Assembly: GCA_028290905.1 (NCBI GenBank)
Contig: JAQGIW010000272.1
Location: 1 to 40,603, forward strand
Reading direction: 5' to 3'
Source: Caulobacteraceae bacterium
GTDB lineage: Bacteria > Pseudomonadota > Alphaproteobacteria > Caulobacterales > Caulobacteraceae
DNA length: 40,603 nucleotides
The notes below the pieces were generated by a model. The model was given only the letters and a program-made list of their open reading frames with translations. It made no database searches and was not told the DNA's origin. Positions 1-40,603 of the stretch are shown here, in pieces. How positions within the stretch are numbered: position 1 is the first letter of the stretch; each line of letters opens with the position of its first letter. The translations under genes and the position numbers were made by a program.

Positions 1-301
1 CTGGCGGGGTCGGCGCCGGCTCGGGAGGCTTGGGCTTCGGTGGCGCCGGTTTCGGCGGCTCGGGGGGCGGCTTGGCCGGTTGCGGCTTCAGCGGCGGCAG
101 GCGCTCGATGATCACCGGCGGCGGCGGGGGCTCCGGCATCGGCATGATCCGCACGTCCATCGGTGGCGCGGGCGGGATCGATTCGGGAAGCGGGTACTCG
201 GGCACGTGCTGGCTGACTAGGAGGGCCAGGATGACGACGTGGAACGTCGTCGACAGCGCCAGGGCGACGACGGTGCGGCGGTTCTTCCGGGCGCTCTTCA
301 A
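1..301 (-). CDS. TonB-like energy transducer, N-terminal part (cut by window edge)
   Basis: The gene reads leftward out of the window; 100 codons are visible. A basic N-terminus (KSARKNRR) precedes one hydrophobic segment at about residues 11-29. A long Pro/Lys/Glu-rich stretch (PEPPPPP, KPPPEPPKPAPPKPKPP) follows. This is the architecture of TonB, an inner-membrane protein whose proline-rich arm spans the periplasm and passes proton-motive energy to outer-membrane receptors. The C-terminal TonB fold lies outside the window, so the family call rests on architecture only. The start is taken as TTG at 301: an in-frame TGA lies three codons upstream, and the next in-frame ATG lies after the membrane segment. 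AAGGA precedes the TTG by about 10 bases. The gene is divergent from rpsJ. Another proline-rich anchored protein is possible. Confidence 0.7.
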   Translation of the reverse strand, partial: MKSARKNRRTVVALALSTTFHVVILALLVSQHVPEYPLPESIPPAPPMDVRIMPMPEPPPPPVIIERLPPLKPQPAKPPPEPPKPAPPKPKPPEPAPTPP

Positions 302-379
302 AGGCTGCTCATTCCTTGCCCGGCCGTGTCGCTCAGCGCAGCCATGGCGGTGGCCGGGGGCGGTTTCGTGGCGCCGCTG

Positions 380-419
380 GAGCCCGATGACTTCGTCCCG
401 AAGTCTGAATGAGGCTCTA
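380..419. repeat. Dispersed palindromic repeat, family A (degenerate copy)
   Basis: Arms GAGCCCGATGACTTCG and CGAAGTCTGAATGAGGCTC flank a TCC loop. The same design (GAGC-TGAT-GACTT arms, ending GGCTCTA) recurs at 21237-21284 and 21298-21350, and partly at 11882-11951. It looks like a REP-type intergenic element. Confidence 0.6.
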
Positions 420-504
420 CGCCTGGAAATCAAGTGCACGCTCGAAAGGCGATCCGGCCTTTCGGGATCGTGCTCTGGAGTCACCCCCGGCGGCCACTCT
501 CCTC

Positions 505-532
505 TTGACGGCCAGGGCCTCGGCGTCTAGAC
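505..532 (+). promoter_or_regulatory. Candidate promoter of the S10 operon
   Basis: TTGACGG at 505-511 matches the -35 of the Caulobacter housekeeping sigma factor (TTGACGS). TCTAGAC follows at 526-532 as a partial -10, with about 14 bases between. The -35 is strong and the -10 only partly matches GCTANAWC. Confidence 0.4.
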
Positions 533-608
533 ACCGCGCTCTTTAGTCGAGCCGGCTGTGCCCCGGGACTGGTTTCGGGGCAGACGCGGTTCGCGAGACG
601 ATTGTAGA

Positions 609-644
609 GGCCCCCGCGGTCTGCCGCGCGGGCCATTCGTTTTT
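609..644 (+). terminator. Terminator-like hairpin in the S10 leader (possible attenuator)
   Basis: GGCCC-C-CGCGG (609-619) pairs with CCGCG-C-GGGCC (624-634) around the loop TCTG, with one C/C mismatch. Five bases later comes a run of five T (640-644). It lies between the candidate promoter and rpsJ. GCGGGC at 645-650 could compete for the 5' arm, giving an alternative fold. A role as attenuator is inference. Confidence 0.45.
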
Positions 645-747
645 GCGGGCTTACGCGTTCGTTTGATCCCTTCGGGTCGGGCGAGCTGGTCTTTGACATG
701 GTCTGGCGCACGCGGGCTCGAGAGCCTGAAGGGAAGATACGAGCGAT

Positions 748-1056
748 ATGGATCGTCAGAACATCCGCATCCGGCTCAAGGCCTTCGATCACCGGGTGCT
801 GGATCATTCCACCCGCGAGATCGTGAACACGGCCAAGCGCACCGGCGCCACCGTCAGGGGACCTATTCCCCTGCCCACGCTCATCGAGCGTTTCACCGTC
901 AACCGCTCGCCGCACATCGACAAGAAGTCGCGCGAGCAGTTTGAAATCCGCACGCACAAGCGCGTGCTCGACATCGTCGACCCCACCCCGCAGACCGTGG
1001 ACGCGCTGATGAAGCTCGACCTGTCCGCCGGCGTGGACGTCGAGATCAAGCTCTAG
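748..1056 (+). CDS. rpsJ: 30S ribosomal protein S10
   Basis: S10 is a protein of the 30S head and, in E. coli, also the NusE antitermination factor. The 102-residue product begins [16 protein letters not shown] and contains [14 protein letters not shown] and [13 protein letters not shown], which are diagnostic for S10; the length matches E. coli (103). ATG at 748 follows a GAAGGGAAG ribosome binding site. It is the first gene of the long ribosomal run; rplC starts 10 bases after its stop. The usual upstream neighbour tuf is absent here. Confidence 0.98.
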
Positions 1057-1066
1057 GGGGCGGCCG

Positions 1067-1819
1067 ATGCGAACCGGCGTGATCGCCAAGAAGCTGGGTA
1101 TGACCCGTCTCTTCGATGAGGCGGGGAGCCATGTGCCGGTGACCGTTCTCAGCCTCGACGGCTGCCAGGTCACCGCCCAGCGCACCAAGGACAAGGACGG
1201 CTATATCGCCCTGCAGCTGGGCGCGGGCGTCAAGAAGCCCAAGAACACCAGCAAGGCCGAGCGCGGCCACTTCGCCAAGGGCCTCGTCGAGCCCAAGCGC
1301 CACGTGGCCGAGTTCCGGGTCAGCGAAGACAATCTGATCGAGGTGGGCGCCGAGTTCACCGCCGACCACTTCGTCCCCGGCCAGAAGGTCGATGTGGCGG
1401 GTGTCACCATCGGCAAGGGCTTCGCCGGCGCGATCAAGCGCTGGAACTTCGGCGGCATGCGCGCCACCCACGGCGTTTCGGTCTCGCACCGCGCCCACGG
1501 CTCGACCGGCCAGCGCCAGGACCCCGGCAAGGTGTTCAAGGGCAAGAAGATGGCCGGCCACATGGGCCAGGACCGCGTCACCACCCTGAACCTCACCGTC
1601 TTCCGGGTCGACGTGGAACGTGGCCTGATCCTCATCAGAGGCGCCGTCCCCGGCGCCGAGGGCGGCTATGTGCGGATCCGCGACGCGGTGAAAAGTGCGC
1701 CGCCCGAAGGCCTTCCCAGGCCCGGCGCGATCCGTTCTCCGGCCGCCGCCGCGGCGCCGGACTCCGATCTCGGCCCTGAAGCTTCCCCGGAAACCGCCAT
1801 GGGGGACGAAGCCCAATGA
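1067..1819 (+). CDS. rplC: 50S ribosomal protein L3, with long C-terminal tail
   Basis: L3 is an early-assembly protein whose loop reaches the peptidyl-transferase centre. The start [16 protein letters not shown] and the loop [17 protein letters not shown] are typical; the Gln of GQRQ corresponds to the position methylated in E. coli L3 by PrmB. The product has 250 residues against 209 in E. coli. The excess is an Ala/Pro/Glu-rich tail after about residue 208, which lacks regular structure in appearance. The stop overlaps the rplD start (ATGA), so the two are translationally coupled. Confidence 0.98.
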
Positions 1820-2451
1820 AGATCGATGTGATCACCCTCGACGGCGCCGCGGGCGAAGCCCTCGAGCTGCGCGACGACATCTTCGGGATCGATGAGATCC
1901 GCGGCGACATCCTGCAGCGCTGCGTGACCTGGCAGCTCGCCAAGCGCCGGGCCGGGACCCACAAGATCCAGGTCCGCAACGAGGTCTCGCGCACCGGCAA
2001 GAAGATGTACAAGCAGAAGGGCACCGGCGGCGCCCGTCACGGCTCGCGGCGCGCGGCCCAGTTCGTGGGCGGCGCCAAGGCCCACGGCCCAGTGGTCCGC
2101 AGCCACGCCTTCGACCTGCCCAAGAAGGTGCGGGCCATGGCGTTGCGTCACGCCCTGTCGTCCAAGGTCAAGGCCGGCGCCCTCATGGTGCTGGAGGACG
2201 CCAGCCTCGAGGGTCCCAAGACCGCCGCCCTGCGCGGCCGCTTCCAGAGCCTGGGGGTGAAGAACGCCCTGGTCATCGCGGGCCCGGCCGTCGACGCCAA
2301 CTTCCAGCTGGCGGCGCGCAATATCCCCAATCTCGACGTGCTCCCCAACGCCGGCCTCAACGTCTACGACATCCTGCGCCGCCATACCCTGATCCTGACC
2401 CGGGCCGCCGTCGAGGCGATCGAGGCCCGCTTCGAGAAGGAGGCCGCGTGA
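1816..2451 (+). CDS. rplD: 50S ribosomal protein L4
   Basis: L4 lines the exit tunnel, and in enterobacteria it represses the S10 operon. The 211-residue product carries the conserved extended loop ([15 protein letters not shown], residues about 69-83) that reaches the tunnel wall. The ATG overlaps the rplC stop by four bases, and its own TGA shares a base with the rplW ATG. Whether L4 acts as a regulator here cannot be seen; the leader hairpin at 609-644 does not resemble the E. coli S10 leader in any obvious way. Confidence 0.98.
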
Positions 2452-2747
2452 TGGCCGTCACCTCGCGTCACTACGACACCATCCTCGCCCCGCTGATCAC
2501 CGAAAAGGCGACGCTGCTGTCCGAGCAGAACAAGGTCGTCTTCCAGGTCGCCCCCGGAGCGACCAAGGAAGAGATCGCCGTCGCCATCGAGGAGCTGTTC
2601 AAGGTCAAGGTGACCAAGGTCAACACCCTGGTCCAGAAGGGCAAGACCAAGCGCTTCCGCGGCCGCCCGGGCCGGCGCTCCGATATCAAGAAGGCTATTG
2701 TGACCCTCCAAGAGGGCCAGTCCATCGACATCACGACGGGGCTCTAG
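2451..2747 (+). CDS. rplW: 50S ribosomal protein L23
   Basis: L23 sits at the tunnel exit and docks trigger factor and SRP. The 98-residue product shows [19 protein letters not shown] at the N-terminus and [18 protein letters not shown] in the middle, both typical. ATG at 2451 is preferred over a GTG one codon earlier, because AAGGAGG lies about nine bases before the ATG and the ATG forms a TGATG junction with rplD. rplB follows after four bases. Confidence 0.97.
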
Positions 2748-2751
2748 AACC

Positions 2752-3588
<837 letters not shown>

Positions 3589-3591
3589 GCC

Positions 3592-3870
3592 ATGACCCGC
3601 TCTGTTTGGAAAGGCCCGTTCGTCGACGGTTATCTGCTCAAGAAGGCGGAGACCGTCCAGAACTCGGGCCGCAAGGAAGTCATCAAGATCTGGTCGCGGC
3701 GGTCGACGATCATGCCTCAGTTCGTGGGTCTGACGTTCGGCGTCCACAACGGCCAGAAGCATGTCCCCGTCCTGGTGGGCGAGGACATGGTGGGCATGAA
3801 GTTCGGCGAGTTCGCGCCCACCCGCTACTTCCCCGGCCACGCCGCCGACAAGAAGGCGAAGAGGAAGTAG
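3592..3870 (+). CDS. rpsS: 30S ribosomal protein S19
   Basis: S19 pairs with S13 in the 30S head near the A site. The 92-residue product has exactly the E. coli length. It contains [33 protein letters not shown] and the C-terminal [17 protein letters not shown], all diagnostic. It lies three bases after rplB and one base before rplV. Confidence 0.98.
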
Positions 3871-3871
3871 C

Positions 3872-4252
3872 ATGAGCAAGCAAGCCAAGGAGCGGCGTCT
3901 GCCGCCGAGCGAGGCGATGTCCAAGGTGCGCTCCCTTCGCACCAGCGCGCGCAAGCTGAACCTGGTGGCTCAGTCGATCCGCGGCCTGCCGGTGCAGCGG
4001 GCCCTCAACGAACTGGAATTCAGCCCCCGGCGCATCGCCATCGATGTCCGCAAGGCCCTCTATTCGGCGATCTCCAACGCCGAGAACAACCACAGCCTCG
4101 ACATCGACAGCCTGGTCGTAGCCGAGGCCTTCGTGGGCAAGAACCTCGTGATGAAGCGCTTCTCGGCCCGCGCCCGGGGCCGCTCGTCCCGGATCGAGAA
4201 ACCGTTTTCCGAGATCACCATCGTGGTCCGCGAGCAGGGTGAGGCCGTCTGA
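3872..4252 (+). CDS. rplV: 50S ribosomal protein L22
   Basis: L22 lines the exit tunnel with its beta hairpin. The 126-residue product is about 16 longer than in E. coli, mainly at the N-terminus ([15 protein letters not shown]). The core [21 protein letters not shown] and the hairpin tip [19 protein letters not shown] are typical. The start ATG lies one base after the rpsS stop and the TGA shares a base with the rpsC ATG. Confidence 0.97.
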
Positions 4253-5013
4253 TGGGTCAGAAAGTCAATCCGATCGGCCTGCGCCTGGGCATCAACCGCA
4301 CCTGGGACAGCCGGTGGTTCGCCAGCGGCGAGGAATATTCCCGCCTGCTGCACGCCGACATCCGCGTGCGCCGCGAGCTCAAGAAGCGCCTGAACCAGGC
4401 CGGCGTGTCGCGCATCATCATCGAGCGTCCGCACAAGAAGTGCCGGGTGACCATCTATGCCGCCCGGCCCGGCGTGATCATCGGCAAGAAGGGCGCCGAC
4501 ATCGAGAAGCTGCGCGCCGACCTCTCGGCGATGACCGAGGGTGACGTGCACCTCAACATCGTCGAGGTCCGCAAGCCGGAGACCGATGCTCAGCTGGTGG
4601 CCGAGAACATCGCCCAGCAGCTCGAGCGGCGGATCGCCTTCCGCCGGGCGATGAAGCGTTCGATGCAGTCGGCCATGCGCCTGGGGGCCAAGGGCGTCCG
4701 CGTCGAGGTCGCCGGCCGCCTGGGCGGGGCCGAAATCGCCCGCGCCGAAAGCTACCACGAGGGCCGCGTGCCCCGGCACACCCTCCGCGCCGACATCGAC
4801 TACGGCTTCGCGGAAGCCAAGACCACCTACGGGATCATCGGCGTGAAGACCTGGATCTTCAAAGGCGAGGTCCTGGAACACGATCCCATGGCGCTCGACA
4901 AACGGCTGGCCAGTGAATCCGGGCCGGCGGGCGAGGGCGGCGGACGCGAGGGCAGGGGCGATCGTCCCGACCGCGGTCCGCGCCGCGATCGTCGCGATGC
5001 GCCGGCGGCCTGA
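4252..5013 (+). CDS. rpsC: 30S ribosomal protein S3
   Basis: S3 forms part of the mRNA entry channel. The 253-residue product begins [20 protein letters not shown]. It has the KH-domain loop [15 protein letters not shown] (residues about 76-90) and the C-terminal domain with [17 protein letters not shown]. The last 30 residues are a Gly/Arg/Asp-rich tail ([19 protein letters not shown]), common in alphaproteobacterial S3 and probably disordered. It is joined to rplV by a TGATG junction; rplP starts 12 bases downstream. Confidence 0.98.
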
Positions 5014-5025
5014 GGCTAGACGACC

Positions 5026-5457
5026 ATGCTTTCTCCGAAGAAGACCAAGTACCGCAAGCAGTTCAAGGGCCGCATCCATGGCGTGGCCAAGGGCGGCTTC
5101 TCGCTGAACTTCGGCTCCCACGGCCTCAAGTCCGTGGAGCCCGAGCGCATCACCGCGCGCCAGATCGAGGCGGCCCGCCGGGCGATCACTCGCCAGATGA
5201 AGCGTCAGGGCCGGGTGTGGATCCGCATCTTCCCGGACGTGCCGGTCAGCGACAAGCCGGCCGAGGTCCGCATGGGCAAGGGCAAGGGCGCGATCGAATA
5301 CTGGGCCGCCCGGGTGGCCCCGGGCCGGATCATGTTCGAGGTCGACGGCGTGGCCGATGACATCGCCCGCGAGGCCCTGCGCCTGGGCGCCGCCAAGCTG
5401 CCGGTGAAGACCCGCATCGTCACTCGCATCACCGCCGTCGCGGAGGCCGCGCAATGA
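5026..5457 (+). CDS. rplP: 50S ribosomal protein L16
   Basis: L16 binds near the A-site tRNA elbow and organises late 50S assembly. The 143-residue product (E. coli 136) starts [19 protein letters not shown] and contains [20 protein letters not shown]; the Arg-containing loop corresponds to the region hydroxylated in E. coli. The stop overlaps the rpmC start by four bases (ATGA). Confidence 0.98.
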
Positions 5458-5675
5458 ACATCGACGACGTACGCCGTCTCACCCCCGACGAGCTGAGCGA
5501 CCAGTTGCTGTCGCTGAAGAAGGAGCAGTTCAACCTGCGCTTCCAGGCCGCCACCGGCCAGCTCGAGAAGACCCACCGCGCGCAGATAGTCCGGCGCGAC
5601 ATCGCGCGCATCAAGACCGTCCTGCGTGACAGGACTCCGGTCCAAAGCCGGGCCCCCGCGAAGAGCCCGGCCTGA
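5454..5675 (+). CDS. rpmC: 50S ribosomal protein L29
   Basis: L29 is a small helical protein next to L23 at the tunnel exit. The 73-residue product has the two-helix signature [18 protein letters not shown] and [18 protein letters not shown], with an extra Ala/Pro-rich tail of about ten residues relative to E. coli (63). It is coupled to rplP by ATGA; rpsQ follows after 15 bases. Confidence 0.97.
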
Positions 5676-5690
5676 GGAAGTCAAAGAACC

Positions 5691-5942
5691 ATGCCCAAGC
5701 GAATTCTCGAAGGTCTGGTCGTTTCCGACAAGGGCGACAAGACCGTGGTGGTGAAGGTGGAACGCACTTTCCTGCATCCGCTCCTAAAGAAGACCGTGCG
5801 TCGCTCGAAGAAGTACCACGCCCACGACGAAGGCAATGCCTACAAGGCCGGCGAGGTGGCGCGCATCATCGAGTGCGCCCCGAAGTCGAAGACCAAAACC
5901 TGGGAAGTGCTGCCGAAGGCGGACTCGCAGGCGAGCGCCTGA
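5691..5942 (+). CDS. rpsQ: 30S ribosomal protein S17
   Basis: S17 is a primary 16S rRNA binder with an OB fold. The 83-residue product (E. coli 84) contains [20 protein letters not shown] and [34 protein letters not shown] before the ATG supplies the ribosome binding site. A 46-base gap follows before rplN, the conventional S10/spc border; no terminator is visible there, so transcription probably continues. Confidence 0.97.
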
Positions 5943-5988
5943 TCGTCCGAGATTGACTGCCAAAAAGACTGTTTGAAAGCATCGACAG

Positions 5989-6357
5989 ATGATCCAGACC
6001 CAGACCAATCTCGACGTCGCCGACAATTCCGGCGCGCGGCGGGTGATGTGCATCAAGGTGCTCGGCGGCGCCGGGCGTCGCTACGCCAGCGTGGGCGACA
6101 AGATCGTGGTGTCGGTGAAGGAAGCCATTCCGCGCGGGCGCGTGAAGAAGGGCGACGTCCTGCAAGCCATCGTGGTGCGCACCAGAGCCAACATCAAGCG
6201 CAAGGACGGCTCCGTGATCCGCTTCGACAAGAGCGCAGCGGTGATCGTCAACAAGCAGTCCGAGCCCATCGGCACGCGCATCTTCGGCCCGGTCCCCCGC
6301 GAGCTCCGCGCCAAGGGCCACATGAAGATCATTTCGCTCGCCCCGGAGGTGCTGTGA
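5989..6357 (+). CDS. rplN: 50S ribosomal protein L14
   Basis: L14 forms intersubunit bridges and is the docking site of silencing factor RsfS. The 122-residue product matches the E. coli length (123): [20 protein letters not shown], then [17 protein letters not shown] and the C-terminal [17 protein letters not shown]. The TGA shares its last base with the rplX ATG. Confidence 0.98.
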
Positions 6358-6671
6358 TGGCCGCGAAGATCAGGAAAGGCGACCGTGTCGTCCTCCTCGC
6401 CGGCAAGGACAAGGGCCGCAGCGGCCAGGTGATCAAGGTGCTGCCCAAGGAGAGCCGGGTGTTCGTCCAGGGACTGAACCTCGTCCAGCGCCACACCAAG
6501 CCGACCCAGGCCGATCCCAACGGCGGGATCAAGAGCAAGGAGGCGAGCGTGCACGTCTCCAACGTCGCGATCGCCGATTCCAACGGCAAACCGACCCGCG
6601 TCGGCTTCCGCATCGAGGGTGACCGCAAGGTAAGGGTGGCGAAGACCACCGGTGAGGTGATCAATGGCTGA
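6357..6671 (+). CDS. rplX: 50S ribosomal protein L24
   Basis: L24 is an assembly initiator with a KOW domain. ATG at 6357 overlaps the rplN stop (TGATG) and gives 104 residues, the E. coli length. The KOW motif is seen as [21 protein letters not shown] (split: [13 protein letters not shown], residues about 8-20), followed by NLVQRHTKP and [19 protein letters not shown] longer open frame running back into rplN is chance. The 3' end overlaps rplE by eight bases. Confidence 0.97.
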
Positions 6672-7221
6672 GACCGCTTATGAGCCGCGGATGAAGTCCG
6701 ACTATCGCCAGCGCATCCGCCCGGCGATGAAGGACAAGTTCGCCTACACCAACGAGATGCAGATCCCCAAGCTCGACAAGATCGTCGTCAACATGGGGAT
6801 CGGCGAGGCCGTCACGGACTCGAAGAAGACCCAGTCGGCCATGAAGGACCTGGCTGCGATCACCGGTCAGAAGCCGGTGCCGACCAAGGCCCGCACCTCC
6901 ATCGCCGGCTTCAAGCTGCGCGAGGGCATGGTCATCGGCGCCAAGGTCACCCTCCGCAAGGATCGGATGTACGAGTTCCTTGACCGGCTGATCACCATCG
7001 CCCTGCCCAGGGTGAAGGATTTCCGGGGTCTGAAGCCCACCAGCTTCGACGGCCGCGGGAACTACGCCATGGGGCTCAAGGAACATCTGGTGTTCCCCGA
7101 GATCAACTACGACGAGATCGACCAGATCTGGGGCATGGACATCATCGTCTGCACCACCGCGAGGACCGACGAGGAAGCGCGTGCGCTCCTCAAGGAATTC
7201 CAATTCCCGTTCACCGCGTGA
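6664..7221 (+). CDS. rplE: 50S ribosomal protein L5
   Basis: L5 carries 5S rRNA in the central protuberance. The 185-residue product (E. coli 179) includes [36 protein letters not shown] and RDFRGL-like [17 protein letters not shown], all typical. It starts inside the last codons of rplX (eight-base overlap) and ends 21 bases before rpsN. Confidence 0.98.
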
Positions 7222-7242
7222 GACGGGTGGAGAGAACCGAAC

Positions 7243-7548
7243 ATGGCTAAGAAGAGCGCCGTCAACAGGAACGAAATGGTTCGCAAGCTGGTGAAACAGT
7301 TCGCGGCCAAGCGCAAGGCGTTGAAGGAAACCGCGGAAAACGAGACGCTGTCGCTAGAGGAGCGGTTCGAGGCGCGGCTGAAGCTCGCCGCCCTGCCGCG
7401 CAACTCGGCCCCGGTCCGGATCCGCAACCGCTGCCTGGTGACCGGGCGGCCGCGCGCCTTCTATCGCAAGATGAAGATGAGCCGGATCGCCCTGCGCGAA
7501 CTGGGGTCGGCCGGCCAGATACCCGGCCTCGTGAAGTCGAGTTGGTGA
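7243..7548 (+). CDS. rpsN: 30S ribosomal protein S14, zinc-free long form
   Basis: S14 belongs to the 30S head. The product has 101 residues, the E. coli length, with the signature [17 protein letters not shown] and [17 protein letters not shown]. Only one Cys is present and no CXXC pairs, so this is the zinc-independent form and should work under zinc limitation. AGAGAACC precedes the ATG; rpsH starts 13 bases after the stop. Confidence 0.98.
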
Positions 7549-7561
7549 GGAGGCGATAGAT

Positions 7562-7957
7562 ATGGTCAACGACCCGATCGGCGACATGCTCGCCCGCATC
7601 CGGAACGCCGCCATGCGCAAGCGGTCCAAGGTGCTCACCCCCGCCTCGCGGATGCGCGAGCGCGTGCTCGATGTGCTGCAGTCCGAGGGCTACATCCGCG
7701 GCTTCTCGGTGGTGCAGCAGCCGGGCGCCTTCCCGCAGTTCGAGGTGGAGCTCAAGTATTTCGACGGCGAGCCGGTGATCGCCGAGATCAGCCGTGTCTC
7801 CAAGCCCGGCCGGCGTGTCTATGCCTCGATCGCCGATCTCAAGCCGGTGAAGAACGGCCTCGGCATCTCGATCCTGTCGACGCCCAAGGGCGTGATGTCC
7901 GACTCCGCCGCCCGCGTCGCCAACGTCGGCGGCGAAGTCCTCTGCCAGGTGTACTGA
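7562..7957 (+). CDS. rpsH: 30S ribosomal protein S8
   Basis: S8 binds helix 21 of 16S rRNA; in E. coli it also represses the spc operon. The 131-residue product (E. coli 130) starts [19 protein letters not shown] and ends [29 protein letters not shown], diagnostic in both parts. GAGGAGGCGATAG precedes the ATG. rplF follows after one base. Confidence 0.98.
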
Positions 7958-7958
7958 T

Positions 7959-8492
7959 ATGTCCCGTATCGGAAAGAAGCCGATCGCCATTCCGGCCGGG
8001 GTCACCCTCACCCTCGACGGCCAGACCGTCACGGTGAAGGGCCCCAAGGGGCAGCTCGCCTGGACCGTCGTCGAGGAGATCCTGGTCAAGCAGGAGAACG
8101 GCGAACTCTCCTTCACGCCGCGCGACGACTCGACCCGGGCCAAGGCCATGTGGGGCCTCTCGCGGACCTTGGTGGCCAACATGGTCCAGGGCGTGACCCA
8201 GGGCTACGAGCAGAGTCTGGAACTGGTCGGGGTGGGCTACCGCGCCGCCATGAAGGGCCCGGCCCTGGGTATGCAGCTCGGTTTCTCCCATGAGGTGGAC
8301 GTCCCGCCGCCGCCGGGGATCACCTTCTCGGTCGGCAGGCCCACCGAGATCAAGATTTCCGGTATCGACAAGCAGCTCGTCGGCGAAACCGCCGCGCGCA
8401 TCCGCAAGATCCGCCCGCCCGAACCCTACAAGGGCAAGGGCGTGCGCTATGCGGGCGAGGCGGTGCGTCGCAAGGAAGGCAAGAAGAAGTAG
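7959..8492 (+). CDS. rplF: 50S ribosomal protein L6
   Basis: L6 lies at the factor-binding base of the L7/L12 stalk. The 177-residue product has the E. coli length, with [16 protein letters not shown] at the N-terminus, [11 protein letters not shown] in the centre and [17 protein letters not shown] near the C-terminus, the second of two related L6 folds. It is three bases upstream of rplR. Confidence 0.98.
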
Positions 8493-8495
8493 GCC

Positions 8496-8852
8496 ATGGC
8501 GCTCTCATCCCGTGACATCAGCAAGCAGCGCGCCAGTCGCGTGCGACGTCGCCTTCGGGCGGTGTCCAAGGGTCGGCCGCGCCTGTCGGTGTTCCGCTCC
8601 TCGAAGAACATCTACGCCCAGATCATCGATGATCTGGCGGGGGTGACCCTGGTCGCCGCCTCCTCCCTCGAGGAGGGCAAGGGCGCCAAGGGCGCCGACC
8701 GCGAGGCCGCCGCCAAGGTGGGCGCGCTCGTCGCCCAGCGGGCCCTGGAAAAGGGTCTCAAGGACGTTGTCTTCGACCGCGGCGGCTACATTTTTCATGG
8801 GCGCGTCAAGGCGCTCGCGGAAGCCGCCCGCGAAGCCGGCCTGAACTTCTAA
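8496..8852 (+). CDS. rplR: 50S ribosomal protein L18
   Basis: L18 binds 5S rRNA together with L5. The 118-residue product (E. coli 117) shows [20 protein letters not shown] and the C-terminal [26 protein letters not shown]. It begins three bases after rplF and ends ten bases before rpsE, whose ribosome binding site is AAGGAAC. Confidence 0.98.
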
Positions 8853-8862
8853 GGAACATAGA

Positions 8863-9486
8863 ATGGCCCGTGGAGAACAACAGCGTGGCGGCGGCGACCG
8901 GCGGGACCGGCGCGACCGCAACAAGCCCGAAGAGCGCGGCGACAGCGAGATCGTTGAAAAGCTGGTGCACATCAACCGCGTCGCGGCGACGGTGAAGGGC
9001 GGCCGGCGCTTCTCCTTCGCCGCGCTGATGGTGGTGGGCGACCAGAAGGGCCGCGTGGGTTTCGGCCACGGCAAGGCGCGCGAGGTTCCCGAGGCCATCC
9101 GCAAGGCCACCGAGGAAGCCAAGAAGACCATGATCCGCGTTCCCCTGCGTGAATCCCGCACCCTGCACCATGACGGCCAGGGTCGCTGGGGCGCGGGCAA
9201 GATCATGATGCGCGCGGCGCCTCCCGGCACCGGCGTCATCGCCGGGGGTCCCATGCGCGCCATCCTCGAAACCCTGGGCGTCCAGGACGTGGTGGCCAAG
9301 TCGGTGGGATCGTCCAACCCCTACAACATGATCCGCGCCACCTTCGAGGCGCTGAAGGTTCAGGCCTCGCCCCGCCAGGTCGCGGCCAAGCGCGGCAAGA
9401 AGGTCAGCGACATCATCGAGCGCCGGGTCGACGTCAGCGGGGATACGCCCGACGTCGCCGAAGCCGCCGAAGCCGCCGAAGCCTAG
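8863..9486 (+). CDS. rpsE: 30S ribosomal protein S5
   Basis: S5 shapes the mRNA entry channel and decoding accuracy. The core [33 protein letters not shown] and [15 protein letters not shown] is typical. The product has 207 residues against 167 in E. coli: the N-terminus adds a charged Arg/Asp-rich leader ([15 protein letters not shown]) and the C-terminus an Ala/Glu tail made of three GCCGCCGAA-like repeats. Both additions look disordered. Confidence 0.97.
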
Positions 9487-9498
9487 GAGTTCAGGCCC

Positions 9499-9705
9499 AT
9501 GCCCCCGAAAAAGGCCTCCCCCAAGGACGCCTCCAAAGTCACGGTCCGGCAGACCGCCAGCCCCATCCGCCGCAAGAGCGACCAGCGCGCCACCCTGATC
9601 GGCCTCGGCCTCAACCGCATTGGCCGCACCGCCGTCCTCAACGACACCCCGTCCGTCCGCGGCATGATCGCCAAGGTCGCCCACATGGTCGAGGTGGTGG
9701 AGTAG
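9499..9705 (+). CDS. rpmD: 50S ribosomal protein L30
   Basis: L30 is a small non-essential 50S protein. The 68-residue product has the core [20 protein letters not shown] and [19 protein letters not shown], preceded by a short Lys-rich extension. It follows rpsE by 12 bases. The 184-base gap after it, filled by a hairpin-rich repeat, is unusual for this position; in most genomes rplO follows within a few bases. Confidence 0.96.
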
Positions 9706-9710
9706 AAATA

Positions 9711-9829
9711 CCTCCTCCCTCCCCTTTATGGGGAGGGACAGGCCGCGCAGCGGCCAGGGTGGGGAGCCGCGGCGCCGAACCCGACCCTGACGGCTTCGCC
9801 GTCGTCCCTCCCCACTTCGGGGGGGAGGA
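9711..9829. repeat. Double-hairpin REP/BIME-like element inside the spc operon
   Basis: Two related units face each other. The left unit has TCCCTCCCC/GGGGAGGGA (716-738 of kb 9, loop TTTAT) and GGCCGC-GCA-GCGGCC (9741-9755), then AGGGTGGGG. The right unit mirrors it: CCGACCCTGA, GACGGC-TTC-GCCGTC (9789-9803), then TCCCTCCCC with GGGGGGGAGGA (9805-9829). The arrangement is that of paired REP sequences. It lies wholly between rpmD and rplO, leaving the rplO ribosome binding site (GAGGAGAGGC) intact. Confidence 0.75.
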
Positions 9830-9889
9830 TTTGTTCAACCAGCCGAGTCGGGCTCCGCCCGGCGCATAACTCCTGAGGAGAGGCATCCA

Positions 9890-10375
9890 ATGACCAGGCT
9901 CAACGAGCTTTCCCCCCGCCCGGGGTCGACCAAGGGCCGTATGCGGGTGGGCCGCGGGCCCGGGTCCGGCAAGGGCAAGACCGCCGGACGCGGCGTCAAG
10001 GGCCAAAAGGCGCGCTCCGGCGTCGCCATCCACGGCTTCGAGGGCGGCCAGATGCCGCTGCACATGCGAATGCCCAAGCGCGGCTTCAACAACATCTTCG
10101 CCAAGGACCTGGCCGAGGTGAACTTCTGGCGTCTCGAGCAGGCGATCGCCGCCGGCAAGCTCGATCCCACCAAGCCGGTCGACGGCGCGGCCCTGGTGGC
10201 GGCGGGCGTCCTGCGCCGTCAGAAGGACGGCGTGAAGCTGCTGGCCAAGGGCGAACTGACCACCAAGCTCGATATCATCGTCTATGACGCCTCCGGCCCG
10301 GCCAAGGCCGCGGTGGAGAAGGTCGGCGGCGCCCTCACCCTTACGAAGAAGGTCCCGGCGCCCGCCGAGGCCTGA
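9890..10375 (+). CDS. rplO: 50S ribosomal protein L15
   Basis: L15 is a late-assembly protein with a long N-terminal extension into 23S rRNA. The 161-residue product (E. coli 144) starts [21 protein letters not shown] and has [22 protein letters not shown] and [17 protein letters not shown] (typical L15 signatures). Its leader contains the REP-like element 9711-9829, so its dose relative to the upstream genes may be altered. secY begins 120 bases downstream. Confidence 0.97.
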
Positions 10376-10386
10376 GGGGCTGAAGA

Positions 10387-10440
10387 GATAAGCGCGCGCG
10401 CCGTCGTTTCCGCCCTCGCGTCGGCGCGCCCGAGAGCCTA
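10387..10440 (+). other. GC-rich stem-loop between rplO and secY
   Basis: GCGCGCCG and CGGCGCGC form inverted arms around an 18-base loop (roughly 10395-10428). No T run follows, so it is not a convincing terminator. The 120-base spacer otherwise holds only the secY ribosome binding site (GAGGT). Confidence 0.35.
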
Positions 10441-10495
10441 TTTGTCGAAACGTTCCATCCTTCGTATCCCGCGTCCAAAGGTTCCGAGGTAACGC

Positions 10496-11842
10496 ATGGC
10501 TTCGGCCGCCGAACAGCTTGCCGCCAACATGAATTTCGGCGCCTTCCAGAAGGCGACCGAGCTTCACAAGCGGATCTGGTTCACCCTGGTCGCCATGGTG
10601 ATCTACCGGCTGGGGACCTACATCCCCATTCCCGGGATCAACGCCGCCGCCTTCGCCCACGCCTTCGAAGGCCAGGCCAAGGGCATCCTGGGCATGTTCA
10701 ACATGTTCTCGGGCGGCGCCGTGCAGCGCATGGCGATCTTCTCGCTGAACGTCATGCCTTACATCTCGGCCTCGATCATCGTGCAGCTTCTCGGCACCAC
10801 CTATCCGCCGTGGGAGAAGCTGCGCAAGGAAGGCGGGGAGGCGGGCCGCAAGCAGCTGAACCAGTACACCCGCTACCTCACCGTGCTGCTGGCCTTGTTC
10901 CAGTCCTTCGGTATCGGCGTTGGCCTCTCCAACAGCCCGGGCATCGTCGATCATCCGGGTGTGTTCTTCATCATGTCGACCATGGTCACGCTGGTCGGCG
11001 GCACGATGTTCCTCATGTGGCTGGGCGAGCAGATGACCAGCCGCGGCGTCGGCAACGGCATTTCCCTGATCATCTTCGCCGGCATCGTGGCGCGTCTGCC
11101 CGTCGGTCTGTGGGACCTTCTGCAGGAAGCCCGGCTCGATCCCTCCAAGAGCTTCATGATCTTCGGCTATCTCCTCCTCGCCGTGGTCGTAGTCCTGGGC
11201 ATCGTGTTCATGGAGCGCGCCCAGCGGCGGCTGCTGATCGTTTATCCCAAGCGCCAGGTGGGCAACCGGATCATGGGCGGCGAGAATTCCTTCCTGCCGC
11301 TCAAGATCAACGTCTCGGGGGTCATCCCGCCGATCTTCGCCTCGTCGCTACTGCTGCTGCCGGCCACCGCCATGAGCTTCCTGGCGACCATGAAGCTGCC
11401 CCCGTGGGCGCAGTGGCTGCCGCTCGTCGTGGGACAGCTCACCCACGGCAAGCCGCTGTTCATGCTCCTGTACGGGACGCTGATCATCTTCTTCTGCTTC
11501 TTCTACACCTCGGTGGTGTTCAACCCGGACGACACGGCCGAAAACCTGCGCAAGTACGGCGGCAACCTGCCCGGCATTCGGCCCGGCAAGCGCACCGCCG
11601 AATACATCGACTATGTGCTGACCCGCCTGACCCTGATCGGCGCCGCCTACATCGCCGTGGTTTGCCTGGTGCCGGAATTCCTGGCCGGCCCCAACGGCTC
11701 CTACGCGTTCGGCGGCACCTCGATCCTCATCGTCGTCTCGGTGACCATGGATACGGTCGCCCAGATCCAGTCGCACCTGCTGGCCCACCAGTACGAGGGC
11801 CTGATCAAGAAATCCAAGCTGCGGGGCGCCAGAGCGCGATAA
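10496..11842 (+). CDS. secY: Protein translocase subunit SecY
   Basis: SecY is the channel of the inner-membrane Sec translocon, with SecE and SecG. The 448-residue product (E. coli 443) has about ten hydrophobic helices. Seen signatures are GTYIPIPGIN, the plug-region segment FNMFSGGAVQRMAIF, GTTYPPWEKLRKEGG, QMTSRGVGNGIS and the cytoplasmic loop ENLRKYGGNLPGIRPGKRT needed for SecA and ribosome contact. rpmJ (L36), which follows secY in E. coli, is absent; adk comes next, as usual in alphaproteobacteria. Confidence 0.98.
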   Translation: MASAAEQLAANMNFGAFQKATELHKRIWFTLVAMVIYRLGTYIPIPGINAAAFAHAFEGQAKGILGMFNMFSGGAVQRMAIFSLNVMPYISASIIVQLLGTTYPPWEKLRKEGGEAGRKQLNQYTRYLTVLLALFQSFGIGVGLSNSPGIVDHPGVFFIMSTMVTLVGGTMFLMWLGEQMTSRGVGNGISLIIFAGIVARLPVGLWDLLQEARLDPSKSFMIFGYLLLAVVVVLGIVFMERAQRRLLIVYPKRQVGNRIMGGENSFLPLKINVSGVIPPIFASSLLLLPATAMSFLATMKLPPWAQWLPLVVGQLTHGKPLFMLLYGTLIIFFCFFYTSVVFNPDDTAENLRKYGGNLPGIRPGKRTAEYIDYVLTRLTLIGAAYIAVVCLVPEFLAGPNGSYAFGGTSILIVVSVTMDTVAQIQSHLLAHQYEGLIKKSKLRGARAR

Positions 11843-11881
11843 CGCGGCGCCCGTGCAGGATGAGCAGGGCTCGGCGCCCTG

Positions 11882-11951
11882 GTCTGAATCATGCGCGGTG
11901 TCTAAGGCGGAGAGCGTGATTCAGACTTCAGAACGAAGTCGTTCGAGCTCC
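11882..11951. repeat. Inverted repeats between secY and adk (family A-like)
   Basis: GTCTGAATCATGC (11882-11894) is mirrored by GCGTGATTCAGAC (11914-11926) with one mismatch. GACTTC-AGAAC-GAAGTC (11924-11940) overlaps it, so two folds compete. The words TGATTCAGACTT and GAGC are shared with the dispersed family at 21237-21350. No T tract follows; readthrough to adk is likely. Confidence 0.6.
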
Positions 11952-11969
11952 AGGTAGGGGGATGGAAAC

Positions 11970-12542
11970 ATGAACCTGATCCTTTTCGGTCCGCCGGCGG
12001 CGGGGAAGGGGACGCAGGCCAAGCGGCTGGTGGACACCCGGGGGCTGACCCAGCTCTCGACGGGAGACATGCTGCGCGCGGCCATCGCGTCCGGATCCCC
12101 CCTCGGCCGCCAGGTCGAAGGCATCATGAAGCGCGGCGACCTGGTCACGGACGACATCGTGATCCGGCTCATCGAGGAGCGGCTTCCGCAGGCCGAGGCC
12201 GCCGGCGGCGCCATCTTCGACGGCTTCCCCCGCACGATCGCCCAGGCCGAAGCGCTGGACGAGATGCTGGCGCGCCGCGGCTCGCGGATCGATCTGGTGA
12301 TTCGCCTCGGCGTGGACGAAGAGGCGATCAAGAAGCGCATCGCCGGACGTTTCGCAGAATCCGGTCGACCGGACGATAATCCCGTCGCCTTCGAGAAGCG
12401 CCTGGTCGCCTACAACCGCGACACCGCCCCGCTGCTCCCCTACTACGAGGCCCAGAACAAGCTGGTCACCGTCGACGGCATGGCTCCGGTCGAGTCCGTC
12501 GCCGCCGCCATCGACGCGGCCATCGACGGCCCGAGGTTCTAG
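11970..12542 (+). CDS. adk: Adenylate kinase (short form)
   Basis: The enzyme interconverts ATP plus AMP and two ADP in the cytosol. The P-loop GPPAAGKGTQ (residues 7-16) has Ala where many members have Gly. STGDMLRAAI and FDGFPRTIAQAEAL are the AMP-binding segments. The product has 190 residues; the LID region after GRF is short and has no Cys, so this is the short, zinc-free type rather than the 214-residue E. coli form. GTAGGGGGATGG precedes the ATG. Its place between secY and rpsM is conserved in many bacteria. Confidence 0.97.
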   Translation: MNLILFGPPAAGKGTQAKRLVDTRGLTQLSTGDMLRAAIASGSPLGRQVEGIMKRGDLVTDDIVIRLIEERLPQAEAAGGAIFDGFPRTIAQAEALDEMLARRGSRIDLVIRLGVDEEAIKKRIAGRFAESGRPDDNPVAFEKRLVAYNRDTAPLLPYYEAQNKLVTVDGMAPVESVAAAIDAAIDGPRF

Positions 12543-12601
12543 TCCCTGCGCCCCTCCCTTACGCGACGGCAAGTGGGGAACCTTTTTGTCCCGCGCCGCC
12601 A

Positions 12602-12629
12602 TTGACGCCGCGCCGAGAGTTCCTATAAC
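12602..12629 (+). promoter_or_regulatory. Promoter of the alpha operon (rpsM-rpsK-rpoA-rplQ)
   Basis: TTGACGC (12602-12608) fits the Caulobacter -35 exactly. CCTATAAC (12622-12629) fits GCTANAWC except for its first base, and 13 bases lie between, within the accepted 10-14. This is the best promoter match in the window. Confidence 0.7.
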
Positions 12630-12646
12630 TAGTCCTTCCGCGAAAG

Positions 12647-12704
12647 AAGCGCGATCGGCGCGCCGGCCCCTGCCTCCAGGGCGGCCGGGCCGTTCGCGCT
12701 TTTT
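12647..12704 (+). terminator. Terminator-like hairpin in the rpsM leader (possible attenuator)
   Basis: AGCGCGA-T-CGGC (12648-12659) pairs with GCCG-T-TCGCGCT (12689-12700) with one T/T mismatch. The loop is itself self-complementary (CCGGCC/GGCCGG). Five T follow directly (12700-12704). It lies about 20 bases after the expected transcription start and before rpsM, so it could terminate upstream transcription, attenuate the alpha operon, or both. Confidence 0.6.
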
Positions 12705-12737
12705 GGCGCTGTCCGCGTTACCGAGGAGAAAAGCTGC

Positions 12738-13106
12738 GTGGCCCGTATCGCAGGCGTCAACATCCCTACCAACAAGCGCGTCGTCATTGCGCTGCAGTAC
12801 ATTTACGGAATTGGTCCCACCATGGCCCGCCAGATCGTCGACCGGGTCGGCATCACGGACGCCCGCCGGGTCAACCAGCTCACCGACCAGGAAGTCATCC
12901 AGATCCGCGAGGTGATCGACCGTGACTACCAGGTCGAGGGCGATCTGCGCCGGGAAGTCTCGGTGAACATCAAGCGCCTGATGGACCTCGCCTGCTACCG
13001 CGGCCTTCGCCACCGCAAGGGTCTGCCGGTACGCGGCCAGCGCACCCATACCAACGCCCGTACCCGCAAGGGTCCGGCCAAGCCGATCGCCGGCAAGAAG
13101 AAATAA
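12738..13106 (+). CDS. rpsM: 30S ribosomal protein S13
   Basis: S13 contacts the P-site tRNA and the 50S subunit from the 30S head. The 122-residue product (E. coli 118) starts [20 protein letters not shown] and ends [18 protein letters not shown]. The start is GTG at 12738, with GAGGAG nine bases before it. It is the first gene behind the promoter and hairpin at 12602-12704; rpsK starts 12 bases after its stop. Confidence 0.98.
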
Positions 13107-13118
13107 GAGAACCGTCCC

Positions 13119-13508
13119 ATGGCCAAGGAACCGGCGCGCGTCAAGAAACGCGAACGCAAGAATATTACCTCCGGCGTCGCCCACGTGAACGCCTCTTTCA
13201 ACAACACCATGATCACCATCACCGACGCCCAGGGGAACGCGATTTCCTGGTCCAGCGCCGGCACCATGGGCTTCAAGGGCTCGCGGAAGTCCACGCCCTA
13301 CGCCGCCCAGATGGCCGCCGAAGACGCGGGCAAGAAGGCCGCCGAACACGGCGTCCGCACTCTGGAAGTTAATGTTTCCGGCCCCGGCTCGGGCCGGGAG
13401 TCGGCGTTGCGGGCGTTGCAGGCCGTAGGCATGACGATCACCACGATCCGTGACGTCACCCCCATGCCGCACAACGGCTGCCGTCCGCCGAAGCGTCGGC
13501 GCGTCTAG
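13119..13508 (+). CDS. rpsK: 30S ribosomal protein S11
   Basis: S11 belongs to the 30S platform near the E-site codon. The 129-residue product has the E. coli length, with [38 protein letters not shown] and the C-terminal [19 protein letters not shown]. rpsD (S4), which follows in E. coli, is not here; rpoA comes after a 77-base gap. Confidence 0.98.
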
Positions 13509-13585
13509 CGTCGAGAAGTCTCATCCATTCATCGTCGGCCCGACTGTCCGCGGCCGGCGAGGCCGCGTCCTAGGGATACGAACCC

Positions 13586-14602
13586 GTGATTGAACGAAAT
13601 TGGAATGAACTCATCCGCCCTGAAAAGCCGATGATCGAATCCGGCGCCGACGGCGCTCGCAAGGCCCGCATCATCGCCGAACCCCTCGAGCGCGGCTTCG
13701 GCGTGACGCTCGGCAACTCCCTGCGCCGGGTCCTGCTCTCCTCGCTGCAGGGCGCCGCCGTGACCGCCATCCAGATCGACGGCGTCGTCCACGAGTTTTC
13801 CTCGCTCGAGGGCGTCCGCGAGGACGTCGTCGACATCGTCCTCAACATCAAGCAGCTGGCCCTCCGGATGCACGCCGAAGGGCCCAAGCGCATGACCCTG
13901 CGCGCCACCGGGCCTGGCGCCGTCACGGCCAGCCAGATCGAGGCGCCGTCCGACATCGAGATCCTCAACCCCAAGCACGTCCTGTTGACCCTGGACGAGG
14001 GCGCCTCGGTGCGCATCGAGTTCACGGTGCAGAACGGCAAGGGTTATGTGCCCTCCGAGAAGAACCGTCCCGAGGACGCGCCGATCGGCCTGATCGCCGT
14101 GGACGCGCTCTACAGCCCGGTCAAGCGCGTGGCCTACCGCGTCGAGCCGACCCGTCAGGGCCAGAGCCTGGACTACGACAAGCTGGTCATGGAAGTGGAG
14201 ACCAACGGCGCAGTCTCGCCGGTGGACGCCGTGGCCTATGCCGCCCGCATCCTCCAGGACCAGCTGCAGGTGTTCATCACCTTCGATGAGCCGAAGAAGA
14301 AGCTCGACGGCGACGCCAAGCCGGACCTGCCGTTCAACCCGGCCCTTCTCAAGAAGGTCGACGAGTTGGAGCTGTCGGTCCGCTCGGCCAACTGTCTGAA
14401 GAACGACAACATCGTCTACATCGGCGACCTCATCCAGAAGACCGAGGCCGAGATGCTCCGCACCCCGAACTTCGGCCGCAAGTCCTTGAACGAGATCAAG
14501 GAAGTGCTGACCAACATGGGCCTGCACCTCGGCATGGATGTGCCCAACTGGCCGCCGGAAAACATCGAGGACCTGGCCAAGAAGTTCGAAGACCAGATCT
14601 GA
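13586..14602 (+). CDS. rpoA: DNA-directed RNA polymerase subunit alpha
   Basis: The alpha subunit dimerises to nucleate RNA polymerase assembly and contacts activators and UP elements. The 338-residue product (E. coli 329) begins [15 protein letters not shown] from a GTG. It has the N-terminal domain segments [18 protein letters not shown] and [14 protein letters not shown], a linker near residue 240, and a C-terminal domain with [18 protein letters not shown] and [12 protein letters not shown]. The start sequence is typical of Caulobacterales relatives. Confidence 0.98.
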
Positions 14603-14711
14603 GCCGCCAAATCCGATCGAACTTGGCCAGATCAGGCCTGACAAGAGTAGACTGAGCTGCTAAAGGGCGCGTCCTTCGTATGGGTCCGCCTGGGTTTAAG
14701 GAGTTGCAACG

Positions 14712-15122
14712 ATGCGCCACGGCTACGCCAGGCGGAAGCTCGGCCGGACCTCGGCCCACCGCACCGCGATGTTCGCCAACATGTCGGCGAGCCTGATCAA
14801 GCACGAGCAGATCGTCACCACCCTGCCCAAGGCCAAGGAACTTCGTCCCTTCGTCGAGAAGCTGGTGACCCTGGCCAAGAAGGGCGACCTGCACGCCCGC
14901 CGCATGGCCATTTCCAAGGTCCGCGACGTCGACCAGGTCGGCAAGCTGTTCTCCACCCTGGGTCCCCGCTATCAGGCCCGGGCCGGCGGCTACATCCGCG
15001 TCCTCAAGGCCGGCTTCCGCCACGGGGACAACGCCGCGATGGCGGTGATCGAATTCGTCGACCGCGACCCCGCCGCCAAGGGCCAGGACTCCGGCCCCGT
15101 CCAGAACGCCACTATCGAATAG
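14712..15122 (+). CDS. rplQ: 50S ribosomal protein L17
   Basis: L17 is a 50S protein at the tunnel exit side. The 136-residue product (E. coli 127) starts [20 protein letters not shown] and contains [20 protein letters not shown] and [17 protein letters not shown], diagnostic. AAGGAG precedes the ATG. It closes the ribosomal run; a hairpin with T-rich tail follows its stop. Confidence 0.98.
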
Positions 15123-15129
15123 CGAGGTA

Positions 15130-15155
15130 GGAGGGCGGACGTCCCGCCTTCTTTG
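15130..15155 (+). terminator. Terminator after rplQ
   Basis: GAGGGCGG pairs with CCGCCTTC (one G/T pair) around a five-base loop, followed by TTTG. It sits just after the last gene of the ribosomal run. Confidence 0.5.
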
Positions 15156-15156
15156 T

Positions 15157-15299
15157 CCGCAGATGACGCAGATAGGCCTCGCTGCGGCGCGGGCCCGTCC
15201 TGAGCTTGATCGCGGCGCTTTGCGCCGCAAGAACAATCCCAAGCGCCAGTCAGGTTGAACGGTTCTCTCCGCGTCCGCGCGCATCTGCGTCATCTGCGG
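15157..15299. repeat. 143-bp element with perfect 17-bp terminal inverted repeats
   Basis: CCGCAGATGACGCAGAT at 15157-15173 is exactly mirrored at 15283-15299, and both ends continue into T/A-rich flanks (TTTGT outside left, AAAAATC outside right). Inside lies a small hairpin CGGCGC-TTT-GCGCCG. No open frame is seen. It looks like a MITE or a paired repeat element. Confidence 0.6.
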
Positions 15300-15369
15300 A
15301 AAAATCAGCCTCGCCTTGAAGCCGCACCGCCGCGCGGGCTAAGCACCTCCCCAACCAAGGGGAACCGCC

Positions 15370-16008
15370 ATGCTCACCGTCCACCATCTCGGCATCTCGC
15401 AGTCCGACCGCATCGTGTGGCTCTGCGAGGAACTGGATATCCCCTACGAACTCAGGAAGTACGACCGTGATCCGGTCACCCGCCTGGCCCCCGCCGCCTA
15501 CAAGGCGCTTCATCCCTGCGAGACCGCGCCGGTGATCACCGATGGCGAACTCGTCCTTGGGGAATCCGCGGCGATCATCGAGTACATCATCGCCAAATAC
15601 GGCAACGGCCGGCTCGCCCTGAAGCCCGATCACCTGAACTTCGCCGACTACCTCTACTGGTTCCACTTCGCCAACGGCTCGTTCGTGCCTGCGGGCATGA
15701 CCGACCTCGTGCTGGGGATCATCGGCATGGCCGACCAGGAAGCCGTCCGTCCCCTGCGCGCCCGGGGCGACCGCGCCTACGCCATGGCCGAGCAGCGCTT
15801 GGGCCAAGTGCCCTGGTTCGCCGGCGACGCGTTCACCGCCGCCGACATCATGATGCTTTTTCCCCTGACCACCATGCGCGTCTTCGCCCCGCGCGACCTC
15901 GCCCCCTATCCCAACATCCGCGCCTACCTCACCCGCGTCGGCGAACGTCCCGCCTTCCAGCGCGCCGCCAGGAAGGGCGACCCGGACCTCGTGCCTCTGC
16001 TCTCCTAG
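15370..16008 (+). CDS. Glutathione S-transferase family protein
   Basis: The 212-residue product has a thioredoxin-like N-terminal domain (MLTVHHLGISQSDRIVWLCE, then CETAPVITDGELVLGESAAI, the cis-Pro and glutathione-binding region at about 55-75) and an all-helical C-terminal domain with the N-capping motif FTAADIMM near residue 157. Members conjugate or reduce electrophiles with glutathione. A Ser in SQSD could be the catalytic residue; the substrate is unknown. The gene stands alone, with AAGGGG before its ATG. Confidence 0.88.
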   Translation: MLTVHHLGISQSDRIVWLCEELDIPYELRKYDRDPVTRLAPAAYKALHPCETAPVITDGELVLGESAAIIEYIIAKYGNGRLALKPDHLNFADYLYWFHFANGSFVPAGMTDLVLGIIGMADQEAVRPLRARGDRAYAMAEQRLGQVPWFAGDAFTAADIMMLFPLTTMRVFAPRDLAPYPNIRAYLTRVGERPAFQRAARKGDPDLVPLLS

Positions 16009-16025
16009 GTTAGCCGCCTAGCCGT

Positions 16026-16077
16026 GGAGCGCGGGCGTCCCGCCCGCGAAAAGACGCGGGCAGGATGCCCGCGCTCC
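16026..16077. repeat. Cruciform-type palindrome
   Basis: Outer arms GGAGCGCGGGC (16026-16036) and GCCCGCGCTCC (16067-16077) enclose inner arms GCCCGCG and CGCGGGC around AAAAGA. It may serve as terminator for the upstream transferase gene, but no T run follows; a dispersed intergenic repeat is more likely. Confidence 0.55.
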
Positions 16078-16089
16078 GCTGCGAGGGCC

Positions 16090-16119
16090 TTGACTCTCAT
16101 GTCGAAATAGTTGTTAGAA
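16090..16119 (+). promoter_or_regulatory. Candidate promoter of the VOC-ArsR-SRPBCC-MFS operon
   Basis: TTGACT at 16090-16095 is followed after 18 bases by TTAGAA, in a locally A/T-rich stretch (16100-16135) just before the first VOC gene. Confidence 0.3.
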
Positions 16120-16156
16120 ATCGAAAATATTTCTTCTGAGGACAAGGAACTGCGCT

Positions 16157-16612
16157 ATGGCCGACAAACGCTCAACGCTCATCTCCGCCGTCGTCTATCG
16201 CGACCCGCGCGCCGCCTTGGCCTGGCTGGAGAAGGCTTTCGGTTTCGAGACCGTCATGCTGATCGAGGACCCCTCCGGCGAGATCGCCCATTCAGAGATG
16301 CGCTTTGGAGACACCCTGATCATGGTCGGCCAGGAGTGGGACGAGAATCACAAGAGCCCGTCCTCCCTCGGCGGCAAGAACACTCAGTCCCTGCACATCC
16401 ACATCGACACCGACATCGGCGCCCATTTCGAGCAAGCCAAGGCGGCCGGCGCCGAGGTGATCGCGGCGCCCGAGACCCAATTCTACGGCGACCGCACATA
16501 CCGCTGCCGCGATCCCGAGGGCCATATCTGGACCGTCGGCCAGACAGTGAAGGTCGTGACCCGCGAGGAGGCCGAGGTCGCCAGCGGGCTGAAGATCACC
16601 GGGTGGGTGTGA
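16157..16612 (+). CDS. VOC (glyoxalase/PhnB-like) protein 1
   Basis: The 151-residue product is a single VOC module pair: VVYRDPRAALAWLEKAFGFE, AHSEMRFGDTLIMVG, LHIHIDTDIGAHFEQAKAAG and GDRTYRCRDPEGHIWTVGQ. The PhnB/YhlI type lacks a known reaction in most cases; some relatives bind toxins or drugs. It is the first of three tandem paralogues (with 16614-17057 and 17091-17540) that share FYRDP-AAL-WLE-AFGFET; the next gene starts two bases after its stop. The neighbours (ArsR, SRPBCC, efflux pump) suggest a stress or detoxification role, which is inference. Confidence 0.9.
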   Translation: MADKRSTLISAVVYRDPRAALAWLEKAFGFETVMLIEDPSGEIAHSEMRFGDTLIMVGQEWDENHKSPSSLGGKNTQSLHIHIDTDIGAHFEQAKAAGAEVIAAPETQFYGDRTYRCRDPEGHIWTVGQTVKVVTREEAEVASGLKITGWV

Positions 16613-16613
16613 C

Positions 16614-17057
16614 ATGTCGCCCTTCACCCCCGTCGTCTTCTACCGCGACCCGCTGGCCGCGTTGAAATGGCTTGAGCAGGCCTTCGGTTTCGAGACCAGC
16701 ATGCTGGTGACCGACGCCGCCGGGGCCGTCGGTCACGCGGAGATGAGCTTCGCGGGCGGCAAGGTCGGGGTCGGCGGTGAATGGTCGTCACCGGAATTCC
16801 TCGGTCCGGCGGCGATGAAGAGCCCGGCGTCGATGGGGGGCGCCGGGAGCCAGTTCATCCGCGTCGCCTTTCAGGAGGGGATCGACGAGCATTGCGCCAG
16901 GGCCCGGGCGGCCGGGGCGCGGATCACCCAGCCGCCGACCGATCAGTTCTACGGCGCCCGCGTCTATCGCGCCCTGGACCTGGAAGGCCACGTCTGGTGC
17001 TTCGACCAACCGATCGCGGCGCCGAGCATCCCTGAGATGGAAAGGCCAGCGGCCTGA
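16614..17057 (+). CDS. VOC (glyoxalase/PhnB-like) protein 2
   Basis: The 147-residue product repeats the pattern of its neighbour: VVFYRDPLAALKWLEQAFGF, GHAEMSFAGGKVGVGGEW, EHCARARAAGARITQPP and YGARVYRALDLEGHVWCFDQ. The central loop (FLGPAAMKSPASMGG) differs from paralogue 1, so substrate pockets probably differ. It starts one base after the stop of paralogue 1; a 33-base gap with AAAGGAG leads to paralogue 3. Confidence 0.88.
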   Translation: MSPFTPVVFYRDPLAALKWLEQAFGFETSMLVTDAAGAVGHAEMSFAGGKVGVGGEWSSPEFLGPAAMKSPASMGGAGSQFIRVAFQEGIDEHCARARAAGARITQPPTDQFYGARVYRALDLEGHVWCFDQPIAAPSIPEMERPAA

Positions 17058-17090
17058 CCATCAGGTCTTCACTCTAGAAAGGAGCAAGTC

Positions 17091-17540
17091 ATGGATCGTC
17101 CGGTCATTTCCCCACTGCTCTTCTACCGCGATCCCAAGGCCGCCCTGGCCTTCCTGCAGAACGCCTTCGGTTTCGAAACCCGGCTGGTGGTGGAGGACGG
17201 GCAGGGTGGGGTGATCCACTCCGAGAGCTTCTTCGGGCCGGAACTGGTCATGGTCTGCGGTCCTCCCAGTGGCCGGTGGGCGGCGCCAGGGGACCTCGGC
17301 GGCCGTCGGACAGGCTCTGTGCACGTGCAGCTCGAGGAGGGGATCGACGCCCACTGCGAGCGCGCGCGCGCCGCCGGGGCCCTGATCGAGCGGGAGCCGG
17401 CCGACCAACCCTACGGCGACCGTGTCTACACCTGCCTTGATCCGGAGGGGCACAGCTGGTCGTTCGGCCAGACCCTCGAGGTCATGTCGCCCCCCGAGAT
17501 GGCCGAGGCGACGGGCCGCGAGATTCGCGAAACCCTGTGA
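17091..17540 (+). CDS. VOC (glyoxalase/PhnB-like) protein 3
   Basis: The 149-residue product shows LLFYRDPKAALAFLQNAFGF, the signature of this tandem family, then VHVQLEEGIDAHCERARAAG and YGDRVYTCLDPEGHSWSFGQ. GAAAGGAGCAAGTC precedes its ATG. Its TGA overlaps the GTG of the ArsR gene by three bases (GTGA), so the regulator is translated by coupling with it. Confidence 0.9.
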   Translation: MDRPVISPLLFYRDPKAALAFLQNAFGFETRLVVEDGQGGVIHSESFFGPELVMVCGPPSGRWAAPGDLGGRRTGSVHVQLEEGIDAHCERARAAGALIEREPADQPYGDRVYTCLDPEGHSWSFGQTLEVMSPPEMAEATGREIRETL

Positions 17541-17881
17541 CCGCGGTCGCCGCCCGCGGTCTCGACGCCACCCTCGCCGCCCTGGCCGATCCCCATCGGC
17601 GCCGGGTCGTCGAGCTGCTGCGGGAGCGACCGCGGCCGGCCGGCGAGCTCGCGCGCGCCGTGGGGGTGCCGCCTCCGGCCATGAGCCGCCACCTGCGGAC
17701 GCTCAAGAGCTGCGGCCTGCTCGAAGAGTCGCATCCCCAGTTCGACGCCCGCGTACGCATCTACGCCCTGAGGACCGAGCCGATGATCGAATTGACGCGC
17801 TGGCTGGAAGAGACCGAGCGGATGTGGAGCGAGCAGCTCGTCGCCTTCAAGGAACATCTGGAGAAGGCGGACGGCGCGTGA
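17537..17881 (+). CDS. ArsR-family winged-helix repressor
   Basis: The 114-residue product has the ArsR fold: LAALADPHRRRVVELLRERP, then the recognition helix region VGVPPPAMSRHLRTLKSCGL and the wing VRIYALRTEPM. The metal-site motif ELCVCDL is missing, so it belongs to the non-metal type commonly paired with an AHSA1/SRPBCC gene. The GTG start overlaps the VOC3 stop, and its TGA overlaps the next GTG. It probably controls its own operon in response to a small molecule; the operator was not identified. Confidence 0.92.
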   Translation: MTAVAARGLDATLAALADPHRRRVVELLRERPRPAGELARAVGVPPPAMSRHLRTLKSCGLLEESHPQFDARVRIYALRTEPMIELTRWLEETERMWSEQLVAFKEHLEKADGA

Positions 17882-18372
17882 GCTCCCGCGTCCTGGTCGC
17901 CCTGCGGGTCCGTGCGAGCCCTGAACGCGCCTTTGCCGCCTTCACTGGCGAGATCGGCGCATGGTGGCGGCCCAGCCCGATGTTCGCCTTCACCCCCCGC
18001 GACCCGGGCGTCCTGTCGTTCGAGCCGGGGGAGGGAGGCCGCCTGATTCAGACACTTCGATCCGGCAAGGTCTTCGAGATCGGCAGGATCAGCTGCTGGG
18101 AGCCACCCCGCAGACTGGTGTTCGGCTGGCGCCAGGCCACCTTCGCCCCGGATCAGGCGACCGAAGTTGAGGTCAGCTTCGAGCCCGTGGGGGCCGAGAC
18201 GCGGGTGACGGTGGAACACCGGGGCTGGGACAGCGTGCCGGCCTCGCACGTGGCCCGTCACGGCTTCCCGGACGGCGTCTTCCTGCGGCGCCACGGCGAG
18301 TGGTGGCAGGCCTTGCTGGAGGGGCTGAACGCGTTCATGGCTTCGGATGCGGGAAAGGATCAGACATGGTGA
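17878..18372 (+). CDS. SRPBCC (AHSA1-like) domain protein
   Basis: The 164-residue product starts at a GTG (VSSRVLVALRVRASPERAFA) inside the ArsR stop (GTGA overlap). It shows the SRPBCC/AHSA1 pattern: FAAFTGEIGAWW, a hydrophobic-cavity fold with ISCWEPPRRLVFGWR, EVEVSFEPVGAETRVTVEHR and a long C-terminal helix (WWQALLEGLNAFM). Such proteins bind hydrophobic ligands; with an ArsR partner they may carry the inducer. Its last codons overlap the MFS gene start by seven bases. Confidence 0.9.
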   Translation: MSSRVLVALRVRASPERAFAAFTGEIGAWWRPSPMFAFTPRDPGVLSFEPGEGGRLIQTLRSGKVFEIGRISCWEPPRRLVFGWRQATFAPDQATEVEVSFEPVGAETRVTVEHRGWDSVPASHVARHGFPDGVFLRRHGEWWQALLEGLNAFMASDAGKDQTW

Positions 18373-19625
18373 GCCAGCCGACCCTGACGACGCCGCCCCG
18401 GGCGGCTCGCACGGCCGCCTTCGGGTTCATCTTCGGCAGCGCCCTGATCAACGCCATCTCGTTCGGGATCATGATCCCGATCCTCCCCAACCTCATCAAG
18501 CAGTTCGTCGGCGGCGACACCGCGGCGGCCTCGGAGTGGAACGTCCTCTTCTCCACCGTCTGGGGCGTGATGCAGTTCGTCTGCGGGCCTATTCTGGGCA
18601 TGCTCTCCGACCGTTACGGCCGCCGCCCGGTGCTGCTGCTGTCGATCTCGGGCCTGTTCGTCGATTTCCTGTTCATGGCCTTCGCGCCGACCCTGCCCTG
18701 GCTCTTCCTCGGGCGCGTGCTCAATGGCGTCACCGCCTCCAGCTTCTCCACCGCCAACGCCTATGTCGCCGACATCACGCCGCCCCAGGAGCGGGCCAGG
18801 AACTTCGGCCTGATGGGCTCCGCTTTCGGCTTCGGCTTTATCATCGGGCCCACCCTCGGCGGTGTCCTCGGCGAGATCAGCCTGCGTCTTCCGTTCATCG
18901 TGGCGGCGGGCCTGTGCCTGATCAACGCCCTGTATGGCCTCTTCATCCTGCCGGAGTCCCTGCCTCCGGAGCGGCGCACGCCCGCGGTCAACTGGGCCAG
19001 GGCCAATCCGCTCGGCTCCCTCAGATTCCTGCGGGAGCGGCCCCAGCTGGGCGGCCTCGCCCTTGTCGGGTTCCTGTATCAGCTCGGCTTCACCGTCCTG
19101 CCGGCGATCTTCGTCCTCTATTCCGGATACCGCTACGGCTGGACGCCGGCGATCCTCGGCCTCACCTTCCTGGCCACCGGCGTCAGCCAAATCCTGGTGG
19201 CGGCGTTCGTCGTGGGACCGGTGGTCAAGCGGGTGGGCGAGCGCGGCGCGGTCCTGCTTGGCCTGGGCTCGGGCGCCCTGGGTCTCCTGATCTACTCCCT
19301 GGCTCCGAACGGCTGGATCTATATGGCGGGGGTGCCGGCGTTCGCCCTTACGGGTCTCGTCAACCCGGGACTTCAGGGCCTGATGACCCGCCGGGTCGGC
19401 CCGCAGCACCAGGGCCAGTTGCAGGGGGTCTTCCAGAGCTTCCAGGGGATCGCTTCCGTGGTCGGCCCGCCGCTGTTCGGGCTCACCTTCGCCTGGGCGG
19501 TGCGCCACGACGGCGCTCTGCACCAGCCCGGCCTGCCGATCCTCATCGCCTCGGCCCTGTTCCTGGGAGCCTTCCTCCTCTCCATCCGCGTCGCCACCCC
19601 CGCCCCGGCGACTGCCCCGGCCTGA
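18366..19625 (+). CDS. MFS drug efflux transporter, Tet/TCR-like (DHA1, 12 helices)
   Basis: The 419-residue inner-membrane protein has about 12 hydrophobic segments and the MFS motif A GMLSDRYGRRPVLL (residues 78-91), as in TetA-type drug/proton antiporters. SFGIMIPILPNL in helix 1 and TPPQERARNFGLMG after helix 4 also fit the Tet group. ATG at 18366 overlaps the SRPBCC stop by seven bases. As the last gene of the VOC-ArsR-SRPBCC operon it probably exports the compound that the operon senses; tetracycline itself as substrate is not shown. Confidence 0.9.
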   Translation: MVSQPTLTTPPRAARTAAFGFIFGSALINAISFGIMIPILPNLIKQFVGGDTAAASEWNVLFSTVWGVMQFVCGPILGMLSDRYGRRPVLLLSISGLFVDFLFMAFAPTLPWLFLGRVLNGVTASSFSTANAYVADITPPQERARNFGLMGSAFGFGFIIGPTLGGVLGEISLRLPFIVAAGLCLINALYGLFILPESLPPERRTPAVNWARANPLGSLRFLRERPQLGGLALVGFLYQLGFTVLPAIFVLYSGYRYGWTPAILGLTFLATGVSQILVAAFVVGPVVKRVGERGAVLLGLGSGALGLLIYSLAPNGWIYMAGVPAFALTGLVNPGLQGLMTRRVGPQHQGQLQGVFQSFQGIASVVGPPLFGLTFAWAVRHDGALHQPGLPILIASALFLGAFLLSIRVATPAPATAPA

Positions 19626-19721
19626 GTACGGTGTAGCCGTTCAAGGCCGCACCCCTACACTCGCCTTGATTGCGCCGGACGCGCCGCATAAATCGGCGCT
19701 TTCCGAAATCCACGACTCCCG

Positions 19722-21125
<1,404 letters not shown>

Positions 21126-21169
21126 AGCGCGTTCCAAGGCTGGAGCGGTGATCTGATGAATTGGATCAC

Positions 21170-21236
21170 TACGCTGGGGCGTTCGCCGCCGAGTGGGAAC
21201 CGGTTCGGCGATCAGCGAACGCCCCAGTTTGCGCTA
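21170..21236. repeat. Palindromic intergenic repeat with GTGGGAACCGGTTC core
   Basis: GGGGCGTTCGCCGCCGA (from about 21177) is mirrored by TCGGCGATCAGCGAACGCCCC around GTGGGAACCGGT. A smaller hairpin with GATC arms precedes it (21148-21166). The core is shared with the family B repeats at 36104-36187 and 39316-39414. Confidence 0.55.
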
Positions 21237-21284
21237 GAGCCTGATGACTTTGGACGGAACAGAACCAAAGTCTGAATCAGGCTC
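21237..21284. repeat. Dispersed palindromic repeat, family A
   Basis: Arms GAGCCTGATGACTTTGG and CCAAAGTCTGAATCAGGCTC surround a short spacer. It is nearly identical in design to 380-419 and abuts a second copy at 21298-21350. Confidence 0.7.
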
Positions 21285-21297
21285 TACATGTTTGATT

Positions 21298-21350
21298 CTA
21301 GAGCATGATTCAGATTTTAGGCGGTTCCGCCTAAAATCATCCTGCTCTAG
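21298..21350. terminator. Family A palindrome, likely bidirectional terminator
   Basis: CTAGAGCATGATTCAGATTT with TAGGCGG is mirrored by CCGCCTAAAATCATCCTGCTCTAG (arms 21298-21324 and 21327-21350). It lies between the ends of the converging protease and DUF2846 genes, overlapping the last codon of the latter. TTTT and AAAA tracts lie inside the stem, so it could work in both directions. Confidence 0.5.
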
Positions 21351-22411
21351 GGTTTTGAATCGGCCGCCTTCGGGCTGTCGGTCTTCTCGTCCGGTCCGTC
21401 GTCGGCGCCGTTCGCGGCGACCGGCGGGGCGGGCTTGAGACGCTTCGAAGCCAGGTCGAAGCTCCCCTTGTCGGACGGATAGAGGTCGGCCGCCCCGATC
21501 AGCAGCGCCTTGTTCGTGGTTCCCTCGACATAATAGGTGTCGCCCTTGTCCACCTGCAGGGTCAGGTGATCCCTGAGTTCAGGCTCGAACTTGGCGGTGT
21601 AGATGTGCGTCCCGGGGTCGGTGACGTAGATGCAGTAGGCGCCGTTGGTCAGCTTGCAGATGGCCTTGCCGTTCTCGCGCACCTTGAACCATTGGCCGAG
21701 GGCCAGCAGTGACCGGCTGCGGAAGAACACCACCTGGGCCTTGCCGGCCGGGGGCGGAGGAATTGCGATCGAACCGTGCTCCGCCGCGTCCTGGCCGGCG
21801 CGCGTCGTCTCCGCGCCTCGCTCGGCGGCCGTGGCCTGGCCCAGGGGGGGAAGGACGACGTCGCTGGCCAGCCGGGCGCTGGCGCGTTCGCCCTCCGGGA
21901 AGTCGACGTTGCCGCCACGGACGGCCAGGCCGATGAAGCCCAGCGGCGCGAATACAATTCCGGTCAAACCCACGGCGGACGCCTGCGCGGCGTTGTTTCG
22001 GCCGGCGCGGGCCAGTTGCAGGCCCCGGAGCGGCACGCGCCGCCCGTGGGCGTCGAGGTACTGCGCGGCCAGCACCAGCTTGGCCGCCTTGCCGCCGAGC
22101 CCCGGCCTGGAGGCTTCCACGACCGTGCCCACCCCGGGCGTGCCTTCGCGCAGGAGGACGCGGTCGCCGACGATCAGCGGCGCGGCCAGACGGAGGTTGA
22201 AGGTGTCGCCGGTCTTCTGGTGGCGGGTGCTCACCGGTTCCGCGAGCTCGACCTGGACGGCGGCGCCGGCCGGCGCCCGGCAGCAGCTCCGGCCGTAGGC
22301 GTGCGCCGCACGCGTCGTGTGCTTCGCGTGCGCCGTTCGCGCCAGCGCCGGCCCCGCCAGAAGGGCGCCCAGCACCGACAGTCCGGCAACCCAAGCTTTC
22401 AGCCTCGCCAT
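21347..22411 (-). CDS. Secreted two-part protein with C-terminal DUF2846-like domain
   Basis: The 354-residue product starts MARLKAWVAGLSVLGALLAG; a signal peptide is cleaved near AHA|KH (residue 29). Residues 50-190 form a beta-rich part (VQVELAEPVSTRHQKTGD, VGDRVLLREGTPGVGTVVEA) with a hydrophobic GIVFAPLGFIGLAV stretch. Residues 218-325 match the DUF2846 pattern: PPPAGKAQVVFFRSR, GAYCIYVTDPGTHIYTAK, GDTYYVEG. Function is unknown; an envelope or lipid-associated role is guessed from secretion. The start ATG at 22411 is preferred over a codon 13 residues earlier because it begins the signal peptide. It diverges from the cytochrome gene. Confidence 0.75.
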   Translation of the reverse strand: MARLKAWVAGLSVLGALLAGPALARTAHAKHTTRAAHAYGRSCCRAPAGAAVQVELAEPVSTRHQKTGDTFNLRLAAPLIVGDRVLLREGTPGVGTVVEASRPGLGGKAAKLVLAAQYLDAHGRRVPLRGLQLARAGRNNAAQASAVGLTGIVFAPLGFIGLAVRGGNVDFPEGERASARLASDVVLPPLGQATAAERGAETTRAGQDAAEHGSIAIPPPPAGKAQVVFFRSRSLLALGQWFKVRENGKAICKLTNGAYCIYVTDPGTHIYTAKFEPELRDHLTLQVDKGDTYYVEGTTNKALLIGAADLYPSDKGSFDLASKRLKPAPPVAANGADDGPDEKTDSPKAADSKP

Positions 22412-22554
22412 TGGCGCCTCCCGCCGTTGAGCTCCTCCAGCCTGCCACACTCCGCGCGCCGTTGCACGACGCTCGCGTGGGTTGACACCGGCCGCGGGCT
22501 CGGGCGCCTTGCGCCGGGGCGCCCTCTCGAGCGTCGGCAGGACAGAGGCGCGCC

Positions 22555-23130
22555 ATGACGGAACGGTACAACGGCTGGGCGATCGCCTTGCACTGGACGA
22601 TCGCGGTCCTGATCCTGTTCCAGATTCCCTACGCCTGGTGGTGGATGGGCGCGCTCCCCGACGAATCGCCGGCCCACGCCCAGTCGATGGTCCTGCACAT
22701 GTCGATCGGCCTGACGATCCTCATGCTCAGCCTGGCGCGGCTGGGCCTGCGCCTCGCCGTCCCGCCGCCGCCGCTTCCCGCCGGCATGGCGGGATGGGAA
22801 AAGACCCTCGCCCGGACGACGCATGTCCTCTTCTATGTCCTGATCATCGGTATCCCCATCGGCGGATGGGTGCTGGCTTCGCTCGGGCGCCAGCCGATCA
22901 CCTATTTCGGCCTGTTCGAATGGCCCCACCTGCCGGGCCTCTCGGGCCTCGACAAGCCGGCCCGCCACGCCATCAGCAAGCCGGTCGGGGCGCTGCACAC
23001 CTCGATCCTGATCTGGACCACCCTGGTCCTTCTCGCCCTCCACGTGGGCGGCGCCATCAAGGACCAGCTTACCGGCCCGCCGGTGCTCTGGCGCATGATC
23101 CCCTTCCTCCGCCCACCCACCAGGCTGTGA
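22555..23130 (+). CDS. Cytochrome b561-family inner-membrane protein
   Basis: The 191-residue product has four hydrophobic helices (about 13-33, 47-65, 88-108, 147-167). Four helix-borne His residues fit two b-type hemes: His in ALHWTIAV, VLHMSIGL, TTHVLFYV and LALHVGG. Relatives (YodB/YceJ type) carry electrons from the quinone pool to periplasmic partners. No partner gene is adjacent. The gene is divergent from the DUF2846 gene and convergent with the DUF1993 gene, whose stop lies three bases away. Confidence 0.9.
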   Translation: MTERYNGWAIALHWTIAVLILFQIPYAWWWMGALPDESPAHAQSMVLHMSIGLTILMLSLARLGLRLAVPPPPLPAGMAGWEKTLARTTHVLFYVLIIGIPIGGWVLASLGRQPITYFGLFEWPHLPGLSGLDKPARHAISKPVGALHTSILIWTTLVLLALHVGGAIKDQLTGPPVLWRMIPFLRPPTRL

Positions 23131-23133
23131 CCA

Positions 23134-23640
23134 TCAGAGACCGGTCGGGAAAAGGTCGATCTTGCCGATCGGGACACCGTTCGCCCGCAGGATCGCGTAG
23201 GCCATGGAGAGGTGGAAATAGACGTTGGTGGTGGAGAACACCGTCAGCCAGCGGCCGGCGGGGAGGGTGGGTTCGATCTGGCCGATGTCGACCGTCAGCA
23301 GAGTCTCTTCGCGCTCCGCGAACTGTTCGGGGGTGAGGGCGGCCAGATAGCGTTTGGCCTCCGCGATGGCGGCCCGGAAGCCGGCCAGGTCCATGTCGGC
23401 CCCGACGGCCTCGGGAACAGGCAGCCCCGCCACGCGCGCCGGCCATTGGCGGGGGAAGTTGCAGACCACCATCAGCTGGAAGCGCAGGGGGTTCATGTCG
23501 TCGATGAGCCGCCAGTCGAGCATCTCCGCGTCGCTGACGCCCTTCGAGCGGGCGTGCTCGGCGCCCTTGGTCAGGATGTGCGCCGCGGTGTCGAGGGCGC
23601 GGTCGTAGAGGTCGACGAAGGTGAACAGGCTGACGGGCAC
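23134..23640 (-). CDS. DUF1993 family protein
   Basis: The 168-residue product is a helical protein of the DUF1993 family, related in fold to DinB-like bundles: VDLYDRALDTAAHILTKG, FQLMVVCNFPRQWPARVAG, LAALTPEQFAEREET and TNVYFHLSMAYAILRANGVPIGKIDLF. No reaction is known. The start is GTG at 23640, with AAAGGA seven bases before it. It follows a decayed SnoaL-like fragment and the MFS gene on the same strand. Confidence 0.88.
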   Translation of the reverse strand: MPVSLFTFVDLYDRALDTAAHILTKGAEHARSKGVSDAEMLDWRLIDDMNPLRFQLMVVCNFPRQWPARVAGLPVPEAVGADMDLAGFRAAIAEAKRYLAALTPEQFAEREETLLTVDIGQIEPTLPAGRWLTVFSTTNVYFHLSMAYAILRANGVPIGKIDLFPTGL

Positions 23641-23669
23641 GAAGGGTCCTTTCGTGTGGGTTGGGGTCA

Positions 23670-23812
23670 GGAGGCTGGCGTGGGGCCGGGTTGCCGATGT
23701 CGATCAGGCCCTTCCACGCGCCGGCGGCGTTCCTGCGCCAGACGGTGACATAGCGGCCGGCGACCGCCAGCGTGACGGCGCCCGGCCCAAGGGAGCCGCT
23801 GCTCGCCTCCTG
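23670..23812 (-). pseudogene. Remnant of a SnoaL-like/DUF4440 protein (C-terminal fragment)
   Basis: Directly after the MFS stop codon, in the same frame, the minus strand reads TLAVAGRYVTVWRRNAAGAW followed by KGLIDIGNP. This is the typical C-terminal strand pair of DUF4440/SnoaL-like proteins. No start codon or N-terminal part is present, and the frame has no stop at the family's usual end. It is best read as the tail of a deleted gene. Confidence 0.6.
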
Positions 23813-25249
23813 TCAAGGTGATGCTTGCCGCCGGCCCTGTGCGCGGCTCCGGTCGTCGAACAGCAGGAGGATGGCGGCGCCGGCGGCGAGCGCGCCCAGG
23901 GCGCCGGCCGCGGCGGCGATGTGGAAGGCGCGAACAAAGACCGCGCCCCGGCTCGCCAGGACACCGCCGAGCAGGGCGACGGCGACAACGCCGCCGAGCT
24001 GGGCAAGGGCGCTGTTCAGTCCCGATGCCGCCCCGGTATGGCGCGCGTCCACCGCCCCAAGCACCGCGGCCGTCAACGGCGCGGCGGCGCAGGCCATCCC
24101 CAGGGCGACGGCCGTCACGCTGGGGAACACTGTGGTCCAGTAGTTTCCGCCACCTTCGCGGAGGGCCAGCAGGAAGCCGGCGGCGACGAGGCCGGTCCCG
24201 GCGATCAGCGGGCCGCGCGCTCCGATCCGTCCGGCCAGGGCGCCCATGGCCGGCGAGACGACGCTCAGCACCACGGGGAAGGGGAGGAGCGCCGCGCCCG
24301 CGGCGGTGGCGGAATAGCCGGACGTGGTGATCAGCAGATACGGCGTCAGGAGCATGAACCCGGCCAGCGCGCCGTAGAGCAGAAGCGTGAGGAGATTGAG
24401 GGCCAGCAGCGAGCGCGAGCCGAACAGCGCCAGGGGCGTCATCGCCTCGTCGCCCAGGCGCTTCTCCGTCCACACGAACGCCGCGACCAGCGCCAGGCCC
24501 GCGGCCACCGCCAGCAGTGTCGCGGCGTTCCAGCCCCAGGCGCCGGCGCCCTCGGTGAGGCCCCAGGTCAGGCTGGTGAGCGCCGCGGTGATCAGGACTG
24601 CGCCGGCGAGGTCGAGGCGCGCGCCTTCCGCCCGCCCGCTGTCCGCCTCCACGCCGCGCCAGGCCAGGGCGATCGCGGCCGCCGCCAGGGGAAGGTTGAT
24701 CAGAAAGATCATCCGCCAGCCGACGGTGTCGATCAGCCAGCCGCCGAGCACCGGCCCGACGGCGGCGGCTGCCGAGGCGCTCGCCGCCCAGAGGCCGACC
24801 GCCCGGCTGCGCGCCGCCCCCTCGAAGGTCCCGCCCAGGATCGCCAGGCTGTTGGGCAGCACCAGCGCCGCCGCCAGACCCTGCACCGCCCGCGCGGCGA
24901 TCAGCCACTCCAGCCCGGGCGCGAGGGCGCAGCCCGCCGAGCCGGCCGCGAACAGCGCCACACCGATCGTCAGCAGCCGCCGCTGGCCGTAGCGGTCGCC
25001 CAACGCCCCGCCCAGCAGCAGCAGCGCGCTCAGCGGCAGCAGATAGGCGTTGACCACCCATTGCAGGTCGGCGGCGCCGGCCTGGAGGTCGCGCCCGATC
25101 GCTGGCAGGCCGACGTTGACCACTGAGCTGTCGACGAAATCCAGGCTGGAGGCCAGGATCGTCGCCGCCAGCACCAGGCGGGGGCGAGCCTGCCGGCGCG
25201 GCTCGCGGGCCAGGGCGATGGCCCGATCGCACAGGGGGGTCGCGGTCAC
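23813..25249 (-). CDS. MFS exporter, EmrB/QacA type (DHA2, about 14 helices)
   Basis: The 478-residue inner-membrane protein shows the DHA2 helix-1 motif LDFVDSSVVNVGLPAI (36-51), motif A GALGDRYGQRRLL (81-93) and motif C region AAVGPVLGGWLIDTVGWR. About 14 hydrophobic segments are present. Such pumps exchange protons for drugs or aromatic compounds. The start is a GTG at 25249 with only a weak GGCGG upstream. It diverges from the dioxygenase operon across 119 bases, so it may export the aromatic substrate or intermediates; that is inference. The C-terminal part ends with a charged tail (DRSRAQGRRQASP). Confidence 0.9.
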   Translation of the reverse strand: MTATPLCDRAIALAREPRRQARPRLVLAATILASSLDFVDSSVVNVGLPAIGRDLQAGAADLQWVVNAYLLPLSALLLLGGALGDRYGQRRLLTIGVALFAAGSAGCALAPGLEWLIAARAVQGLAAALVLPNSLAILGGTFEGAARSRAVGLWAASASAAAAVGPVLGGWLIDTVGWRMIFLINLPLAAAAIALAWRGVEADSGRAEGARLDLAGAVLITAALTSLTWGLTEGAGAWGWNAATLLAVAAGLALVAAFVWTEKRLGDEAMTPLALFGSRSLLALNLLTLLLYGALAGFMLLTPYLLITTSGYSATAAGAALLPFPVVLSVVSPAMGALAGRIGARGPLIAGTGLVAAGFLLALREGGGNYWTTVFPSVTAVALGMACAAAPLTAAVLGAVDARHTGAASGLNSALAQLGGVVAVALLGGVLASRGAVFVRAFHIAAAAGALGALAAGAAILLLFDDRSRAQGRRQASP

Positions 25250-25368
25250 CGATTATCCGCCGGGTCGGTCACGGTTCTTCCCCTGAGCTTGACGACGGGA
25301 TCATATAGGATCACCGCCAGGACCGGGCGCGAAGACCCGACCCCAGGCCACGCAATGGGAGGACACGG
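25250..25368. promoter_or_regulatory. Divergent control region of MFS exporter and dioxygenase operon
   Basis: TTGACG at 25289-25294 points toward the dioxygenase genes but lacks a well-spaced -10. GATC-ATATAG-GATC (25299-25312) is a short inverted repeat in an A/T-rich patch and could be an operator. GGGAGGA just before 25369 is the ribosome binding site. Confidence 0.35.
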
Positions 25369-26745
25369 GTGAAGGAAGACGTCATGCTCGGTGAGGCCAG
25401 GCTCGACCCGACCTGGGATCGCGCCTCGATCCTCGCCCTGTTCGACCCGGCCACCGGGACCCTCGACCGGCGGGTCCTCTCGGACGAGGCGCTCTACCGG
25501 CTCGAGCTGGAGCGGATCTTCGCGCGCGGCTGGAACTTCATGTGCCACGACTCGCAGATCCCCAACCCCGGCGACTACTTCATCAACTACATCGGCGAGG
25601 ACCAGATGATCTGCGTCCGCGGCGACGACGGCGCGGTCAACGTTCTTCTCAACACCTGCCGCCATCGTGGCAACGCCCTCTGCCGCGCCGAGCAGGGCCA
25701 CGCCAGGTCCTTCGTCTGCAGCTACCACGGCTGGCACTACGCCCTGAACGGCGAGCTGATCGGCGTACCGGGCCAGAAGACCTACTATCGCGGCGACCTC
25801 GACCGCTCGCGCCTCGGCCTCGCCAGGGCGGCCCAGGCCGACAGCTACCTCGGCTTTCATTTCGCCACCATGGCCCCCGACGCGCCGCCTCTGCACGACT
25901 TCCTCGGCGAGGTCGGCCGCACGGGGCTCGCCATGGTCTGCGCCTCCGGCGAGGTCGAGGTGGTCGACGGGGTCCAGAAGAACGTCATCGACTGCAACTG
26001 GAAGATCGCCGTCGATAACCTCTTCGACTGGTACCACGTCATGTACAGCCACGCCTCGGCGGGCCACTCGGGGATCCTGGACCTCGCCGGCATCCTCCAC
26101 CCGAACAACCAGATGGTCATGCTCGGCGAGTACGGCCACGCCATCAGCGGCCCGGGCGTTCCGAAGGAGGCGCAGGCGAAGATCGACCTGATGAGCGACG
26201 AGGAGCGGAGCAACGCTCCGGGCCCCGCCGGCCTCTCCCGCCTGCGGCCGAAGTCGGCCACCGAACTGATGGGACCCAACGGGGTGCGCAGCCTCGGCCA
26301 CCCCAACATCTTCCCCAATCTGTGGATCACCCTCAACGGAATGCAGATGTGCCTGCGCCTGCCCCGCGGGCCTTCGAAGACCGAGCTCTGGTGGTTCACC
26401 CTGCTGCCCAAGAACGCCCCGCCGCAGTTCCGGCAGCGGGCGCTGCGCGCCGCGATCCACATGTTCGGCCCCGCCGGCCTCCTCGAACAGGACGACGGCG
26501 AGAACTGGAGCCAGAGCACCCGCTCGTCGCGCGGCTTTTCCAGCCGCCGGCTCGGTCAGGCCCTGAGCATGGGTCTCGGCCATGACGAGGTGACGGAGGA
26601 GGCGAACGGCGAGCGCTACATCGACACCTGCGTCAATGAGCACGGCCAGAGGTGGCTCTATCGCTCCTGGACCGAATGGATGGCGGCGCGCGACTGGGCC
26701 GAGCTCGAGGCGAGCCATTCTCCCGCCCCCACGGGGAGGGTCTGA
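25369..26745 (+). CDS. Rieske aromatic-ring-hydroxylating dioxygenase, alpha subunit
   Basis: The catalytic subunit adds O2 to an aromatic ring to give a cis-dihydrodiol. The Rieske cluster ligands are Cys97, His99 (CRHRG) and Cys117, His120 (CSYHGW). The mononuclear iron site has His223 and His228 in WYHVMYSHAS and an Asp in EQDDGEN (375/376). Asp220, three residues before His223, fits the bridging Asp that links the two centres. The product has 458 residues, as usual for BphA1/NDO-type alpha subunits. GTG at 25369 has GGGAGGA upstream; ATG at 25384 with GAAGGA is an alternative. The beta subunit gene overlaps its stop by one base. The substrate is unknown; the BphB/BphC-like neighbours suggest a biphenyl- or phenylpropionate-like ring. 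Confidence 0.94.
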   Translation: MKEDVMLGEARLDPTWDRASILALFDPATGTLDRRVLSDEALYRLELERIFARGWNFMCHDSQIPNPGDYFINYIGEDQMICVRGDDGAVNVLLNTCRHRGNALCRAEQGHARSFVCSYHGWHYALNGELIGVPGQKTYYRGDLDRSRLGLARAAQADSYLGFHFATMAPDAPPLHDFLGEVGRTGLAMVCASGEVEVVDGVQKNVIDCNWKIAVDNLFDWYHVMYSHASAGHSGILDLAGILHPNNQMVMLGEYGHAISGPGVPKEAQAKIDLMSDEERSNAPGPAGLSRLRPKSATELMGPNGVRSLGHPNIFPNLWITLNGMQMCLRLPRGPSKTELWWFTLLPKNAPPQFRQRALRAAIHMFGPAGLLEQDDGENWSQSTRSSRGFSSRRLGQALSMGLGHDEVTEEANGERYIDTCVNEHGQRWLYRSWTEWMAARDWAELEASHSPAPTGRV

Positions 26746-27272
26746 TGCTGGCGAGGCTCGACGTCGCCGAGCGTGTCCAGCTGCAGTTCGACGTCGAGCA
26801 GTTCCTCTACGAAGAGGCCGCCCTGCTCGACGCGCGCCGCTACCGCGACTGGCTGGGCCTGCTCGCCGACGACATCCACTATTGGATGCCGATCCGCCGC
26901 ACGGTGACCCTGGCCGACATCGAGCGCGAGTTTACCAAGCAAGGCGACATGGCCTTCTTCGACGACGATCGGGAGATGCTGGAGATGCGGGTCAGGAAGC
27001 TCGAGGCCGGCTCCGCCTGGTCCGAGGACCCGCCCTCCCGCTCGCGGCATTTCGTCACCAATGTCCGCATCACCGGCGTGGAGGGCGACGAGATCACCGT
27101 CGATGTCTGCTTCCACCTCTACCGGACGCGGCTGGAGACCGAGGTCGACAGCTGGATCGGCCGGCGCACCGACGTGCTGCGCCGCCACGGCGCGAGCTTC
27201 CGTCTCGCGCGCCGCCACCTGTTCCTCGACCAGACCCTGATCCGGTCGACCAACATGAGCACGATCTTCTAG
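26745..27272 (+). CDS. Ring-hydroxylating dioxygenase, beta subunit
   Basis: The 175-residue product is the structural small subunit of the alpha3-beta3 enzyme. It shows VEQFLYEEAALLDARRYRDW, DDIHYWMPIRRT, SRHFVTNVRI and the C-terminal LDQTLIRSTNMSTIF, all typical of BphA2-type subunits. ATG at 26745 shares a base with the alpha stop (TGATG) and has GGGGAGGG before it, so alpha and beta are made in step. The SDR gene follows after 11 bases. Confidence 0.93.
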   Translation: MLARLDVAERVQLQFDVEQFLYEEAALLDARRYRDWLGLLADDIHYWMPIRRTVTLADIEREFTKQGDMAFFDDDREMLEMRVRKLEAGSAWSEDPPSRSRHFVTNVRITGVEGDEITVDVCFHLYRTRLETEVDSWIGRRTDVLRRHGASFRLARRHLFLDQTLIRSTNMSTIF

Positions 27273-27283
27273 GCGGAGCCGGG

Positions 27284-28123
27284 ATGAGCAGGCTGGACGG
27301 AGAGGTGGTTGTGATCACCGGAGGGGCGTCCGGCCTCGGCCGCGCCGTCGTCGAGCGGTTCGTCGAGGAGGGCGCGCGGCTGGTGGTCCTCGACCGCTCG
27401 GTCGACCGGCTCGCAGCTCTGGCGCAGGCCCATCCGGGCGTCGTCGAGACCGTTACCGGCGACGTCCGCGTGCTGGCCGACAGCCAGCGCGCCGTGGACG
27501 CGGCCCTGTCCCGCTTCGGCCGGCTCGACTGCGCGATCGGCAACGCCGGCATCTGGGACTATTCGGTCAGCCTCGACTCCATGGCCCCCGACCGCATCGA
27601 CGCCGCCTTCGACGAGATATTCCACGTCGACGTGAAGGGATACCTGCACCTCGCCAAGGCGAGCCTGCCGGCCCTGGTGCGCTCGTCGGGCGCCCTGATC
27701 TTCACCGTTTCCAACGCCGGCTTCGACCCGGGCGGCGGCGGGCCGCTGTACACCGCCGCCAAGCACGCCGTGGTCGGCCTGATCCGCCAGCTGGCCTATG
27801 AGCTGGCGCCGGCAGTGCGGGTCAACGGCGTCGCCCCCGGCCCGATCGAGACCGACCTGCGCGGGGCCGGGGCGCTTGGCCAGGCGGAGCGGTCGATCGG
27901 CAGCCTCAACCTCTCGGCGGTGGCCGGCCCCAGCGTGCCGATCGGCCGGGTGCCCGCGCCCCAGGACTACGCCGGCGCCTATGTCTTCCTGGCCTCGCGC
28001 CGCGACAACCTCGCCGCCACCGGCGGGGTTGTCAGCCTCGACGCCGGCATCGCCGTGCGGGGCCTCGGCCGCACCGCCGGCGGGGGCAAGCTGGCCGAGA
28101 AATATGGAAAGGACGTCGCATGA
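27284..28123 (+). CDS. cis-dihydrodiol dehydrogenase, BphB-like SDR
   Basis: The enzyme would oxidise the dihydrodiol from the dioxygenase to a catechol, reducing NAD+. The 279-residue product has the SDR cofactor motif TGGASGLG (12-19), NNAG-like GNAG (86-89), and the catalytic Ser143, Tyr156, Lys160 (YTAAK), with the same spacing as BphB. Asp37 after the second strand (VVLDRS) favours NAD over NADP. The C-terminal GRVPAPQDYAGAYVFLAS is typical of the dihydrodiol dehydrogenase group. GGAGCCGGG precedes the ATG; the stop overlaps the next start by four bases. Confidence 0.93.
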   Translation: MSRLDGEVVVITGGASGLGRAVVERFVEEGARLVVLDRSVDRLAALAQAHPGVVETVTGDVRVLADSQRAVDAALSRFGRLDCAIGNAGIWDYSVSLDSMAPDRIDAAFDEIFHVDVKGYLHLAKASLPALVRSSGALIFTVSNAGFDPGGGGPLYTAAKHAVVGLIRQLAYELAPAVRVNGVAPGPIETDLRGAGALGQAERSIGSLNLSAVAGPSVPIGRVPAPQDYAGAYVFLASRRDNLAATGGVVSLDAGIAVRGLGRTAGGGKLAEKYGKDVA

Positions 28124-29010
28124 CCCAAGCCTCCGTCGGCTGCCTGGGCTACCTCGGCCTCGCGGTGAAGGACCCGGACGCCTGGAGCGCCTTCGCCACC
28201 GGCGTGCTGGGGCTGATGCCGGGAGAGGCGGCGCCCGAGGCCTCCAGCGACGTTCGGCGCTTCCGCCTCGACGACCGGGCCTGGCGGATCGCCGTGGAGC
28301 CGGGCGAGGACGACGACGTCGCCTATCTCGGCTTCGAGGTCGCCGGCGCCGGCGAGCTGGCCGAGTTCGCCCGGCGGATCGAGGCGGCGGTCGGCGGCGT
28401 CGCCGAGGGCGATCCGGCCCTGCTCGCCGACCGCGGCGTCCTGGGCCTCATCACCTGCCACGATCCGGACGGCCTTCCCGTCGAGATCTTCTACGGCCCG
28501 ACCCTGCGCACCGAAACGCCGTTCGTCTCGCCCGCCGGCGTCCCCGGCTTCGTCACCGGCGAGCAGGGCCTGGGCCATGTGGTGATCTCAACCCGGCATA
28601 TCGAGGCCGCCCGCCGTTTCTACCAGGACCTGCTCGGCTTCCGCCTCTCCGACATCATCCGCATGGGCGCCGCGCCGCGCACCTTCGAGATGGAGTTCTT
28701 CCACTGCAATCCGCGCCACCACACCCTGGCGCTGATCCCGTTTGCCGCGCCCAGGCGCCTGCACCACTTCATGATCCAGGCGTTCACCCTGGACGCCGTC
28801 GGCTTCGCTCTGGAGCGGGCGCAGGCGGCGGGGACTCTGATCGCCGCCACCCTCGGGCGGCACACCAACGACCACATGGTCTCCTTCTACGCCCGCACGC
28901 CCTCGGGCTTCGAGGTCGAGTTCGGCTTCGGCGCCCAGGAGGTGGACGACGCCACGTGGCGGGTCACCCGCCACGACAAGCCCAGCAGCTGGGGGCACCG
29001 GCGGCCATGA
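28120..29010 (+). CDS. Extradiol ring-cleavage dioxygenase, BphC-like (type I, two-domain)
   Basis: The enzyme would open the catechol ring next to a hydroxyl using Fe(II) and O2. The 296-residue product has two VOC-type domains. The second carries the iron ligands His153 (GLGHVVIS), His216 (LHHFMIQ) and Glu267 (EVEFGFG), and the second-shell residues His201, His248, Asp251 and Tyr257 (HTNDHMVSFY). All known catalytic positions of 2,3-dihydroxybiphenyl 1,2-dioxygenase are therefore filled. It is coupled by ATGA to both the SDR before and the DUF5996 gene after. Confidence 0.93.
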   Translation: MTQASVGCLGYLGLAVKDPDAWSAFATGVLGLMPGEAAPEASSDVRRFRLDDRAWRIAVEPGEDDDVAYLGFEVAGAGELAEFARRIEAAVGGVAEGDPALLADRGVLGLITCHDPDGLPVEIFYGPTLRTETPFVSPAGVPGFVTGEQGLGHVVISTRHIEAARRFYQDLLGFRLSDIIRMGAAPRTFEMEFFHCNPRHHTLALIPFAAPRRLHHFMIQAFTLDAVGFALERAQAAGTLIAATLGRHTNDHMVSFYARTPSGFEVEFGFGAQEVDDATWRVTRHDKPSSWGHRRP

Positions 29011-29954
29011 GCGGGGCGCACGCGGAAGGCCCGTGGCCGGCTCTGCCCTACGCCGACTGGGTCGACACCTGCCACACCCTGCACCTGTGGACCCAGGTGG
29101 TCGGCAAGGTCCGCCTGGCGGTCACCCCCTGGCTCAATCACTCCTGGCAGGTGCCGCTCTATGTGACGGCCCGCGGCCTGGCCACCGGCGTGATCTTCGT
29201 CGGGACCAGGCCCATGGAGATGGAGTTCGACCTCGTCGACCGGCGACTTCGGATTCGCACGGACGGCCCGCCGGCCGACGTGATCCTGCAGCCGATGTCC
29301 GTCGCCGACTTCCACGCCCGGGTCATGGCGGCGCTGGAGGGCCTGGGGATGCCGGTCGCCATCAACCCGGTCCCCAACGAACTGCAGGAGGCGATACCGT
29401 TTCCCGAGGACCGCGCCCCCCGCGCCTTCGACGGGGCAAAGGCCGAGCGGTTCTGGCGCGTCCTCCTCCAGGCCGACCGCGTGCTGAAGCTCTTCCGCAC
29501 CGGCTTCCTCGGCAAGGCGAGCCCGGTTCACTTCTTCTGGGGCAGCTTCGATATGGCGGTGACCCGCTTCTCCGGCCGCCCCGCGCCGCCGCATCCGGGC
29601 GGCGTCCCGCACCTCCCCGACGCCGTCGCCCGCGAGGCCTATTCGCACGAGGTCAGCAGCGCCGGCTTCTGGCCCGGCAGTCCGGGCGCGGAAGAGGCCG
29701 CCTTCTATTCTTATGCGTATCCCGAGCCGCCCGGCTATCGCGAGGCCGCGGTGAGCCCCGCCGAGGCCCGCTTCGACGAGGGCCTCGGTGAGTTCGTCCT
29801 GCCCTACGACGCCGTGCGCCGCGCCGCCGACCCCGATTCCGTCCTGCTGTCGTTCCTCTCCTCGACCTACGCCGCCGCCGCCGACCTCGCCGCCTGGGAC
29901 CGCGCCGCCCTGGACTGCGAACTCGGCCAGCCCGGCCGCCCGCGTCCGGTCTGA
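29007..29954 (+). CDS. DUF5996 family protein in the dioxygenase operon
   Basis: The 315-residue product matches the DUF5996 pattern: WPALPYADWVDTCHTLHLWT at the N-terminus, QVVGKVRLAVTPWLNHSWQV, PVHFFWGSFDMAVTRFSGR, SHEVSSAGFWPGSPG and AAFYSYAYPEPPGY. Family function is unknown. Conserved His, Trp and Tyr residues are abundant, which fits an enzyme or ligand-binding protein. No signal peptide or membrane helix is seen. ATG at 29007 overlaps the extradiol dioxygenase stop (ATGA), so it is co-translated with a catabolic operon. A role in handling the ring-cleavage product is a guess. Confidence 0.82.
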   Translation: MSGAHAEGPWPALPYADWVDTCHTLHLWTQVVGKVRLAVTPWLNHSWQVPLYVTARGLATGVIFVGTRPMEMEFDLVDRRLRIRTDGPPADVILQPMSVADFHARVMAALEGLGMPVAINPVPNELQEAIPFPEDRAPRAFDGAKAERFWRVLLQADRVLKLFRTGFLGKASPVHFFWGSFDMAVTRFSGRPAPPHPGGVPHLPDAVAREAYSHEVSSAGFWPGSPGAEEAAFYSYAYPEPPGYREAAVSPAEARFDEGLGEFVLPYDAVRRAADPDSVLLSFLSSTYAAAADLAAWDRAALDCELGQPGRPRPV

Positions 29955-30029
29955 AGGTTCGTTCCGGGCCGAAACCAATGGGCGCCGCGGAGGGTTGAAA
30001 GGGGGAATCTCTGTCAGGGAGAACCGCCG

Positions 30030-30614
30030 ATGATCCTCTATTATGCGCAGGGCGCCTGCAGCCTCGCCGACCACATCGCCCTGCACGAGGCGGACATGAC
30101 CTTCGAGCGGGTCAGGGTTGACCTGAAATCCCACACGACCGAGGACGGCGACGACTACACCCACATCAATCCCAAGGGGTACGTGCCGGCCCTCCAGCTC
30201 GACGACGGCTATGTACTGACCGAGAACATCGCCATCCTCAGCTGGATCGCCGATCGGGTCCCGCGCCTGGGGCTGGCGGGCTTCGGCCGCTTCAGGCTGC
30301 TGGAGACCCTCGCCTTCATCTCCACCGAGATCCACAAGGCGTTCAAGCCGCTGTTCACCCCGGACGCGACCGCGGCCGATAAGGCCAAGGCCGGCGTGGC
30401 GATCGGCGGGCGGCTGGACCTCATCGCCGGCCAGGTGGAGGGCCCCTGGCTGTTCGGCCCCGAGATCAGCGTCGCCGACCCCTACCTTTATGTCATGCTG
30501 ATGTGGGCTCGGAACAATGCCCTGCGCGTCCCGGATACTCTCAACGCGTTCTTCGACAGCATGACCCTCCGCCCCGCCGTCCGCCGGTCCCTCGAGCACG
30601 AGGGCCTTCGCTGA
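30030..30614 (+). CDS. Beta-class glutathione S-transferase, BphK-like
   Basis: The 194-residue product has the beta-class start YYAQGACSLADHIAL with Cys10, then DLKSHTTEDGDDYTHINPKG and PALQLDDGYVLTENIAIL. His102 in STEIHKAFKPLF fits the second conserved residue (His106 of E. coli GstA). BphK-type members lie in biphenyl operons and dehalogenate ring-cleavage products. Here it lies 75 bases after the dioxygenase operon on the same strand, with GGGAGAA before its ATG, so a shared pathway is plausible. Its stop is six bases from the end of the converging DUF4386 gene. Confidence 0.9.
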   Translation: MILYYAQGACSLADHIALHEADMTFERVRVDLKSHTTEDGDDYTHINPKGYVPALQLDDGYVLTENIAILSWIADRVPRLGLAGFGRFRLLETLAFISTEIHKAFKPLFTPDATAADKAKAGVAIGGRLDLIAGQVEGPWLFGPEISVADPYLYVMLMWARNNALRVPDTLNAFFDSMTLRPAVRRSLEHEGLR

Positions 30615-30620
30615 GTGAAG

Positions 30621-31388
30621 TCAGGCCGGGGCCATCGCCGCGCCGGCCCGGCTCTCCCACTTGGGGCCGTTCAGGCCGACGAGGAGCAGCCAGAGCATCA
30701 GCGAGATCTCGCCGATCGAACCGGGCGCCATGATGTACGGGGCGAGTGACCGGGCGAAGGGCGGGTCGAGCAGGATGGCGATGGTGTCCGTCAGCCAGCC
30801 CACCCCCGCGGACACCATCAGCACGCCCACAAGGCGCGGCATGAAGCCGGAGCGGTACACCAGGACGCCGACGAGCGCGCAATAGACGCCGAAGAACATC
30901 AGGCTGATGTCGTAGGCCTGCCCTTCCAGCCTCACCGCCGTCATCGCCAACCCCTGCAGCTGCTGGGGGGTGAAGGCGCTCAGGGCGGGGACATCGCCGC
31001 CCAGCAGGAGAAACGGTCCCAGGAGGAAGACGGCGCCGCCCGCGCCCACCGCGCAGCCCACGAGGCTGAAGAACGCCGCCAGCAAGGACGTGGTCCGGCC
31101 CACCGGCTTCAGGAGCTCGTAGAGGAGGACCGTCACCCCGATGTAGCAGGCGTCGCCGGCCAGCTCGGCGAGGATCCCGAAGCGGAACAGGGGCTCGGCC
31201 GCCATCATGTGGCTCGTCGTCGCCGCCGCGTCGCCCCGGACGATCATGCCGTCTTCGATGTAGAGGCTCGTGAACCCCGCGATTACGGTCGCCAGGTAGA
31301 GCACACCGGCGATCCGGGCCTTGAGCCGCGCCGAAGCGCCCAAAGTCCGCACGCCTCGGGTCGATGCGTCCGCGGTCGATCGGATCAT
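30621..31388 (-). CDS. DUF4386 family membrane protein
   Basis: The 255-residue product has about six hydrophobic segments and the DUF4386 pattern: ARIAGVLYLATVIAGFTSLY, FRFGILAELAGDACYIGVTV, FFGVYCALVGVLVYRSGFMP and SLMLWLLLVGLNG. Function is unknown; members are inner-membrane proteins often linked to PadR or similar regulators. ATG at 31388 has GGGGAG eight bases before it. It is the last of three minus-strand genes led by a PadR gene. Confidence 0.88.
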   Translation of the reverse strand: MIRSTADASTRGVRTLGASARLKARIAGVLYLATVIAGFTSLYIEDGMIVRGDAAATTSHMMAAEPLFRFGILAELAGDACYIGVTVLLYELLKPVGRTTSLLAAFFSLVGCAVGAGGAVFLLGPFLLLGGDVPALSAFTPQQLQGLAMTAVRLEGQAYDISLMFFGVYCALVGVLVYRSGFMPRLVGVLMVSAGVGWLTDTIAILLDPPFARSLAPYIMAPGSIGEISLMLWLLLVGLNGPKWESRAGAAMAPA

Positions 31389-31406
31389 CGGTCACTCCCC
31401 ATTTTT

Positions 31407-31430
31407 GGTGTTCTAGTTGTCTATAACACC
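31407..31430. promoter_or_regulatory. Inverted repeat upstream of the DUF4386 gene
   Basis: GGTGTT and AACACC enclose 12 bases (CTAGTTGTCTAT) across the end of the upstream gene. A/T-rich TATAAC lies within it. It may be a promoter or operator giving the DUF4386 gene its own control. Confidence 0.3.
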
Positions 31431-32104
31431 ATATCGTCGCTGGGCAAGGGGGTATCCGTCGGAGCGAGCCGCATGGCGCTCAGGGCCAGGGCGCCGCCGG
31501 CGGCGACGAACCACGCCGACTGCACGATCAGCACGCCGTCGACCGCCGGCTGCACGGCGCCGATCACCCTGGCGAGGACCAGGACCTGCAGGCACGCCCC
31601 GATGATGAGGCCCGAATAGGCGAACGGCCGCGCCAGCACCCGGGTCTTCAGCAGCACCAGGCCCAGCGGGATGAGCAGGCTCGGGGCGATCAGGAAGACA
31701 TGCTCCGCCGCCCTGATCAGGCCCCCGCTGACCAGGGCCAGCGTGATGTCGCCGCTGGCGATCGCCTGGGCCGCGGCGAGATAGAAGGCCACCTCGATCA
31801 GGCTGACCACCAGGATCGTGCCGCCGGCCAGGTGGGTCAGACATCCCACGAAACCATCGGCCGCGCCCGACAGCTGAACCAGGGCCAGGGCGAAGATCAC
31901 GATCAGGAGCGATCCGATCCCCTGCATCCCCCCGCCCAGCAGCATCAACCCGGCGCGGGGCTCGGCCCAGGCCGCCAGCTCGGCCGGCGCGAGGCCCGCC
32001 GGGGGCGAGGGATTGATCGCGAACGAGGCGACCAGCATCACCGGCCCTACGATTCCGCACAGGCCCGCCAGGGTGCGGGACCAGTTCCGCTCGGTCATGG
32101 TCAT
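31421..32104 (-). CDS. Integral membrane protein of unknown function, PadR-coupled
   Basis: The 227-residue product has six or seven hydrophobic segments (LAGLCGIVGPVMLVASFAIN, GSLLIVIFALALVQLSG, GGTILVVSLIEVAFYLAAA, FLIAPSLLIPLGLVLL, GACLQVLVLARVIGAV, SAWFVAAGGALAL). It resembles DUF4386-type proteins in topology, but I do not recognise the family firmly. ATG at 32104 overlaps the PadR stop by four bases (ATGA), so it is translated together with the regulator and is its probable main target. Confidence 0.75.
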   Translation of the reverse strand: MTMTERNWSRTLAGLCGIVGPVMLVASFAINPSPPAGLAPAELAAWAEPRAGLMLLGGGMQGIGSLLIVIFALALVQLSGAADGFVGCLTHLAGGTILVVSLIEVAFYLAAAQAIASGDITLALVSGGLIRAAEHVFLIAPSLLIPLGLVLLKTRVLARPFAYSGLIIGACLQVLVLARVIGAVQPAVDGVLIVQSAWFVAAGGALALSAMRLAPTDTPLPSDDMVL

Positions 32105-32697
32105 TGGGGGGTCTCCTCGCGAGGGCGGCGGGCTCGCTCGACGAGCCACGGACGCAGGTTCCGGCAGAAATCACGCTCAGCCTTCATCATGGTCAGCCTG
32201 TAGTCGGCGTCGGCCACGGACAGCGGATCGAGGCCCTGCTTCAGCACCCCGTCGATTTCGGCCTGCAGCCGGTCGATAGCGCTCTCCAGCCGCGTGAGAC
32301 GCTCCCCAAGTCGCGCGGCCGCGTCCTCGGGCTCCAGCACGGTGATCAGGCAGAGCGCCGCCTCGAACTTCGGGTACTCCTTGACCGGTTCGGCGATGAG
32401 ATGGCGCATCCACGCCGTCAGCTCCACCCGCCCGATTTCCGTCAGTTGGTACTTGGTGTGCTCGGGCCGACGCCCGCTCTGCGCGACCTCGAGCGCTACG
32501 ATCCAGTCGCGGTCCGCGAGTTGGGCGATCACCGAATAGAGCGATCCGAACCGGATCTTGATGGCCTCCTCGCCATGGCGGGCGCGGAGCGTCGAGGCGA
32601 TCTCGTAGGGGTGCATCGGCCGTTCGGCGAGCATGGCCATCATTCCCAGGGCGAGCGGGTTTTCTGGCCGGTCCTTCGGCTTCATATCTGTGACCAT
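32101..32697 (-). CDS. PadR-family transcriptional regulator
   Basis: The 198-residue product has the PadR winged helix: LALGMMAMLAERPMHPYEIA, then IKIRFGSLYSVIAQLADRDW (recognition helix with the typical GSLY) and RRPEHTKYQLTEIGR (wing). A Vir_act_alpha-type helical C-terminus (90-185) would dimerise. ATG at 32697 is chosen; ATG at 32685 is an alternative, since neither has a strong ribosome binding site. The first operator (32698-32715) touches the chosen start. The gene probably represses itself and the two membrane protein genes after it until a small aromatic or drug-like ligand binds. Confidence 0.9.
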   Translation of the reverse strand: MVTDMKPKDRPENPLALGMMAMLAERPMHPYEIASTLRARHGEEAIKIRFGSLYSVIAQLADRDWIVALEVAQSGRRPEHTKYQLTEIGRVELTAWMRHLIAEPVKEYPKFEAALCLITVLEPEDAAARLGERLTRLESAIDRLQAEIDGVLKQGLDPLSVADADYRLTMMKAERDFCRNLRPWLVERARRPREETPQ

Positions 32698-32715
32698 ATA
32701 TCTGCATGTAGATAT
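32698..32715. promoter_or_regulatory. PadR operator 1
   Basis: ATATCTGCATGTAGATAT is an 18-base palindrome immediately before the padR start. A third half-site ATATCTG lies at 32684-32690. Confidence 0.65.
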
Positions 32716-32740
32716 CCTCAAGCGAGTATTAGCTCCCCGT

Positions 32741-32758
32741 ATATCTGCTAACAGATAT
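32741..32758. promoter_or_regulatory. PadR operator 2
   Basis: ATATCTGCTAACAGATAT repeats operator 1 with the same ATATCTG ends. The centres are 43 bases apart, close to four helical turns, so both would face the same side of the DNA. Confidence 0.65.
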
Positions 32759-33000
32759 TCGCAAGCGGATATGATCGGCGGCCGATCACCATCGACGCCG
32801 TCGTGAGGTCGTCGCTCCGAGCGCGGCGATCAGCGGCTTGGGGGCGGGCCGGGGGGTTGACGCTAGGCGCCTTCGTCGCCGTGCAATTTGCATAGACGAA
32901 ACATCATTTCGTGAAACACATGCAAAATCATATAGTTACAAATATAATCCAATTTATGCAGACTGCCAACTGAGGCGCTGGCGGGCGATTGTCACCAATC
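32759..33000. other. Intergenic region with A/T-rich island, no gene
   Basis: No coding sequence is supported. The left half is GC-rich. From about 32882 to 32965 the DNA is strongly A/T-rich, with ATTTGCAT and ATGCAAAAT as an interrupted inverted repeat, CATTTCGTGAAAC, and several TATA-like words. It lies upstream of padR and downstream of the FMN reductase gene. Confidence 0.5.
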
Positions 33001-33591
33001 TCAGTAGGGTGGGGGAGTCTTTGCGCGTTGCGAGCGGGCCGCCTCTGTCCACCAGGCGAGGTCGTCCGCGAAGCGGCCGAAGGCCCGCACCAGGGCCTCG
33101 CCGGCAGCGCCGGTCGGGTGGCCTGCAGGGTCCAGCGCCTCGTGGACGGGCCCTACGGTCAGGGTGCTGGAAATGACGACCATGCCCATTTCGCCCAGGG
33201 TGGCTCGCCAGGCGGTGCTCGAGCGCGCTCCCGCGATGCGCCCGAACGAGTAGCTGGCGATCGCCGCCGGCCGCCAGAACCATTCCTCCAGGAAGTGGTC
33301 GGTGAGGTTCTTCAGCCCCGGCTGCACGCCCCAGTTATATTCGCCCGCGACGAACACGAAGGCGTCGGCCTCCCGGATCTTCGTCGCCAGCGCCTCCATG
33401 TTGGTGGGCGCGGTCCCCGGCCCATGCTCCTTGTACATCCGGTCCAGCATCGGCAGGCCGACCGCCTTGGCGTCTATCAGCTCCGCCGCCGCGCCCTTCT
33501 GACCCAGGCGGGAGACGAGGAAATCGGCCAGCCGGATCCCCCGCCGGTCCGAGCGGTACGAGCCGTAGAGGACGAGGATGCGGTCGGCCAT
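33001..33591 (-). CDS. NAD(P)H-dependent FMN reductase family protein
   Basis: The 196-residue flavodoxin-fold product has the phosphate loop GSYRSDRRGIRLADFL (10-25), DADAFVFVAGEYNWGVQP-like EADAFVFVAGEYNWGVQPGL and KNLTDHFLEEW, the FMN-binding segment of the NADPH-dependent FMN reductase family. Members reduce flavins, quinones, azo dyes or chromate with NAD(P)H in the cytosol. It is divergent from the TPR gene across 71 bases. The physiological substrate is unknown. Confidence 0.9.
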   Translation of the reverse strand: MADRILVLYGSYRSDRRGIRLADFLVSRLGQKGAAAELIDAKAVGLPMLDRMYKEHGPGTAPTNMEALATKIREADAFVFVAGEYNWGVQPGLKNLTDHFLEEWFWRPAAIASYSFGRIAGARSSTAWRATLGEMGMVVISSTLTVGPVHEALDPAGHPTGAAGEALVRAFGRFADDLAWWTEAARSQRAKTPPPY

Positions 33592-33662
33592 GAGGGGAGG
33601 GTGTAGCCGATTTCGTTGACCTTCGCCCCTGCTGAGCTATCCCTTGCCGTCAGGGGAAATGA

Positions 33663-35513
33663 ATGGCCGAAACCGCTGAGCCGGAAGCATCGGAAGAGGT
33701 CCAGGCGGCCTTCGACACCGGGGCCGCCGCCATGGCCGCGGCGCTCGACGAGGCGCGCGAGGACCCGTCGCTGCGCGACGAGGTGGCGGCCTTCTTCCAG
33801 GCCCAGCGCCGGCTGATCGAGGCCCAGGCCCATCACCTCCACGTCCAGCTCCGCCAGCTCCACCTCAAGACGGTCAGCGATGTCGTCAAGCTCGCCCTGC
33901 TGCTGGCCAGCCTCGTCGCCCTGCTGGCCCTGGTCGCGGCCGTGGGAACCATGGTCCGCGACGCGATGAACGATCACGGCCTCGTCATCGAGCGCTTCAC
34001 CGCCCCGCCCGACCTCGCCGCCCGCGGCTTCACCGGCGAGGCCCTGGCCGAGGACCTGCTCGGCCGCATCGACGCCGTCCGCCGACAGGCCAACAACAAT
34101 TCGATCACCGTTTCGGACGACGTGCGCTCCGGCGGCGCGGACACCCTCAAGGTCGAGATTCCCCAGACCGGCCTGTCCCTGGACGAGGTCAATCACTTCC
34201 TTCACGCCCAGCTCGGCCACGCCCGGCGCCTGACCGGCGAGGTGGCCAGCGACGGGGCGGGGCGCGTCGTCCTCAATCTCCACCTCTCGCGATCCGACCC
34301 GATCCGGATCGAGGGCCCCTCCGACAACCTCGAGCCGCTGCTGCAGCAGGCGGCGGAGCGGGCCTTCGCGGCCTTCGACCCGGTCAACTACGTCCTCTAT
34401 CTTCGCAGCCTGGGCCGCGACGAGGACGCGCTGGCGGTCGCGCGGCGAAACGTCGAGACCGCGAGAACGCCGTTCGAACTGGCGGGCGCCCTTTCATTGG
34501 ACGCGAACTCGACCGGAGATCGACGCCGGGCTCTCATGCTCGCCAGACTGGCGATCGAGACCGACCCGAAACAGTGGGGCGGCTGGGGCGAGGCCGCGAC
34601 GGCCAGCGCCGATCTCGGCCATGACGAGGACGCGCTGAGATACCTTGCGGCCCTTCTGAAGGTCAGGATCAGGGACCAACTGCGCAATCACCGGCTGTCG
34701 ATGCCGTACATATTCCGGGGCGCGCGCACCCGGATGGACGCGGCGGTCGGCGATTTCCAACAGTACGCCAGGGACTTGGCGGTCAAGGTTCCGAACGACA
34801 CCAACGACAGCACGGACCGCCTCCGCGCCAGCGCCGAAGCGTTGGCGGGCCAGCATGATTGCAACGCCGTGGGCCGCGCCCTCCTGCTCGCCCAGGCCGT
34901 GGGAACCCTTTCTCCCGCCACCACCGACTTGGCCCAGTCGCGCCTGGCGCGTTGCCTGAACGACGCGCCGGCCGCATTGGCGGCGGCCCAGGCCCTGGTC
35001 GCGGCCCATCAGCAGGCTCTGGCCAAGGCCTCCGCGAACGAGACGAGTCGTGTCGAGCAGAGGCTCCAGACCGCCGACCTGCCCCTGCTGGCCAAGGCGC
35101 GCGCGATGGCCGGCGACGTCGCCGGCGGCGAGGCCCTGATCGCGACGACGCCCCTCGACTGCTACCTCTGTGTCCGGGTGCGGGGCCAGGTCGCCGCGCT
35201 CGCACGCGATTGGCGCGCCGCCGACCGCTGGTTCGCCGAGGCGACGCGCCAGGCGCCCTCCCTGCCGGCCGCCTACGCCGAGTGGGGCGAGGCGCGTCTG
35301 GCCCGCGGCGACCTCGACGGCGCCATCGCCAAGTTCGCCCTGGCGCATGACCGGGGACCTCGCTTCGCCGATCCGCTGAAAGGGTGGGGCGACGCCCTGG
35401 CTCGCCAGGGCCGCTGGTCCGAGGCCAGGCAGAAATACGACGAGGCCCTGGCCCTGGCGCCGGCCTGGCGAGATCTGATCCGCGCCCGCGCCGCCGCCGG
35501 GCGGCTCGCCTGA
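33663..35513 (+). CDS. Membrane-anchored tetratricopeptide-like repeat protein
   Basis: The 616-residue product has an N-terminal acidic, helical part (1-70, likely cytoplasmic, coiled-coil-like QRRLIEAQAHHLHVQLRQLH), one membrane helix (about 76-98, KLALLLASLVALLALVAAV) and a large C-terminal part. Residues 235-330 and 500-610 hold TPR-like helix pairs (YLRSLGRDEDALAVARRNVE, WGEARLARGDLDGAIAKFAL, WGDALARQGRWSEARQKYDE). Cys residues in TPLDCYLC could pair if periplasmic. Function is unknown; a scaffold role is the usual one for such repeats. A short ribosome binding site (AGGGGAA) precedes the ATG. Confidence 0.82.
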   Translation: MAETAEPEASEEVQAAFDTGAAAMAAALDEAREDPSLRDEVAAFFQAQRRLIEAQAHHLHVQLRQLHLKTVSDVVKLALLLASLVALLALVAAVGTMVRDAMNDHGLVIERFTAPPDLAARGFTGEALAEDLLGRIDAVRRQANNNSITVSDDVRSGGADTLKVEIPQTGLSLDEVNHFLHAQLGHARRLTGEVASDGAGRVVLNLHLSRSDPIRIEGPSDNLEPLLQQAAERAFAAFDPVNYVLYLRSLGRDEDALAVARRNVETARTPFELAGALSLDANSTGDRRRALMLARLAIETDPKQWGGWGEAATASADLGHDEDALRYLAALLKVRIRDQLRNHRLSMPYIFRGARTRMDAAVGDFQQYARDLAVKVPNDTNDSTDRLRASAEALAGQHDCNAVGRALLLAQAVGTLSPATTDLAQSRLARCLNDAPAALAAAQALVAAHQQALAKASANETSRVEQRLQTADLPLLAKARAMAGDVAGGEALIATTPLDCYLCVRVRGQVAALARDWRAADRWFAEATRQAPSLPAAYAEWGEARLARGDLDGAIAKFALAHDRGPRFADPLKGWGDALARQGRWSEARQKYDEALALAPAWRDLIRARAAAGRLA

Positions 35514-35519
35514 GAGCGC

Positions 35520-35873
35520 TCAGGTCTCAGTGGAATCGGCCAGGGTCCAATGGGCGATCGCGCTGACGAGGAACGCAACGATGCCGGCCAACCAGATGTC
35601 AAACTGATCGTCGTCCAGTTCCGTCTTCAGCAGGTGTCCCGCCACCATTCCCCAGGGGACAGAGACCAGGATGCTCAAGACGACATTCACCCGCGGAATT
35701 ATATAAAGACCTGCATAGGAGAGGAACACGATCGCCCCGACGACGGCGCCGACGGCCGGATGGACGTTCTCCCAGAGTGGGTTACCGATCAGCCACGCCA
35801 GCACGCCGCCTTCGATCATGATCAGAAAAGAGCCGGGGTGGGAAGGTCTGAGGACTTCGCCGACGTCTGCCAT
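35520..35873 (-). CDS. Small integral membrane protein, unknown function
   Basis: The 117-residue product has three to four hydrophobic helices (FLIMIEGGVLAWLIG, AVGAVVGAIVFLSYAGLYII, VVLSILVSVPWGMVAGHLL, IWLAGIVAFLVSAIAHW). I do not recognise the family. AAGGAACAGCCCC lies before its ATG. It converges with the TPR gene, with six bases between the stops. Codon use fits its neighbours, and the hydrophobic pattern supports a real gene. Confidence 0.65.
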   Translation of the reverse strand: MADVGEVLRPSHPGSFLIMIEGGVLAWLIGNPLWENVHPAVGAVVGAIVFLSYAGLYIIPRVNVVLSILVSVPWGMVAGHLLKTELDDDQFDIWLAGIVAFLVSAIAHWTLADSTET

Positions 35874-36103
35874 GGGGCTGTTCCTTCTGTTCGACTACAG
35901 AGGATTTGATTAAACTGCTGCTAGCTTTGTAAAATGTTCGTCTCCACGTTATCGACTGTAGAAACCAGCGGCGCCATGCAGTCAATAGGCTAGAGGTTGT
36001 CCCTGACGTTCTCAAGCGCCAGTGCCGGTCGGCAGGCGTCGGCGCGGCGAAATCTGATCTCGCGATCCCAAGGCGCGGCGAATAGGGGTATGCCCGCGAG
36101 CCG

Positions 36104-36187
36104 GTGCGCGTTCCCGAAAAGTGGGAACCGGTTTTCGGATCGAGGAACAGGAGCCGCGATCTGATTCCATCAGATCGCAACGCGCGC
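36104..36187. repeat. Dispersed intergenic repeat, family B
   Basis: The left part is GCGTTCCCGAAAAGTGGGAA with CCGGTTTTCGG (a hairpin with GAAAA/TTTTC arms). The right part is GCGATCTGATTCCATCAGATC, a palindrome. The same two modules in the same order form the repeat at 39316-39414. Confidence 0.75.
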
Positions 36188-36271
36188 TAATCGATCGACA
36201 ACCCGAGCCCCTCCTTGAGCCGCGCCCTGGGCAGGAAAATCGCCGCCAGGGCGATGTTTTGCCTCGATCAG

Positions 36272-36453
36272 GCCCGCCCGGTCGGCGGTGACGGGCGCGG
36301 CCGTTGGGTCGGCCCGTTCATCGGTCATGACGCCCCGACCGGCATGCCTTCGAGCTGACTGCCATGGAGCTCTTCGAGTTCGAGGACGGCCGCATCAGCC
36401 GGCGCTGGGGCGTCCGCGATTCCGCCAGTCAGGCCCGCCAGATCGGTCTTTAG
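36272..36453 (+). pseudogene. Frameshifted remnant of a SnoaL-like polyketide/ester cyclase
   Basis: One frame reads RGRWVGPFIGHDAPTGMP up to 36348, then a TGA. Shifting by one base at about 36348 continues FELTAMELFEFEDGRISRRW with GVRDSASQARQIGL and a TAG at 36451. Together they match the C-terminal half of SnoaL-like proteins (G-F-GH-PTG, then ELFEFEDGRI-W-D). The N-terminal half is missing and the frame is broken, so the gene is dead. Confidence 0.65.
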
Positions 36454-36484
36454 TCGGGGCTCGCGGCGGAAACGGACCCGTTCT

Positions 36485-36505
36485 GGCAGCATCGCTGCCG
36501 TTTTT
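36485..36505 (+). terminator. Rho-independent terminator
   Basis: GGCAGC-ATC-GCTGCC (36485-36499) is a perfect six-base-pair stem, followed by G and five T. It lies after the SnoaL-like remnant and probably ended that gene's transcript. Confidence 0.55.
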
Positions 36506-36596
36506 GCGAGCGCCCTGAAACAAGCTCTACGCGATCGATCCAGTACAGGGCGACTTTAGAGTTCCACCGGGCGTCGTGCTGTACTAGGCTTCGACG

Positions 36597-37817
36597 ATGA
36601 ACTGCACCGCGGACGCCGACGGTTACGAGGCGGTGGCGACCGTTCAGGCCATCGCCGCGCTGCCGACCATCCTCGATGTCGTCTGCCGCACCACGGGGAT
36701 GGGCTTCGCGGCGGTGGCCCGGGTGACCGACACCCGCTGGATCGCCTGCGGCGTGCGCGACACCATCGACTTCGGCCTGAAGCCGGGCGGCGAACTTCAG
36801 CTCGCCACCACCCTCTGCGATGAGATCCGCCAGAGCGGCGAGGCCGTCGTCATCGACGACGTCTCTGAGAACCCGGCCTATTGCGGTCATCCGACGCCGG
36901 CCCTCTACGGGTTTCAGAGCTACATCTCGATGCCCATCGTCCTGCGGGACGGACGCTTCTTCGGCACCCTCTGCGCCATCGATCCCCGGCCGCACCGGGT
37001 GAACACGCCGGAGATCGTCGGCATGTTCCGGCTGTTCGCCGAGCTGATCGCCTTCCACCTGGACGCGCACGATTACCTGTCCGCGACCAGCGCCAACCTG
37101 CGGAACGAGCGCCGCACGTCGCAGTTGCGCGACCAGTTCATCGCCGTCCTCGGCCACGACCTCCGCAATCCGCTGGCGGCGATCGACGCCGGCGCGCGGC
37201 TGCTCGCCAAGCGCGACCTGGACGACCCGTCGAAGCGCATCGTCGGCGAGATGCAGTCCAGCGTGGGGCGCATGGCGCGGCTGATCGACAACGTGCTGGA
37301 TTTCGCGCGCGGCCGCCTGGGCGGAGGCGTCGCGGTGACGCGCCGCGCCGCGCCGCTCGAACCGGCTCTGCGCCATGTCGTGGCCGAGATGCGCGCCAGC
37401 CATCCGGGGCGGGCGATAGACGAGGTCTATGCGCTCCAGGGCCCCGTGGACTGCGACCCGGACCGGGTCGCGCAGCTCCTGTCCAACCTCCTCGGCAATG
37501 CCGTGACCCATGGCGCCGCCGACCGTCCCATCGAGGTGCGCGCCCGCTCTTCCGCCGGCGCCCTCGAACTCGAGGTCGTCAACGGCGGCGATCCGATCCC
37601 CGCCGAGGCCATGCGCAGGCTGTTCGAGCCCTTCGAGCGGGGCGCCGTGCGTCCCGACGCCGAGGGACTGGGGCTGGGACTCTACATCGCCCGTGAGATC
37701 GCCCGGGCCCACGGCGGAACCCTGGAGGCGCGGTCGACGCCGCGCGAGACGGCGTTCACCTTCAGCATTCCCCTGAAGGACGAGGCCGAGAGATGTTTGA
37801 CAACGTCAACTAACTAG
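36597..37817 (+). CDS. GAF-domain sensor histidine kinase
   Basis: The 406-residue product has no membrane helix, so it is a cytosolic sensor. Residues 10-160 form a GAF domain (ALPTILDVVCRTTGMGFAAV, VIDDVSENPAYCGHP, YISMPIVLRDGRFFGTLCAI). The H-box holds His187 (VLGHDLRNPL), the N-box is LLSNLLGNAVTHG, and the G-boxes include EGLGLGLYIAREIARAHGG. All catalytic boxes are intact. No response regulator is adjacent, so it is an orphan kinase. GAF ligand unknown. Its 3' end contains the palindrome at 37797-37809. Confidence 0.92.
   Translation: MNCTADADGYEAVATVQAIAALPTILDVVCRTTGMGFAAVARVTDTRWIACGVRDTIDFGLKPGGELQLATTLCDEIRQSGEAVVIDDVSENPAYCGHPTPALYGFQSYISMPIVLRDGRFFGTLCAIDPRPHRVNTPEIVGMFRLFAELIAFHLDAHDYLSATSANLRNERRTSQLRDQFIAVLGHDLRNPLAAIDAGARLLAKRDLDDPSKRIVGEMQSSVGRMARLIDNVLDFARGRLGGGVAVTRRAAPLEPALRHVVAEMRASHPGRAIDEVYALQGPVDCDPDRVAQLLSNLLGNAVTHGAADRPIEVRARSSAGALELEVVNGGDPIPAEAMRRLFEPFERGAVRPDAEGLGLGLYIAREIARAHGGTLEARSTPRETAFTFSIPLKDEAERCLTTSTN
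37797..37809. promoter_or_regulatory. Palindrome TTGAC-AAC-GTCAA, candidate MarR operator
   Basis: A perfect 13-base inverted repeat at the very end of the kinase gene, 23 bases before the MarR-GNAT start. Its size and position suit MarR-family autoregulation. Confidence 0.4.
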
Positions 37818-37832
37818 GCCATCCATCGTCTG

Positions 37833-38786
37833 ATGGACGACGCCCTTTCCGCGGTTCGCGCCTTCAACCGCTTCTACACCCTCTTCGTCGGCGCCCTCGA
37901 TCCGGACTTCCTCGGAACCAACCTCTCCCTCCCCGAGGCGCGCGTCCTCTTCGAGATCGCCCAGGCAAGCGGGTCGGAGGAGGGCTTCGGGGCGGCCCGG
38001 CAGCCGGTCGCGACGGACATCCAGGCCGCCCTGGACATGGACGCCGGCTACGTGAGTCGTGTCCTCGCCCGCTTCCAGACCCGCGGCTGGATCACCCGCG
38101 CCCGCGTGTCGGGCGATGGGCGCCGCCGATCCATCGCCCTGACGTCCGCGGGCCGCGCCGCCTTCGAGCTTCTGGACGAGCGCCAGCGCGCCAAGGTCGA
38201 GGCCGTGCTGGCCCGTCTCACACCCTCGCAGCGGTCCGACCTGGTGGCCTCCCTCAGGACGGCCCGCAACCTGCTCCAGCAGCCCGCGCAATGGACCGTC
38301 TCCCTGCGCACCTTCCGCCCGGGCGACATGGGCCTGATCGCCGCGCGCCAGTCGATCCTCTACCGCGAGACCTACGGCTGGGGCTCGGGGATCGAGGTCA
38401 ACATCGGCGAGGTCACAGCCGCCTTCCTGCGCGACTTCAAGCCCGACCGCGAGCAGTGCTGGGTGGCCGAGATCGACGGCGTCCTGGCCGGCTCGATCTT
38501 CCTCACCGACGACGGCGGCGGCCTCTCCCGCCTGCGCCTGCTCTACGTCGAGCCCTTTGCCCGCGGCCTCGGCATCGGCGACACCCTGGTCGCCACCTGC
38601 GTCGATTTCGCCCGCCAGGTCGGCTACGACGCCGTCTGGCTGTGGACCCATACCATCCTGGAAAGCGCCCGCCGCATCTACGCCGCCCATGGTTTCACGA
38701 TCACCGACGTTCACATGCACGAAGAGTTCGGCGAGCCGGTGCAGGGCGAGAACTGGCGCCTGGACTTCGCGGCCGAGACAGCCTGA
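37833..38786 (+). CDS. MarR-type regulator fused to GNAT acetyltransferase
   Basis: The 317-residue product has two domains. Residues 1-150 form a MarR winged helix (LSLPEARVLFEIAQ, DIQAALDMDAGYVSRVLARF, wing VSGDGRRRSIALT). Residues 157-310 form a GNAT fold, with the acetyl-CoA loop ARGLGIGDTLV (243-253) and ESARRIYAAHGF near the end. Such fusions are common in bacteria; the acetyl acceptor is usually unknown. It starts 15 bases after the kinase stop and may be co-transcribed with it or driven from the palindrome at 37797. Confidence 0.92.
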   Translation: MDDALSAVRAFNRFYTLFVGALDPDFLGTNLSLPEARVLFEIAQASGSEEGFGAARQPVATDIQAALDMDAGYVSRVLARFQTRGWITRARVSGDGRRRSIALTSAGRAAFELLDERQRAKVEAVLARLTPSQRSDLVASLRTARNLLQQPAQWTVSLRTFRPGDMGLIAARQSILYRETYGWGSGIEVNIGEVTAAFLRDFKPDREQCWVAEIDGVLAGSIFLTDDGGGLSRLRLLYVEPFARGLGIGDTLVATCVDFARQVGYDAVWLWTHTILESARRIYAAHGFTITDVHMHEEFGEPVQGENWRLDFAAETA

Positions 38787-38877
38787 GCCATCGCCGCGGC
38801 GCCCGGCGACGGCCTTCATTGACCCCCGATGGAATGGTGCTAGCCTCGCCGTGGGAGACGCTCCGGAGGGTGACGTC

Positions 38878-39414
38878 ATGAAGATCAAGTCCCTGGGTCA
38901 CGTCGTGCTGCGGGTGACCGACTGCGCGCGCGCCGAACGGTTCTACAACGGCGTGCTCGGCCTCCCCATCTGCGCGCGCTTCGATGAGAACGGGATGAGG
39001 ATGACCTTCTTCAGCCTTGGAAATCATCATGATTTCGCCGTCGTGGAAGTCAGCGGGGAGGGCAGCAGCGACAGCGAATCCGCCGTCGGGCTGTACCATG
39101 TGGCGTTCAAGATCGGCGACGACATCGAGGACCTGCGCGAGGCCAAGGCGAAGCTCGAGGCCGCCGGCGTCACGCCCACCCCCATCGACCACGAGGTGAC
39201 CAAGTCGCTCTATTTCTCCGACCCGGACGGCAATGGCCTGGAACTCTATGTGGACGCCTCCGACTCCTGGCGCCGCGACCCCAGCGCGTCGCCCAGCTCG
39301 CCCCCCTGGAGCTGTAGAGCGCATTCCGAAGAGCGGGAGCCGGCTTTCGGATTAAACGCACGTCAAAACAAAAACCTGGAGCACCAATCTGATTCCATCA
39401 GATCGGTGCTCTAG
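38878..39414 (+). CDS. VOC (glyoxalase-like) protein with repeat-derived C-terminal tail
   Basis: The 178-residue frame starts MKIKSLGHVVLRVTDCARAE and holds a complete VOC domain: FYNGVLGLPICARFDENGMR, LYHVAFKIGDDIEDLREAKA, KSLYFSDPDGNGLELYVD. Possible metal ligands are His8, His74-region residues and Glu in GLELYVD. The family normally ends near residue 130-145. Here the frame continues from about 39316 through a family B repeat (SCRAHSEEREPAFGLNARQ) to a stop inside that repeat. In another frame CTGGAGCTGTAG would stop at 39315, so a small indel probably removed the native end. GGAGGGTGACGTC precedes the ATG. Confidence 0.85.
   Translation: MKIKSLGHVVLRVTDCARAERFYNGVLGLPICARFDENGMRMTFFSLGNHHDFAVVEVSGEGSSDSESAVGLYHVAFKIGDDIEDLREAKAKLEAAGVTPTPIDHEVTKSLYFSDPDGNGLELYVDASDSWRRDPSASPSSPPWSCRAHSEEREPAFGLNARQNKNLEHQSDSIRSVL
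39316..39414. repeat. Dispersed intergenic repeat, family B
   Basis: It begins GAGCGCATTCCGAAGAGCGG and GAGCCGGCTTTCGG, then has an A-rich spacer (CAAAACAAAAACC) and ends with the palindrome ATCTGATTCCATCAGAT flanked by GAGCACCA and GGTGCTC. It shares both modules with 36104-36187. Confidence 0.75.
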
Positions 39415-39458
39415 CCGCGCGCCAGCCCGCCAGCGTCGCGTCGGGTTCGTGGCCCCGC

Positions 39459-39499
39459 TTGACTCCCGTGGGTCCTCGGCATGAGAACAAACAGAGAAC
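39459..39499 (+). promoter_or_regulatory. lexA box: Promoter with LexA (SOS) box
   Basis: GAAC-AAACAGA-GAAC at 39485-39499 matches the alphaproteobacterial LexA site GAAC-N7-GAAC (GTTC-N7-GTTC on the other strand) exactly. TTGACT at 39459-39464 gives a -35, and a -10 near 39482-39487 would overlap the box, the normal place for repression. The box lies upstream of the small gene at 39523. Confidence 0.75.
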
Positions 39500-39522
39500 A
39501 TTTCACCCCGAGGCTTCCCATC

Positions 39523-39741
39523 GTGCTCACCCGCCGGATCGACCAGGCTCTCGAGGCGCTCATCCTTTGCCGGGAGCGCCTGCCGTTCCTGCGCGACCTC
39601 TACCGGCCGGGAAGCCCCGAACGCCGCGCCCTCGACGCCGTACTGGAGGACCTGCGCCGGGCCGACCACGCGATGACCCATCGCTGCGAGCCCCCGACGG
39701 CCTGCCCCTGCGCCGCTCCGGGCGCCCGCCCCGGCCCGTGA
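39523..39741 (+). CDS. Small helical protein, likely SOS-regulated, unknown function
   Basis: A 72-residue product is read from GTG at 39523 (VLTRRIDQALEALILCRERL), with GAGG nine bases upstream. An ATG at 39481 would add 14 residues, but that ATG lies inside the promoter and LexA box, so it is unlikely to be used. The chain is helical and amphipathic up to residue 52 (ERRALDAVLEDLRRADHAM), then ends in a Cys/Pro-rich tail (HRCEPPTACPCAAPG) with three Cys. I recognise no family. It resembles neither known Caulobacter SOS division inhibitor (SidA and DidA are membrane proteins). The next gene starts 16 bases after its stop. Confidence 0.6.
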   Translation: MLTRRIDQALEALILCRERLPFLRDLYRPGSPERRALDAVLEDLRRADHAMTHRCEPPTACPCAAPGARPGP

Positions 39742-39757
39742 GCGGAGGAGAGGAGGC

Positions 39758-40327
39758 GTGGACGTGGGCTTCGACGGCCTGGCGAAGGGTTGGACGGTGC
39801 GGGGCGGCGTGGTTTCGCCGGGCGAGCGGGTGGCCGACTACGCGGCCCGCGAGCAGGGCGTGCAGGGCGTCTGCCGCGGCCGCGGCTGCTCGCGCCGCCT
39901 CGACCTGGAGCCGAAGGCGCTCGGCGCCGTCGGCCTGGGCCTGCTCTCCATGACGGTGGTGAAGAAGATGTGGCAGTGCCAGCGCCCGGACGGCTGCCGC
40001 CTCGACTACCACGACACCGCCCCCGAGGCGCCCCTGCGCCTCTCCCAGTTCGTCGGCCGCGCCAATGTGCGCCTGCGCCTGCGCTGCGGCGGCCAGGGCT
40101 GCAAATTCCACCGCGTCTGGCGCGTCGAGGAGATGATCGCCGGCCTGAAGAAGCGCGGGCAGGGGAGCGAGGCCACCCAGGTCGACAAGCTGGGGGGCAT
40201 GATGACCAGCCCATGCCCCCTGTGCAAAGAGGCCGGCTGGACGGCCGAGGTCCTGTGGGTGGATACCGGCTCGATGGGCTGGAAGGTCAACGGCGAGCGC
40301 TCGTTCGACCGGTTGGCAAGCGGCTGA
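39758..40327 (+). CDS. Putative zinc-binding protein with four Cys-pair motifs
   Basis: The 189-residue product starts at GTG 39758, with GGAGGAGAGGAGG upstream. Cys pairs occur at regular spacing: CRGRGC (39-44), CQRPDGC (74-80), CGGQGC (109-114) and CPLC (152-155), with nearby His and Tyr. Two to four zinc-ribbon-like knuckles are likely. ATQVDKLGGMMT lies between. I recognise no named family. It sits 16 bases after the small SOS-type gene and probably shares its LexA-controlled promoter. A DNA- or RNA-binding role is only suggested by the zinc-ribbon pattern. Confidence 0.72.
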   Translation: MDVGFDGLAKGWTVRGGVVSPGERVADYAAREQGVQGVCRGRGCSRRLDLEPKALGAVGLGLLSMTVVKKMWQCQRPDGCRLDYHDTAPEAPLRLSQFVGRANVRLRLRCGGQGCKFHRVWRVEEMIAGLKKRGQGSEATQVDKLGGMMTSPCPLCKEAGWTAEVLWVDTGSMGWKVNGERSFDRLASG

Positions 40328-40603
40328 GCGATCCCTTGGGGGGCTCGCTTGCCGAACCACCCCATCCGCCCATCCCCGCGGAAGTGGGAACCCAGTGGTG
40401 TCCAGGAATACGCACCTGCCCGAAACGGTGAGCACGAGACAATCGCCAGGCTGGAAAACGCTGGGTCCCCGCTTTTCAGGCTGTGTGAAAAGTCGGAGTT
40501 GTCACATTTCAACGCAATAATATTCTGCAGTTGCCGTGAGACCGGAAAATCGTTTCGCAAGGCGCGCGTGCGCGGCGCGTAGGAGATGAAAAATTGCGCG
40601 GGA
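40328..40603. other. Terminal intergenic region with repeat words and a possible promoter
   Basis: No gene is supported. CCCCGCGGAAGTGGGAACCCA (40374-40394) resembles a common dispersed repeat word; an open frame across it is an artefact of that. An A/T-rich patch at 40499-40526 has TTGTCA, 16 bases, then TATTCT, a weak promoter pointing right. ATG at 40587 with GGAG directly before it could open a gene beyond the window. Confidence 0.4.

Follow-up and report, generated by a model that had tools for sequence, protein, structure and literature searches.

The window analysed here (40,603 nt) is the whole of contig C248, one of 317 contigs of a 5.23-Mb Caulobacteraceae genome, and two adjacent genes on its plus strand lie close to the contig end, which comes 276 bp past the second. 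A LexA-type box, GAACAAACAGAGAAC (GTTCTCTGTTTGTTC on the opposite strand; 39485–39499), ends 23 bp upstream of gene 1 (39523–39741, GTG start), encoding a 72-residue two-helix protein according to alignment and AlphaFold2. Gene 2 (39758–40327, GTG start) follows after 16 bases and encodes a 189-residue protein, double zinc-ribbon-like from its Cys pairs and from profile comparison. By eye, a possible -35 element (TTGACT; 39459–39464, plus strand) lies 20 nt ahead of the box, and possible ribosome-binding sites precede gene 1 (GAGG; 39510–39513) and gene 2 (a purine-rich stretch; 39744–39756), both on the plus strand. The initial annotation of this DNA had described a GAAC-N7-GAAC box at 39485–39499, a 72-residue ORF and, 16 bases on, a second ORF with four Cys pairs, all of which are present. 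Its placing of the box over a plausible -10 is weak: a sigma-70 consensus scan found no promoter at the box or at TTGACT. Between a glyoxalase-like gene and the box lies a 33-base near-perfect palindrome (39379–39411), found once in the window and giving a terminator-like match on the minus strand.

The start of gene 1 is most likely GTG 39523, since its relatives of the same subtype (A, see below) start at this position (MLTRKID.../VLTRRID...; 24-row alignment); an 86-aa ORF from ATG 39481, beginning just ahead of the box, is probably not the real gene. Cys residues are found at positions 16, 55, 61 and 63. Cys16 is invariant in 10/10 subtype A rows, and the Cys-rich tail is absent from the aligned relatives. 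The AlphaFold2 model (mean pLDDT 74.7, pTM 0.49) shows two helices with a tail of low confidence; Foldseek found no match to this model at E ≤ 0.001 and the best VIA-align result (Z 6.2, 52 aligned, rmsd 2.8) is not a convincing structural match. The highest 19-residue hydropathy is 0.49 for gene 1 and 1.29 for the most hydrophobic of 24 aligned members of its family (the helix family), none of which is as hydrophobic as a membrane helix. The dN/dS of gene 1 was 0.31 against one relative (a copy in genome G034) and that of gene 2 was 0.45, 0.41 and 0.84 against three relatives (the highest value for the most distant of them), values that support the coding status of both genes.

The Cys pairs of gene 2 (39/44, 74/80, 110/115 and 153/156) form two units. 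The first (Cys39/44 and 74/80; 39872–39997, plus strand) is absent or decayed in the relatives L002 and L004, and the second (residues 94–167, Cys110/115 and 153/156; 40037–40258, plus strand) has homology to a family of ribbon proteins. Compared by hhalign with a profile of 14 ribbon relatives, mostly Phenylobacterium-type, the second unit scored a probability of 97.4% (E 1.3e-11), and hmmsearch found the gene 2 frame at E 9e-9 with this profile and at 7.8e-6 with a mixed ribbon profile; the Cys are invariant across the 14 relatives. AlphaFold2 was confident only for about residues 90–170 of gene 2, and its model had no Foldseek match at E ≤ 0.001 and no convincing structural match by VIA-align (best Z 2.5, 50 aligned, rmsd 3.4). 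Close relatives of gene 2 are present in 3/60 related genomes (own genome counted) and in 1/385 genomes of the class, which is the own genome, and a scan of named genomes gave none; the double-ribbon protein is seen only in its own genus. One relative (L003, genome G011) has its own box just ahead of the start, and another (L002, genome G002), in which the first Cys unit is missing, continues directly into a gene of the SRAP family. Upstream of this shortened relative, a PIN-domain-like gene (just below cut-off) and a small ORF are found on the opposite strand (L002:1969–2851). Elsewhere in the genome of the window there are also truncated and fragmentary copies of gene 2 (L033:279–725 on contig C31, and L166 on contig C55).

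No family in Pfam, PHROGs or NCBIfam matched the protein of gene 1 or gene 2 at E ≤ 1, and as far as these three libraries go the pair is undescribed, as first supposed; the helix profile likewise matched nothing in NCBIfam. The library matches of relatives were no more than weak: DUF951 (E 0.0007), HypA (0.0085 in one scan and 0.00099, in 4/18, in another), Zn_ribbon_10 (0.0052), DUF6244 (0.0069), Zn_ribbon_3 (0.0049) and families of RNA polymerase subunits (0.00043 and 0.0021). Among solved structures searched by sequence, gene 2 had no match up to E 1, and the best matches of the ribbon profile (E6 proteins, E 0.034) and the helix profile (a designed protein, E 0.0043) were not taken as homology. 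A phage origin was considered and rejected: neither the window proteins nor the 14 ribbon relatives matched a PHROG, and viral contigs held no relative by the gene 2 profile and one by the helix profile. This one relative (L171:5001–5216) is preceded by a box at -72 and closes a fragment of a viral contig from IMG/VR that carries ORFs resembling phage tail genes (by eye).

The box has the form GTTCN7GTTC, the same operator as that given for the Caulobacter LexA regulon (consensus in PMC4211646; example boxes in PMC12700426). On its own it is no rarer than chance in the window, where GAACN7GAAC has three matches against 1.07 expected (three being reached in 9/100 shuffles; the remaining two at 8843–8857 and 34465–34479), and conservation is the deciding point. 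In the whole genome, a tighter motif (GTTCN5TTGTTC) has 15 matches, against four for the reversed control. The next ORF was scanned at nine of the 15 sites, five sites being unassigned and one the window's own. Pfam families matched over the cut-off were Y-family polymerase, SSB, MmcB and PHP/polymerase III alpha, known types of SOS gene whose place behind the motif favours LexA control, as well as glyoxalase and DUF763, with radical SAM and 2'-5' RNA ligase matches below it, and one ORF resembling ImuA by eye was without a Pfam match.

Relatives of gene 1 were collected by protein profile alone and their upstream DNA was then checked for GAACN7GAAC/GTTCN7GTTC. A profile built on gene 1 together with its first relatives matched in 36/249 genomes of the family, and a wider helix profile in 21/299 genomes at order level, where a second family is represented, and in 3/133 genomes at class level, own genome counted. 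The helix family comprises subtypes A (MLTRKID...) and B (MVKVRYxG...RPFGPDYLI...AAYHFT), whose apparent unity rests on a moderate hhalign score (probability 90.5%, E 1.3e-6, 48 columns). A box was found within 150 bp upstream of 44/49 helix-family genes, compared with 0/49 for the reversed control and about 0.4 expected in 49 (background 8 matches in 160,042 bp, or 0.0075 per 150-bp window), and the sequences of the boxes upstream of helix genes are of 31 distinct kinds. The same searches yielded 11 further helix genes, seven with a box within 150 bp. The initial annotation had proposed looking for the box at orthologous loci, and there it is indeed conserved, preceding 51/60 helix-family genes from two families of the order (9/60 without) and often ribbon genes too. 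Five of the 49 are without a box in that range: at L069 a box with one mismatch lies at -30, at L134 an exact one lies at -221, and L072, L090 and L091 have no exact box within 350 bp (0.23 matches with up to one mismatch expected per 350 bp). In 11 public-collection loci, which overlap the genes counted above, the box lies within 91 bp in nine and at -334 in two; of two class-level matches beyond the order, the one examined (L290) has it at -95. Genome G034 carries four near-identical helix-gene copies with boxes (L026–L029), which are not independent because they have their upstream DNA in common. TTGA[CT], counted without a control motif, occurs up to 40 bp upstream of the box at 19/44 helix-family genes, at 18–19 nt in nine of these, and at 1/16 ribbon genes.

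The ribbon family reaches further. Its mixed profile matched in 70/249 genomes of the family (E ≤ 0.001) and 24/289 of the class (E ≤ 1e-5), and a class-level ribbon profile, which aligns with that of the 14 relatives (probability 94.2%, E 1.1e-7), in 33/190 genomes. Ribbon genes of Caulobacteraceae (CxxC...CxxC) have a box within 150 bp in 16/25 loci (control 0/25; background 0.018), and two of the nine without an exact box (L146 and L148) have a one-mismatch box near. Across Alphaproteobacteria, a box lies within 200 bp in 17/30 sampled loci (control 0/30; background 0.011). Because both families often keep a LexA box in related species, the gene pair probably belongs to the damage response.

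The two families are joined in a minority of loci. A ribbon gene directly follows the helix gene in 7/49 loci (six by script rule, plus L069, where the frame start falls outside the rule) and precedes it in 0/49; no recognised ribbon gene follows at the other 42. Of the two-gene unit first claimed, adjacency at 16 bases stands for the window, but across relatives the arrangement is that of a variable module. Four Caulobacter loci have no recognised ribbon gene and instead a glyoxalase-like ORF after the helix gene (by eye). An SRAP gene (PF02586; HMCES/YedK) stands last in the order box, helix, ribbon, ribbon, SRAP in L009 and L108/L084, and in the order box, helix, ribbon, SRAP in L164, and it follows the gene 2 relative in L002. 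None lies beside the pair in the window, where 276 bp remain, and most SRAP genes of relatives are unlinked to the module. The SRAP family gave 67 matches in 60 relatives, of which 65 were examined. Thirty of these, which are the top-scoring matches apart from two, are without a box and without a same-strand ribbon gene nearby. Among the other 35, a ribbon gene is present at five (L203, L210, L231, L232 and L002) and a box at nine, in the interval between 1.3 kb upstream and 0.3 kb inside. The SRAP link is thus limited to a lower-scoring, divergent minority. The SRAP gene of the own genome (contig C188) has no box or ribbon gene in the 171 bp present upstream. In genome G198 the helix gene is followed by a short ORF, SRAP-like by eye (tblastn E 9e-5, no Pfam match), which was not counted.

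The nearest precedent is provided by two Zn-ribbon-like domains in SRAP (DUF159)/Ku neighbourhoods, reported by Aravind and co-workers in 2013 (PMC3765255). They resemble the present ribbons in being small, paired-Cys predicted Zn ribbons in SOS-linked neighbourhoods, next to SRAP in their case and, for the present ribbons, at some loci of relatives, but the passages on those domains mention neither a helix protein of this kind nor a LexA box, and the likeness is one of description. No recognised description of the helix or ribbon family was found in the literature searched; supplementary tables of the Caulobacter regulon may already list a homologue.

Control of the gene pair by LexA is very probable on this evidence, and the reading that we favour, LexA control of an accessory module on the repair side, has as a whole a probability of about 0.6. 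RecA activated by damage would lead to cleavage of LexA and its loss from the box at 39485–39499, inducing both genes. The double zinc-ribbon protein of gene 2, presumed to hold zinc through its Cys pairs, would probably bind DNA that is damaged or single-stranded, or else a repair protein on such DNA; nucleic-acid binding, as first suggested, fits a zinc ribbon. The two-helix protein of gene 1 would probably serve as an adaptor or regulator of the gene 2 protein, and the pair would represent one version of an SOS cassette of Caulobacterales, to which a few genomes add an SRAP gene of the HMCES/YedK type. Weighing against this reading are the nine helix genes without a box, the patchy spread of the helix family, the 42 loci without a ribbon gene behind the helix gene, the minority position of SRAP as a partner, the missing sigma-70 consensus at the box and the lack of a convincing structural match for either model. 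SRAP proteins of this kind cross-link to abasic sites, and to our knowledge few bacterial partners of SRAP in abasic-site handling have been recognised. The addition of an SRAP gene in a few genomes is a hint that the cassette acts on abasic sites or stalled forks, and loci with a helix or ribbon gene ahead of SRAP point to abasic-site handling, though a DNA/SRAP mechanism for the pair itself, with SRAP as putative partner, is rather doubtful. More broadly, and tentatively, the pair may belong to an unnamed LexA-controlled module of Alphaproteobacteria, in which widespread zinc ribbons and a Caulobacterales two-helix partner would work with a divergent SRAP protein that protects or processes abasic or single-stranded DNA, the window holding a double-ribbon version.

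A chance match, leaving the genes outside LexA control, would account for the count of three boxes against 1.07 in the window and for the absent consensus promoter, but not readily for boxes at 51/60 relatives found by profile with 0/49 in the reversed control; given this conservation, it was set aside as improbable. A second possibility accepts LexA, but as an induction cue for a mobile or selfish accessory module (as in conjugative elements or prophages) rather than for a host repair factor. The patchy spread (36/249 genomes), the helix relative on a viral contig and the incomplete copies of gene 2 in the own genome agree with it, as do the four near-identical G034 copies, the sole one examined (L026) lying near genes for a TraI-type helicase, a DUF6118 protein and a HEPN/nucleotidyltransferase. 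Against this, the same glyoxalase-like ORF after the helix gene in four Caulobacter loci (by eye) suggests a stable chromosomal place, boxed ribbon relatives occur in many alphaproteobacterial families, and the window contig carries ribosomal protein genes (by eye), so that a mobile module appears unlikely.

Two small, closely spaced and patchily distributed genes behind a LexA-type box might also be a LexA-controlled toxin-antitoxin-like pair. This seems scarcely probable, as the helix gene is without a recognised partner in 42/49 loci and the window proteins gave no match to a toxin or antitoxin family. Least probable of these alternatives is an SOS division inhibitor like SidA or DidA. SidA and DidA are likewise small, damage-induced Caulobacter proteins, with LexA control given for SidA (PMC12700426), but for DidA a single transmembrane helix is reported (PMC4211646), in contrast to the helix family, in which hydropathy peaks at 1.29 (0.49 in gene 1). 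For the same reason the checkpoint factor suggested in the initial annotation finds no support.

Beyond the proposed LexA-controlled accessory module in Caulobacterales, many alphaproteobacterial families have small CxxC...CxxC proteins (L236–L258 and L260–L287) that are a candidate class-wide SOS family extending past the window. Many LexA targets are without an assigned role, and the two box-carrying families offer a short list of candidate damage-response genes. Four SRAP genes (L209, L222, L225 and L226) have a LexA-type box 0.3–1 kb upstream and no same-strand ribbon gene. In the genome of the window, three further box-preceded genes are candidate LexA targets (L049, L096 and L097: DUF763; 2'-5' RNA ligase, below cut-off; and glyoxalase).
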